In this document: piece by piece, positions 1-64,000 of the stretch
How the letters are laid out: every line of letters starts with the position of its first letter
How positions within the stretch are numbered: the stretch's first letter is position 1
Assembly: GCA_030949725.1 (NCBI GenBank)
Contig: JAUZSE010000006.1
Span: 1 to 64,000 of the forward strand
DNA from: Sulfurovum sp.
GTDB lineage: Bacteria > Campylobacterota > Campylobacteria > Campylobacterales > Sulfurovaceae
DNA: 64,000 nucleotides
Direction of reading: 5' to 3'
Translations under genes and position numbers: made by a program
Notes under the pieces: model-generated
Seen by the model: only the letters and a program-made list of their open reading frames with translations
Databases searched by the model: none
Told to the model about the DNA's origin: nothing

Positions 1-238
1 TAGCAGATAATAGTGCATTGATAGAACCTGCGGAAGCACCAGCTACAGAATGTAGTTCTGGTTCTACACTTTTTGCTTTTTTTAGCATTTTTATCATAGC
101 CCAGTTGTAACCTGCTTCATAGGCACCCAGACTTACCCCTCCTGAAATGACCATGGAAAAATTTAGTTTTTGACGTTCGGCATGAAGGGTGAGTGTAAAA
201 ATACAGAACAGGAGAGAGAGTTTAAAAAAGATTTTCAT
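1..238 (-). CDS. Patatin-like phospholipase family protein, N-terminal part (runs off window)
   Basis: My translation of the minus strand: MKIFFKLSLLFCIFTLTLHAERQKLNFSMVISGGVSLGAYEAGYN...HSVAGASAGSINALLSA; signal peptide, glycine-rich loop and GASAG nucleophile elbow. Confidence 0.8.
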   Translation of the reverse strand, partial: MKIFFKLSLLFCIFTLTLHAERQKLNFSMVISGGVSLGAYEAGYNWAMIKMLKKAKSVEPELHSVAGASAGSINALLSA

Positions 239-285
239 AGGAGTGACCTTTTGAGATAGAGAGTCTTAAAGAGGGTAGGGATACA

Positions 286-1455
286 TTACCCTCTCGTGTG
301 CTTGATAAACTTTTCGATACGTCTGATTCCCTCGCGTATAGTTATAATATCTGTTGCAAAAGAAAACCTAAAATACCCTTGCGATCCAAATCCTATACCA
401 GGAATCACGGCAACACCTGTAGCTTGAAGTAAGTCTTTGCAGAACTCAATGGAGTCATTGGATACATCTTTGATATTTACAAAGAGGTAGAATGCTCCCT
501 CTGGTTTCAAGACAGATAAACCCTCTATAGCATTGAAAAGTTGTACGGCTTCATCTGCTCTAGCTTCAAAAGCCCTTCTCATAGTCTCTATATCATCATC
601 TACTTCACCTAGAAGTGCAGGGATAGCAGCTTTTTGAGTAATAGAATTGATATTTGAAGTACTTTGACTTTGTAGTTTGTTCATCGCAGCAATCAGTGTT
701 TTGTTTGGTGTTGCCAAATACCCAAAACGCCATCCCGTCATGGCTACAGATTTGCTAAGACCATTAACCGTGACGGTACGTTGGTACATGTCTTCAGAGA
801 TGCTTGCTGTGGCTACAAATTTGATGCCATAGACAAGTTTTTCATACATTTCATCAGACACAACAAGGATATTGGTTCCCTTTAAGACTTCAGCCAAAGC
901 TTCAAGTTCTTGTTTGGAGTATACCGAGCCTGTAGGGTTGGAAGGTGAAGTGAGTATGAGCATTTTTGTTTGAGGCGTAATAGTATTTCTTAGCTGATCC
1001 GCAGTAATTTTAAAACCTGCTATTTCATTGGTCTCTATAATCATAGGTATAGCACCTGTGTATTTGACCAATTCAGGGTATGTCACCCAATAAGGTGCGG
1101 GGATGATGACTTCATCTTCGGGATTAAGTACAGTTTGGAAGAGGTTAAAAAGTGCTTGTTTGGCACCATTGCTTACGATGATGTCAGAGGGAGCATAGTC
1201 TAGTCCATTGTCTCTTTTGAGTTTGGTGGCGATGGCTTCAAGAAGTTCTGGTATGCCAGCTACAGCGGTGTACTTTGTAAACCCTTCATTGATAGCTTTG
1301 ATAGCTGCATCTTTGATAGGTTGTGGCGTAGAAAAGTCTGGCTCACCTGCTGAAAAAGAGAGAATATCTTTGCCTTGTGCTTTTAAATCACGGGCAAGTG
1401 AAGAGATAGCGATGGTAAGTGACGGAGAGAGTGTTTGGATGCGATCAGATAGCAT
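286..1455 (-). CDS. aspC: Pyridoxal-phosphate aspartate aminotransferase (class I)
   Basis: 389 aa; SAGEPDFSTP, SNPTGSVYSK, NGLSKSVAMTGWRFGYLA motifs. Confidence 0.9.
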   Translation of the reverse strand: MLSDRIQTLSPSLTIAISSLARDLKAQGKDILSFSAGEPDFSTPQPIKDAAIKAINEGFTKYTAVAGIPELLEAIATKLKRDNGLDYAPSDIIVSNGAKQALFNLFQTVLNPEDEVIIPAPYWVTYPELVKYTGAIPMIIETNEIAGFKITADQLRNTITPQTKMLILTSPSNPTGSVYSKQELEALAEVLKGTNILVVSDEMYEKLVYGIKFVATASISEDMYQRTVTVNGLSKSVAMTGWRFGYLATPNKTLIAAMNKLQSQSTSNINSITQKAAIPALLGEVDDDIETMRRAFEARADEAVQLFNAIEGLSVLKPEGAFYLFVNIKDVSNDSIEFCKDLLQATGVAVIPGIGFGSQGYFRFSFATDIITIREGIRRIEKFIKHTRG

Positions 1456-1546
1456 GAAAACCCTTTAATGAAATTAATTTAAACAACTTAGATTATATCT
1501 TAAAGAGGGTTATATCATCTTATTTAGGTACTAAGAGGGGGTATTT

Positions 1547-2248
1547 TTAATCCATACTGTGAATAAAGTTGTCATACTCTTCATCTAAATCATTTTCTTT
1601 TTGCTTAATAGCATCTTGTTTGGCTTTGGGTAAAGCAGCTTCTAGTACTTCAATACGTTTTATTAGGTACTCAAAAATTTCCTTATTGACATCGGGCATG
1701 ATGGCATGGTCTAGATGAGAGCGTTCTCTTTGGCATTGTATGACACGGGCAGGTATACCTATAGCTGTAGCAGAAAAAGGCACATTTTTAACGACCACTG
1801 AATTGGCACCTATTTTTGCATCATCTCCTATATAGATGTTGCCCAATACTTTTGCACCAGCACCTATAACTACATTGTTACCTATAGTAGGGTGGCGTTT
1901 ACCTTTGGAAGTCTTGACACCACCAAGGGTTACTTGTTGGTAGATGATCACATCATTACCGATAATCGTCGTCTCACCTATCACCACACCCACACCATGA
2001 TCTATAAATACTCTACGTCCTATAGTCGCTGCTGGATGTATGTCTATCATCGTGAAGAACATGCCAAAAGCAGAAATAAACCTAGGGATGAAGCGTAAGC
2101 CTTTTTTGTGTAAGGCATGCGCAAAACGATGGAAAAAAAGTGCCCATAGACCAGGATAGTTAAAAAATAATTCAAAAGTAGAATGCAGGGCAGGGTCATT
2201 TTTCTTGACATTGGTGAAATCTTCTTTAATGAGTCTAAATATATTCAC
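1547..2248 (-). CDS. cysE: Serine O-acetyltransferase
   Basis: Left-handed beta-helix hexapeptide repeats; IDIHPAATIGRRVFIDHGVGVVIGETTIIGNDV. Confidence 0.92.
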   Translation of the reverse strand: MNIFRLIKEDFTNVKKNDPALHSTFELFFNYPGLWALFFHRFAHALHKKGLRFIPRFISAFGMFFTMIDIHPAATIGRRVFIDHGVGVVIGETTIIGNDVIIYQQVTLGGVKTSKGKRHPTIGNNVVIGAGAKVLGNIYIGDDAKIGANSVVVKNVPFSATAIGIPARVIQCQRERSHLDHAIMPDVNKEIFEYLIKRIEVLEAALPKAKQDAIKQKENDLDEEYDNFIHSMD

Positions 2249-4131
2249 TATGTATTGTCCTTGTTTGTATTGTTTGTATTGTGGGCTTGTATGGTTTTAA
2301 GATAACTGTTTTCACTTAAATAAAGATATAGTTTACCTAAAAGTTCTCTTTTTTCTTCTTGTGTAATATGCGTGGATGCTTCAATACGATATTTGAGTGT
2401 CTTATCTATAATATTAGTATCATAGTCTAAGTCATCAAGTACATCCATAAGATTTTGTGCTTCTATAAGGTGTTCAACGTAGTATTTACCCTCTGTATCA
2501 AAATGGATGACGGCTTCTGTAGGATGAGTAAAGAGGTTATGTTTCATGCCAAGTACTTCTTGATATGCTCCCGTAAGGAAAAAAGCCAAAAAGTATTCTT
2601 CTTTGCTTACGTCGATGTCATGGAGGTAAAGTGGTAATTCACGGTTAAAACCTATCTCACCATCGCTATCACAGGTGATATCCCAAATACTTGCAGGATT
2701 GCTTGGTTTGGTATCGAGTCTATCGAGTGGCATGATAGGAAACTGTTGTGCCAAACCCCAAAAATCTGGAAGTGATTGGAAAGCAGAAAAATTTACAAGA
2801 TACTTTTCTTGTATACGGTCTTGTAGCTTTTTGAGTTCATCTGTATCTTCAGATTTAAGCAAAGCAATAGATTTTTTGATGATAAGATTGACAAGTATCT
2901 CTGTATTGGAACGGTCTTCGAGATCTATATATCCTAAATCAAAGAGTGTGAGCAAAGATTCCATGTGATCGAGTGCATCATGCAGGTATTCTCTGGCGTG
3001 TTTACGTGAGATTGATTTATAGAGATCATGTAACTCTTCTATGAGTGGGGGGTTTGTGTCTTTAAGACGTAAACCTTTTTCATTGTACTCTTGAGAAAAT
3101 AGCTCTAATACAGGTGCAATAAGTACAGAGTGTGATGCAGCAATGTAGCGTCCAGACTCCGTAAATATGTCAGGCTCATCTACCCCTTTGCTTCTGGCGA
3201 TTTCTTGCATAAGATAGACCACATCATTGGCGAACTCTTGTAAGGAATAGTTGCGTTCCGTTTTCCCTTCGTGTTGGCTATACTCTACTGCCAAACCACC
3301 CCCTATATTGATGGCTCCTAGAGCATCTGCACCACGTTTTTTGAGTTCTGCGTAGATGTTACCTGCTTCACGTAAAGCTTTTTTGAGTGGGGCAATCTCT
3401 CCCATTTGTGAACCGATGTGAAAATGAATCATCCATAAATGCCCTAAGAGATTATTTTTTTTGAGCATCTCATAGGCTTCAAGAAGTTCGGTTGATGTCA
3501 GACCAAATTTGGAACTATATCCACCACTTTTTGCCCAGATACCTATACCCGAACTATGCAGACGGATACGCACACCAATTTTAGGTGTCATAGGCGTACT
3601 GGCTGTAGTGTTAAACTCACGATTGACTTGTATAATCGTTTCTAACTCTCCTAGACCTTCTATAGTAATAGTAAGATTATGTCCCATTTTGACAGCAATA
3701 AAACAAAGAGAAATCATCTCCTTGTCTTTAAACCCATTGACTGTGATAGGTGCGCCTAGCGGGGTTTTGGTCATAGCAATGATAAGTTCTGCTTTACTTC
3801 CTGCTTCCAAACCGTAATTGTATGCAGATGATACGTCCATCAAGGAAGTGATGAAGTTTGGAAACTGATTGACTTTGAGTGGGAAAACAGCATGGAAACT
3901 ACCGCTATAGTTAAATTCCTGTTTTGCTTTTTCAAAGGTGTTGAAAAGTGTAGAGATCTGTTTTTCTATCAGGTGTGGAAAACGAAGAAGAAGCGGGCCC
4001 TTATACCCTTTGTTCCGAATGTCTTGTGTGATTTGGAGCAAAGAAGGTTTAGAGGCATGGTTAATATTGACAGTGTCGTTATGGATAACAAAGTTATCGT
4101 CAGCCCAAATATCTAACCCGAAATCTTTCAT
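2248..4131 (-). CDS. speA: Biosynthetic arginine decarboxylase
   Basis: 627 aa; FPLKVNQ, GLEAGSKAEL, HFHIGSQ, INIGGGLAVEY motifs. Confidence 0.93.
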   Translation of the reverse strand: MKDFGLDIWADDNFVIHNDTVNINHASKPSLLQITQDIRNKGYKGPLLLRFPHLIEKQISTLFNTFEKAKQEFNYSGSFHAVFPLKVNQFPNFITSLMDVSSAYNYGLEAGSKAELIIAMTKTPLGAPITVNGFKDKEMISLCFIAVKMGHNLTITIEGLGELETIIQVNREFNTTASTPMTPKIGVRIRLHSSGIGIWAKSGGYSSKFGLTSTELLEAYEMLKKNNLLGHLWMIHFHIGSQMGEIAPLKKALREAGNIYAELKKRGADALGAINIGGGLAVEYSQHEGKTERNYSLQEFANDVVYLMQEIARSKGVDEPDIFTESGRYIAASHSVLIAPVLELFSQEYNEKGLRLKDTNPPLIEELHDLYKSISRKHAREYLHDALDHMESLLTLFDLGYIDLEDRSNTEILVNLIIKKSIALLKSEDTDELKKLQDRIQEKYLVNFSAFQSLPDFWGLAQQFPIMPLDRLDTKPSNPASIWDITCDSDGEIGFNRELPLYLHDIDVSKEEYFLAFFLTGAYQEVLGMKHNLFTHPTEAVIHFDTEGKYYVEHLIEAQNLMDVLDDLDYDTNIIDKTLKYRIEASTHITQEEKRELLGKLYLYLSENSYLKTIQAHNTNNTNKDNT

Positions 4132-5211
4132 TATATACCTACTTTTTTATAATCTGTTGGTTCTTCTTGTGTGATGCGGTGTATATTGCCTCCAAGAGAA
4201 GAGATAGCATCAATTTGAACTTCTTCTATGCTTCTTTTAGGAAAGGCAAGTTGCAGGGCTATGTTGGGCATTATAGTCAGCTTCTGCATCTCCAAAAGAC
4301 TGGATGATAACAGCACGATTAGAAAGATAATAACCTAAATAGCTTTTGTTCCCAACCCTCATGGCATCAATGATGACTACTTCAAGTGGCTTTCCCTTTG
4401 CATCCATTGCTGATTGTAAGGTTTGTATGTTTTCTCTTGTGCGTGTATATGCTTCGGTATTTTTATTATTGTTTCTATGTACAAGTACAAGACCCTCTTT
4501 GACAAAACGTGCTTGTATCTCTCTTTGCGTATTTGTTTTTTCTTCATTGCCTTTAAGCCAAATGATCTTTTGAAGTCCAAGCAATAGTTTTAACTCTATT
4601 TCGATCTCTTCTTTCTTCCAATAAGGATTAGAATCATCATTGATGATACAATTCTCTATCATAATAGCAGTACCTGCACCATCTACTGTAAAACAACTGG
4701 CATTGACTGTGAGGTTGGAGTGAATGCTCTTTACGTCTGCTTGAGCGATAACAACATTTGCCATTTTAGGACTTGTCTTGTCTTTTTTGTCATCCTCTTC
4801 TTCTACCCTAGGGAAGTTAAAGTTTATAGCAGACTTATGGTCTTTTTCATCCCAAACGAAAGTAGGTCCTTCCTCTCTCATCCATGGCGTATTCATCTCT
4901 GATTCAATAACTTCTATAGGATAATGATGTGTATCCAAACTTCCAAGGAGTGCTAGAAGTTCTTTATGATCTGCCTTTTTAACCAAGATGGATACAGGTT
5001 CATACTGTGCAATGGCTGTGATAACAAGTATAAGGTTGTGTTTTATTTCATCTGTGTGAAAAGCGATCCATGTTTTTTTATGTGCATTACTTTCATGAGG
5101 TAAGTATGAAGGAGTGATCAGTAAAAGTTCACCTCTTTTATCACGGGTACAAGACCATATAACAGTACCCAACAGTAGTAGCATCACAATTCTACGTTTT
5201 ATATGTCTCAT
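4131..5211 (-). CDS. Agmatine deiminase/peptidylarginine deiminase-family lipoprotein (frameshifted near 4260; probably catalytically inactive)
   Basis: ORFs 4237..5211 and 4131..4316 are the two parts of one gene; lipobox VIWSC; family landmarks TPWMREEGP, NPYWKKEEIEIELKLLLGLQKIIWL, SLGGNIHRITQEEP. Confidence 0.75.
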
Positions 5212-5267
5212 AGATTCCCTTATATTTTTGGAATTATATCTAAAGTTTTAATCTAATCTTAACTATA

Positions 5268-6380
5268 ATGGTTATTATGAAGCAACTGTTCCTAATATAT
5301 GAAAATAATCCTGATCATCTTAAGCTTTTGGCAACAGGAAAATGGATGCTTGATACTGTACTTCAAATAGAGAAAGAACTGCGTAAAACGCCTTGTGATC
5401 AAAAGATCATTTGGGATCTCTCAGGGATCAATGATTTTGATTCTGCGGGTATTTTACTTTTTATAGAATATTTAGAACGTTTTCAAGATCAGACCCATGT
5501 AGAGGTTATAGGGTATAGCCATAATCAAAAAGAGATGTATGTACTTCTGCATAAAAATATTCATAAGATTCAACGCCCTAAAAAGAAAAATATTTTAGAA
5601 AAGATAGGTGAGAGTAGTTTTGAAATCTATAAAGATATTAAAGAGTTTATTACTTTTACGGGACATGTTATACACGCCTTTATACATACAATTTTAAACC
5701 CCAAAGAGATACGCCTTAAAGAAATAGTCTATCATATACACCAATCAGGATTTAATGCACTTATCATTATAGGATTGACCTCATTTTTAGTGGGGATGGT
5801 CATCTCTTATCAGGGGTCTGTACAATTGGCCAAATTTGGTGCGGATATTTTCATTGTAGATACAGTAGCTATTTCTATTACACGAGAATTAGGGCCTATG
5901 ATAACAGCTATAGTCATAGCAGGGCGTAGTGGTTCTGCGTATACAGCTGAAATAGGCGCTATGAAAATCACAGAAGAAATTTCGGCTATGAGAACTATGG
6001 GCTTTGACCCTTATACTTTCTTGGTATTGCCACGGATCATTGCACTTATGATTGCATTGCCTTTACTTATCTTTTTTGCAAATATAATGGGTATATTGGG
6101 TGGTATGGTTGCAGCTATGATGGCACTAGATATTTCTATGGTACAATTTACCAATAGACTCTATGAAGTATTGGAAGTAAAGCACTATATATTGGGGATG
6201 ATTAAAGGCCCTGTATTTGCTTTGATTATCGCTTCTATAGGCTGTTTTAGAGGATTTCAGGTTTCAAATAACACGGAGAGCATAGGGCTTCATACGACAC
6301 AATCTGTGGTAAATTCTATTTTCTTAGTCATCGCTTTTGATGCACTTTTTTCAGTACTTTATACGGAGTTAGGACTATGA
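5268..6380 (+). CDS. MlaE-type ABC transporter permease with N-terminal STAS domain
   Basis: 370 aa; STAS-like N-terminus, then GPMITAIVIAGRSGSAYTAEIGAMKITEEISAMRTMGFDP. Confidence 0.9.
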   Translation: MVIMKQLFLIYENNPDHLKLLATGKWMLDTVLQIEKELRKTPCDQKIIWDLSGINDFDSAGILLFIEYLERFQDQTHVEVIGYSHNQKEMYVLLHKNIHKIQRPKKKNILEKIGESSFEIYKDIKEFITFTGHVIHAFIHTILNPKEIRLKEIVYHIHQSGFNALIIIGLTSFLVGMVISYQGSVQLAKFGADIFIVDTVAISITRELGPMITAIVIAGRSGSAYTAEIGAMKITEEISAMRTMGFDPYTFLVLPRIIALMIALPLLIFFANIMGILGGMVAAMMALDISMVQFTNRLYEVLEVKHYILGMIKGPVFALIIASIGCFRGFQVSNNTESIGLHTTQSVVNSIFLVIAFDALFSVLYTELGL

Positions 6381-7150
6381 ATACAGTCATAAAAGTAGAT
6401 GGCATAGTGACAAGGTTTGGTGAAAGAACCATACACGATGGTGTGAATCTTCATATAGATAAAAACGAAATCTATGCTATTTTGGGTGAAAGTGGTTCAG
6501 GTAAATCTGTACTGATGAAAGAGATGATTATGCTTTTAGAGCCTAGTGGGGGAAAAGTAAGTGTATTGGGTAAGATGTTAAATAATATTAGTTTTAAAGA
6601 TGCACAAGCATTGCGAAGTGATTGGGGAGTACTTTTCCAATTTGGAGCACTTTACTCTTCTTTGAGTATCGCAGAAAATATAGAAGTACAACTCAAAGAA
6701 TTTAGCAATATATCTCAAATGATGAGAAATAAATTGGTGGCTTCCAAATTGGCTTTGGTAGGGCTAGAGCCTTATGTTGGAGCATTGTATCCTTCAGAGT
6801 TAAGTGGTGGTATGGTAAAACGTGCAGCACTGGCTCGTGCTTTAGCCATGGAGCCAAAATTACTTTTTTTAGATGAACCTACTTCAGGACTTGACCCCAT
6901 CGGAGCGCGTAATTTTGATGCACTTATCGTTGAGTTACGTGATTTACTGGGTATTACCGTTGTGATGATCACGCATGACTTAGACAGTATATTTTCCATC
7001 GTTGATCGTATGGCAGTTTTGGCAGATAAACATGTCGTAGCAGAAGGTACATTGGAAAATGTGCTACAATCTAAACATCCTTTTGTGGAAGCATTTTTTA
7101 GAAATGAGTACACAAAAGAGCGTTTTAAGGACAAGGTAAAAGATGTATAG
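6377..7150 (+). CDS. MlaF-type ABC transporter ATPase
   Basis: Walker A GESGSGKS, signature ELSGGMVKR, Walker B LLFLDEPTSGLDP. Confidence 0.92.
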   Translation: MNTVIKVDGIVTRFGERTIHDGVNLHIDKNEIYAILGESGSGKSVLMKEMIMLLEPSGGKVSVLGKMLNNISFKDAQALRSDWGVLFQFGALYSSLSIAENIEVQLKEFSNISQMMRNKLVASKLALVGLEPYVGALYPSELSGGMVKRAALARALAMEPKLLFLDEPTSGLDPIGARNFDALIVELRDLLGITVVMITHDLDSIFSIVDRMAVLADKHVVAEGTLENVLQSKHPFVEAFFRNEYTKERFKDKVKDV

Positions 7151-8012
7151 CAAAGTAAATTATACTGTAGTCGGTTTGTTTGTATTGCTTTTTTCTGCGG
7201 GTCTGCTGTGGTTTGGCTTTTGGCTTGCTAAAGTGGGTTTGCAAGAAAACTTCAGTCTGTATAAACTGGAGATGAAAGAATCTGTTTCTGGACTTTCAAA
7301 AGATTCAAATGTAAAGCTACGAGGGGTAAACATAGGTCGTGTCTCTGCCATACGCATCAACCCTGAAAATATAGAAAGTATTGAAATACTCTTAGAAATA
7401 AAAGAGAACATTCCTATCAAAGAAGACATGCTAGCATCTACACAAATGTTGGGTATCACAGGTCTTTTATCTATAGAAATAGAGGGGGGAACCAATGGGG
7501 CTAAAACCTTAATTCCCACAAAATCATACATTCCTTTGATTCCATCTAAACCTTCACTGCTTTCAAAACTGACAAACAATCTTGATAGTTTGAGTGATAA
7601 ACTTGAAAACCTACTTTCAGACAAACATATAGAAACGCTAGGAAAGATCCTTGACAATACGCAAAAGCTGACAGCCAAAGGTGAAATACTGGAAGATAAA
7701 GCCATTATTTCCCTTGAAGAAGCAAGTACAGACTTTAAACAGATGCAAAAAGATTTTACCCAGATCAAAGATGTCACTGTTCCTACGGTAGATAAACTGT
7801 TTGAAACCAGTAAGAACTTTAATCGTGTAGTCTTGAAGTTTGAAAAAAGTTTAGACAGAGGCGATTACAATTTTAAAAAGATGCTTGAACCGATCTTGGT
7901 AGAGATACAAATACTTTCCAATCAACTCAATAGCATGTCCAGAGAACTTGGGCAAAATCCTAGTGATATATTATTTAAATCAAGAAAATCAAGAAGAGGA
8001 CCGGGAGAATGA
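7143..8012 (+). CDS. MlaD/MCE-family substrate-binding protein
   Basis: N-terminal TM helix plus MCE domain VSGLSKDSNVKLRGVNIGRVSAI. Confidence 0.88.
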   Translation: MYSKVNYTVVGLFVLLFSAGLLWFGFWLAKVGLQENFSLYKLEMKESVSGLSKDSNVKLRGVNIGRVSAIRINPENIESIEILLEIKENIPIKEDMLASTQMLGITGLLSIEIEGGTNGAKTLIPTKSYIPLIPSKPSLLSKLTNNLDSLSDKLENLLSDKHIETLGKILDNTQKLTAKGEILEDKAIISLEEASTDFKQMQKDFTQIKDVTVPTVDKLFETSKNFNRVVLKFEKSLDRGDYNFKKMLEPILVEIQILSNQLNSMSRELGQNPSDILFKSRKSRRGPGE

Positions 8013-8609
8013 TAAGTCTTAGAAAAAAGTTTGTATTGATGAGTATCTGTGTCGGATTCATTGGGTGTACAAAAGCACCAGTACTCAAAGTATATAGTTT
8101 AAATGTACCTAGCGTAGGAACTACACAGAGCAGTATCTACTCTAGTAAAAGTATAAAACTAACCCTATCCTCAGAGCCTAAGAGAACAAATGTCTCAAAA
8201 AATGAACTTTTCCTATAGTAACAGTGACCGTGGTACCTATCAAAATTCTGAATGGTCAAACGATATGTCTAAACTTTTACAAGGTACCTTTATAGAAGTG
8301 TTAGACAGTGCAAAACTCTTCAAAGTAGTACTCTCAGACACGACAACACTGAAAGAAAACTATCGCCTAGAAAGTAATATTTTTGCCTTTGAACATAGAG
8401 TAAGAGACAGACAGTCTCATGCCATCATCTCCATACAGTTCACCCTGATCAATGCAGACACGGGAAAACTGGTTAAAAGCAAGAGGTTTAGCTATCAAGA
8501 ACCTACACAAAGCACTGATGCTAAAGGCTATGCCTCTGCTACAAATGTCATTATGCGTAAGTTGAGTGGAGATTTGCTTGAGGTGGTTGCGTTAAAACGC
8601 AGCTACTAA
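8009..8609 (+). CDS. ABC-type transport auxiliary lipoprotein (split by an apparent frameshift near 8200)
   Basis: ORFs 8009..8218 (lipobox FIGC) and 8190..8609 are consecutive; last gene of the Mla-type operon. Confidence 0.65.
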
Positions 8610-9804
8610 AACAGTTGTTTCTTCCTTACTTTCCAAATCTTTCACCCAAACCGTTCCGTTTGCTAAGCTCATCTTCACCGATAAGTACAGCATAACGTGC
8701 GTTGATTTTGTCTGCACCTTTCATGTGACTTTTGAAACCTTTAGAATTATATTCTAAAGTCACTTTTGTCTCTTTACGTTTTGTAGTGGCAAGTGGGAAG
8801 AGGGCTTCTACTGCTTCTTCGACCATCGCACCCATATATATACCATCACGCGATATTTCTGGCATCTGCACCAGTTCCATAATACGCTCTATACCTATAG
8901 CAAAGCCAACAGCAGGGGTAGGTTTCCCATCTAAAAATTCTACCAGTTTGTCATAACGTCCCCCACCTGCAATAGCAGATTGCGCACCAATTTCATTACT
9001 TACGAACTCAAAGGCTGTTTTGTTGTAGTAGTCTAATCCACGTACTAGGTTTGTGTCTACTTCATATTTGATACCTGCAGTGTCCAGTAACTCTGTGAGC
9101 TTTTTAAAATCGGTGTCACAAACTTCACAAAGGTTACTTATGAGTTTTGGTGAGTTTGCTAACAATGACTGACATGTTTTGTTTTTGCAGTCAAGCACAC
9201 GGATAGGGTTGCTAATTATACGTCTGTTACAGTCTTCACATAATTCATCTTTTATCTCTGTCAAAAAGCTTACTAGATTCTTTTTGTAAGGAGGCATACA
9301 GGTAGTACATCCAAGGGAGTTTATCTGAAGGTCAAAACCGATACCTAATGCGTTAAAGATTTGACTAATCATCGTGATAATCGTAAAGTCCTCATAGACT
9401 GAACCTTCACCAAAACTTTCACATCCAAACTGGTGAAATTCTCTGAAACGACCTTTTTGTGGTCTTTCATAACGAAACATAGGTCCATAGTAGTAAAATT
9501 TCTGCTTCATAGGCTGACGGTCTAGTTTTGCATGTACAAAGGCACGAACCACACCTGCTGTTCCTTCAGGACGCATACACACATCATTGCCCCCTTTGTC
9601 TTCAAACTGATACATCTCTTTGCCTACAATATCAGAACTCTCACCAACGGAACGTTTAAATAGAGCCGTCTCTTCGAGTATAGGCGTTTCTATGTAGCCA
9701 TAGCCATAACGTTTGGCTACACCTATAGCAGTAGTAACGATGTGTACAAAATGTTGACTATCATCAAAAGTGAGGTCTTTCATACCTCTGAGTGGGTTTA
9801 TCAT
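8592..9804 (-). CDS. hisS: Histidyl-tRNA synthetase (frameshifted near the 3' end)
   Basis: INPLRGMKDL, MRPEGTAGVVRAFVHAKL, RGLDYYNKTAFEF, AGGGRYDKL; after the apparent frameshift near 8665 the frame reads ELANGTVWVKDLESKEETTVLVAAF*. The 444-aa ORF start at 9960 is artificial. Confidence 0.9.
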
Positions 9805-9849
9805 GTGTGTTTCCTTGTAGGGTGCGTTTTTCAACGCACCAATAATTAT

Positions 9850-10433
9850 CGCAATTATAGCTCTAAATAGCTCAATATCTTTTGATGAATGTTTTCTATA
9901 CGTATCTGTCGCATCCACTTCTAGGTAGTCTATGTCTAGTTTTTGTAAGCTCTCATGCATTTTATGCTGTACATTTAGTAGGTATTTTAAACCACGTAAC
10001 TCGATGCCATCTAGTTCTTTTTGGGAAGTACGTTGCTCTAACGTTTTCGATATCTAGTTAAAAACAACACGATTTTATCTGGAAAATGCTCTTTGAGTGC
10101 AAACTTGTTCAGTGCAACAAGTGCATCAAAATCAAAATCTCCATTGGCTAAAGCATAGCCGATGCCTGAGAGAAAACCTCTGTCAGAGATGACAACTTTA
10201 TCTTTATTTGGCTTCTACTACTTCTTCATAATGTTCTGCTCGGTCAGCTAGAAAGAGTAAAAGTTCTGCACGTTTAGATTTAATTGAATCTGAAAGGAGT
10301 ATTTCTCTGGCTTTCACACCAAACTTTGTACCCCCTGGTTCATGTGTAACTATGACCTCAGGGTGTTGATTAGCTATGAGTTGTATCTGCGTGCTTTTCC
10401 CACACGTGTCTATACCTTCAAAGAGTATATACA

Positions 10434-10434
<1 letters not shown>
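9850..10434 (-). CDS. tmk: Thymidylate kinase (several apparent frameshifts; end approximate)
   Basis: MYILFEGIDTCGKSTQIQLIA, THEPGGTKFG, LLFLADRAEHYEEVVEA; continues in another frame as KDKVVISDRGFLSGIGYALANGDFDFDALVALNKFAL, then MHESLQKLDIDYLEVDATDT. Confidence 0.85.
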
Positions 10435-11443
<1,009 letters not shown>

Positions 11444-11563
11444 TTTGTTACCCTTGTCTTTTAGTAAAGAGATTATAGCAAAAGAAAATTAGAGTGCTGT
11501 AATTATGATTTGTAGGCTTGATTAAATCAGATACATAAGTATTAATCTGCTAAAATCTCCAAA

Positions 11564-12078
11564 ATGAAACCTATAGAAATACAGTTTAGCCCTGCAAATC
11601 CCGATATTATACAAAACTTTGTAGAACTCGAAGAGTTTTATCCGCCTTTACATGAAAGTGAAAATGATTATCCCTCTGTCAAGGCATGGCTTAAACAAAT
11701 TCGTCTTGAAGGGTTTAGCGAAGAGATGATGAAAGAGATAATTCTTTATTATTTTAGGCTTATCAAAAAAGAAAAATATGAAGAATCAGCCCAACTCATA
11801 CTCGTCTCTTGTGCTACCCATCACGACAACGCTTGTTATATTTTAGCTAGAGAACTCTTTAGGGGATTATTATTTGAAGCCAATCCCTCAGCCTCTTTTG
11901 GGATGTTTTCAACTTTAGCAAGAGGAGGGCATGCCGAAGCCTTATGCGACTTGGCACTTTTTTTACAAAAATGGAATTACCGTAAAAAAGAACAAATCCC
12001 ACGCCAAAAAACTCTATGAACAAGCCATGAACGCAGGCGTAGAAAGAGCGAGGAAGCATTATGAGGCGTTGTCTTGAC
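11564..12078 (+). CDS. Sel1-repeat-like protein (frameshift near 11970)
   Basis: ORF 11564..12019; the next frame restores a Sel1-like tail VKKNKSHAKKLYEQAMNAGVERARKHYEALS*. Confidence 0.55.
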
Positions 12079-12275
12079 TAATTGGGGTGGTATACTTCTT
12101 CTGATATAATAAACCAACCCCAACTACTCTAAGGCACTCAAAGAAGCTAAGATGCAGATGATAATAGAAGATAAACATCCCTTTTATTGGGCTGGATTTG
12201 TTTTGGTATAATTGTATATTGTATCCATCCAAAAGTATATAAATATGATAATGGATAAAAAGAAAGAGGAGAGAG

Positions 12276-13940
12276 ATGCACCCCACTAAACTACCTTATG
12301 GACTAAGCGACTTCAAAAGAATTAGAATAGAAAACTACTACTATATAGATAAAACTAAATTTATAAAAGAGATAGAAAGCGATGCAGATTTTCTATTTTT
12401 CCTCCGTCCTAGACGATTTGGCAAATCCCTCACTATCTCTATGCTAGAAGCCTATTATGATAGTTATTATTCTGAACACTTTGATGAGATATTCAAAGAT
12501 ACTTATGTGATGGATAATCTTACACCCTTGAAGAGTAGCTTTAGTGTGCTTAGGTTTGATTTCTCTGCTGTGGATATTACTGACTATGAGAGTAGCTTTA
12601 GAAATAATATCAATATGACCATAGATCTATTTGTGAGTAAATATGAGATAGATTTTCAGACAGATTTTGACAATCCTATAGATAACCTCAGAGGACTATT
12701 CATCTACTGCAATAGAAGCAACCTCCCTATCTATATCCTCATAGATGAATATGACAACTTTGTGACTAAGCTTCTCATAAGCGATATGGATGCCTACAAA
12801 GATATGGTAACAAGCAAAAATGCCATCTATAAAGAGTTTTTTACTATGCTCAAAGTAGGCACAAGTGGGGCTATCAAAAAGATGTTTTTTACAGGTGTGT
12901 CACCGCTTGCTCTCTATGATGTGACGAGTGGGAGTAATATCGGTGTAAATATATCACTCACTGAGAGTTTCAACGATATGGTAGGAGTTACCAAAGAAGA
13001 GCTTATAGCTATGATAAGTTTTTATGGACTAGAAGGTCAAAAAGAGCATATATTGGCTAGATGTGATGAGTGGTATAACTCTTATAGATTCAATGAAAAT
13101 GTACAACATACCATCTACAATAGCGATATGATATTCTACTATATGAAATCTCTAGTACAATACCATCAAGAACCACGAGATTTGATAGATGTAAATGTCC
13201 GCACAGACTATAGCAAACTCAAATTTCTAGTTTATACCAACAAAAAGCTCAATGGCAACTTTGAGATGCTCAACAAACTCATCTTGGGTGAGAGTGTCAC
13301 TACCACCAATATAAAAGACAGCTTTTCTGCATTTGAATTAGCCAATGAAGATAACTTCAAATCATTTATGTATAGTTTGGGCTTTATAACTATCGAAAAA
13401 GAGCGTTTTAAAATCAAATTTAAAATACCAAACCAAACTATCAAAAAACTACTTTCAGAGTTTATCCACTATGCTTATAGAGATTTTGAAGATTACACTA
13501 TGAGAGTTGAAAAACTAGATGAAAAGTTATCAGAACTTGCTATTACCAAAGACCTATCCGTATTTCACTACATAGCTGAGATAATCAAGAGTAGCACCTC
13601 CATACGCGACTACATAGACGGAGAGAACTTTGTCAAAGCCTATCTCCTAGCATATCTAAACCTAAATACCTTTTATGAACTCAAAAGTGAAATAGAGTCA
13701 AACAAAGGCTACATAGATATACTCCTAGACCCTATATCTGATGAAGTGCCTTATGGCGTAATTATAGAACTCAAATATATCAAACGAAGTGAATTTAACG
13801 ATACAATTTTACAAAAGCAAGTCGCACAAGCCACAAAGCAACTCAATCAATATGATATGGGTGAGAGGTATCTTAAAATCGTTTTGATTTTTAATGGTTG
13901 GGAGATGGTGTTTTGTGAAGAGGTTGTAGCCATACCATAA
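12276..13940 (+). CDS. AAA-ATPase-like / PD-(D/E)XK nuclease-superfamily protein
   Basis: MHPTKLPYGLSDFKRIRIENYYYIDKTKFIKEIE, FLRPRRFGKSL, IDEYDNF; C-terminal GYIDILLDP...VIIELKYIKRSE nuclease-like motif. Confidence 0.85.
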   Translation: MHPTKLPYGLSDFKRIRIENYYYIDKTKFIKEIESDADFLFFLRPRRFGKSLTISMLEAYYDSYYSEHFDEIFKDTYVMDNLTPLKSSFSVLRFDFSAVDITDYESSFRNNINMTIDLFVSKYEIDFQTDFDNPIDNLRGLFIYCNRSNLPIYILIDEYDNFVTKLLISDMDAYKDMVTSKNAIYKEFFTMLKVGTSGAIKKMFFTGVSPLALYDVTSGSNIGVNISLTESFNDMVGVTKEELIAMISFYGLEGQKEHILARCDEWYNSYRFNENVQHTIYNSDMIFYYMKSLVQYHQEPRDLIDVNVRTDYSKLKFLVYTNKKLNGNFEMLNKLILGESVTTTNIKDSFSAFELANEDNFKSFMYSLGFITIEKERFKIKFKIPNQTIKKLLSEFIHYAYRDFEDYTMRVEKLDEKLSELAITKDLSVFHYIAEIIKSSTSIRDYIDGENFVKAYLLAYLNLNTFYELKSEIESNKGYIDILLDPISDEVPYGVIIELKYIKRSEFNDTILQKQVAQATKQLNQYDMGERYLKIVLIFNGWEMVFCEEVVAIP

Positions 13941-13990
13941 GTTTACTGCCATCTTTAGCTCTCTCTTTTGACAATATACCCTTTTTTAGA

Positions 13991-15841
13991 CTATCTATCA
14001 GCAAAACAAATCTCAAATACCACCCCATCATCACTATTCTCTACTCTAATCTTCCCATCTAATCGCTCTTCTACCAACATCTTGACCATAGCCAGTCCAA
14101 TGCCATGTCCTTGTGCATCTCCTTTGGAACTCACAAAATAATCAAAGACTTTTTCAATAGGTTTAATTTTAATCCCTCCTGCATTGTCTCTATATCTAAG
14201 GATATGCTTCTTTTTATCACTTATTAGAGAGAGTTGTATTTGATTGTCATTTTGAGATTTAAACGCATCTAAAGAGTTATCAATCAGTACGATAATAATA
14301 TTTGAGAAAATATGTTCATAATTGATTATCTCTAAATTCTTGGGAATATCCATCGTTATTTTGGCATTTTTTAGTGTGCTTTTAGCAGACAATAGTGAAA
14401 TGCTGTTGTTTATAGTTTCTTTAGGTGAAAAAGCGATGCTTTCCATCTTCCCAGAATAATAGTGAGAGAGTTCTATCATCGTCTTTTTCATGTGTTTTAT
14501 AGAGTGAGTCATACATGGCAACTCTTTTTCAAGGTGCTGGAGTGTATTCTCTTTGTCGTGCCTAAAGATGGTTTCCAAAAGTGTAACAGAAGCACCAAGT
14601 AGTGTAAGAGGATGTTTCCATTGATGGGTAATATGTCCTATCGCTTGTCCCATAGAAGCAAAACGAGACTGTTCCATTAACATTATTTTGGATTTATTGT
14701 GTTTTTCACTCAATTGGCTATAGTAGTATGCTAAGGCTATTGAGAGTAAGAGTGCTTCAAAAAATGAGCCTATTTGAAAACCAAAAGTGGTTAATATACT
14801 TGAAGGAACTAGCCCAATATTACTAAAATGTGAGGTAGCAACACCTACAAGAAAAAAACTCCAAGCGATAAAATAAAAAAATGCATTAATATTTTTTTTG
14901 AAAAAAGCCAAATAAGAAACAATAATAAAAAGCATAATGACTTCAAAGAGGTTGCTAATGCTAACCATCTTTATACTGATACCATAGCCAAAAATAAATG
15001 GAGTGAGTGCTAGTACAAAATTGAGCCATACCCAAGTATATAAAAATAGATAGAGTTTGGGTATGAGTACCTTCAAATTTAAAAAATAAATGGTAAACAA
15101 AAGACCAAAAGAAGCAGCAATTGACATAAATATAGGGATAACATATTTATTGAGAGCAGGTGTATCAGGCCAAAACAGTTGAAAAGCGATACCTGATAAT
15201 GCTAAGGCAAATATCATGTGTGAGAGATGAAAAAGTACATAATATAAGAAGCTTTTATTTTTGGTCATAAGATAAGTAATAAAATTATACATAAGCATAA
15301 TGCTAATAGCTCCAAAGTAAAAAGCGAACCATTTTATCTGCCTAAAACTAGATTTATAATAATCAGATATATTTTGGATAGTGATACCTATATTCATGGA
15401 ACTGGCAGAAATAATCTTGATGAAAAATGTCTTTTCTTGTAGAGGAAGTAGCGTAAACTCATAATTGGAAGTAGGCATTAAGGAGTTTTTGTTATGAGGT
15501 CTATGGTCACCTAACTCTTTTTTGAGAGTAAATCTTTGACCTTCTAATTCATAAATATCAATAACATCTAGTGATGGAGATTTAAATTCAAGTATCTGCT
15601 CTGTTACTTCTTTTGTCTTATTTTTGAGCGTAACCTTAACCCAAAACAGTTGATTAACAAAACCAAAGTTTGAATGCTCTTTTTCTAAAGGTAAAAAAAG
15701 CCCATCGTCACTTTTCTTTTTAATCTCAGTAAATGCATAGGGTCTATTTTCCAATTGTATATAAGACAATATACTCTTAACCTCTTCTTGTGCAGAGAGT
15801 AAAGTATGAAAAAATAAACTCATTAATAATAGCAGCCGCAT
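13991..15841 (-). CDS. 7TM-DISM sensor histidine kinase
   Basis: Extracellular DISMED2-like domain, seven TM helices, SMGQAIGHITHQWKHPL phospho-acceptor, DNAGGIKIKPIEKVFDYF...GHGIGLAMVK ATPase. Confidence 0.88.
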   Translation of the reverse strand: MRLLLLMSLFFHTLLSAQEEVKSILSYIQLENRPYAFTEIKKKSDDGLFLPLEKEHSNFGFVNQLFWVKVTLKNKTKEVTEQILEFKSPSLDVIDIYELEGQRFTLKKELGDHRPHNKNSLMPTSNYEFTLLPLQEKTFFIKIISASSMNIGITIQNISDYYKSSFRQIKWFAFYFGAISIMLMYNFITYLMTKNKSFLYYVLFHLSHMIFALALSGIAFQLFWPDTPALNKYVIPIFMSIAASFGLLFTIYFLNLKVLIPKLYLFLYTWVWLNFVLALTPFIFGYGISIKMVSISNLFEVIMLFIIVSYLAFFKKNINAFFYFIAWSFFLVGVATSHFSNIGLVPSSILTTFGFQIGSFFEALLLSIALAYYYSQLSEKHNKSKIMLMEQSRFASMGQAIGHITHQWKHPLTLLGASVTLLETIFRHDKENTLQHLEKELPCMTHSIKHMKKTMIELSHYYSGKMESIAFSPKETINNSISLLSAKSTLKNAKITMDIPKNLEIINYEHIFSNIIIVLIDNSLDAFKSQNDNQIQLSLISDKKKHILRYRDNAGGIKIKPIEKVFDYFVSSKGDAQGHGIGLAMVKMLVEERLDGKIRVENSDDGVVFEICFADR

Positions 15842-15850
15842 AACTTCCCC

Positions 15851-16540
15851 CTAAACTTTAAACATATACCCATAAGCAGGGATATTTAAAATAACATCTT
15901 TGCCTACCTTTTTGCGTAAACGGTAGATAATACTCTTGACGGCTTGTTTGCTTTTGACTTCAACAGAGTCAAGACAAAGATTAATCTCTTCCATTAGAAC
16001 AATTTGATTTTTTTTCATAATAAAGAGTTCCAGTAGGCTAATTTCACTATTAGAAAGAGTCACTTTTTCCCCTTTGTCTATCAATGATTTACTAAATCTA
16101 TTATAGGAAATACAATCATTAATCACAATAATATCCAAACCATTGACTTCAATTTGCTCAATCATAGAGAGTAAAGTAGCCGTAAGTGAGGCATAATCTA
16201 TAGGTTTGATAAGATATTGAGCCAATGCAAGAGGGATAACGCTAAGTAGCTTTTCCTTGTCAGAATAATTACTCATAATCACAAGAGGGATATATCTATC
16301 TTTTTGGCGTATGGCTTTACACAGCCCATAACCATCAAGCACGGGCATAGAGTAATCACTAATTACCATATCTATAGATTGAGTATGATAAATATCAAGG
16401 GCTTCTTGCCCGTCTTTTGCCACGATAATATCATTGAAAAATAGCGATAAAAGTGTATGAAGCTTATCTAGTAACGCTTCTTCATCATCTACGAGTAAGA
16501 GTGTAAAATTCTTTAAAATATTGAGTTTTTCTTCATTCAT
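15851..16540 (-). CDS. OmpR-type response regulator
   Basis: Receiver domain (LLVDDEEALLDKL, MVISDYSMPVLDG, LIKPI) plus winged-helix C-terminus (VKSIIYRLRKKVGKDVILNIPAYGYMF). Confidence 0.9.
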   Translation of the reverse strand: MNEEKLNILKNFTLLLVDDEEALLDKLHTLLSLFFNDIIVAKDGQEALDIYHTQSIDMVISDYSMPVLDGYGLCKAIRQKDRYIPLVIMSNYSDKEKLLSVIPLALAQYLIKPIDYASLTATLLSMIEQIEVNGLDIIVINDCISYNRFSKSLIDKGEKVTLSNSEISLLELFIMKKNQIVLMEEINLCLDSVEVKSKQAVKSIIYRLRKKVGKDVILNIPAYGYMFKV

Positions 16541-16578
16541 TTTTAGCCTAATTTTTGATTTATTTTGTGCTTTAACAT

Positions 16579-16657
16579 CATAACATATCAGAGTAGCAAA
16601 GTAGTAGCAAAAGAATTTTTGGCTTGATACTACTTTGATTTTTTGGTTTGGTATAAT
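16579..16657 (+). promoter_or_regulatory. Dispersed promoter cassette copy A: 41-bp palindrome (16597-16637) plus TATAAT (16652-16657)
   Basis: Near-identical to 19541-19619 and 28085-28163; palindrome CAAAGTAGTA...TACTACTTTG with 10-bp perfect arms. Confidence 0.7.
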
Positions 16658-16960
16658 TTTTTTAGATTTTAGTATTGGGCTAAATCATTCAATGATAACC
16701 ATAAATTGCGTCAATATCAATGAATTAAGAATTACTGCTCTTTGGAAGTGACGGCTTCCGAAGAATTTGATATTTTACTTAATTTATAAGTGTTGATAAT
16801 ATCCGTGGGAACGAGAAAAAGAGATTATGGACTTGGTGGGTATAAACTATAAAAAGTGTATATTCAACGGCATGGTAAATGGTTTAAGAAGATGAGCAGA
16901 TGATACGATTACATTCACTTGACTCCTTTTCTCTAATTAAATATTAAGGAAATTAAATAA

Positions 16961-19321
16961 ATGATTAAAAGTACAAATAAATTGATACTATCAGCAGTTG
17001 TTGCTGGATTTTTAGTAAGTTGTGGAAGTAGCAGTAACACAACGACTCCAGAATCAAACACAACGGCACCAGAATCAAACACAACAATCACTATGAGGAC
17101 AAATAATTCTCAAGGTAAAGGAGATATGTCTGGTACAGGAACACTTATGGCTTATGATGGCATATACGAACCAATTTTAGGAGAAGATAAAAAGCTCTTT
17201 GCCTTCTATATGATTGGGTCTGATTTAGAGCGTAAATTTTCGTCAGGAACGACCGATTTTACGGAGATGATAGAAGGATATAAATCCCTTACTCAAGAAC
17301 AAAAAGATAAAATTGATATTATCATAGCTTTTGGTGGAACTAATAAAGATGGTTGGAGAGGGATGAAAATTGCTACGATAGACCAACTTATTAATGATGC
17401 TTCAGATGATAATGTCTTTGGAGATAGTGATGACTATCAATATGTAGCACCTGAAGCTAATATGGGATATAAAGATAGCTTTAAGCTTTTTTTAAAATAT
17501 GTAAAAAATAACTACAACAACCATAGTGTCAAATTTTTAGATATGTGGGATCATGGTGCAGGTTCTGTTTTTATTGTTGGAAAAGATGATAACTTTGGAG
17601 GAAATAATGAAGAAGATAATACATATAGTGTCATAACAAATAACGATATAGAGGGTGTATTTAAAGATATAAATATCTCATTTGATATTATTGGATTTGA
17701 TACTTGTCTCAATGCCTCTATGGAAGTAGCAAAAAGTATTCAACCTTATGCCTCTTATATGCTTGCTTCAGAAGAGACTGAACCAGGACATGGATGGAAT
17801 TATAAAGATGTAGTAATGAAATATACTACAATAACAGATTTAAAAGTTTTAGGAACAGCATTAGTTGATAGTTTTATTGACTCAGAAGAACACCAAAGTA
17901 CGACTGGGAAAACTCTTTCGTTTGTAGATTTATCTAAATATCAAGCACTTTTGAATAATATCAATAAAATGGGAGATATTTTTAAAACCATAGATACAGA
18001 TAGTGATTTGAAAGATGCATTTATTCCTGCTATTAGAGATGCAAGAGGATATAATATATCTGATAACGACCAGAGTAAAAAAGCTTCTGTTGATGTTCAG
18101 CATTTTATGGCTTTATTAAAAATTAATCTCTTTAATGCAGATAAGAAAGAGCATAATGCGTATATATTGGCAAGTGATATAATCAATAATGTTAATGATT
18201 ATGTAGTATATAATAAGCATGATGAACAGCTAAACAATTCAACAGGAGTTGCTATTTTCTCTCCCAATGATGATGGAAATCAATTAAGTTGGTTACAAGC
18301 TATTGATGGTTCTAAGGTATCAATAGCTTGGTTTAATGGTGTAAAATCATATCAAGATTTAGGAAAATCTGATACAACTAAACCCGTAATAAAAAGACAA
18401 CGATTTTCAACAACTATTGCAACAAATGATTTGGAAGCCTCTTATCGAGATGAATGTTCACTTGCTTGGCGTCCTGATGGTAGCTATGAAGAAGATTGTT
18501 TAGCCTATCATGGTCTTAAACCAATAATAAATTCCAAATATAGAAGTAATGGTACAACAATTTTCGCAGGTGAAGGTAGTGCATTTATCAATAAAAATAG
18601 TAAAAGTAAATTAAGAAGTACTAATCCAATAATGAATGTAACAACTGCTACTTTTAGTGATGATAATCTCAATCAAGTTAAAACAGTTTATGGAAATATA
18701 GTAGATGGTGAATTTTTGACAACAGCAATATTACAAGCAAAACCAACAGCAGATAATAATGGTACTTACTTTACACCTATTTGGAACCAAAAATGGTACA
18801 CCTTCACCTACGAAGATAATAAACAGAGTGCATGGATACCACTTGTCTTCAAACAGAGACTTAGTAATGGTAATGTTATTTATGTAACAGAAATTGATTA
18901 TGTAAATTCCAAAGGAGACTACAGTGACTATATTGAAGGTAATAAATTTGATTATGCCCGATTAGAGATAGTGATAGATGAAAATAATAATTTGGTTTCT
19001 AATACAATTCAACCTTATACAATAGAAGTTGATACAAATGGTAAAGAGACTATACTATTATCTAAAACTGCAGGTAGTCTTAAAATAGGAGATAAGGTAC
19101 AATTTTACTCTCAAAATTTTGATATAAATACAGATGAAATCTTTTTTAATCAGGAAAGTGGTCTTATAACTTTGAAAAAAGAGTTTAGTCTTGATGTAGA
19201 AGAGTTAGAGTTTGAAGATGAAAATGGAACCCTATTAGAATATTATTATATGATGGTAGCAGATGATATTAATAGCAACCGAGCATACACTACACTTCAA
19301 AAAGCACAAAAAGATAATTAA
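16961..19321 (+). CDS. Clostripain-family (peptidase C11) lipoprotein
   Basis: Lipobox VSCG; MWDHGAGS (catalytic His) and IIGFDTCLNASMEVA (catalytic Cys). Confidence 0.87.
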   Translation: MIKSTNKLILSAVVAGFLVSCGSSSNTTTPESNTTAPESNTTITMRTNNSQGKGDMSGTGTLMAYDGIYEPILGEDKKLFAFYMIGSDLERKFSSGTTDFTEMIEGYKSLTQEQKDKIDIIIAFGGTNKDGWRGMKIATIDQLINDASDDNVFGDSDDYQYVAPEANMGYKDSFKLFLKYVKNNYNNHSVKFLDMWDHGAGSVFIVGKDDNFGGNNEEDNTYSVITNNDIEGVFKDINISFDIIGFDTCLNASMEVAKSIQPYASYMLASEETEPGHGWNYKDVVMKYTTITDLKVLGTALVDSFIDSEEHQSTTGKTLSFVDLSKYQALLNNINKMGDIFKTIDTDSDLKDAFIPAIRDARGYNISDNDQSKKASVDVQHFMALLKINLFNADKKEHNAYILASDIINNVNDYVVYNKHDEQLNNSTGVAIFSPNDDGNQLSWLQAIDGSKVSIAWFNGVKSYQDLGKSDTTKPVIKRQRFSTTIATNDLEASYRDECSLAWRPDGSYEEDCLAYHGLKPIINSKYRSNGTTIFAGEGSAFINKNSKSKLRSTNPIMNVTTATFSDDNLNQVKTVYGNIVDGEFLTTAILQAKPTADNNGTYFTPIWNQKWYTFTYEDNKQSAWIPLVFKQRLSNGNVIYVTEIDYVNSKGDYSDYIEGNKFDYARLEIVIDENNNLVSNTIQPYTIEVDTNGKETILLSKTAGSLKIGDKVQFYSQNFDINTDEIFFNQESGLITLKKEFSLDVEELEFEDENGTLLEYYYMMVADDINSNRAYTTLQKAQKDN

Positions 19322-19421
19322 ACTGTTTTAAATATATAGAAAGTGAGATTTTTCCTCACTTTCTAAGTGACCTTAGGCACACCCCCATCCTTAAAAAAGC
19401 CAATAGAGATAATACCGTATA

Positions 19422-19619
19422 AAGCTTATCTAGTAACGCTTCTTCATCATCTACGAGTAAGAGTGTAAAATTCTTTAAAATATTGAGTTTTTCTTCATTC
19501 ATTTTTAGCCTAATTTTTTATTTATTTTGTGCTTTAACATCATAACATATCAGAGTGGCAAAGTAGTAGCAAAAGAATTTTTGCTTTGATACTACTTTGA
19601 TTTTTTGGTTTGGTATAAT
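19422..19619 (+). repeat. ~198-bp duplication of 16460-16657 (5' end of the response regulator gene plus promoter cassette copy B)
   Basis: AAGCTTATCTAGTAACGCTTCTTCATCATCTACGAG...GGTATAAT repeated with few differences; includes palindrome 19559-19599 and TATAAT 19614-19619. Confidence 0.9.
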
Positions 19620-19690
19620 ATTGAGAATATTAATATAAAGGAAAGAAAATGAAACATAACACAACACTCAAAAACCTATTGGCATATTTG

Positions 19691-19722
19691 CTGATACTGC
19701 TTTTTGCTGATACTGCTTTTTG
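19691..19722 (+). repeat. Perfect 16-bp tandem duplication CTGATACTGCTTTTTG x2 in a signal-peptide region
   Basis: Direct reading; one unit gives MKHNTTLKNLLAYLLILLFANTILYAS in frame, two units give a stop after ...FADTAFC. Confidence 0.95.
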
Positions 19723-22700
19723 CTAATACGATACTCTATGCCTCATATACACAAACAAGTGCAGGAGCTTATCATACCCTAGCCATCAAAAGTGATGGCA
19801 CACTTTGGGCTTGGGGAAACAATCAGTATGGTCAATTGGGAGATGGTACGACGACTCACAGAAGCATAGTTACCCAAGTAGGATTGGCTACAGATTGGAG
19901 CATGGTCTCTGTAGGAACTTATCATTCTCTAGCTATCAAAAGTGATGGTACACTTTGGGCTTGGGGAAGGAATAATGTTGGTCAATTGGGAGATGGTACA
20001 ACGACTGATAAGCCTACAGTTACCCAAGTAGGTTCAGCGACGAATTGGAATATGGTCTCAGGAGGAAGCTATTATTCTCTAGCCATCAAAAGTGATGGTA
20101 CACTTTGGTCTTGGGGAAGTAATCATGAGGGTCAATTGGGAGATGGTTCGACAACCACTAACCCTATAGTGACCCAAGTAGGTTCATCTACGAATTGGAA
20201 CATGGTTTCTGCAGGATCTTATTATTCCCTAGCTATCAAAAGTGATGGTACACTTTGGTCTTGGGGATGGAATGGTTTTAGTCAATTGGGAGATGGTACA
20301 ACGACCTCTAATCCCACAGCTACCCAAATAGGCTTGGATACAGATTGGAGCATGATTTCTGCAAGAGATTTTCATTCCCTAGCTCTCAAAAGTGATGGTA
20401 CACTTTGGGCTTGGGGACGTAATGATTATGGTCAATTAGGTGATGGTACAACGACGAATAACACTACCGTTACCCAAGTAGGATTGGCTACAGATTGGAG
20501 CATGGTCTCTGTAGGAACTTATCATTCTCTAGCTATCAAAAATAATGGCACACTTTGGGCTTGGGGACAAAATGATGAGGGTCAATTGGGAGATGGCACA
20601 ACGACTGATAAGCATACCGTTACCCAAGTAGGTTCTGCGACGAATTGGAATATGGTTTCTACACGCATCAATCATTCCTCAGCCATCAAAAGTGATAGCA
20701 CACTTTGGGCTTGGGGATATAATTCTGATGGTCAATTGGGAGATGGAAGCATAATAGGTAAAAATGTACCTACACAAATCTTGAACCCTGTACCAACATC
20801 CCATGACGCAAGTTTCACACTGGCATTAAATACTACAAAAACATTTACATCAAGTGACTTTCCCTTTGCAGATGAAAACACAGAAGATACTTTAACGGCT
20901 ATTTACATTACGAACCTAGTAGATAAAGGAAATCTAACACTAAATGGTAGTGAAGTCGCACTAAACCAAGAGATAGTTGTTGCAGATATAGCCAATCTTC
21001 AGTTTACACCTCTAGCAGATGAAAATGCTATACCCTACACAACATTTGACTTTAGAGTCAATGATGGTGAGTTTAACTCTACACTAATGTATACCGTTAC
21101 TATCAATGTTGACTTAGACGCAGACAATGATGGCATAGCAGATAGCATAGATACCGACGATGATAATGATGGCATTTCTGATGCAGATGAACTCTTATGG
21201 GGCTTTGATCCTTTAGACGCTAGTGATGGTGGAGATACTGATAGTGATGGAGATGGTGTCAGTAATAAAGATGAAATCTTAGCAGGTTCATACCCCACAG
21301 ATGCAAGGAGTACACAAATCTTAGCAGTGGGATATGCACAAATTAGTGCAGGATTTTTGCATACTCTAGCTGTTAAATATGATGGTACACTTTGGTCTTG
21401 GGGACAAAATGAGTATGGACAATTAGGAGATGACACAACGACTGATAAGCTTAGAGCTACACAAATCGGTTCTGCGACGAATTGGCGTATGGTCTCAGGA
21501 GGGGTCTATCATTCACTAGCCATCAAAAGTGATGGCACACTTTGGTCTTGGGAACGTAATGAGTATGGTCAATTGGGAGATGGCACAACGACGAATAACC
21601 CTATAGCTACCCAAGTAGGTTCAGCGACGAATTGGAGTATGGTCTCAGCAGGAACCTATCATTCTTTAGCCATCAAAAGTGATGCTACACTTTGGTCTTG
21701 GGGGTATAATGCTACTGGTCAATTGGGAGATGGGACATGGACTGATAAGTTTACAGTTACCCAAGTAGGTTCTGCTACGAACTGGAGTATGGTCTCAGCG
21801 GGGTTCCATTCCTTAGCCCTCAAAAGTGATGGTACACTTTGGTCTTGGGGACGCAATAATTATGGTCAATTGGGAGATGGTAGCACTACAAATAAAAATG
21901 TACCTACACAAATCTTGAAGCATGCACCAACATCCAATGACATAAGTTTCACACTACTAAACAACACGACAAAAACATTTGCATCAAGTGACTTTCCCTT
22001 TGCAGATGAAGATGAAGATACTTTCACGGCTATTTACATTACGAGCCTAGTAGATAAAGGAAACTTAACACTAAATGGTAGTGAAGTCGTACGAAACCAA
22101 GAGATAGTTGTTGCAGATATAGCCAATCTACTCTTTACCCCTGTAGCAGATGAAAGTGGCACACCCTACACAACATTTGACTTTAGAGTCAATGATGGTG
22201 AGTCTAGCTCTACACTAGCGTATACCGTTACTATCAATATTGATTTAGACACAGACAATGATGGTATACCAGATAGCAGTGATAGGGATGATGACAATGA
22301 TGGTGTACTAGATGTAAATGATGCTTTTCCTCTTGACCCTGATGAGTCTTCAGATATTGATGGAGATGGTATTGGTGATAATGCTGATACAAATAACCTA
22401 GATGGACCATTAGCTGATTTTGATAATGATGGTATTTTAAATCAAGATGATTTAGATGATGACAACGATACTATGCCTGATACGTATGAGATAGAAAACA
22501 ACCTAGACCCACTTAATCCTGCTGATGCAAGTACAGATGCAGATAGTGATACATATAGCAACATAGAAGAGTATAACGTAGGTTCAGACCCACAAGATCC
22601 TAGTAGCAATACTTTCTCTTTGGCTATAAGCGACCATACAAAGTATTTCCTTTCTACTACAAGAGACTTAGGTGTTAGGGTTTTTGATACAGATGGTACG

Positions 22701-22818
22701 TATGCAGGAGAATTGACAGTAGGTGCTAGTACTTCATCTATATCAGGTACTTATGAAATTTTAGCGAAGGTCATGACGCTTAACAGAATCACACCTTCTT
22801 CTTTAACCACTGAACTAA

Positions 22819-24096
22819 GGACTAAAACATAAATAAAACCAAATTACTAGTACTTTTTAGGAATAGCAACATAATTCCAAAGTGGTAAATGTATATCAAA
22901 GATAATTTTCATATTCTCTTTAAAGCCCTCTGCATATTTTCTTTTTGTATGAAATACCTTATCAAGAATAGAACTAAAAACTTTCAATCCTGTAGTCGTT
23001 TTAGTTTGTGCAATAAGGGTATTTACTAACTCTACACTTGTAAAAATGACTCCTTGTAAAGCTCTTGTGATATGAGGGAATAGGCGATGTTCTATAGGAT
23101 TATACTTTGATGTATAAGGAGGATAATGAGCAATACGAATTTCAATTTGTAATTCCTCTGATAACTTCTGTAAATCTTCTTTAAAAATATAGTGACGAGA
23201 GCTATTACTGCCCCCACCATCGCACAGTAGTAGCAGTTTATCATGTCCTTGATATTCAATATATCCATAATTTAACCACCAATTTTTGATAGATTCACAA
23301 GCAAATTCACTGGTATCAGCACTTGTCCCTATGGTAATATAACCAATATTTAGGTTTATATCATACAGCCCATAGGGGACAATTTTTCCCTCTGCGTAAG
23401 AAGGAAAATCATGGTCTTTAACTTTAATTATCTCTTGAGTATACAGTTTACCTTCTCGGTATAAATTTCCTAAAAACTCTTTTTTTTACATCCATACTCA
23501 AAACAGGATTCCCCTCTTTCTTATATTCTTCTTTTAGTTTTTCAATATTTTTAAATTGCTCATCTCTATTTGCAACATCTACTTTTCCTGAAAGTGTTTT
23601 AAATGCTTGTCGCTTACGAAAATGATGTTTTTTAAGAGTTGTTTCACTATATCCACATCAACTACAAAACCTTTCTCTGACAATCTAGTTTGTAGCTCTT
23701 TCCGTGATAAATTTGTCCACTTTATCGTCTCATCCATCGGTGAACCTGCTGTACTCTCTGCGATAACCTCTAGGAATGCTTCGTCTAAGCCTTCTCTTGT
23801 GAGCAATATAGACTTTCTTCCTCCTCCCTCTTCTCTTTGTCTTTTATTATCTTTATCTAATTCTGTTCTTAACTCTTTTTGTCCTCTTGACACACCACTA
23901 TAGTCACATTCAAAGATTTCGCATATATAGCTTATCCCTCCATGACTTAATTTGGTTGCTTCTATTCCTGCGTAGCGTCTTCTGTCTTTCTCTGATAAAC
24001 TTTTATATAGATTTAGCATTTGCTCTTCTATTTCTTTTGGGTACTTTTTCATAAATAGTATTTTAGCTTATTTTGGGTTTGTTTATCTTGTTGTCC
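22819..24096 (-). mobile_element. ISAzo13-like insertion sequence, copy 1 (1278 bp, defective)
   Basis: Ends GGACTAAAACATAAATAAAACC / GGACAACAAGATAAACAAACCC; TAA on both sides as a likely 3-bp target duplication; transposase in two frames (23579..24052 and ~22847..23490), with an extra T in the T-run at ~23480. Confidence 0.88.
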
Positions 24097-24315
24097 TAAG
24101 CTACTTAGATGACAATGTTACTGTGATGCATTTTAATGTGTCTAGTGATGCAAATAATTCTCAAACTTCTTTTTTACAACACACAAGAAGAAAGAGATGC
24201 AGATATAAGTACTTCTACTAAGGTGAATCCTGCGGTACTTATGTATTTGTTGAATTAGGTTACCTTTTTACCTTCCTTGCTTCTAGCTAGACTAGAGGTA
24301 AGGTTTTATTAGTCA

Positions 24316-27300
24316 TTAAAAAACCTCTAAAAACTCCACTCCATTTTTAGAGCCAAGCAGTAAAAAGCTTCTTAATTTAGGAATGCTTTTTACTTTATCA
24401 AGTGTCTTATAGCCTTCTATTTGCTCTAAACCTTCTTTTTTAACACTTTCATAATTATCGCTATTTTTGTAACCCCCTAAATAACCCCACCAACCCAATA
24501 TTAAGCAAAGCATCACACAGCTAAAATAAGCAAAAAACATCACATAAAAAAGTCATTTACTAACCAAGTATAGTAGTAGTTTTAGCTATAATAGCACTAT
24601 GAAAACAGAGCTTATTGATATAGAAAAACTACAAGAAATCATTATAAATCAAGCTCAAGAAAGCAGTGTTCAAAAAGAACAAATTACTACTCAAGAAAAA
24701 AGAATACAAACCCAACAAATTGAAATAAATCACCTAAAAGAAAAGATAGATTACCTCATACGTCAACACTTTACCTCCAAAAGTGAAAAACTAAACCCTA
24801 ACCAACCAACTCTCTTTGAAGACAATGAAGAGAGTATTGAAGTAGTAGAAGATGAAGAGATTGAAATAACATTCAAAAGAAAGAGAGGTGGAAGAACTTC
24901 TCCACCTACTGATATACCAAGAGTAAGAGTAGAGCACGATATCAGTGATGATGAGAAGATATGTAGCTGTGGTGATACAATGCACAAGATTAAAGAACTT
25001 GTATCAGAACAATACGATATAGTACCTGCAAAATTTCAAGTCATACAAAACGTTAGATTCGTATATGGTTGTAGATGTGGAGAGAAACCAAGCACAACAG
25101 CATTGGCATACATTTATCCTCCCAAAGACACAAGTAACCGCTTCATTCTTAGCAACTATTGCTGTACAAAAGTTTGAAGATGCATTGCCACTGTACAGAC
25201 AAGCTAAAATTTATAAAAATAGATTTGGGGTTGCATTCAATGATACGACACTCTCTAATTGGATGATAAAAGCTTCTGAAAAACTAAAACATTTTAAAGA
25301 AAAACTCAAAGAGAGACTCCTAGAGAATGAATATATACAAGCAGATGAGACGACACTTCAAGTAGTGAATGCACACAAAGGCAAAGCAACAAAAAATCCT
25401 ATATATGGCTAGGTGTAGGAATGGATAAATATAAAATTGTCTATATGCACTATGCCAATAACAGGAGTGCAGTGGCAGCGACCGCACTCCTCGAGGGCTT
25501 TAGTGGTTTTCTACAAACAGATGGATACGCTGGATATAATGATGTGGTCAAGACAAATGATATGACACATCTAGCTTGCTGAGAACCACGCTAGACGAAA
25601 GTTTGCAGATATAGTCAAATCAGGAGTCAGTGACCCACAAAGTAAGAGTTATGCACAAGAAGCCATAACACTCATACAGAAACTCTATAAAATAGAAAAA
25701 GAGATAAAAGATGATCCTCCTGATAAAAAGTTAATTATCAGAAAGAGAAATCTCAACCTATCATCAACACTATAAGAGAATGGATTAACACAAAGTTCTA
25801 TAAAGCACAAGAACTTGGTGGTGCTATTGCTAAAGCATTTGTGTATCTCAATAATCAATTTCCTAAGCTAAAAGTCTATCTTACTGATGGAAGACTCAAT
25901 ATTGATAATAATGGAGCAGAAAACCATATAAGACCTATGGTACTTGGTAGAAAGAATTGGTTATTTGCTACTTCTGTGAAAGGTGCTGAGGCTATTGCTA
26001 CTTGGTACACTATTATAGAGACTGCTAAGGCTAATGGATTAGAACCCTATCACTACTTGAAGTATCTTATGACTGAGTTTCCTTATTATCAAAGAGATGG
26101 TAGGGATATTGAGGCGTTGTTACCTTGGAATGTAAGTGCTGATGGGATAGTTAGGATTTCTTAGAGGTTGGTTGGTGGGGTTATTGTGGGGGTTACCTTT
26201 TTTTCATCCATTTTAATTCAAACAAATAGTTGTTAGGTACTTTTTCATCGCGTCCTATGAGTAAAATATCAGGATACTTGTTGTCAAGTTCTGGTTGAGA
26301 GTCGATGAAGTAAAAAGAAGCAAAACTAAGCAATGAAAGCGTAATGACTTGAAAATATTTTTCTCTAAAACCGTAATAGTCTCTGTTTGAGAGTGTTTTT
26401 ATGACAACATTGAGTTGCGTGTTAAAAGGGTCAATCTTACCTTGTGCTAAATCAATTAAGAGAGCTTGAATATCAGTGAGTCCTGCAAGATTATTTCTGT
26501 TTTTAAGCTCAATGGCAAAGTAATTAAAATAGAGAATTTTAATGACATAATTGGGTACTTTAAATTCTAAAATCTCTCCAAAAGCTTCATTTTTAATAGT
26601 AATAAACCCCATAGAATAAATAAGCGTAATAAAGTCATCTCGTGTAAAGTCTTGATTTAAATCATATCGGTCTTTGATTTCACCTGTAATGCTATTGTTT
26701 TCTATGAGTTCTTCTAAGACTTTATAGTTTCGCTCACTGTCTCCAATGTTAAAGAGTTTCATAATGGCTTTGTAATCACTTGCTACATTGGAGTCTAACA
26801 TCTTTGTGGGCATCGTACAATCAGTATAGTCAAACCTTGAAATAAAATAGTTAACTAAAGTTGCATTATAGACTCTTTCCTTAGCTTTTATATTAAAGAG
26901 ATAACCATTGTACCACTCTTTTATCTTAGCTAAAAGTTGTTCCTTGTCTATGTTTGGACAAGTCTTAAAAATAGAATTTTCCAATGAAAGCTCTACTTCT
27001 TTTTGACTAAATCCTGCCATCAGATTAAATGCTTGATGATTTGAGATATTACTCACAATATTAAACCCAGAACTCAAACTATCAAGTGTAATGGGCGTTA
27101 CTCCTGTAATGAACATCTTTTGAACCACACCTGTCCCAGTAGCACTTTTAAGCACTTCATAAAAGCTTCTTACAAAACCACCTTTCCCAACTATGTCTAA
27201 AAAGTCTTCCATCTTGTAAGCTAAGATGGCATTGGCAAATTGGTCGTATTCGTCTATGAGTAGATAGATGTTATCTTCTTTTACAATTTTGAAAAAACGG

Positions 27301-27746
27301 TTAATCATAGAAGAGGGAGATTTTAACTCTCTTAGTTCTTCTACTTGTTTATTTGCATAGCCATAATTTTTTAAATATATGCTACAACTGTCAAAAATTT
27401 TATTACCAAACTCTCTATAAATTAAATCTACACCATTATCAATATTGATACCAGAAAACTCAAAAAACAAAATGCGAAAGCTATTTTTTAAAGGTGTAGG
27501 GTTTTTACCGATGTACGTATCGCAAAACATTACTTCAAATTCATTTTTACTATTTTCATCATAATAATATTGTAAAGTAGAAAGAAAAAGAGATTTTCCA
27601 AAACGTCGTGGGCGTAAAAAGATTACAAAACTTTCATTAAGATTTTCTAGTGTTTCTATAAATTCAGTCTTATCCACATAAAGATAATCATTATTAATCT
27701 TTATCTTTTGAAAATTACTTTCACCATATATTATTTTCTTCATCAT
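24316..27746 (-). pseudogene. AAA-ATPase-like / PD-(D/E)XK nuclease-superfamily gene split by an IS66-type element
   Basis: 26193..27746 ends prematurely at FELKWMKK at the IS boundary; the missing tail is on the other side (NSDNYESVKKEGLEQIEGYKTLDKVKSIPKLRSFLLLGSKNGVEFLEVF, within ORF 24316..24543); homologous to 12276..13940. Confidence 0.87.
24469..26196 (+). mobile_element. IS66-family element with TnpC-type transposase only, degenerate
   Basis: Inverted ends GTAACCCCCTAAATAACCCCACCAACC / GTAACCCCCACAATAACCCCACCAACC; flanks CTATTTTT and CTTTTTTT (8 bp, one mismatch); IS66 transposase pieces 24599..25177, 25065..25412, 25841..26164 (NGAENHIRPMVLGRKNWLF). Confidence 0.9.
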
Positions 27747-28084
27747 TAGCCCTTTACATACTATCTTCTAAGTATATCTAATCTTGATAAATAGCGATAA
27801 AACTATCGCTTAAAATATTATTAGCATAGAGTTCTACTAATCAACCGTATTTGCATTATCAAACACATTATTTTCAAAATTAGATACTTTTGAAAAAAGT
27901 TCTGTTTTTCTGTTCAAGCATATCACCTAACAAGCTAATACCCCACGAACTAAGTAAACCTTATATCATCAAAAGGTTTTTTATACAGTTTTAGCATTGT
28001 TTCCCAACTTGAAGTTGGGAATGTCCTAGAACGCGTAGGGTCGGTTTACCGACCACTTAATGCAAGAGAATATTTAACCTCCTT

Positions 28085-28163
28085 CATAACATATCAGAGT
28101 GGCAAAGTAGTAGCAAAAGAATTTTTGCTTTGATACTACTTTGATTTTTTGGTTTGGTATAAT
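28085..28163 (+). promoter_or_regulatory. Dispersed promoter cassette copy C: palindrome 28103-28143 plus TATAAT 28158-28163
   Basis: Near-identical to copies A and B, with the same palindrome-to-TATAAT spacing. Confidence 0.7.
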
Positions 28164-28333
28164 TTCTTTATTCATGAAGGAGTATAGTAGTTTTATAACT
28201 ACTCCAAAATAGAATAAATGAGTTGCTGTGTAATATGGTGGGATAATCTTATCAATAAGAGTAATTTTTCAATAAAAATAGCTTTTTATATTTAATCAGC
28301 CAAAACAATACAAACTTTATCAAAAGGATATAT

Positions 28334-29278
28334 ATGAAAAACTTTTCGAACAAAATAGCACTATTGCTATTTACAACCCTAACACTTCTTACTCTCTCAG
28401 GATGTGGAGGTACTAGCTCAGGAAATAATGATAGTGTTCCTGATACAACTAAACCTATAATAACTTTAACAGGTGAGTCTACAGTAAATATAGCAAAAGG
28501 AGTTACTTATAACGATGCAGGAGCTATAGCAAATGATACTGTAGATGGAGATATCACAGCGAAGATAATAAAAGGTGGTGATACCGTAGATACTAGTAAA
28601 ATAGGTACATATACTATTACTTATAATGTCACTGACAAAGCAAGTAATCAGGCAACAGAAGTGAAAAGAATAGTAATTGTAAGTGAAGCTTGCAACGCTA
28701 TGGTACATAATGGAGAAGAATATTGTCCTGTCACTTCACCAAATACAGGCAAAGTATGGCTAGATAGAAACCTTGGTGCTGCACAAGTATGCGAAACAGT
28801 TGATGATACTGCTTGTTATGGTGACTACTATCAGTGGGGAAGAAATTTTGATGGACATCAAGATATCATAAGTGGTACTACGGTTACACAAGCAACAGAT
28901 ATTAACAATGCAGGAAATGAGTTTATCACTAGTACGGGTGATTGGGCTTCAGTAGATTTAAATGGAAGCCAAAGAAGTGCTAATTGGTCTAAAACAGATG
29001 GAACTTCTATATGTCCTATAGGATATAGAGTGCCAACATATGATGAACTTGCAGCAGAAATGACACCTCTACAAAATTTTGTCGCTTTTAAGACTTTCTT
29101 AAAATTACCATCCACGGGTATCCGTAAATCTACTGATGGTATTATCTTTGAGAAAGATACTAAAGGTTACTTATTGTCTTCTGGTGCAAGTCTTGTAAGC
29201 TTCGGTACAATTGGTGGTACAGGTTCTGGAACTTTTCCTCGTGCTATGGGTGCACCCGTACGCTGTATCAAACATTAA
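28334..29278 (+). CDS. Lipoprotein with DUF5011-like Ig domain and FISUMP-like C-terminal domain
   Basis: Lipobox LSGCGG; GVTYNDAGAIANDTVDGDIT...GTYTITYNVTDKASNQA; VWLDRNLGAAQVCE...GYRVPTYDE...APVRCIK. Confidence 0.8.
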   Translation: MKNFSNKIALLLFTTLTLLTLSGCGGTSSGNNDSVPDTTKPIITLTGESTVNIAKGVTYNDAGAIANDTVDGDITAKIIKGGDTVDTSKIGTYTITYNVTDKASNQATEVKRIVIVSEACNAMVHNGEEYCPVTSPNTGKVWLDRNLGAAQVCETVDDTACYGDYYQWGRNFDGHQDIISGTTVTQATDINNAGNEFITSTGDWASVDLNGSQRSANWSKTDGTSICPIGYRVPTYDELAAEMTPLQNFVAFKTFLKLPSTGIRKSTDGIIFEKDTKGYLLSSGASLVSFGTIGGTGSGTFPRAMGAPVRCIKH

Positions 29279-29292
29279 ATTTTTTCTCATTC

Positions 29293-29321
29293 CCAAATTA
29301 TATTTGGGAATGGTAGATAGT
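29293..29321 (+). terminator. Hairpin CATTCCCAAATTATATTTGGGAATG, possible terminator
   Basis: Perfect stem immediately downstream of the 28334..29278 CDS. Confidence 0.5.
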
Positions 29322-29372
29322 ATATGTAGCAGTATTTTTGTATTTCTATGTATTTGGGATTGTATTTATATG

Positions 29373-29457
29373 TGGTACCACAGGTCGGATTCGAACCGAC
29401 ACGCCCTAAAGCAGAAGATTTTGAGTCTACCAAGTCTACCAGTTCCATCACTGTGGC
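29373..29457 (-). tRNA. tRNA-Leu (CAA)
   Basis: Cloverleaf read by hand: acceptor GCCACAG/CTGTGGT, anticodon loop CTCAAAA, T-arm GGTTCGAATCC, encoded CCA. Confidence 0.92.
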
Positions 29458-29616
29458 ACGTACGTTTAGAAAAAGTTCTAAATAACGTAAATGAGATTTT
29501 ACAGACTAAGTACTTAAATATCGTTTAGAATGCCTCTAAAAGATGATTTTATGTCAATATGAAAGTTTTTCATAGTTGCCTTATGTTAATTTGTTATAAT
29601 ATTCCCATTAATTAAT

Positions 29617-31880
29617 ATGAAGGTCACATTTTTGAAAATCACGATTATCATCACAGTAATACTATTTATATATGGGGCATTCTCAACCATTTTTTATGAG
29701 ACAGGTTTGGTAGGGAACATTGGGAAAGTAGTGGGTAACACCAATATGCATCTTTTTGGAATGTTGGCTTATGTCAATATATTTATTTTGTTCTATCCCC
29801 TTTATAAACTTTATAGAGACAAAGAGGCACGTAGAGATATTGATTTTTATTTGGGTTGGATATTGCTTTTTATTGCCATTATCATTTTAGAAGCATTGAT
29901 ACTAGACGTTGAGGATGTGGGTTTTTTGGGGACGCAGATTATTGAGTTTTTGATCCCATACATTGGTAAAGCAGGGCTGTGGTTACTTTGGCTTATGAGT
30001 ATGGCACTTTCTATGGTATTTATACTAGATGATGACTTTCATATTTCTAGTATCACACCCAATACATCCAATATATCTTTGGATTGGATGATGGAGGGTG
30101 TAAGTCTATTGAAAAGTATTCTTAAAAAAATATTTACAAACCCCTTTTCTTTCCCCTCACTTGAAGATGAGATGATGCCGGCACAGTACAAAAAAGAAGA
30201 GAAACCAACACGGCTACCTACTACCACAAAGAAAATAATCAAAAAAACTCTTACTAAAAAAATATTGGCTAAACCAGTGAAAGAAAAAGTCCGAAGTATT
30301 GATAAAATAGAGGATCCTGTAATTAATGAGATCCTTGAACTAGAACATGTAATGCAAAATAGTTTAGCAAAAGAAGAAGAAGTAGTAGTTAAGACCAGTT
30401 CAGATGTCGAGATAGTAGAAGAGTTGGAAGAGAACTCAAAACTTATGGATGCGATAGACAAAGGTGCTATTGCTGCTCCGAAGAATTTCAAATTACCTAA
30501 ACTTGATTTTTTACAAAAAGCACCTAAAGCCAGTAAAAAAATAAATGAAGATGAAATAGATAAAAAGATTGAAGATTTACTTTCCAAACTTGCACAGTTT
30601 AGAGTAGATGGTGATGTCATACGTACTTATAGTGGTCCTTTGGTGACAACCTTTGAATTTAAGCCCGCACCAAATGTAAAAGTCTCTAAAATTCTTGGGC
30701 TTCAAGATGATCTTGCTATGGCACTAAGCGCTGAGACTATACGTATACAAGCACCGATACCTGGGCGTGATGTGGTGGGGATAGAGATACCAAATTCAAA
30801 TATTGATACGATTTACCTGCGTGAAATACTAGAATCTAAGATCTTTCAAGAAGCATCTTCTCCTCTCACTGTGGCTTTGGGTAAGGACATCGTAGGTAAT
30901 CCGTTTATCACAGATATAAAAAAGTTACCTCACTTACTTATAGCAGGAACAACAGGTTCTGGTAAATCAGTGGGTATTAATGCGATGATCCTTTCTTTAC
31001 TTTACCGTAATGATCCCGATCAGTTAAAGCTGATGCTTATAGACCCTAAGATGTTGGAGTTTGCTGCGTATGAAGACATCCCTCATCTTATCACTCCTGT
31101 CATCACTGAGCCTGCTAAAGCCATAGCTGCCCTAGCTAACATGGTAGGAGAGATGGAAAGACGTTATAAGCTGATGGCAGATGCACGTACAAAAAACATA
31201 GAAAACTATAATGAGAAAGATGAAGAAGAACAGGAGAAGAAACATTTCCATTTATAGTGGTTGTTATCGATGAGTTGGCTGACTTGATGATGAGTGGTGG
31301 TAAAGAGGTGGAACATTCTATAGCAAGACTGGCACAAAAATCACGTGCTTGTGGTATACACCTTGTCGTAGCAACACAAAGACCATCTGTAGATGTAGTC
31401 ACAGGTATGATCAAAGCTAACCTGCCATCAAGACTAAGCTACAGAGTGGGATCACGTATAGACTCTAAAGTCATCTTAGATGCGATGGGTGCTGATAGTT
31501 TGCTTGGACGTGGAGATGGACTCTTTACACCTCCTGGATCTACAGGACTCGTACGTATACATGCACCATGGAATACAGAAGAAGAGATAGAAAAAGTAGT
31601 AGACTACATCAAAGCTCAGCGTGTGCCTGAGTATGATGAAACTTATCTGGTAGCAGGTGGTGCAGCAGCAGTAGCCAATGGAGGAGATGCCCCTATCGAG
31701 TTAGATGCACTGTATGAAGAAGCCAAGGCTGTGGTTTTGGGAGATAACAAAACATCTATCTCTTACTTACAACGTAAACTTCAAATAGGCTATAACCGTT
31801 CTGCAAACATCATAGAACAACTTGAAGCAAAAGGGGTTTTATCTCCTCCAAATGCTAAGGGAAATAGAGAAATAATATAA
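29617..31880 (+). CDS. ftsK: DNA translocase FtsK (apparent frameshift near 31240)
   Basis: LIAGTTGSGKSVGINAMI, MLIDPKMLEFAAYEDIPHL, VVVIDELADLMM, C-terminal gamma-like domain; frames join at GEETFPFIVVVIDE. Confidence 0.92.
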
Positions 31881-31943
31881 GGGTGTATATTTAACGATTA
31901 TAATTATAAAATAGTATGCTATACTAATTTATCCCTTTTAGAT

Positions 31944-33923
31944 ATGAGGTCAAAAACCGATATAAAGGAAAACAGAATGAGACAGTTTCGTATGATAATA
32001 ATATTTTTTATAGTGAGTTTAGTAGCACAGGCAGAGAATTATAGACTTACAAAGCCTGATGCGTGGCAAGAAGAGAAAACAGTCGATGCTATAAAAGCAC
32101 TCTATGGTACCAATGTCACGTATGAAGACAATCGCACGATAGTCATAGCACCAAGGTTAGCTGAGAATGGTGGTTCTATACCTATTAGCATTACCACAAC
32201 CATACCTGCAAAGAGTATTGCTGTATTTCAAGATGCAAATTCACGGGCATTGACCATCGTATTTTCAGTCAATGACAACCCAAAGCCTAGCTATAGTGTC
32301 AGGATAAAGATGCGTCAAACAGCCTATCTGACTGTTATTGTTGAGGGTAAAGATGGCAAGCTTTATTCTCATAAGAAAGAAATTGATGTTTCTATCGGTG
32401 GTTGTGGTGGTTCTTGTGGTTCTGCACCTGCTCCTTATGCAAGAAAATCCAAGGTATCTGCAAGAAATTATAGTAGCACATCCTATGTTGCTCCTCAAAA
32501 AATTGCAAGACCTATACCTAAAGTAGAGAGAGAACGCTATACGAGCTTTAATGAAAATACATTTAAAGAAGTAAAAAGTTCTCCTCTTTCTACTTTTTCT
32601 ACGGATGTAGATACTGCAAGTTATAGTAATGTACGTTCGTATATTATGGATAGAAAAGCAAAACCATCCAAAGATGCTGTACGTAGCGAAGAGATGATAA
32701 ATTATTTTAATTATGACTATGCCGAACCTAGCGATGCTAAACCTTTTGCGATTAACACCAGAGTAGGTCAAAGTATTTGGAATAAAGAAACACAGATTAT
32801 ACAGATAGGACTACAAACAAAAAAGGTAGATATAGAAGCACTTCCTGCAAGTAATTTGGTCTTTTTATTGGATGTTTCTGGCTCTATGCACAGACCTGAA
32901 TCTTTGCCATTACTTACGAAGTCTCTCAAACTTCTGACAAGAGAGTTACGTAAAAAAGATAAGGTTTCCATCGTGGTGTATGCTGGAAATACTGGACTTG
33001 TACTAGATAGAGCAAGTGGTGATGAAAAACAGAAAATCTATCAAGCACTGGATGCTCTAAGAGCAGGGGGTTCAACAGCAGGTGGTAGAGGTATACAATT
33101 GGCATACAATATAGCCCAAAAGTCCTTTATAGAGGGAGGTAATAATCGTATTATCTTAGCAACTGATGGCGATTTTAATGTGGGTCTTTCTTCTCATGAT
33201 GGTCTGATAGCGTTGATTGAAGAAAAACGTAAAAGTGGTATATTTCTCTCCGTATTGGGCTTTGGTAGGGGAAATACGAGACACAATACTATGGAACAAC
33301 TAGCCAACCATGGTAATGGGAACTATGCCTATATTGATACGCTTTTAGAAGCCAAAAAAGTCTTAGTTACTCAAATGAGTGGTACACTCTACACTGTAGC
33401 AAAAGATGTGAAAATCCAAGTTGAGTTTAACCCAAGTTACGTACATTCGTATAGACTCATTGGATATGAAAATAGAGTCATGGTAAATGAAGATTTTAAC
33501 AATGACAAAAAAGATGCAGGCGAGATAGGTATGGGGCATCGTGTGACAGCACTCTATGAAGTGGTTTTACAAAAAGAAGGGTTGGTGTCTAAGGTAGATA
33601 ATCTGAAATATCAACAGGCAACGGCTACTAAAAGTGATGAATTAGCCACCGTGAAAATACGCTACAAAAACGCAGATGGAAACACGTCTATACTTATGAG
33701 TAAAGTGATTAAAATAAATAGTGATGATATACAAAGTAATGACTATAACTTTGCACAGACTGTAGCAGGGTTTGGGATGCTCTTACGTGAGTCTAAATAT
33801 ACCAATGGATTAATCTATAAAACACTTATAGATATTGCTAAAGATTCAAAAGGTGAAGACTCAGAGGGCTATAGGGCAGAGTTTATACGTATGCTTGAAA
33901 TGGCTGAATTATTACAAAACTAA
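31944..33923 (+). CDS. YfbK-like von Willebrand factor type A domain protein
   Basis: FSTDVDTASYSNVRSYI, VFLLDVSGSM, FLSVLGFGRGNTRHNTMEQLANHGNGNYAYID. Confidence 0.87.
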   Translation: MRSKTDIKENRMRQFRMIIIFFIVSLVAQAENYRLTKPDAWQEEKTVDAIKALYGTNVTYEDNRTIVIAPRLAENGGSIPISITTTIPAKSIAVFQDANSRALTIVFSVNDNPKPSYSVRIKMRQTAYLTVIVEGKDGKLYSHKKEIDVSIGGCGGSCGSAPAPYARKSKVSARNYSSTSYVAPQKIARPIPKVERERYTSFNENTFKEVKSSPLSTFSTDVDTASYSNVRSYIMDRKAKPSKDAVRSEEMINYFNYDYAEPSDAKPFAINTRVGQSIWNKETQIIQIGLQTKKVDIEALPASNLVFLLDVSGSMHRPESLPLLTKSLKLLTRELRKKDKVSIVVYAGNTGLVLDRASGDEKQKIYQALDALRAGGSTAGGRGIQLAYNIAQKSFIEGGNNRIILATDGDFNVGLSSHDGLIALIEEKRKSGIFLSVLGFGRGNTRHNTMEQLANHGNGNYAYIDTLLEAKKVLVTQMSGTLYTVAKDVKIQVEFNPSYVHSYRLIGYENRVMVNEDFNNDKKDAGEIGMGHRVTALYEVVLQKEGLVSKVDNLKYQQATATKSDELATVKIRYKNADGNTSILMSKVIKINSDDIQSNDYNFAQTVAGFGMLLRESKYTNGLIYKTLIDIAKDSKGEDSEGYRAEFIRMLEMAELLQN

Positions 33924-34101
33924 ATCTAAAAGTAGGGTCTTTATTGTGACCCTACACAATTTTTATGGTTAATCTTCTAATAATTTGTAACCATCCGATA
34001 CATACCGAAACTCTCAACTATGCCCTCACTCTTTCCTATGAAAAATAAACCATATTTCTGCTAATATCAGCTTACAAATACTATATAAACAGGAGACCAA
34101 T

Positions 34102-36672
34102 ATGGCCTTATTAGAAGAATATAAAGCACACACAGCCCAGCGTGCAGAATTAGGTGTACCCTCACTTTCTCTTACAGCAGAGCAAACATCAGAGCTTGTA
34201 GAATTACTCAAAGCCAATCCCATCGTTGATGGCGAATATGCGATGGACTTGTTTAAAAACAAAATCCCAGCAGGTGTAGATGATGCAGCATATATTAAAG
34301 CAGCATTTTTAAATGACATCATAGAGGGTAATGCATCTTGTACAGCTATTGATCGTGTTTTTGCAACAGTGGTACTCGGAACCATGCTAGGTGGATTTAA
34401 CGTAGCACCTCTTGTGGCTGCACTTTCTTCATCTGATATGACTGTCGCTGAATCTGCAGCAGGACAATTGAAAAATACTTTGCTTGTATATGATTCATTT
34501 AATGATGTAAAAGCACTTATGGATGAGGGTAATCCATTGGCAAAAGAGATCATAGAATCTTGGGCAAAGGCTGAATGGTTCTACAACAAACCAGAGATGA
34601 AAAAAGAGATTACGCTGACAGTATATAAAATCCCTGGTGAGACAAATACAGATGATTTATCTCCAGCATCTGAAGCATTTACAAGAGCCGATGTGCCTCT
34701 TCATGCCAATTCATTTCTAGTAAATAGAATGGATAATCCACTCGATACTATGAAAGAACTCAAAGAAAAAGGGAATCCACTTGTATATGTCGGTGATGTT
34801 GTAGGAACTGGATCTTCAAGAAAATCTGGTATAAACTCACTTCAATGGCACATGGGTGACGATATTCCTTTCATTCCTGGTAAAAGAACAGGTGGTGTGG
34901 TTATTGGTGATATTATCGCTCCTATTTTCTTCAATACAGCAGAAGATGGTGGATGTATACCTATCCAAGCACCCACAGGGAAGCTCAATACAGGTGACGT
35001 GATTACACTTAAACCTTATGATGGCGTTATCGAATGTGAAGGAAAAGTAGTCTCTGAGTTTACTATAGAGCCTAACACACTTCCAGATGAGATGAGAGCA
35101 GGGGGACGTGTACCACTTATCATCGGTAAAGGTCTGACTGTTAAAGCTAGAGAAGCATTGGGTATGGATGCTGGAGATATCTTTATGATACCTTCAGTGC
35201 CTACTGACAATGGTAAAGGTTTTACACTCGCACAGAAAATGGTAGGTAAAGCTGCTGGTATGGATGGTGTTAAACCAGGTGTTTATTCTGAACCAGTATG
35301 TTCAACCATTGGTTCACAAGATACAACGGGAGCGATGACAAGAGATGAAGTCAAAGATTTGGCTGCTCTTAGCTTTGGTGCAGACTTTGTACTTCAGTCA
35401 TTTTGTCATACCTCTGCTTATCCAAAACCTGCAGATGTGATACTTCAGCATACACTTCCTGACTTTATGACAGATAGAAAAGGGTTTACACTAAGACCAG
35501 GTGATGGTGTTATCCACTCATGGTTAAACAGAATGTGTCTTCCAGATACTATCGGAACTGGAGCTGATAGCCATACAAGATTCCCTATAGGTATGTCTTT
35601 CCCTGCTGGTTCTGGTCTTGTTGCTTTTGCAGCAGTGACAGGTATGATGCCTCTTACTATGCCTGAGTCTGTACTTGTGAAATTTTCTGGAGAAATGCAA
35701 CCAGGATTAACTTTGCGTGATATGGTTAATGCTATTCCTCATCAAGCGATTAAAGATGGTCTTTTGACTGTTGAAAAAGCAGGTAAGAAAAACATCTTTG
35801 CAGGACGTATTTTAGAGATAGAAGGTCTTGAACAACTTAAATGTGAACAAGCATTTGAACTTTCAGATGCATCTGCAGAGCGTTCTGCTGCTGCATGTAC
35901 AGTGAAGCTTGATAAAGAACCTGTAATTGAGTATTTGTTGTCAAACATTGCATTGATTGAAGAGCTTATCGCTCAAGGGTATGAAGACAAAGCTACACTT
36001 GAAAGACGTGCGCAAAAAATGAGAGACTGGGTTGCTAATCCTGTGCTTCTTGAAGCTGACGCTGATGCAGAATACGCAGCAGTGATCGAGATAAACATGT
36101 CTGAGATCAAAGAGCCAATCGTAGCTTGTCCAAATGATCCAGATGATGTGAAAACACTTACTGAAGTACACGAAGCAGGTCTTAGAATAGAAATGGACGA
36201 AGTCTTTATCGGTTCTTGTATGACAAACATTGGTCTTTTCCGTGCAAATGCAGAAGTACTTAGAGGTGAAGGTCCAGTGGAGACTAAACTATGGGTTTGT
36301 CCTCCTACTAAAATGGATGAGAAGACACTTCAAGAAGAAGGGTACTACTCCGTATGGGGAATGGCAGGAGCTAGAATTGAGCCTCCAGGATGTTCACTTT
36401 GTATGGGTAATCAAGCAGCTGTTAAGCAAAATGCTTGGGTATTCTCAACAAGTACCAGAAACTTTGATAACAGACTTGGTAAAGGTTCACAAGTGTATCT
36501 AGGGAGTGCAGAACTAGCAGCAGTCGTTGCACTTAAGGGCAAAATACCACTAGCATCTGAGTATCTTGAAATTGTCAAAAACAAAATCAAACCAGAAATG
36601 ACAGATGAGATTTACAAATACTTAAACTTCCACAAAGTATCTAAAGAAGAACTTGTTGCGATGGTTGAGTAG
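34102..36672 (+). CDS. acnB: Aconitate hydratase B
   Basis: 856 aa; [61 protein letters not shown]. Confidence 0.95.
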
Positions 36673-37722
36673 TCTTTAGACTGTTCTTATTTATATATTC
36701 CCACTGCGTTTTTAGTGGGAACTGTATGGAGATAATCTATAGGGTGCGTTTCCCAACGCACCACAAACCCAATAAACTCTTTTTATATTTAAATATTTGG
36801 TGCGTGTTGAGATGGAGATTATTCCTAGGAATAAAGGTAGGATTAGCATCACCTGACCCCCTTACTTTGACCCCCTTACTTCCACCCTTTTTATTGGGCA
36901 GGATTTATCTGTTCGGGGAAAGAGTAAAAAAGATACTTGTAAATTAATCGTAAAATAATTTGATTTGATTTTGCTATAATAGCACCATCAATTACAATGA
37001 CCAATAATAAAGCATTATTCCACTTTTATAGTAAAATACATAAAGCAGGACAGCAATATATAAGTGATTTCACTATTGGGTCTGTAGGAAAATATTATAT
37101 TAGAATATCAAGAGCCAACAGGGCTGCAAAATATGGTTTTAGTATACAACCAAAATAATGGATAATAGGGGACAGGGTGTGCCAAGAAGGCGTAACAACT
37201 AAAGTAATTTAGGAGGATTGCATTAGCTATGCTATAAAGAAGATGGTAGTAGGTCTACCGTAATCGCTATGCAAGTAGAGGTTGCAAACCACCTTAAGGT
37301 GCTTAGATTAAGAGTCTCGGTATTGAGCGTTAAGGAAAAGGGAGAGCCTGACTCTTTCAGGTGTGTATTATAGAGTTGAATGAAAATGAACCATTGATGA
37401 AGTCTCGAAACTTTAATGATTATGTTAAAACCAAGGCTAACTGTCTTCCTTGGGATAACCTACAAGGATACTTGTTTACTGTTGTGGGAGCATACGGGGT
37501 GGAGATGGCAAGAATATAATACAGGCTTCTTTATGGAACTTGGGAAGTTGTCGTAACGATGTTAAGGGAAAAACTCAAGTGGAAGCCCCATTAGAGTGAA
37601 AGTACTGATGCGTTGCACAATGGCGGAGTTATCCGTAGTAGCGATGAAGTCTCTGTAATGGAGATGGAGCAAAGGGATAACATTGTTTAGTTTGAGATTA
37701 TCATACAACTGTATAGGAGGAT

Positions 37723-38337
37723 ATGAAAATGATTCAGATAAAATCACAAGATATTACCAAACAACAAGTTTGGGAAGCCTATAAAAAGGTGAAACGAAAT
37801 AAAGGGAGTGCAGGAGTTGATGGGATTGACTTTGAGAAATTTGAGTCAAACTTAGAAAACAACCTGTACAAACTTTGGAATAGATTGAGTTCAGGTAGCT
37901 ATATGCCACCAGCAGTACTTAGAGTAGAGATACCCAAAAGTGATGGAGGTATAAGAGCGTTGGGAATACCAACCATAGCCGATAGAGTAGCTCAAATGGT
38001 AGTCAAAGATTATTTGGAATCTAAGCTAGAGAAGATTTTTCATAGTGACTCTTATGGCTATAGACCAAAGAAATCAGCACACCAAGCACTAACAGCAACA
38101 CGCAAGAGATGTTGGCAATATCCATTTGTACTAGATTTAGATATAAAAGGGTTCTTTGACAATATTGACCACGAGTTGATGATAAAAGCTTTGGAATTAC
38201 ACATTGATACCAAGTGGGAAATGCTCTATATCAAACGATGGTTGGTTGCTCCAGTCCAAACCAAAGACGGACTACTACAAAGAGATAGAGGAACGCCACA
38301 GGGTGGAGTCATCTCTCCACTACTAGCTAAGGACTAA
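37723..38337 (+). pseudogene. Group II intron reverse transcriptase/maturase, N-terminal fragment
   Basis: YKKVKRNKGSAGVDGID, RALGIPTIADRVAQMVVK, DIKGFFDNIDHELM, GTPQGGVISPLLA. Confidence 0.92.
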
Positions 38338-38536
38338 AACATAAATAAAACCAAATTACTAGTACTTTTTAGGAATAGCAACATAATTCCAAAGTGGTAA
38401 ATGTATATCAAAGATAATTTTCATATTCTCTTTAAAGCCCTCTGCATATTTTCTTTTGTATGAAATACCTTATCAAGAATAGAACTAAAAACTTTCAATC
38501 CTGTAGTCGTTTTAGTTTGTGCAATAAGGGTATTTA
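38331..38536 (-). mobile_element. ISAzo13-like partial copy (206-bp transposase 3' end)
   Basis: Starts GGACTAAAACATAAATAAAACC and is abutted by a second, full copy beginning with the same end at 38537. Confidence 0.9.
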
Positions 38537-39813
38537 GGACTAAAACATAAATAAAACCAAATTACTAGTACTTTTTAGGAATAGCAACATAATTCCAAAG
38601 TGGTAAATGTATATCAAAGATAATTTTCATATTCTCTTTAAAGCCCTCTGCATATTTTCTTTTTGTATGAAATACCTTATCAAGAATAGAACTAAAAACT
38701 TTCAATCCTGTAGTCGTTTTAGTTTGTGCAATAAGGGTATTTACTAACTCTACACTTGTAAAAATGACTCCTTGTAAAGCTCTTGTGATATGAGGGAATA
38801 GGCGATGTTCTATAGGATTATACTTTGATGTATAAGGAGGATAATGAGCAATACGAATTTCAATTTGTAATTCCTCTGATAACTTCTGTAAATCTTCTTT
38901 AAAAATATAGTGACGAGAGCTATTACTGCCCCCACCATCGCACAGTAGTAGCAGTTTATCATGTCCTTGATATTCAATATATCCATAATTTAACCACCAA
39001 TTTTTGATAGATTCACAAGCAAATTCACTGGTATCAGCACTTGTCCCTATGGTAATATAACCAATATTTAGGTTTATATCATACAGCCCATGGGGGACAA
39101 TTTTTCCCTCTGCGTAAGAAGGAAAATCATGGTCTTTAACTTTAATTATCTCTTGAGTATACAGTTTACCTTCTCGGTATAAATTTCCTAAAAACTCTTT
39201 TTTTACATCCATACTCAAAACAGGATTCCCCTCTTTCTTATATTCTTCTTTTAGTTTTTCAATATTTTTAAATTGCTCATCTCTATTTGCAACATCTACT
39301 TTTCCTGAAAGTGTTTTAAATGCTTGTCGCTTACGAAAATGATGTTTTTTAAGAGTTGTTTCACTATATCCACATCAACTACAAAACCTTTCTCTGACAA
39401 TCTAGTTTGTAGCTCTTTCCGTGATAAATTTGTCCACTTTATCGTCTCATCCATCGGTGAACCTGCTGTACTCTCTGCGATAACCTCTAGGAATGCTTCG
39501 TCTAAGCCTTCTCTTGTGAGCAATATAGACTTTCTTCCTCCTCCCTCTTCTCTTTGTCTTTTATTATCTTTATCTAATTCTGTTCTTAACTCTTTTTGTC
39601 CTCTTGACACACCACTATAGTCACATTCAAAGATTTCGCATATATAGCTTATCCCTCCATGACTTAATTTGGTTGCTTCTATTCCTGCGTAGCGTCTTCT
39701 GTCTTTCTCTGATAAACTTTTATATAGATTTAGCATTTGCTCTTCTATTTCTTTTGGGTACTTTTTCATAAATAGTATTTTAGCTTATTTTGGGTTTGTT
39801 TATCTTGTTGTCC
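38537..39813 (-). mobile_element. ISAzo13-like insertion sequence, copy 2 (1277 bp, best-preserved copy)
   Basis: Ends as in copy 1; transposase N part 39296..39769 and DDE part 38565..39218 (LLLLCDGGGSNSSRHYIFKEDLQKL, HYPPYTSKYNPIEHRLFPHITRALQG). Confidence 0.92.
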
Positions 39814-39823
39814 TAACCTCTCT

Positions 39824-40075
39824 TTGGAGGAGTTATCAAAAGCTTATAGTAGAGTGATAAGAGGTTGGGTAAATTACTACTCAATCTTTGCACGATATAA
39901 ACTACTAGAGTTAATGAGATACTTTGACAGAAGATTAGAGAGGTGGGCAAAACAAAAGTTTAAATCACTCAAACGCAGACAAGGCAGAGCCAATAAATGG
40001 CTTAGTGCAATAGCTAGAAAAGAGCCTCATCTATTTCCACATTGGCAAATGAAATATGCAAAACTTGCAAAATAA
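39824..40075 (+). pseudogene. Group II intron maturase C-terminal fragment
   Basis: LSKAYSRVIRGWVNYYSIFARYKLLELMRYFDRRLERWAKQKFK. Confidence 0.85.
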
Positions 40076-40349
40076 TATCACTTGATTAAGCAATAGGAGC
40101 CGTGTGACGGGAGACTGTCAAGCACGGTTCTGTGAGAGCCTGAGAGGGAAGTTCTCTTGGGCTACTCGACTGATGCTATTTTATCCTTTTTATAATACTC
40201 TACAACAAAAGAAAAAATATTAGTTGTTGCAAATATGTTTTTTGATGAAGATGGCAAAGAGATAATTAGAATTGCTGCCTTATTATGGGATTGGAGGTCT
40301 CCTTTATCTTTTTTAGATATAATCCAAACTATAAGATTAAAATAAAATA

Positions 40350-42074
40350 ATGGAGTGTATAATCATGCAAATGTCTGGCGCACAAATGGTATGTGAAGCG
40401 ATTACTGCTGAGGGAGTTACAACCGTATTTGGTTACCCTGGTGGCGCGATCATGCACGTTTATGATGAAGTATACAAACAAAATGGGTTCAAACATATTT
40501 TGAACCGTCACGAACAGGCTTCTGTTCACGCAGCGGATGGATATGCAAGAGCTACGGGTGATGTAGGAGTAGCTATGGTTACTTCTGGTCCTGGGTTTAC
40601 CAATGCAGTCACTGGACTTGCTACAGCATATATGGATTCTATTCCATTGGTTGTGATTTCTGGTCAAGTACCTTCACAGCTTATAGGAACAGATGGTTTC
40701 CAAGAGATAGATGCCGTAGGTATCTCAAGACCTTGTACCAAACATAACTTTTTGGTGCGTTCTTTGGAAGAGTTGCCTCGTGTACTTAAAGAAGCATTTT
40801 ACATTGCACGTTCTGGACGACCAGGACCTGTACTTGTAGATATACCTAAAGATATTACTGTAGACATTGGTGAGTTTGTGTATCCTGATTCTGTAGATAT
40901 CCCAACCTATAAACCGACATATAAAGGCAATAAAAGACAGATAGAAAAAGCTGTTGAAGCTATAAAGAAGGCGAAAAAACCTTTACTTTATCTCGGTGGA
41001 GGTATAGTACTTTCCAATGCTAGTGATTTGGTACGAGCATTGGCTAAAAAAACACAAATACCAGCAGTTGAAACATTGATGGCAAGAGGTGTGTTGGGTG
41101 CGAAGAATCCATTGCTTCTAGGAATGCTTGGTATGCATGGGAATTATTCGTCAAATATGGCAATGTCTGAGACGGATTTGGTCATCTCATTGGGTGCAAG
41201 ATTTGATGATAGAGTCACAGGTAAACTTTCAGAGTTTGCTAAGTATGCAGACATCATTCATGTCGATATAGATGCAGCAAACATTGGGAAACTGGTCGAT
41301 GTAGATTATCCTATCGTTGGAGACATCACTGAAGTGGTTGAAGCGATGCTTCCACAGCTTGATGGTATAGATACGGATAGATTTGAAGCGTGGAGAAATA
41401 TTTTGGCTCGTTATGATGAGCTTCATCCTCAGTCTTATGTGGATTCTGATGAAGTGATCAAGCCACAGTGGGCGATTGAGCGTATCGGTGAACTTATCGG
41501 TGAAGATGCGATTATTACTTCTGATGTGGGGCAACACCAGATGTGGGCAGCACAACACTACCCATTTGACAGACCACGCCAATGGATCAACTCTGGTGGA
41601 CTTGGAACAATGGGCTTTGGTTTTCCTGCAGCTTTAGGTGCGAAGATGGCTTTTCCTGATAAAACGGTGATTAATATCACTGGAGATGGTTCTATCTTGA
41701 TGAACATGCAAGAACTTGTAACCGCAGCAGAGTACAAAATACCCGTCATCAATTTGATTCTCAATAACCATTTTTTAGGAATGGTAAGACAGTGGCAAAC
41801 TTTCTTTTATGAAAAGCGTTATGCAGAGACAGATTTGTCATTCCAACCAAACTGGAAAGCATTGGCTGAAGCTTGTGGTGGTATAGGGTATGATGTCACG
41901 ACTAAAGATGAATTTGACGCAGCGGTGAAAGATGCTATAGCACAAGACAAGGTGTGTTTTATGAATGTTATAGTAAATCGTTTTGAAGATGTACTTCCGA
42001 TGGTTCCATCTGGAGGAGCGCTCTTCAATATGATGTTACCTCAAAAAGTCGAAGAGCCAAAGGAGACAAAGTAA
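40350..42074 (+). CDS. ilvB: Acetolactate synthase large subunit
   Basis: MSGAQMVCEAITAEGVTTVFGYPGGAIMHVYD; TPP motif GDGSILMNMQELVTAAEYKIPVINLILNN. Confidence 0.94.
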   Translation: MECIIMQMSGAQMVCEAITAEGVTTVFGYPGGAIMHVYDEVYKQNGFKHILNRHEQASVHAADGYARATGDVGVAMVTSGPGFTNAVTGLATAYMDSIPLVVISGQVPSQLIGTDGFQEIDAVGISRPCTKHNFLVRSLEELPRVLKEAFYIARSGRPGPVLVDIPKDITVDIGEFVYPDSVDIPTYKPTYKGNKRQIEKAVEAIKKAKKPLLYLGGGIVLSNASDLVRALAKKTQIPAVETLMARGVLGAKNPLLLGMLGMHGNYSSNMAMSETDLVISLGARFDDRVTGKLSEFAKYADIIHVDIDAANIGKLVDVDYPIVGDITEVVEAMLPQLDGIDTDRFEAWRNILARYDELHPQSYVDSDEVIKPQWAIERIGELIGEDAIITSDVGQHQMWAAQHYPFDRPRQWINSGGLGTMGFGFPAALGAKMAFPDKTVINITGDGSILMNMQELVTAAEYKIPVINLILNNHFLGMVRQWQTFFYEKRYAETDLSFQPNWKALAEACGGIGYDVTTKDEFDAAVKDAIAQDKVCFMNVIVNRFEDVLPMVPSGGALFNMMLPQKVEEPKETK

Positions 42075-42553
42075 TGGAAAGTTCAATGAATACAAGACGA
42101 GTGATTTCTGTTATCGTTCTTAATGAAAGTTCAGTACTTGCACGTATTACAGCACTCTTTGCAGGGCGTGGATACAATATCGAATCTCTAACAGTAGCAC
42201 CAATACCTGAAAGTGATATGTCACATATTACTATCGCTACCAATGGTTCTGCTAGAGTGATGGAACAAATCACCAAACAGTTACATAAGTTGATACCTAT
42301 CTATAAGGTTATCGAACATGAAGAGATGGTTGAAAAAGAGATGGTTTTAATCAAATTCCCAATAGAAGAACATCTTTCAGATATAGGTGCTTTATGTTCG
42401 GCCTATAATGGTGGCATTGTCAATGTTGGCAAAGAGATGATTATTGCTATGGTTGCTGATGAACCTAAGCGTATCAAACACTTTATAGAAGCAGCTGGGC
42501 GTTATAATCCATGTGAGATTGTTCGTGGTGGTGTGGTGGCTATAGAGCGATAA
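42074..42553 (+). CDS. ilvH: Acetolactate synthase small subunit
   Basis: ACT domain RRVISVIVLNESSVLARITALFAGRGYNIESLTVAPIPE. Confidence 0.94.
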   Translation: MESSMNTRRVISVIVLNESSVLARITALFAGRGYNIESLTVAPIPESDMSHITIATNGSARVMEQITKQLHKLIPIYKVIEHEEMVEKEMVLIKFPIEEHLSDIGALCSAYNGGIVNVGKEMIIAMVADEPKRIKHFIEAAGRYNPCEIVRGGVVAIER

Positions 42554-42656
42554 TAAAAAGATATTAAATTGCGTAGGGTGTTGGTCTCCATGACAACACC
42601 TTTGATAGGCGTACATTGGGTGTTGTGAGGACACAACACCCTATATAAGGATTTAA

Positions 42657-43616
42657 ATGACTTATAAACTCTCCCACATTATAAAAGAACTAAATATAGA
42701 TTTTAATGAAAATGACATCGATATCGATGGTATTCATACATTATCTGAAGCAACATCTACCCAACTCTCTTTTTTTACAGACAGTAAATACGCTTCACAG
42801 TTAAAAGATACAAAAGCCGCCGCAGTACTCATTGATGCAAAACATGCAGACTTGCTTCCCGAGACAACTATCGCACTTATTACAGATGAAGCCTACTTGA
42901 AACTAGCACTTGCCTCTAAGTTTTTTGCACATAAGCTCATTACAAAAGGTGGAGAGCCTACTTTAGGTGAGCATTGTGACATAGATAAACGTGTGCGTTT
43001 TGGTAACAATGTAATATTGGGTGATAACGTTACAGTGATGGCAGGATGTTATTTGGGTGATGATGTTATCGTAGGTTCAGGTACATTACTGCATCCTAAT
43101 GTTACCTTGTATCACTTTACACAGATAGGTGCTGAGTGTATCATTCATAGTGGTACAGTGATTGGTTGTGATGGTTATGGCTTTGCACATACTAAACTGG
43201 GTGAACATATCAAAATTTATCAAAATGGCAATGTAGTGCTAGAAGATAATGTTGAAATAGGTGCTAATTGTACCATAGACAGAGCTGTTTTTGGAACAAC
43301 AACTATACGAAAAGGGTCTAAACTTGACAACCTCATACAAGTAGCACATAATTGTGACTTAGGGGAACATACCCTACTTGCGGCACAAGTAGGGCTTGCT
43401 GGTTCTACAACACTGGGTAGAAATGTGGTGATGGGTGGACAAAGTGCCACAGCAGGACACTTAGAAATCGGTGCTTTTACAACCATAGCAGGTAAAGGTG
43501 GAGTCACTAAGTCACTTGAAGGAGGTAGAACCTATGCAGGTTTTCCTGCGATTGACCATAAATTATGGTTACGTTTACAGGCTAAAATGATGGGATTGGT
43601 AAAACGTAAGAAATAG
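42657..43616 (+). CDS. lpxD: UDP-3-O-(3-hydroxymyristoyl)glucosamine N-acyltransferase
   Basis: Hexapeptide repeats; [41 protein letters not shown]. Confidence 0.93.
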
Positions 43617-43681
43617 TTGAGGTTCCCTTACTTATTTGTGATATAATAATTTTCATACTAACATATACCAAAGGATTATTT

Positions 43682-43912
43682 ATGAACGGAACAGTAACAA
43701 AAGTAGATGAATTGACATTGAGCGGGACAAAAGACGGAAAGATCAGTATAACCACTGTATCTCAACCTTATGGTCCTAAAAGTGAAAGCGTAGCAAGTAT
43801 TGGTATTTCTCTTCAGGCAGGTGCCCAAGAGCCAGATTGGAAAGTACATATTCCTAAAGCTAATATTGATGCGGTGATTGCTGCATTGACAGAAGCAAAA
43901 AAGAGTTTATAA
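43682..43912 (+). CDS. Conserved small protein of unknown function
   Basis: 76-aa ORF with good start context between lpxD and a convergent PAS gene. Confidence 0.5.
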   Translation: MNGTVTKVDELTLSGTKDGKISITTVSQPYGPKSESVASIGISLQAGAQEPDWKVHIPKANIDAVIAALTEAKKSL

Positions 43913-43954
43913 ATTTAAAGAAAGAGAAGTATGGAGCTATGTCCTATACTTCTT

Positions 43955-44404
43955 TTACTCATCATGCATCATGACTTTATATCTATCTAATGCTCTTTGC
44001 ATTAAATCTGGATCAGGTATCTTTCTTCCTGCGATATATCCAATGATATTACCCTTATCATCTAACTTAGGCTTAATCCATACGACAACAAGATAGTATT
44101 TACCTTCAGCAGTCATATTTTTAACATGACCTTCCCAGTAGTTACCACCTTTGATTGTTTCCCATAAACCTTTGAAAGTAGCTTTGGGCATGTCTGGATG
44201 TCTATTGAGATTGTGTGGTGAACCGATAAGCTCTTCTTTTGTGTAACCCGATAAGATTCTAAATTTACGGTTTGCATAGGTGATGATACCAGCAGTATCT
44301 GTTTCTGTAATCATGACACCACCATCAAAGGGTACTTCTTCATCTATTGGCACAGGTTTAGTGATTACTTTCCCTGTAAGTATGTTTTTGATTATGTTCC
44401 CCAT
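43955..44404 (-). CDS. PAS-domain protein, Aer/CetB-like
   Basis: MITETDTAGIITYANRKFRILSGYTKEELIGSPHNLNRHPDMPKATFKGLWETI. Confidence 0.83.
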   Translation of the reverse strand: MGNIIKNILTGKVITKPVPIDEEVPFDGGVMITETDTAGIITYANRKFRILSGYTKEELIGSPHNLNRHPDMPKATFKGLWETIKGGNYWEGHVKNMTAEGKYYLVVVWIKPKLDDKGNIIGYIAGRKIPDPDLMQRALDRYKVMMHDE

Positions 44405-44561
44405 CTTTTCTCCATTTATGATTGTAAATTATAAAAATGTATAGTTAGCAATATAGTATCAATCTATCGCTTATATGGACATAATACTTTAGATTATCTA
44501 GGATATTTAACCATATTTTCGACATAGTTTGCTACAATTACAAAATTATGATAAAGGAATT

Positions 44562-47500
44562 TTTTTGTCTATTTCAAAAACTATCAACGCACTTTTAGAA
44601 CAACGTATACTTGTGATAGACGGGGCAACCGGCACGCAGATACAAAATTTGGAAATCCCTGCTGAATCTTGGCTTGATGAAAAGGGTGCAGATCAGGAAG
44701 GGTGTAATGAACTGCTAAACGATACCGCACCTGAACTGATGAGAAAAGTGCATTATGCCTATGCCAAAGCAGGTGCAGACATCATCAAAACCAATACCTT
44801 TGGCACCATGCCATGGGTACTTGATGAATATCAAATGGGTGATCGTTGTTATGAACTCTCCAAAAAAGGTGCGGCACTTGTTAAAAGTGTGTGTGAAGAA
44901 TTTTCTACACCTGAACAACCCCGTTTTGTTTTAGGATCTATAGGACCAGGTACAAAACTCCCTTCTTTGGGACACATTCATTATGATGAAATGTTTGAAG
45001 GCTATAAACTTACAGCCCTAGGACTCATAGATGGTGGATGTGATATCTTTATGCTTGAGACTTGTCAGGATCCTTTGCAGATCAAAGCAGCACTCCATGG
45101 ATGTGAAGCAGCCAATGAAGAAAGGGGTATCAAGCTTCCTATTATGGTATCGGTGACGATTGAACTCTCGGGTTCTATGCTCATAGGTACGGATGCAACG
45201 ACGATTGTGACGATTTTGGAACCATTTGATATTTTGTCTTTAGGGTTTAACTGTGGTACAGGGCCGGATCAAGTCAAAAAACATTTAAAAATACTCTCTG
45301 AACTTTGTGCTATACCTATCTCTGTACATGCCAATGCAGGACTTCCTCAAAACCGTGGTGGGTATACGTATTACCCGATGGGGCCAGATGAATTTACAGC
45401 AAAACAACTAGAATTTACGGCATTTGATGGTGTGAGCTTTTTAGGTGGCTGTTGTGGGACCACACCCCAACACATTTATGCACTGAAGCAAGCAGTAGGA
45501 GTATTAAAACCTAAAAAGCCTACGGGCTCTATAGAACCGTCTATTTCTTCACTTTTTAACACCACAGAGCTCTTTCAAGAGCCTGCACCTTTACTTATAG
45601 GTGAACGTTCTAACTCTACGGGTTCTAAGGCTTTTCGTGAGCTTATCATCGCCTCAGATTATGAAGGTACGATTACTGTAGGGCAAGCACAAGTAAGAGA
45701 TGGCGCACACTGTTTGGATGTGAACGTTGAATTTGCAGGGCGTGATGGTGCGGTAGATATGAAAGCCATTATGGGACTGTATAATCAGAAAATACCTCTG
45801 CCACTTATGCCCGATGCCACACGTGTAAACACTATGGAAGAGGGTTTAAAGTGCATTGGTGGTAAACCTATCATCAACTCTGTAAACCTTGAAGATGGTG
45901 AAGAGAAGTTTCATGCTATTTGTAACTTAGCTAAGAAATATGGTACTGCCTTGGTTTGTCTTACCATTGATGAAGTAGGTATGGCAAAGACTAAAGAAGA
46001 CAAGGTAACACAAGCCGAACGCATGTATGACATGGCGGTAAATGGTCATGACATAGACCCTAGAAACCTTATCTTTGATATGCTGACATTTACTGTCGGT
46101 TCAGGAGACTTGGAGTACCGAGATGCAGCCATTCAGACACTTGAAGCCATACGTGAATTGCATATCCGTCATCCTGAAGTTGGGTCTACACTAGGACTTT
46201 CTAACATTTCTTTTGGGCTAGATATTAATGCAAGACGTTACCTAAACTCTGTGTTTTTACACCATTGTTTAAAAGCAGGGCTTACAACGGTAATTATCAA
46301 TGTGAAGCACATTATACCACTTATGAAAATGAGTGATGAAGACAAAGCCATTTGTGAAGAGTTGCTTTTTGCTCCTGATGAAAATTCACTCTTTACCTTT
46401 ATAGAACATTTTTCAGATGCGGTCATAGATGATGAGGCAAATGATGAAGCCTATGAAGCTATGAGTAGGGAAGAGAAGATAGCCCAACTTCTTCTCGATG
46501 GTGACAAAGAACGTATGATTCCACTAGTAGAAGAAGCTCGTCATGAGATAAATCCAGACACGATAGTCAATGAAATCCTCATAGACGCTATGAAAGTAGT
46601 GGGAGAACTCTTTGGTTCTGGACAAATGCAACTGCCATTTGTACTACAATCAGCAGAGACTATGAAGACCACGGTGGACTACTTAAATCCATTTTTGACC
46701 AAACAAGTCAAAGATACAGATACTACCTTAGTTATCGGTACAGTTCGTGGAGATGTGCATGATGTGGGTAAAAACCTTGTAGACATCATCCTCTCTAATA
46801 ATGGATTTAAAGTAGTCAATGTAGGAATCAAAACAGACTTACAAGAGTACTTAGATGTAGTAGAGAAACAGTCCATTCAAGCTATCGGTATGTCGGGATT
46901 ACTAGTGAAATCAACAGCCGTGATGAAAGATAACTTGGAAGCTATGGCTGAAATGGGTATGGAAATACCTGTACTTTTAGGTGGAGCAGCACTTACCCGT
47001 AGTTTTGTCGATGACTTCTGTCGTCCTATCTATAAAGGTCCTATCTTTTACTGTAGAGATGCCTTTGATGGGGTTATCTCTATGACACGTATAGAAAAGT
47101 ACAATGATGATAATAGCATAGGACTTGACACACGTTTGGCAGGAGATATGGTAGAACGTGTAGAGAAGGTGAAAAAAACAATTATTATCCCTCCTTTTGC
47201 AGAACTAAAGATGCCAGAAGTGCAGCCTGTACCGACACCACCATTTTGGGGTAGACGTGTACTCACCAAAGATGATTTAGACTTAGATATGATTTTTAAC
47301 TGGGTAAACCAACGTACGGTGATTAAATTTCACTGGGGGTATAAGTCAAAAGGTATGACCAAAGAGGAGTATAAAAAACTCTTAGATAAAACAGTCTACC
47401 CTGCCTATGAACGCCTTAAGCGTGAGTTCATAGAAAAAGGTTTGTTTGAACCCACCATTATTTATGGCTATTACCCTTGTAGGTCTGATGATCAAGATTT

Positions 47501-48068
47501 GTATATCTTTGATGAGAGTGAAGGGTGGAATGTAGATGAGAATGCTTCTAGGGTATCGTTTGATGAGGTAAAAGACAAGGCAGTAGGTAAGTTTGATTTC
47601 CCAAGACAAGGACGCAAACCTCACCGAGCATTAAGCGACTTCTTTCACCATGATAGACATGACATCATACCTCTTACTTGTGTAAGTGCAGGGTCTAAGT
47701 TTTCAGCCTATGAAAAAGAGCTTTATGATGCAGGGAAATACCTAGAGTATAATATGGTACACGGCTTCTCTGTAGAACTAGCAGAAGCCCTAGCAGAAGT
47801 AGCCCACAAACAAGTACGCTTAGACCTAAACATAGCAGACAAAGAAGGCTCATCTTTACGTGATGTACGTATGAACCGTTACCAAGGTGCAAGGTATTCG
47901 TTTGGGTATCCTGCCTGTCCAGACTTAGAACAAAGCCAGTTAATTTTTGATTTGCTGAAGCCTGAAGAGTTTGGCATAGAATTATCTGAGACTTTTCAGA
48001 TTCATCCAGAGCAGAGTACTACTGCTTTGGTGGTGCATCATGGGAAGGCTAATTATTATTCTGTTTAG
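44562..48068 (+). CDS. metH: Cobalamin-dependent methionine synthase
   Basis: ILVIDGATGTQIQ, GGCCGTTPQHI, GERSNSTGSKAF, TVRGDVHDVGKNLVDIIL, C-terminal activation domain; ORF opens at 44529 but TTG at 44562 fits the family start. Confidence 0.95.
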   Translation, partial: FLSISKTINALLEQRILVIDGATGTQIQNLEIPAESWLDEKGADQEGCNELLNDTAPELMRKVHYAYAKAGADIIKTNTFGTMPWVLDEYQMGDRCYELSKKGAALVKSVCEEFSTPEQPRFVLGSIGPGTKLPSLGHIHYDEMFEGYKLTALGLIDGGCDIFMLETCQDPLQIKAALHGCEAANEERGIKLPIMVSVTIELSGSMLIGTDATTIVTILEPFDILSLGFNCGTGPDQVKKHLKILSELCAIPISVHANAGLPQNRGGYTYYPMGPDEFTAKQLEFTAFDGVSFLGGCCGTTPQHIYALKQAVGVLKPKKPTGSIEPSISSLFNTTELFQEPAPLLIGERSNSTGSKAFRELIIASDYEGTITVGQAQVRDGAHCLDVNVEFAGRDGAVDMKAIMGLYNQKIPLPLMPDATRVNTMEEGLKCIGGKPIINSVNLEDGEEKFHAICNLAKKYGTALVCLTIDEVGMAKTKEDKVTQAERMYDMAVNGHDIDPRNLIFDMLTFTVGSGDLEYRDAAIQTLEAIRELHIRHPEVGSTLGLSNISFGLDINARRYLNSVFLHHCLKAGLTTVIINVKHIIPLMKMSDEDKAICEELLFAPDENSLFTFIEHFSDAVIDDEANDEAYEAMSREEKIAQLLLDGDKERMIPLVEEARHEINPDTIVNEILIDAMKVVGELFGSGQMQLPFVLQSAETMKTTVDYLNPFLTKQVKDTDTTLVIGTVRGDVHDVGKNLVDIILSNNGFKVVNVGIKTDLQEYLDVVEKQSIQAIGMSGLLVKSTAVMKDNLEAMAEMGMEIPVLLGGAALTRSFVDDFCRPIYKGPIFYCRDAFDGVISMTRIEKYNDDNSIGLDTRLAGDMVERVEKVKKTIIIPPFAELKMPEVQPVPTPPFWGRRVLTKDDLDLDMIFNWVNQRTVIKFHWGYKSKGMTKEEYKKLLDKTVYPAYERLKREFIEKGLFEPTIIYGYYPCRSDDQDLYIFDESEGWNVDENASRVSFDEVKDKAVGKFDFPRQGRKPHRALSDFFHHDRHDIIPLTCVSAGSKFSAYEKELYDAGKYLEYNMVHGFSVELAEALAEVAHKQVRLDLNIADKEGSSLRDVRMNRYQGARYSFGYPACPDLEQSQLIFDLLKPEEFGIELSETFQIHPEQSTTALVVHHGKANYYSV

Positions 48069-48099
48069 GGTATAATATTTGAAAATTTAAAGGAATATA

Positions 48100-48354
48100 A
48101 TGAAGAATATATTAAGAGTTAGTTTTATAGCAGTGTTTTTTATTTCATTTAGTTTTGCAACAGTTGATAAGAGTTGTATTGTAAAAGGTAATATTTCATA
48201 TAATGGGAATAAGAAGCTTTATTTTACATCCATACATCTTGATTATCCACATGTGAAAATTAATAAAGCAGGAGAGCGTTGTTTCAAAACTGAAGAAGAA
48301 GCAAAAAGAGCTGGGTGGAAAAAAGCTCCTAAAAGTTCTTATCACAAAAAATAA
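48100..48354 (+). CDS. Small secreted protein, sunset-domain-like
   Basis: Signal peptide; CIVKGNISYNGNKKLYF...CFKTEEEAKRAGWKKA. Confidence 0.6.
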   Translation: MKNILRVSFIAVFFISFSFATVDKSCIVKGNISYNGNKKLYFTSIHLDYPHVKINKAGERCFKTEEEAKRAGWKKAPKSSYHKK

Positions 48355-48448
48355 ATATCATATATTTGTAGTTATTAATAGGTAGGTGCGTTGAAAACAG
48401 CACCCTACGGAAGATTTTTATATTTATTATGCTAAAATTATGTTTGAA

Positions 48449-48468
48449 GAGAGGGGTTAAACCCTCTC
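48449..48468 (-). terminator. Hairpin GAGAGGG...CCCTCTC downstream of a 20-aa ORF
   Basis: 7-bp perfect stem. Confidence 0.5.
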
Positions 48469-48475
48469 AGAATGT

Positions 48476-48538
48476 TTAATTTTTGTAGTATTGTAAAATT
48501 GCTACAAGAATTGTAAGTATAAGGATAATCTCATCCAT
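48476..48538 (-). CDS. 20-aa hydrophobic peptide, candidate type I toxin
   Basis: My translation: MDEIILILTILVAILQYYKN*; structured leader 48556-48630 and downstream hairpin. Confidence 0.45.
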   Translation of the reverse strand: MDEIILILTILVAILQYYKN

Positions 48539-48642
48539 AATGCTCACACCCTTTCGCAGTTAAGATTTAACTGACGAAATTCAAACAACAGTTGTCGCTG
48601 TTGTTTCGAAAAACAACAAGTTAAACTGCATCAAAATTATAT

Positions 48643-49233
48643 CTAAATTCTCTTATTTCCACCATTTACCATAGCAGAAATAATCCCTTCTTCTTTTTGT
48701 ATATCTTCCACAACCACACCCACAATATGCAAAGGTACAAAGACAAGTACACCATAGAAAAATACAAATTCATGTACTTCTTTGATGTCATGTGTAAGGT
48801 CTTTGCTTAGTCCTAAGGTTTCGTAAAAGTGTATGCTAAGACCTGATAGGGTCATAAAAAGTACTAGGGCGTAGATGCCTATGTAGCTAAGGGTGACTAG
48901 CTTTTTGTGTAGGGTTTTACTACTAAAGTTTTGGTAGTTTTGTTTACCACTTTGGGTAAAGAAGAGAGCTATTCTCCATGCGACTAATGCAGCTAACGCA
49001 TAGCCTAAAAGTATATGCCATTCCCACATAGGCGAACGTATAGCTTTGGCTAAAACTTTGGCTTGAGCTTCTGTCACTTCTATGTTGATGTCTGCTAGTT
49101 TTTGGGTGAGTAGTTCGCTGTTGGTTCTCCAGCTTAAAAATGTTTTACGTAAAAATACTGTACCCATAAGACCCAATACTACAAAAGCATGTATCCAGTG
49201 CCATATCCTAAAATCAAATCTCCATTTTTGCAT
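48643..49233 (-). CDS. Cytochrome b561/hydrogenase-type membrane cytochrome b
   Basis: RIWHWIHAFVVLGLMGTVFLRKT, WEWHILLGYALAALVAWRI, VPLHIVGVV. Confidence 0.83.
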   Translation of the reverse strand: MQKWRFDFRIWHWIHAFVVLGLMGTVFLRKTFLSWRTNSELLTQKLADINIEVTEAQAKVLAKAIRSPMWEWHILLGYALAALVAWRIALFFTQSGKQNYQNFSSKTLHKKLVTLSYIGIYALVLFMTLSGLSIHFYETLGLSKDLTHDIKEVHEFVFFYGVLVFVPLHIVGVVVEDIQKEEGIISAMVNGGNKRI

Positions 49234-49291
49234 AACTTACCTTTTTGAAATAATGAATAGTATATTATAGCGTATAAAGAAGGAGATATTT

Positions 49292-49513
49292 ATGGAATTG
49301 AAAAAAGGCTTGTATAGACATTACAAGGGCTATATGTATGAAGTGTTAGATACAGCACGTCATTCTGAGACGGAGGAATGGATGGTGGTGTATAAAACTT
49401 TGTATGGTGATTTTTCTACTTGGGTGAGACCTTATGAAATGTTTAGAGGTAAGGTTGAGGTGGAGGGGGAGATGGTTGATAGATTTACATTTAAATCCCC
49501 TCCATCACCTTAG
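49292..49513 (+). CDS. DUF1653-family protein
   Basis: GLYRHYKGYMYEVLDTARHSETEEWMVVYKTLYGDFSTWVRPYEMF. Confidence 0.85.
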   Translation: MELKKGLYRHYKGYMYEVLDTARHSETEEWMVVYKTLYGDFSTWVRPYEMFRGKVEVEGEMVDRFTFKSPPSP

Positions 49514-49673
49514 CATCAAAGCTTACCAAATTATCACCCGAAAACTTAAAAAAGAGTTCTATGGGACGGCAGCAAACTTCGCAATCTTCTATGTAGTCTG
49601 AGACTTCTTCTGTGCTATCAAGTATCATAGAAATGCGTTCCCAGCAGTAGGGGCAGGTGAAAAAGTGTTCCAT
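49491..49673 (-). CDS. CPXCG-motif cysteine-rich protein
   Basis: FTCPYCWERISMILD...DCEVCCRPIEL. Confidence 0.82.
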   Translation of the reverse strand: MEHFFTCPYCWERISMILDSTEEVSDYIEDCEVCCRPIELFFKFSGDNLVSFDAKVMEGI

Positions 49674-49726
49674 TAGTTATCTTTTTCCAAATTATAGTAC
49701 AATCATATAAAAAACAGGATACCCAC

Positions 49727-50999
49727 ATGTCAGCAATCATCGACCATTTTCAAACACTCACTCAAATTCCACGTTGTAGTAAAGCAGCAGACAAGCTTTT
49801 AGACTTTTTAGTAGATTTTTCTAAAAGTAGAGGCTATAGCGTAGAAGTAGATGAAGTTAAAAATATTTATATCCATAAAGGTAATCCTACCTTGTGTTTA
49901 CAAGCCCATTATGACATGGTGTGTATGGGTAAAGCACCAATACTTGAGACTTATATAGAAGATGGTGTTATGAGAGCCAAAGATAGCTCATTAGGTGCTG
50001 ATAATGGTATGGCGATAGCTATGATGATGCAAAATATGGATGAGGGTTTAGACTTAGAATTTTTGCTCACAGCAGATGAAGAGATAGGGCTTATAGGGGC
50101 TAATGAAGTGGCGTTTGATTTAAAAGCAAAATATATGCTTAACCTTGACAGTGAAGATGAAGCTGAAGTGTATATAGGGTGTGCAGGTGGTGCAGATTTG
50201 CTGGCATTTAAAGAAGATAGCTATGTAGAGGGTGTGGGTATCTGTTATGAAGTGGCAGTCAAAGGACTCACGGGAGGGCATTCTGGTGTGGATATAGATA
50301 AAGGGATACCTTCTGCGATTAAGGTACTAGGTAAGTATTTGCTAGAAAATGATGTGACGCAGTTGGCTAGTATTTATGCTGGAGAACGTCGTAACTCTAT
50401 ACCTGCTAATGCTGTTGTCATAGTAAGAAGTGAAAAAGTGTTGGAAAATGATGGGGATGTGAGTGTAAGAGTGCTAAAAGAAGAACCCAAAGTCTTAAAA
50501 GAGGGAAGTAAGATTATTACGTTGATAGATGAGTTTAGACATGGGGTACTTGCTATGGATGAAGAGCTGGATATACCTAATATGAGCATCAATCTTGCCA
50601 TTATTACCGCAGATGAAAAAGGGGGAGTGAAGATAGAAGTTTCTGCACGTGCTATGGCGGCTGCTGAATTAGAATATATGACAGCAACTACAGGAGAGTT
50701 CTTTGAGTTTTATGGCTTTAGTCGTACATATAGAAGACAAATATCCCGCATGGAAACCTGATATTTCTGACTTTACAAAATTGGTAAGTAAAGAGATGAA
50801 AAACGTGTTTGGAAGAACAAAAATGATGGCAATACATGCAGGGCTTGAATGTGGGGTTATCGCAGAGAAATACCCAGAGATAAAGTTTGCCTCCATTGGA
50901 CCTACTATACGTTATCCACACTCTACTCGTGAAGAAGTGGACTTGGAATCAGTAGAGAGAACCTATAAAGTTTTATTGGGGATTATAAGCAGTACCTAA
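49727..50999 (+). CDS. M20 (PepD-like) aminoacyl-histidine dipeptidase, frameshift near 50735
   Basis: LQAHYDMVCMGK, LGADNGMAIAMMM, LTADEEIGLIGA; continues in 50703..50999 (AIHAGLECGVIAEKYP, STREEVDLESVERTYKVL). Confidence 0.88.
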
Positions 51000-51679
51000 A
51001 CTTTAAAAGTTTGTGATGTTTTACAGTGTGTTTCCATAAAACAACCTTCACATTCAGGCTTTAGTGCTTTACATTTGTACCTGCCAAAAAGTACCATGGC
51101 TTGATGGAGTAAGTGCAGATCGGTTTTAAACTTTTTACTTAACTCTTCTTCACATTTGATAGCTGTTTTTGCATCACTTAATCCAAGGCGATGTGCTACT
51201 CTGTAGACATGGGTATCTACTGCCATAAGGTTTGCACCCGCATATTCTATCATTACCACATTGGCTGTTTTTTGTCCTACACCTGCTAGTTTGACAAGTT
51301 CATCCCGTACTAGGGGTATCTCATTTTCATAGTTTTCTACAACAGACTGTGCCATCTTGATGAGGTTTTTGGCTTTATTGTTGAAAAAAGAACAAGTATT
51401 AAGGTAAGACTTGACTTGATCTAAATCTGCATTTGCAAGAGAAATCGGGTCAGGATAGGCTTCAAAAAGAGCAGGGGTGATGATGTTGACACGTTTATCT
51501 GTGCATTGAGCTGAAAGCATGACGGAGATGAGCAATTCATAAAGGTTTCTATACTCCAATTCAGTGACTGAATCTGGATAATTTTCAAGAAAGACATTTT
51601 TGATCTCTTCAATTTCTTTTTTGGTTGCTTTTTTAATTTTAAGTATTCTTTTTGCTTGGGTCATTTGTTTGTACCTCAT
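50996..51679 (-). CDS. nth: Endonuclease III
   Basis: LLISVMLSAQCTDKRVN, LAGVGQKTANVVM, VDTHVYRVAHRLGL, Fe-S cysteines at the C-terminus. Confidence 0.94.
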   Translation of the reverse strand: MRYKQMTQAKRILKIKKATKKEIEEIKNVFLENYPDSVTELEYRNLYELLISVMLSAQCTDKRVNIITPALFEAYPDPISLANADLDQVKSYLNTCSFFNNKAKNLIKMAQSVVENYENEIPLVRDELVKLAGVGQKTANVVMIEYAGANLMAVDTHVYRVAHRLGLSDAKTAIKCEEELSKKFKTDLHLLHQAMVLFGRYKCKALKPECEGCFMETHCKTSQTFKV

Positions 51680-51777
51680 TCTAAATGTTGTGAGTAAAAT
51701 ATTACCATATTAATAAATGATTTACCCTAGAGGGATATACTTCTAGGGTAAATTAAAATAATTAAGGATTATTAATC

Positions 51778-52626
51778 ATGTTAAAATTAGCAAAAACTTC
51801 ACTACTCGCGGTAGCTGTAATGGCTACTTCTGTTGTAGCCTCGGATATACTTGTAACTGTAAATGGTAAGAACATTACCAAGCAAGATGCTCAGGCATTT
51901 GTAACGGCTTCTATACCTAAAGCTCTTTTTTCAGAACTTAAAACTGCAGAAAAAAGAATGGTGACTGACAGACTGATAGAAAAGCAGTTATTTACTGAAC
52001 TAGCAGCCAAAGAAGGCATTGATAAAAAACCTGAATTTAAAAGAAACATGGAGAAGATAAAAGCAGAGCTTCTTGTAAATATGTGGATGAAAGAGCAAAT
52101 GGATAATGCCATGGTCAGTGACAGTGAAGCTCAGACTTTTTATAAAAAGAATGTGGATAAGTTTACGGGTAAAGCATCTATGCATGCTAGACATATTTTA
52201 GTGAAAGAAGAAAAAGAAGCCAAAGATATCATCGAAACTTTAAAAGCATTAAAAGATGAAGCATTAAAAACAAAGTTTATCGAATTGGCTAAAACGAAGT
52301 CGACGGGTCCTACTGCTCCTAAAGGTGGGGATCTTGGGACATTTAGTAAGGATCAAATGGTACTAGAGTTTTCAAAAGCTACATGGGCTTTAGAAAATGG
52401 TCAAATAACTATGCTTCCTGTTAAAACAGAGTTTGGTTACCATGTCATTTATCTTGAAAAAAAATCAGAAGCAGCGACTACTCCTTATGAACAGGTAAAA
52501 GAGAAAATCATTACTTCATTAAAGCAACAACAATTTTCTGCTAAAATAACACAGATTGCCAAAGAACTTAAAAGTAAAGCTAAGATAGTTGAGACGGTAA
52601 GCGAGACTAATACAACAAAAAAATAA
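51778..52626 (+). CDS. PEB4/SurA-like periplasmic peptidyl-prolyl isomerase
   Basis: Signal peptide; parvulin core HARHILVKEEKEAKDII...GGDLGTFSKDQMVLEFSKA. Confidence 0.88.
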   Translation: MLKLAKTSLLAVAVMATSVVASDILVTVNGKNITKQDAQAFVTASIPKALFSELKTAEKRMVTDRLIEKQLFTELAAKEGIDKKPEFKRNMEKIKAELLVNMWMKEQMDNAMVSDSEAQTFYKKNVDKFTGKASMHARHILVKEEKEAKDIIETLKALKDEALKTKFIELAKTKSTGPTAPKGGDLGTFSKDQMVLEFSKATWALENGQITMLPVKTEFGYHVIYLEKKSEAATTPYEQVKEKIITSLKQQQFSAKITQIAKELKSKAKIVETVSETNTTKK

Positions 52627-52651
52627 TCTGTATGAGTAAAGAGGGGGAAAT

Positions 52652-53269
52652 ATGAGAAAGTTGTGTGTTTTATTGGGACTGTCATTGACGGTAGGTATGA
52701 GTCAAGTATCGGCAGATGCGTTAAAAAATTCGTTAACAAATATGTTAAATGAAAAAGAGACTTCGTCTATGGTAGATCTAGGGAGCATAAACCTAAATGG
52801 GAAACCAAAGCCAGTCCAACAAGTAAGAAAAGTAAGATCCAGTAAAGCTGTTATAGCTACAGTAAATGGACATAAGATCATTAAAAAACAGGCAGATGAG
52901 TATCTTAAAAAACGAACACAAGGTAAAATAAATAACTTTGATGCCATAGCTCCTGAGCAACAAAAAAGACTTGTGTATGAACTCTCTCTTCCTGTACTTG
53001 TTTTGGATGCAGCTAAAAAAGAGTTGACTGCTCTAGAAAAACAAGCGGTATATACACGTACTTGGATGAGAAAAGAAGCCTTAGCAACAACAATCACTGA
53101 TGCAGAGGTCTTGGTGGCATATAATGAGATCATAAAACAGGCACAAGAAAGCAATACTACAGCTTCCATGCCTCCTTTTGAAAAAGTAAAAGATAAACTT
53201 AAACTGCAAATGATGGAAAAAACTATTGTGGGTAAATTGATGAAAGATGTCAAAATTAAAGTACTGTAA
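52652..53269 (+). CDS. SurA-like secreted chaperone paralogue lacking a parvulin core
   Basis: VIATVNGHKIIKKQADEYLKKRTQ...LPVLVLDAAKKELTALEKQAVYTRTWMRKEAL. Confidence 0.6.
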   Translation: MRKLCVLLGLSLTVGMSQVSADALKNSLTNMLNEKETSSMVDLGSINLNGKPKPVQQVRKVRSSKAVIATVNGHKIIKKQADEYLKKRTQGKINNFDAIAPEQQKRLVYELSLPVLVLDAAKKELTALEKQAVYTRTWMRKEALATTITDAEVLVAYNEIIKQAQESNTTASMPPFEKVKDKLKLQMMEKTIVGKLMKDVKIKVL

Positions 53270-53320
53270 AAAAATTGTGGGTAAAATATCTATTATATAA
53301 ATACAAAGGAACAGAAAGAA

Positions 53321-53803
53321 TGAAGAGAACACTTCTTATTTTGGCATTAACATTGGGTCTGGCTAGTACAACACTATTTGCAGCAACAGCTGGAATGGTA
53401 AACGATATGGAAATTACTGTAGATGAAGCAAATAATGCACTCAATAAATTAACAAAAGGTAAAATGACTTGGGATAAACTTCCAGCTGAAGGTAAAACCC
53501 AACTGATTCAAATGATGGCACCTTCTAAATTGGTAGCAGCTAAATCTAAAAAAGCATTGACTGATAAAGAAAAAGAAGCTGCCCTTGCAGGTTTTTTGGA
53601 TGCAGAAGAAGATGTCAGAAGCAAAAGTCTCAGACAAAGAAGCTAAAGAGGCTTACACAAAGATGGTAGATGCGGCTAAAAAATCGAAAAGTAAACAAAA
53701 TATACCAGAATTTGAAGCAGCAAAAAACAGTATTAAGATGCAACTTGCACAAGAAAAAGTTGTAGGTGCATTGATAAAGAACGCAAAAATAAAAGTTAAG
53801 TAA
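53321..53803 (+). CDS. Second SurA-like secreted paralogue (frameshift near 53610)
   Basis: ORFs 53275..53646 and 53585..53803; MKRTLLILALTLGLASTTLFAATAGMVNDMEITVDEANNALNKL. Confidence 0.58.
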
Positions 53804-53823
53804 TATTTAAAGAGGTAGTGTAA

Positions 53824-54897
53824 ATGTCTACAAAAGTTTTAGATGTCATAGAAGCAGGTGTAGTAACAGGTGATGATCTTCAAAAATTGTTTAAGATCGC
53901 AAAAGATGAAGGCTTTGCACTTCCTGCTGTAAATGTAGTAAGTACATCTTCTGTAAATGCTGTACTAGAAGCAGGTAAAAATGTAAATTCTCCTGTGATT
54001 GTACAGTTTTCTAATGGTGGTGGTGCGTATTATGCGGGGAAAGGTTTACCCTCAGCCCAAGCAGCTATTTTAGGTACTATATCAGGTGCCCAACATGTGC
54101 ATACAGTTGCGAAAGCTTATGGTATACCTGTAGTACTTCATACAGATCATGCAGCAAGAAAGCTACTCCCATGGATAGATGCACTGCTTGATGCAAGTGA
54201 AGCACACTTTAAAGTGCATGGCTTTCCTCTTTTCTCTTCTCATATGATAGATCTTTCCGAAGAGCCTATAGAAGAAAATATCGCTACATGCAAGTTATAC
54301 TTAGAGCGTATGTCTAAGATGGGTATGACACTTGAGATAGAGTTGGGTGTGACAGGTGGGGAAGAAGATGGTGTAGACAATACAGACATTGATAATTCAC
54401 TGCTTTATACACAACCTGAAGAAGTAGCTTATGCCTATGAAGAATTGATGAAAATCTCCGATAAATTCACTATTGCTGCTTCGTTTGGTAATGTGCATGG
54501 TGTCTATAAGCCAGGCAATGTAAGTTTGACACCAAAGATATTAGATAATTCTCAAAAGTACATTGAAGAGAAATACAATACGGTTAGTAAACCAGTGGAT
54601 TTTGTATTTCATGGTGGGTCTGGTTCTGAACTATCTGACATTAGAGAAGCCATAAGTTATGGTGCGATTAAAATGAATATTGATACGGATACACAATGGG
54701 CATTTTGGGAAGGTGTAGGTACGTATGTAGCGCATAATCATGATTATTTACAATCTCAGATAGGAAACCCAGAAGGTGAAGACAAGCCAAACAAAGGGAA
54801 GTATGATCCAAGAAAATGGTTAAGGTCTGGTGAAGAAACTATGATAAAAAGACTTGAACAGGCCTTTTCTGATTTGAATTGTATGGATAGAAACTAA
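53824..54897 (+). CDS. fbaA: Class II fructose-bisphosphate aldolase
   Basis: LPAVNVVSTSSVNAVLEAG, HTDHAARK, ELGVTGGEEDGVDN, HGGSGSELSDIREAI. Confidence 0.95.
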   Translation: MSTKVLDVIEAGVVTGDDLQKLFKIAKDEGFALPAVNVVSTSSVNAVLEAGKNVNSPVIVQFSNGGGAYYAGKGLPSAQAAILGTISGAQHVHTVAKAYGIPVVLHTDHAARKLLPWIDALLDASEAHFKVHGFPLFSSHMIDLSEEPIEENIATCKLYLERMSKMGMTLEIELGVTGGEEDGVDNTDIDNSLLYTQPEEVAYAYEELMKISDKFTIAASFGNVHGVYKPGNVSLTPKILDNSQKYIEEKYNTVSKPVDFVFHGGSGSELSDIREAISYGAIKMNIDTDTQWAFWEGVGTYVAHNHDYLQSQIGNPEGEDKPNKGKYDPRKWLRSGEETMIKRLEQAFSDLNCMDRN

Positions 54898-54901
54898 GCG
54901 A

Positions 54902-55768
54902 TTGTTTACTTCTTCTCCTTTAGAAAAACATACTTTTGAAGGTCATACTTTTTATCTAAAAAGAGATGACCTTCTCCATCCAGATTTTTCTGGAAATAAA
55001 GCCCGTAAATTTTACTATTTTCTTCAAAATGATTTCCCAAATATTACAAAAATTGTTTCTTATGGTTCTGCACAATCCAATGCGATGTATTCTCTTTCTG
55101 TTTTGGCACAAATGAAAGGGTGGGAATTTGAGTATTTTGTAGACCATATAGCAGAGTATTTGAAAGAGAATCCTCATGGAAATTATGCTGGAGCATTAGA
55201 CAATGGAATGAAAGTTTCCGTAGGTCGGGCTATCCTCACCCCGACAAATAATATTTTACACATAGAAGAGGGTGGACGACAAAAAGAAGCTGAATACGGC
55301 ATAAAGATATTGGCTGAAGAGATTATGGCTTGGCAAAAAGAAAATAACATAGAAGCATTAAATGTATTTTTACCGTCAGGTACAGGAACAACGGCACTAT
55401 TTTTACAAAAGCATTTACCTTTAAATGTTGTATATACAACACCTTGTGTAGGCGATAAAATTTATTTAAAGAAGCAGTTTTTAGAACTTGAAACGGATGA
55501 AAGCTATCATCCAACCATACTAACTTTAGAGAAAAAACATCATTTTGGAAAACTTTATAGCGAAAATTATAAAATTTGGCTAAAATTACAAAAAGAAACA
55601 GGAGTGGTCTTTGATCTCCTTTATGATCCTTTGGGATGGCGGGTTTTACTTGCCCACCCTGAAGTTTTCATAAAGCCTACACTCTATATACATCAAGGTG
55701 GAGTATTGGGTAACGAGAGCATGCTCCCAAGATATGAACGGAAATATCCGTCTATAATAAATAAATAA
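54902..55768 (+). CDS. ACC deaminase/D-cysteine desulfhydrase-like PLP enzyme
   Basis: FYLKRDDLLHPDFSGNKARKFYY, YGSAQSNAMYSL, PSGTGTTALFLQ. Confidence 0.83.
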   Translation: MFTSSPLEKHTFEGHTFYLKRDDLLHPDFSGNKARKFYYFLQNDFPNITKIVSYGSAQSNAMYSLSVLAQMKGWEFEYFVDHIAEYLKENPHGNYAGALDNGMKVSVGRAILTPTNNILHIEEGGRQKEAEYGIKILAEEIMAWQKENNIEALNVFLPSGTGTTALFLQKHLPLNVVYTTPCVGDKIYLKKQFLELETDESYHPTILTLEKKHHFGKLYSENYKIWLKLQKETGVVFDLLYDPLGWRVLLAHPEVFIKPTLYIHQGGVLGNESMLPRYERKYPSIINK

Positions 55769-55818
55769 ATAAATAAAATGTAGGGTGTTGTGTCCTCACA
55801 ACACCACGAGGACAAAAA

Positions 55819-57111
55819 ATGAAAATATTTTACAGCAACGACGACACTTTTAAAGAAAACTTCAATACACTTTTACAACGTGGAAAAATGGATATAGAGG
55901 GTGTGACAAACATCGTTTCAGGACTACTTAAAGAGATACAAATTGAAGGTAACAAAGCAGTTAAATCACAAATAACGAAATTTGACAGATGGGAACCAAA
56001 ATCAGATGATGCACTTTTGGTCTCTACGGATGATATGGCAAAAGCCTATGATAACATTGATCCTGAACTTCGTGATGCTTTACACCTTGCCTATGATCGT
56101 ATAGAGTCTTATCACCAGAAACTTATGCCTAAATCTTGGATGGACACAGAAGCCAATGGAACGATACTCGGTCAGAAAGTTACAGCAGTAGATAGAGCAG
56201 GGCTTTACATCCCTGGGGGGAAAGCCGCCTATCCCAGTTCCTTACTGATGAATGTGATTCCTGCACAAGTAGCAGGGGTGAAAGAAATAGTGATTTGTAC
56301 ACCAGCACCAGACAATGAGCTAAACGAACTCTTACTGGCTGCTTGTCACCTTTGTAAGGTAACACAAGTGTTTAGAGTAGGAGGAGCATCAGCCATAGGT
56401 GCGATGGCTTATGGAACAGAAACGATTTCTAAGGTAGATGTCATCACGGGGCCGGGTAATATTTTTGTAGCAACTGCCAAAAAGCTTGTGTATGGTGAAG
56501 TAAACATAGATATGATTGCAGGCCCTTCAGAGATAGGAATACTTGCAGATGAGACAGCTAGAGAAGATTACATCGCTATAGATCTTCTAAGCCAAGCTGA
56601 ACACGATGAAATGGCATCTTCTATACTCATCACCACAGATGGAGAATTGGCTAACAAAGTGAGTGAGAAGGTAGAAGAGTTTTTACTAACACTCAGTCGT
56701 GAAAAAATAGCTAGAAAATCCATAGAAGAACGTGGAGCGATCATCGTAACATCAACTATGGAAGAAGCTATAGACCTGATGAATGATATAGCTCCTGAGC
56801 ATTTAGAAATCCTCACTAAAGATCCTATGGGTTTACTAGAGAGTATTAAACATGCAGGAGCTATCTTCTTAGGTGAAATGACACCAGAGCCTATAGGTGA
56901 TTATGTAGCAGGGCCAAACCATACACTTCCTACAGGAGGTACTGCCAAGTTCTACTCCCCACTTTCTGTAGATAACTTTTTGAAAAAGTCGTCTATTATT
57001 TCTATGTCTAAACAGGGTATGGATGAGATAGGTGGAGCTTGTGCATTGATAGCAAAGACTGAAGGCTTGACAGCACATGAAGAGAGTATTCGGATTAGAT
57101 TGAGGGATTAG
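55819..57111 (+). CDS. hisD: Histidinol dehydrogenase
   Basis: DRAGLYIPGGKAAYPSSLLMNVIPAQVAGV, VDVITGPGNIFVATAK, NHTLPTGGTAKFYSPLSV. Confidence 0.95.
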   Translation: MKIFYSNDDTFKENFNTLLQRGKMDIEGVTNIVSGLLKEIQIEGNKAVKSQITKFDRWEPKSDDALLVSTDDMAKAYDNIDPELRDALHLAYDRIESYHQKLMPKSWMDTEANGTILGQKVTAVDRAGLYIPGGKAAYPSSLLMNVIPAQVAGVKEIVICTPAPDNELNELLLAACHLCKVTQVFRVGGASAIGAMAYGTETISKVDVITGPGNIFVATAKKLVYGEVNIDMIAGPSEIGILADETAREDYIAIDLLSQAEHDEMASSILITTDGELANKVSEKVEEFLLTLSREKIARKSIEERGAIIVTSTMEEAIDLMNDIAPEHLEILTKDPMGLLESIKHAGAIFLGEMTPEPIGDYVAGPNHTLPTGGTAKFYSPLSVDNFLKKSSIISMSKQGMDEIGGACALIAKTEGLTAHEESIRIRLRD

Positions 57112-57460
57112 ATGAAACTTTTGAAATTAGTGATTATGCCATACGTGAAGTAACTGAGACATGTCCTGGAGATGTTGAATCTAAGAAAAATACACATTTT
57201 CAAGCATTACTATCGGGTAGTAATATATCTAAATATTATGGAGAAGATAATAAGTTTTTAGGATTAGATAAGCAAAATGTATGGGTACAAGAAAAACAGC
57301 CTATTGCTTTATCTGTTCATATAACAATACCTTGATGGTGCAGTTAAAACAGAAATTCAATTTGAAGTGATCAAAGATTTTTCTATTTATTTGGGTTGGT
57401 TATGGGGTATAGGAATAGTAACTTTAATATTTTTAGGGATTAATTCCTTGCTAGATTAGT
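57112..57460 (+). pseudogene. Possible remnant of a membrane protein gene with no clear start
   Basis: Readable blocks FEISDYAIREVTETCPGDVESKKNTHFQALLSGSNISKYYG and, in another frame, GAVKTEIQFEVIKDFSIYLGWLWGIGIVTLIFLGINSLLD*. Confidence 0.4.
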
Positions 57461-57731
57461 AGACTTCTTTACGATGTTTAATTTTAATAATTTCTACCGT
57501 CACAATCTCTTCTTCAATGAGATATATAACTCTATAGTCTCCCACACGCAAACGCCAAAAAGGTGATAAATTACCCACGAGTTTTTTACCTGAATATGGG
57601 TCTGTAGAGAGGGTAGTTTTTATCTTTGTAAGTATACGTTTTTGCCAAGTCTTATCTATTTTCTTTAAGTCTTTGATGACCTTATCATCAATTTGTAGCT
57701 TGTACACCAAGTGCATTCTCCAGCTCTTCAA
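57456..57731 (-). CDS. RelE/ParE-family toxin
   Basis: LVYKLQIDDKVIKDLKKIDKTWQKRILTKIKTTL...SPFWRLRVGDYRVIYLIEEEIVTVEIIKIKHRKEVY. Confidence 0.92.
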   Translation of the reverse strand: MKSWRMHLVYKLQIDDKVIKDLKKIDKTWQKRILTKIKTTLSTDPYSGKKLVGNLSPFWRLRVGDYRVIYLIEEEIVTVEIIKIKHRKEVY

Positions 57732-57909
57732 GACTTATGAGGTTTCTTGTTTCCTCATTTTGACGTTTTAGCACTTCATAATAATCTTCCATGTCATCTA
57801 GATAGTTATTTAGTGCTTCTTTTACAAAAAAACTTTTAGAACGTCGTGTGCTTTCTGCTAGTCTTATGATGCGAATTTCCATTTCTTCTGGTAAACGAAT
57901 TGAAATCAT
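57688..57909 (-). CDS. RelB/RHH-type antitoxin
   Basis: MISIRLPEEMEIRIIRLAESTRRSKSFFVKEALNNYLDDMEDYYEV; overlaps the toxin start. The 169-aa ORF start at 58197 lies in a tRNA and is artificial. Confidence 0.88.
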   Translation of the reverse strand: MISIRLPEEMEIRIIRLAESTRRSKSFFVKEALNNYLDDMEDYYEVLKRQNEETRNLISLEELENALGVQATN

Positions 57910-58102
57910 TGTGACTCCTTTTGTATGATATGTCATACAAGTATAACAAAATAACAGGAAGAAAACAATAGTGAGTGTAGTGAAAAACCTTACCTCTTGT
58001 TGCGTAGGGTAAATAAGAGATAGAAAGAAGAATTTTATTGGCTGAGGTATACCTATAAAAAATAATTTATAACAGAATTTAAATGATTGTTTATAAATAA
58101 AG

Positions 58103-58179
58103 TGGCGCGGTGGATGGGGCTCGAACCCACGACCTCCTGCGTGACAGGCAGGCATTCTAACCAACTGAACTACCACCGC
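58103..58179 (-). tRNA. tRNA-Asp (GTC)
   Basis: Acceptor GCGGTGG/CCACCGC, anticodon loop CTGTCAC, encoded CCA. Confidence 0.95.
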
Positions 58180-58278
58180 GCATAAATGAAAAACCAATAA
58201 TAGTTTTCATTTGAAATATAAGTCAACTTTTTACTAACAAAACAAGTTTTGTGAGTTGTCTGCTGAAGACTGTAATTA

Positions 58279-58354
58279 TGGTGGTCGCTATAAGACTCGA
58301 ACTTATGACATCTACCTTGTAAGGGTAGCGCTCTACCAACTGAGCTAAGCGACC
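58279..58354 (-). tRNA. tRNA-Val (TAC)
   Basis: Acceptor GGTCGCT/AGCGACC, anticodon loop CTTACAA, encoded CCA. Confidence 0.95.
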
Positions 58355-58379
58355 GTATTAGTATGTTTATTTAACAGAT

Positions 58380-58455
58380 TGGCGACCCTTAAAGGATTTG
58401 AACCTCTGTTTTTACGTTGAAAACGTAATATCCTTGACCACTAGATGAAAGGGTC
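58380..58455 (-). tRNA. tRNA-Glu (TTC)
   Basis: Acceptor GACCCTT/AAGGGTC, anticodon loop TTTTCAA, encoded CCA. Confidence 0.95.
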
Positions 58456-58485
58456 ATGAGATACCGTAAATATACTATTTTAAAG

Positions 58486-58561
58486 TGGTGACTCGTCTTG
58501 GATTCGAACCAAGGGCCCATTCCTTAAAAGGGAATTGCTCTACCAACTGAGCTAACGAATC
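58486..58561 (-). tRNA. tRNA-Lys (TTT)
   Basis: Anticodon loop CTTTTAA, T-arm TTGGTTCGAATCCAA, encoded CCA. Confidence 0.95.
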
Positions 58562-58571
58562 AACAATGTAG

Positions 58572-58648
58572 TGGCGCGGTGGATGGGGCTCGAACCCACG
58601 ACCTCCTGCGTGACAGGCAGGCATTCTAACCAACTGAACTACCACCGC
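58572..58648 (-). tRNA. tRNA-Asp (GTC), second copy
   Basis: Same sequence as 58103-58179. Confidence 0.95.
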
Positions 58649-58664
58649 ATATTAACATTGTTTA

Positions 58665-58740
58665 TGGTGGTCGCTATAAGACTCGAACTTATGACATCTA
58701 CCTTGTAAGGGTAGCGCTCTACCAACTGAGCTAAGCGACC
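58665..58740 (-). tRNA. tRNA-Val (TAC), second copy
   Basis: Same sequence as 58279-58354. Confidence 0.95.
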
Positions 58741-58798
58741 TAAATAAGCGTTTACTAACAAAACAAGTTTCGTGAGTCGTCTGCTAAAGACGTTTTAG

Positions 58799-58874
58799 TG
58801 GTGACTCGTCTTGGATTCGAACCAAGGGCCCATTCCTTAAAAGGGAATTGCTCTACCAACTGAGCTAACGAATC
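58799..58874 (-). tRNA. tRNA-Lys (TTT), second copy
   Basis: Same sequence as 58486-58561. Confidence 0.95.
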
Positions 58875-58964
58875 AACTATTTCTTAACTACTCAATTACT
58901 TGAATAAGTGGACGGAATTATAGCTCAGAAAGCTTTGATTGTCAAGAGGTTTACGAAAAATCTT

Positions 58965-59447
58965 TCAAATATTTAATATTTCTTCTAATTTCTTGATTGA
59001 AAAGCGTGTGGATTGTTCTTGAATTTCCTCTCTTGAACCAGAAAAGTTACAGTGAAATACCTCTTGGATAAAAGGTGTTTTTAGACCTATATATACAGTT
59101 CCTACAGGTTTTAGTTCAGTTCCACCACTAGGTCCTGCGATACCAGAGACGGCAATGGCATAGTTAGACTTTGCTAATTTTTGTATGCCTTCAAGCATTT
59201 GAGCAACACATTGAGAACTTACTGCACCATATTGGTCTAGTACTTCATCCTCAACCCCTAACCATAAGTGTTTTATTTCGTTGGAATAAGTCACGCATGA
59301 ACCATTGAGTATTGCAGATGCACCTGGAACGGCTGTAAATGCAACAGCTATACGTCCACCTGTACATGATTCTGCAAAAGAAATGGTTTGATTTTCTAAA
59401 GTGAGTTTTTCAATGATATTTTTGACGATATTATAGGTATTTTTCAT
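58965..59447 (-). CDS. CinA C-terminal-domain family protein (nicotinamide-nucleotide amidase-like)
   Basis: ISFAESCTGGRIAVAFTAVPGASAILNGSCVTYSNEIK, AVSGIAGPSGGTELKPVGTVYIGL. Confidence 0.92.
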   Translation of the reverse strand: MKNTYNIVKNIIEKLTLENQTISFAESCTGGRIAVAFTAVPGASAILNGSCVTYSNEIKHLWLGVEDEVLDQYGAVSSQCVAQMLEGIQKLAKSNYAIAVSGIAGPSGGTELKPVGTVYIGLKTPFIQEVFHCNFSGSREEIQEQSTRFSIKKLEEILNI

Positions 59448-59542
59448 AAGATAATTGTATCAAAAGTAGCTTCTAATCCTCTTTTAGATAAAATAATCGG
59501 ATAATATAACAGGGGCGACCCTCATTTAAGGTGTTATCAACA

Positions 59543-62307
59543 ATGGATTTTAAAGACACACTCCTCCTCCCCAAAACTGACTTCCCAATGCGTGGAAACC
59601 TTCCCAACAATGAACCTAAAAAGTATCAATCTTGGTATGATGACGATATTTATGGGCAAATGAAAGCCAAACGTGAAGGTGCAGAAATGTTTACTTTACA
59701 TGATGGACCTCCGTATGCTAATGGTGACATTCACATAGGTCATGCACTTAATAAAACACTTAAAGACATCATCTTAAAATATAATTATTTTCAAGGTAAA
59801 GCTGTTCGTATGACACCAGGTTGGGACTGCCATGGTTTACCTATAGAACAAAAAGTGGAAGAAAAACTTGGTAAAAGTAAAAAAGAAGCGATGCCAACAG
59901 AAAAATTTAGAGAGCTTTGTCGTGCGCATGCAGCTAAGTTTGTAGACATTCAAAGAGATGGTTTTAAACAACTAGGGATTATCGCTGATTGGGAGAACCC
60001 TTATGTGACTATGGATTTTAAGTTTGAAGCCAACATTTACAGAACACTTTGTGAAGTAGCTAAAAAAGGTTTATTGGTTGAAAGACATAAGCCTATCTTT
60101 TGGTCATGGGCTGCTAGAACTGCCTTGGCTGATGCAGAGGTAGAGTATCAAGATAAAGAAGATTATTCACTTTATGTACACTTTGAGTTAAGTGATGCGG
60201 CTAAAGAAAAAGTAGGTGTGGAAGGTAAAGCAGGACTTGTTATATGGACAACCACTCCTTGGACATTGCCTGCAAATACAGGTATCTCACTCAATCCCGA
60301 AGAGATGTATGTACTTACAGATGATGGTCATATCGTAGCAGAGGTACGTTATGACGCGATGATAGCTGAGGGTGTTGTTTCTGGACATGCATCACGTAAA
60401 TTTGCGTCTACTGAACTTGAAAACGTATTGGCTATCAATCCTGTAAATGGACGTAGCTCTAAGATAGTACTTGGCGACCATGTGCTTATGGATGGTGGTA
60501 CAGGATGTGTACATACTGCTCCAGGACATGGGGAAGATGACTACAAAGTAGGACTCAAATATGGGCTAGAAGTAGTGATGCCTGTAGATGAACGTGGATG
60601 TTTTGATGAGTCTGTGGTGGGTCTTAATTTACTTGCCTAACCCTGAAGAATTTGTAGGTATGCATATCTTCAAAGCCAATGAGCCTATCTTGGAGATACT
60701 TGGTGACTGCGTTGCTTAAACAAAGTAAGTTTTGGCACTCTTATCCACACTGTTGGAGAACGAAAAAACCACTTATCTATAGAGCTACTAACCAATGGTT
60801 TATCTCTATAGATGACAAAGCAGAGGGTGCTAAAGAGTCTTTACGTGATACAGCACTCAATGCTATTGAAAATGTAGATTTTTACCCAAAAACATCTAAA
60901 AATCGTCTCAAACCGATGATAGAAGGTAGACCAGATTGGTGTATCTCTCGTCAGCGTTCTTGGGGTGTACCTATCGCATTCTTTAGAATAAAAAGCACCA
61001 AAGCTGTTATTTTTGATGAAGATGTATTGGAGCATGTTGCAAATTTGTTTGATATTCATGGGGCAGATGCTTGGTATGCTATGAGCAATGCAGAACTATT
61101 GCCATCGGATACGAAATACAATCCAGATGATTTGGAAAAACTTACAGATATTTTAGATGTATGGTTTGATTCAGGGTCTACTTGGAATTCAGTTCTTGGC
61201 AGTGGTAACTACGATGCGGGGCAATATCCAGCATCTCTTTATATAGAAGGTTCTGACCAACATAGAGGTTGGTTTCAGTCTTCACTACTACTTTCTTCGG
61301 CTGTGAACGGAATATCTCCATACAAAACGCTTATTACCCACGGATTTACCGTAGACAATAAGGGTGAAAAAATGTCTAAGTCTAAGGGTAACGTGATGGC
61401 TCCAGACAAGGTCATCAAGCAGTATGGGTCTGAGATATTAAGACTATGGGTGGCACTTTCAGACTATCAAAGCGACTTGAAAATCTCTGATGGTATCTTG
61501 AAGCAAACAGCAGAACAGTACAGAAAGATACGTAATACGTTTAGATTTTTACTAGCAAATGTGAATGACCTTGAAGCTTATGTAGCTAATGATGCTTATG
61601 GTGAGTTGGACAGATGGATATTGGCTAAAGCAGGAGAAGTCTTCGCTTCGGTTAAAAGCTCCTTTGATGAATATGATTTTCTTAGAGGGTTTGCAACGCT
61701 AAATCACTTCATTACCAATGAGCTTTCAGGTATCTATATGGATATCACCAAAGATAGACTGTATTGTGAAGATATAAATGACCCTGTTAGACGTGCAACG
61801 CAATCAGCGATGGCACATATCTCTAAAGCGATGTTGGGACTTATAGCCCCTGTACTAACCTATACGGCAGATGAGATACTCGAATATGCCTCGCCATTGT
61901 TTAAAAATGGCATGGAAAATGTCTTTGACCTTCTTTATGTACCTGTACCTAAAATAGAGTCTTCACTTGATGATACTCTACTTTTAGAAGCCAGAGTAAA
62001 ATTTTCTGAAGCTGTAGATAAACTCAAAAAAGAGAAGCTTATGAAGTCTACACTTGAAGTAGAAATCGTGGGTGACATGAGCTTATTTACCATAGGTGAC
62101 GCTAAAGATTTGGAAGATTGGTTTGTAGTATCTGCTATGAAAAGTAGCTCTGAGGGTGAACAAGTGGCTTCATTTGAACTAGAAGGCAAAACATATACAG
62201 TACATAAAGCCACTGCCGCCAAATGTCCTAGATGTTGGAGATTTACAGCAAGTAGCGAAGACTGTGCTTGTGAACGTTGCGAAAAAGTTGTTGGTGAATT
62301 AGCCTAA
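59543..62307 (+). CDS. ileS: Isoleucyl-tRNA synthetase (apparent frameshifts near 60630 and 60710)
   Basis: [60 protein letters not shown]-terminal Cys4 CPRCWRF...CERC. Confidence 0.94.
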
Positions 62308-62308
62308 T

Positions 62309-62413
62309 GTTTGACATGACCCAACCCATACAGATAGAAGTGATACTAGGTTCTATTGTTTTTATACTTGTACTGGTGGGGATTGCTTTGGCGTGTTGTG
62401 GCGTATTATAAGA
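62309..62413 (+). CDS. Small single-pass membrane ORF (34 aa)
   Basis: My translation: [34 protein letters not shown]. Confidence 0.35.
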
Positions 62414-62524
62414 AGAAGTTGGGGGTTTAGGGACTAAAGAAAGCGATGATTTTATGGTGAGTATTTTGTACTATCTATGAAATATGCTATTATACATATA
62501 GATAAAACATATAAAGGATATGTC

Positions 62525-62755
62525 ATGACTATACGTAAAAACTTTCTTTTTGAACAAAAGGTTGCAGCACATCTTGAAGAGATAGCCAAATTAGAAGGTA
62601 AAACGCAAACACAAATAACCCAAGAAGCCATAGAAGATAGATATAAATATATCCATACGAAAAAAAAATTAGAAGCCTTGGAAAGATTATCTGGTTCACT
62701 GACGGGTAAAATTGGCGATATTTATAGCAAAAACTACATCATTTTACCTACTTAG
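62525..62755 (+). CDS. RHH-type antitoxin-like protein, altered C-terminus
   Basis: MTIRKNFLFEQKVAAHLEEIAKLEGKTQTQITQEAIEDRYKYIHTKKKLEALERLSGSLTGKIGDI. Confidence 0.7.
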   Translation: MTIRKNFLFEQKVAAHLEEIAKLEGKTQTQITQEAIEDRYKYIHTKKKLEALERLSGSLTGKIGDIYSKNYIILPT

Positions 62756-63008
62756 AAGCCAAAAAAAAGCCACACTTACTGAAGCTCTTTCTACTATACG
62801 AGAAAGTACAAATATTTGTGAACTCATCCCTATAGAGAGGGAAGATGTAGAAGATACACTCTTACTCTGTGAAGACGAAAAATCTCCTTTTAAAGACTAT
62901 GAAGATGCGTTACAATATATATGTGCCAAAAAGGTAAAGGCTGATTTAATAGTAACGAATGATAAAGGTTTTGTAAGTTTGGATATAGAGGTGAGAGGGA
63001 CGAAGTAA
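62712..63008 (+). pseudogene. PIN-domain (VapC-like) toxin lacking its N-terminal region
   Basis: FYLLRSQKKATLTEALSTIRES...FKDYEDALQYICAKKVKADLIVTNDKGF matches the middle and C-terminus of PIN proteins; no first catalytic Asp segment. Confidence 0.65.
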
Positions 63009-63062
63009 GATTCTTTTATTTGAAATAGCTATAATAGAAATTATTAAATCTTAGGAATAAAT

Positions 63063-63455
63063 ATGCAAAATAAAACCCAAAAATTCCCATGGGGAATATA
63101 CATAGGCGACCTCATAGACAATAATGACACTATACCACTCTGCCTAGATAGCAAAAAAGGTGGGTTTTGTGTGTTGTTTGATGAGAGTAGTGAAGCCATA
63201 GCCAATAACTTTATAGAAAATATAGCCTTAAAGCTTTTGGAAGTGATGCCAATAGGGAGTATAGAAGTAGATGTATTTGATTTTGGAAAACCAAGATTTA
63301 TGAAACTCTCTGCACTCAAAACTGCCAATCTCTACACTGCCTCATATTCCAAAAACAGAGCAACAGATAGGTTTGATGCTTTAGAGGAGTTACAAAATGA
63401 GAGACTGCATACACTTTTGAACTATGAGACTCCTACGCTTAGGACAACAAGATAA
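63063..63455 (+). pseudogene. N-terminal fragment of a larger protein (possibly FtsK/SpoIIIE-like ATPase), truncated by an ISAzo13-like element
   Basis: WGIYIGDLIDNNDTIPLCLDSKKGGFCVLFDESSEAIANNFIENIALKLLEVMPIGSIEVDVFDFGKPRFMKLSAL; frame enters the IS end at 63443. Confidence 0.45.
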
Positions 63456-64000
63456 ACAAACCCAAAATAAGCTAAAATACTATTTATGAAAAAGTACCCA
63501 AAAGAAATAGAAGAGCAAATGCTAAATCTATATAAAAGTTTATCAGAGAAAGACAGAAGACGCTACGCAGGAATAGAAGCAACCAAATTAAGTCATGGAG
63601 GGATAAACTATATATGCGAAATCTTTGAATGTGACTATAGTGGTGTGTCAAGAGGACAAAAAGAGTTAAGAACAGAATTAGATAAAGATAATAAAAGACA
63701 AAGAGAAGAGGGAGGATAAGAAAGTCTATATTGCTCACAAGAGAAGGCTTAGACGAAGCATTCCTAGAGGTTATCGCAGAGAGTACAGCAGGTTCACCGA
63801 TGGATGAGACGATAAAGTGGACAAATTTATCACGGAAAGAGCTACAAACTAGATTGTCAGAGAAAGGTTTTGTAGTTGATGTGGATATAGTGAAACAACT
63901 CTTAAAAAACATCATTTTCGTAAGCGACAAGCATTTAAAACACTTTCAGGAAAAGTAGATGTTGCAAATAGAGATGAGCAATTTAAAAATATTGAAAAAC
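63443..64000 (+). mobile_element. ISAzo13-like insertion sequence, copy 3 (runs off window)
   Basis: End GGACAACAAGATAAACAAACCC; transposase N part 63486..63719 and 63731..63958, broken at GGAGGATAAG versus GGAGGAGGAAG in the other copies. Confidence 0.9.

What the first reader, a model, noticed from the sequence alone, without database searches (positions are those of the whole stretch)
16597..16637. Three-copy dispersed promoter module with a 41-bp palindrome upstream of surface-protein genes and a two-component system
Seen: CAAAGTAGTA-GCAAAA-GAAT-TTTTGC-TTTGA-TACTACTTTG (arms start 31 bp apart, about three helical turns) at 16597-16637, 19559-19599 and 28103-28143. Each is followed after 14 bp by TATAAT. 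Downstream plus-strand genes encode a clostripain-like lipoprotein, an RCC1-repeat protein and a DUF5011/FISUMP-like lipoprotein. Copy A also lies just upstream of the divergent response-regulator/histidine-kinase genes. Inference: a small regulon in which the OmpR-type regulator binds the palindrome and controls exported proteins plus itself, spread by duplicating the promoter cassette.
Basis: partly seen in the sequence, partly recalled or inferred. Interest (0 to 1): 0.72.

Follow-up and report, generated by a model that had tools for sequence, protein, structure and literature searches.

The report
Copied two-way switch for surface-protein genes
The repeated palindrome is really two back-to-back landing sites for a PhoB-like regulator, part of a sensor-regulator-promoter cassette that has been copied in front of several unrelated surface-protein genes in a sulfur bacterium related to Sulfurovum.

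Summary
In detail: the 41-bp element with TATAAT 14 bp downstream is at all three coordinates, and a fourth copy lies on another contig. The palindrome is not the conserved feature. Related cassettes in Sulfurovaceae BB41 lose its outer arms (6-7 of 10 pairs left) but keep two head-to-head boxes. Each box is an 11-bp direct repeat (TGCTAC/TGCTAC towards the regulator, TGATAC/TGATTT towards the exported gene) whose second half-site starts 16 bp before a -10 hexamer, as in the E. coli phoA pho box. Distant relatives with another half-site (TGAAAC) and a changed recognition helix keep the geometry on both sides. In this genome and BB41 a 34-nt box pattern matches only these cassettes (14 hits; reversed control 0). 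Best reading: the adjacent OmpR/PhoB-type regulator binds each box and activates itself and the divergent surface-protein gene. The unit copied is the whole kinase-regulator-promoter cassette (2.67 kb, 99.6% identical at two sites); copy B is truncated, copy C an 80-bp remnant. Kinase sensor domains differ between otherwise similar cassettes. Homologues of two target genes lack the cassette. No binding or transcription was tested. The regulator type is known; the copied, sensor-swapping cassette is a new variant.

The parts
13991..15841 (-). Histidine kinase with 7TMR-DISM sensor (616 aa)
   Evidence: Pfam 7TMR-DISMED2, 7TMR-DISM_7TM, HATPase_c; duplicated at G000:C7
15851..16540 (-). OmpR/PhoB-type response regulator (229 aa)
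   Evidence: Pfam Response_reg + Trans_reg_C; identical protein at G000:C7:77335-78021
16577..16609 (-). Copy A, regulator-facing box: TGCTAC (16609-16604) and TGCTAC (16598-16593), -10 TATGAT (16582-16577)
16625..16657 (+). Copy A, exported-gene-facing box: TGATAC (16625-16630) and TGATTT (16636-16641), -10 TATAAT (16652-16657)
16597..16637 (.). The reported 41-bp palindrome of copy A: the inner parts of the two head-to-head boxes
13999..16672 (.). Cassette (kinase, regulator, two-way promoter) duplicated at 99.55% identity at G000:C7
16961..19321 (+). Clostripain-family (Peptidase_C11) lipoprotein, proposed target of copy A
19401..19502 (-). Remnant of a second regulator gene (first 34 codons, 91% identical)
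19539..19571 (-). Copy B, regulator-facing box: TGCTAC, TGCCAC, -10 TATGAT
19587..19619 (+). Copy B, exported-gene-facing box: TGATAC, TGATTT, -10 TATAAT
19704..22832 (+). RCC1-repeat protein, proposed target of copy B (the first ATG, at 19649, is out of frame with it)
28084..28163 (.). Copy C: 80-bp remnant running from one -10 to the other, identical to copy B
28131..28163 (+). Copy C, exported-gene-facing box: TGATAC, TGATTT, -10 TATAAT
28083..28115 (-). Copy C, regulator-facing box; -10 altered to TATGAA, probably dead
28334..29278 (+). Bact_surface_Ig-like lipoprotein, proposed target of copy C

Best explanation
The element is a two-way promoter with two OmpR/PhoB-type operator boxes placed head to head. 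Each box is two half-sites repeated in the same direction 11 bp apart, and the second half-site starts 16 bp before a -10 hexamer, so it overlaps the -35 position. The adjacent response regulator, phosphorylated by its 7TMR-DISM histidine kinase, most likely binds each box as a head-to-tail dimer and helps RNA polymerase start. One arm raises expression of the regulator and kinase; the other drives an exported surface protein. Copies B and C answer to the same regulator in trans. The cassette (kinase, regulator, two-way promoter) has been copied next to unrelated surface-protein genes, and between copies the sensor part of the kinase has been exchanged while promoter, regulator and kinase core stayed alike. 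Shown: the sequence architecture, its conservation, the copies, the sensor mosaic, and homologues of target genes without the cassette. Inferred: binding, activation rather than repression, autoregulation, and capture of pre-existing genes.
For: Pattern TTGMTACTNNNTTGMTWNTNTNRTWTGKTATRMT with 3 mismatches hits 8 places in this genome and 6 in BB41, all at the seven cassettes; reversed control 0. Cassettes in BB41 (regulator 88-91%) and the GLR69 relative (56%) were found. Geometry 11 bp / 16 bp is also seen, with half-site TGAAAC on both sides, in G019 (L118) and the fourth BB41 relative (L094), and on the regulator side of G309 (L119, three tandem TTTTGCTACTA repeats). Their recognition helix differs (QAIKNLIHRLRVK in G019 against QAVKSIIYRLRKK in the window), and GLR69, whose helix is nearly the same as the window's, keeps TGCTAC. 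Upstream of 59 regulator homologues, 11-bp direct repeats are enriched (19 loci against 6.6 in shuffles); most other spacings are at background, 13 bp mildly raised (13 against 5.7). The -10 distance peaks at 14-17, mode 16. The E. coli phoA box has the same geometry: TGTCATAAAGT TGTCACGGCCGAGACT TATAGT (site listed in PMC10294691; 11-nt repeats in PMC4415409, overlap of -35 in PMC3348028). Duplicate cassette, 99.55% over 2674 bp. Sensor mosaic 39-57% between flanks of 80-93%. Regulator divergent from an exported gene in G019, G309, G104 and GLR69 too. Clostripain homologues in G119 and G285 and the paralogue of the C7 lipoprotein at C23 have no cassette upstream.
Against: No binding, footprint or transcript data. 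The divergent side of GLR69 (L083) has the 11-bp repeat but no -10 at 16 bp, and the divergent side of G309 is unclear. The second half-site of the exported-gene box (TGATTT) is a weaker match. The same TGCTAC box with the same -10 spacing precedes acetate-metabolism-like genes in other families of the order, so the half-site is not unique to this regulator. The genome is about 70% complete, so further targets may be missing. The kinase of the C7 copy is frameshifted in the assembly.
Confidence: 0.8

Rival explanations
1. The regulator, or a pair of dimers, recognises the 41-bp palindrome itself as an inverted repeat.
For: Perfect 10-bp outer arms in copies A, B and C, starting 31 bp apart.
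Against: Outer arms fall to 8 of 10 in C7 and 6-7 of 10 in BB41, while 11-bp repeats and their distance to the -10 are kept. The palindrome does not explain the third tandem repeat in G309 or the 16-bp spacing on both sides.
Confidence: 0.08
2. The segment is a promoter or operator for some other factor, and the kinase-regulator pair next to it is incidental.
For: The same TGCTAC box with the same geometry precedes acetate-type genes in other families of the order. Copy C has no regulator beside it.
Against: In this genome and BB41 every hit is in a cassette and none lies elsewhere. Boxes sit upstream of the regulator in all full copies and in relatives at 45-56% identity, and the half-site changes where the recognition helix changes.
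Confidence: 0.1
3. The 80-bp unit is a mobile palindromic repeat (REP- or MITE-like) or a recombination site used to shuffle surface genes.
For: Dispersed copies; copy C is an isolated 80-bp unit identical to B; a REP-type transposase-like ORF lies near the fourth BB41 relative.
Against: Only four copies in 1.77 Mb, each before an exported gene; no terminal inverted repeats or target duplications recognised at the boundaries compared; both -10 sites lie outside the palindrome, so it cannot be an invertible promoter.
Confidence: 0.06
4. The palindrome is an RNA hairpin or terminator.
For: The B/C version folds well as RNA (-14 kcal/mol, z -4.2).
Against: It lies upstream of both -10 sites, so neither transcript contains it; folding weakens in relatives, down to z -1.5.
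Confidence: 0.02

Closest known systems
E. coli PhoB pho box (phoA)
   Same: Two 11-bp direct repeats; second half-site starts 16 bp before the -10 at phoA; overlaps -35; OmpR-type regulator.
   Different: Half-site is TGCTAC/TGATAC, not TGTCA; boxes are paired head to head; kinase is a 7TMR-DISM protein, targets are surface proteins; no sign of a phosphate link.
Autoregulated two-component systems divergent from their target gene (general knowledge)
   Same: Regulator-kinase operon and target transcribed from one shared intergenic region.
   Different: Here the whole unit is multi-copy, with orphan promoter copies elsewhere and sensors exchanged between copies.
Campylobacter jejuni PhosS/PhosR
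   Same: A two-component system named in PMC4415409 among those that act through PHO boxes, in the same phylum.
   Different: A phosphate system; not linked to surface-protein cassettes. Its site was not compared here.

Membership tests
OmpR/PhoB-type response regulator | Receiver domain plus Trans_reg_C winged helix | tested here: met
   Response_reg 2.4e-20, Trans_reg_C 1.8e-08; full-length match to the DNA-binding response regulator D, 1kgs
OmpR/PhoB-type response regulator | Conserved acidic pocket, acceptor Asp and Lys | tested here: met
   D19, D62 and K112 invariant in alignment A1
OmpR/PhoB-type response regulator | Target site of tandem direct repeats about 11 bp apart | tested here: met
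   (site geometry only)
OmpR/PhoB-type response regulator | Direct binding and contact with sigma70 | not testable with these tools
   needs protein and DNA
Pho regulon (PhoBR) | TGTCA-type half-sites | tested here: not met
   half-sites TGCTAC/TGATAC; works like a pho box but is not filed as one
7TMR-DISM histidine kinase | 7TMR-DISMED2 + 7TMR-DISM_7TM + HATPase_c | tested here: met
   relatives
7TMR-DISM histidine kinase | Recognised phospho-acceptor (HisKA) domain | tested here: inconclusive
   no Pfam HisKA hit; GHITHQWKHPL motif seen in the sequence
REP/MITE mobile repeat | Many copies, terminal inverted repeats or target duplications | tested here: not met
   four copies; none recognised at boundaries
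Invertible (phase-variable) promoter | Promoter lying between inverted repeats | tested here: not met
   both -10 sites lie outside the arms

The most novel reading that the evidence does not exclude
A complete signalling cassette (sensor kinase, regulator, two-way promoter) spreads as a unit and captures pre-existing, unrelated surface-protein genes into one shared regulon, while exchange of sensor domains lets different signals feed the same operator. The regulon would grow by copying its promoter rather than by evolving binding sites in place.
Probability: 0.35. Interest if true: 0.65.

Novelty: new variant of a known kind. Interest (0 to 1): 0.45.

Why it matters
It gives a concrete operator code for a little-studied group of 7TMR-DISM two-component systems in Campylobacterota, with half-sites that appear to change along with the recognition helix. 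It also offers a testable case of a regulon growing by copying a whole regulatory cassette in front of surface-protein genes, with shared output and swapped sensors.

Tried and rejected
RNA families: only tRNA and group II introns in the window, nothing at the element. RNA hairpin or terminator: folding not kept in relatives. Phage or plasmid origin: no relative of the regulator in viral contigs, only 33% matches on two plasmids. Transposon-like ends: none recognised at the duplication boundaries. The first degenerate pattern was mis-spaced and gave no hits. Literature: PhoB papers gave the pho-box comparison; searches for 7TMR-DISM with direct repeats and for sensor swapping returned nothing on such a cassette, but the library lacks most subscription journals.

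Full report
WHAT IS THERE. A fourth copy lies at G000:C7:78078. The shared unit is about 80 bp. Copy A and the C7 copy sit inside a 2674-bp block, 99.55% identical, that holds the kinase, the regulator and the two-way promoter; the identity begins in the last codons of the kinase gene and ends about 15 bp after the -10. The regulator proteins are identical. Copy B keeps only the first 34 codons of the regulator (19401-19502). Copy C is 80 bp, running from one -10 to the other, identical to B.

RELATIVES. A scan of species genomes found three cassettes in the MAG Sulfurovaceae bacterium BB41 (regulator 88-91%) and one relative in the MAG Helicobacteraceae GLR69 (56%). Whole-genome searches added G019 (45%), a fourth BB41 relative (44%) and G309. 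The window therefore most likely comes from a Sulfurovum-like member of the Campylobacterota (inference).

THE OPERATOR. Reading the regulator promoter in the regulator's sense: TTGCTACTACTTTGCTACTCTGATATGT TATGAT in copy A; TTGCTACTCTGTTGCTACTCTGATATGT TATGAT in BB41 L080; TTGCTACCAGTTTGCTACTTTATTAATG TATAAC in GLR69. The other strand: TTGATACTACTTTGATTTTTTGGTTTGG TATAAT in A, B and C. Both are two half-sites 11 bp apart, the second starting 16 bp before the -10. The two boxes face each other with 13 bp between their TTG starts in all seven cassettes (positions). The palindrome is what these two inverted boxes look like from outside. Its outer arms match at 10 of 10 in A, B and C, 8 in C7 and 6-7 in BB41, so symmetry is not what is conserved. 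In G019 and the fourth BB41 relative the half-site is TGAAAC, again on both sides at 11 and 16 bp (G019: TGAAACTTTGC TGAAACTCCTAAATGT TATAAT and TGAAACCCCGT AGAAACTTGAGTATTG TATAAT; the first of these was read by eye because the script stopped short of the gene start). G309 has three tandem TTTTGCTACTA units before TATAGT. The recognition-helix region is QAVKSIIYRLRKK in the window, QAIKSLIYRLRKK in GLR69 and QAIKNLIHRLRVK in G019: the half-site differs where the helix differs. This is a correlation over few families.

STATISTICS. Upstream of 59 regulator homologues of the order, near-perfect 8-nt direct repeats at spacing 11 occur in 19 loci against 6.6 in dinucleotide shuffles (largest of 20 shuffles 10). 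Most other spacings from 8 to 23 are at background; 13 is mildly raised (13 against 5.7). With a strong 11-bp repeat, the -10 distance peaks at 14-17, mode 16 (the register is uncertain by a base or two). A 34-nt pattern with three mismatches gives 14 hits in this genome and BB41, all at cassettes, and none with the reversed pattern. That pattern was written after seeing the cassettes, so finding them is by construction; the informative part is that nothing else matches.

COMPARISON WITH PHOB. The E. coli phoA site reads TGTCATAAAGT TGTCACGGCCGAGACT TATAGT, 11 and 16 bp, located just upstream of phoA. PMC4415409 describes pho boxes as two 11-nt direct repeats; PMC3348028 says the PhoB sites overlap -35; PMC10294691 lists the phoA site and notes strict spacing to the core promoter. 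So the element works like a pho box, but with other half-sites, another type of kinase and other targets; it is not filed in the Pho regulon.

TARGETS. Divergent genes: clostripain lipoprotein (A), RCC1-repeat protein (B), Ig-like lipoprotein (C), hemopexin-repeat lipoprotein (C7); DUF4214 or Ig-like exported proteins in BB41; a choloylglycine-hydrolase-family protein beside the fourth BB41 relative; a large repeat protein in G019; a Glug protein in G309; a cadherin-domain protein in G104; a solute-binding protein in GLR69. Export was judged from N-terminal sequences by eye. Homologues of the clostripain lipoprotein (54%) in G119 and G285, and the paralogue of the C7 lipoprotein (54%, G000:C23), have no cassette upstream; G285 shows only about 150 bp upstream because the contig ends. 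This fits capture of existing genes, but movement of the genes next to cassettes is not excluded.

SENSOR SWAP. Aligned cassettes A/L081 and L080/L082 share 80-93% identity in promoter, regulator and kinase core but 39-57% across the sensor part. All sensors are 7TMR-DISM. Exchange of sensors on a shared output is the simplest reading; no tree was built.

ORDER-WIDE NOTE. The box TTGCTAC-N4-TTGCTAC-N10-TATRNY (one mismatch) occurs in 41 of 399 genomes of the order, about 50 hits against 6 for the reversed pattern. In family f8 it mostly precedes an ActP-like symporter, and also Pta, an acyl-CoA thioesterase and a SatP-like gene (gene names from sequence recall, not from a family search). So the half-site is not private to this regulator, though in the window's genome it was found only at cassettes.

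VERDICT. Observation confirmed. Interpretation right in outline, wrong about the palindrome. Mechanism likely (0.8) but unproven at the bench. The regulator class is ordinary; the copied, sensor-swapping cassette is the point of interest.

Noticed in passing
Order-wide, e.g. L183-L188, L192-L210: TTGCTAC-N4-TTGCTAC-N10-TATAMT boxes precede ActP-like symporter, Pta, thioesterase and SatP-like genes in family f8: a possible acetate or short-chain fatty acid regulon with the same box geometry.
   Followed up: partly
window 19649-19710: The first ATG after copy B is out of frame with the RCC1 gene; a 16-bp tandem duplication (CTGATACTGCTTTTTG) in the signal-peptide region shifts the frame. Slippage, phase variation or assembly error.
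   Followed up: partly
L072:9457-11324: The kinase of the C7 cassette is split into two frames, while its regulator is intact and identical to copy A's.
   Followed up: no
window 16682-16877; G060:C68:3805-4029 and 203-418: About 200 bp of the leader between promoter A and the clostripain gene recurs at 74-77% identity in BB41, once after the same kind of two-way promoter. Looks like a relic of an older gene.
   Followed up: partly
window 28079-28182: Copy C is flanked by a 9-bp inverted repeat CTCCTTCAT/ATGAAGGAG of unknown meaning.
   Followed up: no
window 22818-24101, 38530-39816, 63437-64000; 24465-26196: Repeated ISAzo13-like transposase copies, and an IS66-like element that recurs at C7 (L072:514-2246), among the cassette copies (the IS66 name is from sequence recall).
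   Followed up: no
L094:378-1130: REP-associated-type transposase-like ORF near the fourth BB41 regulator (named from sequence, not from a family search).
   Followed up: no
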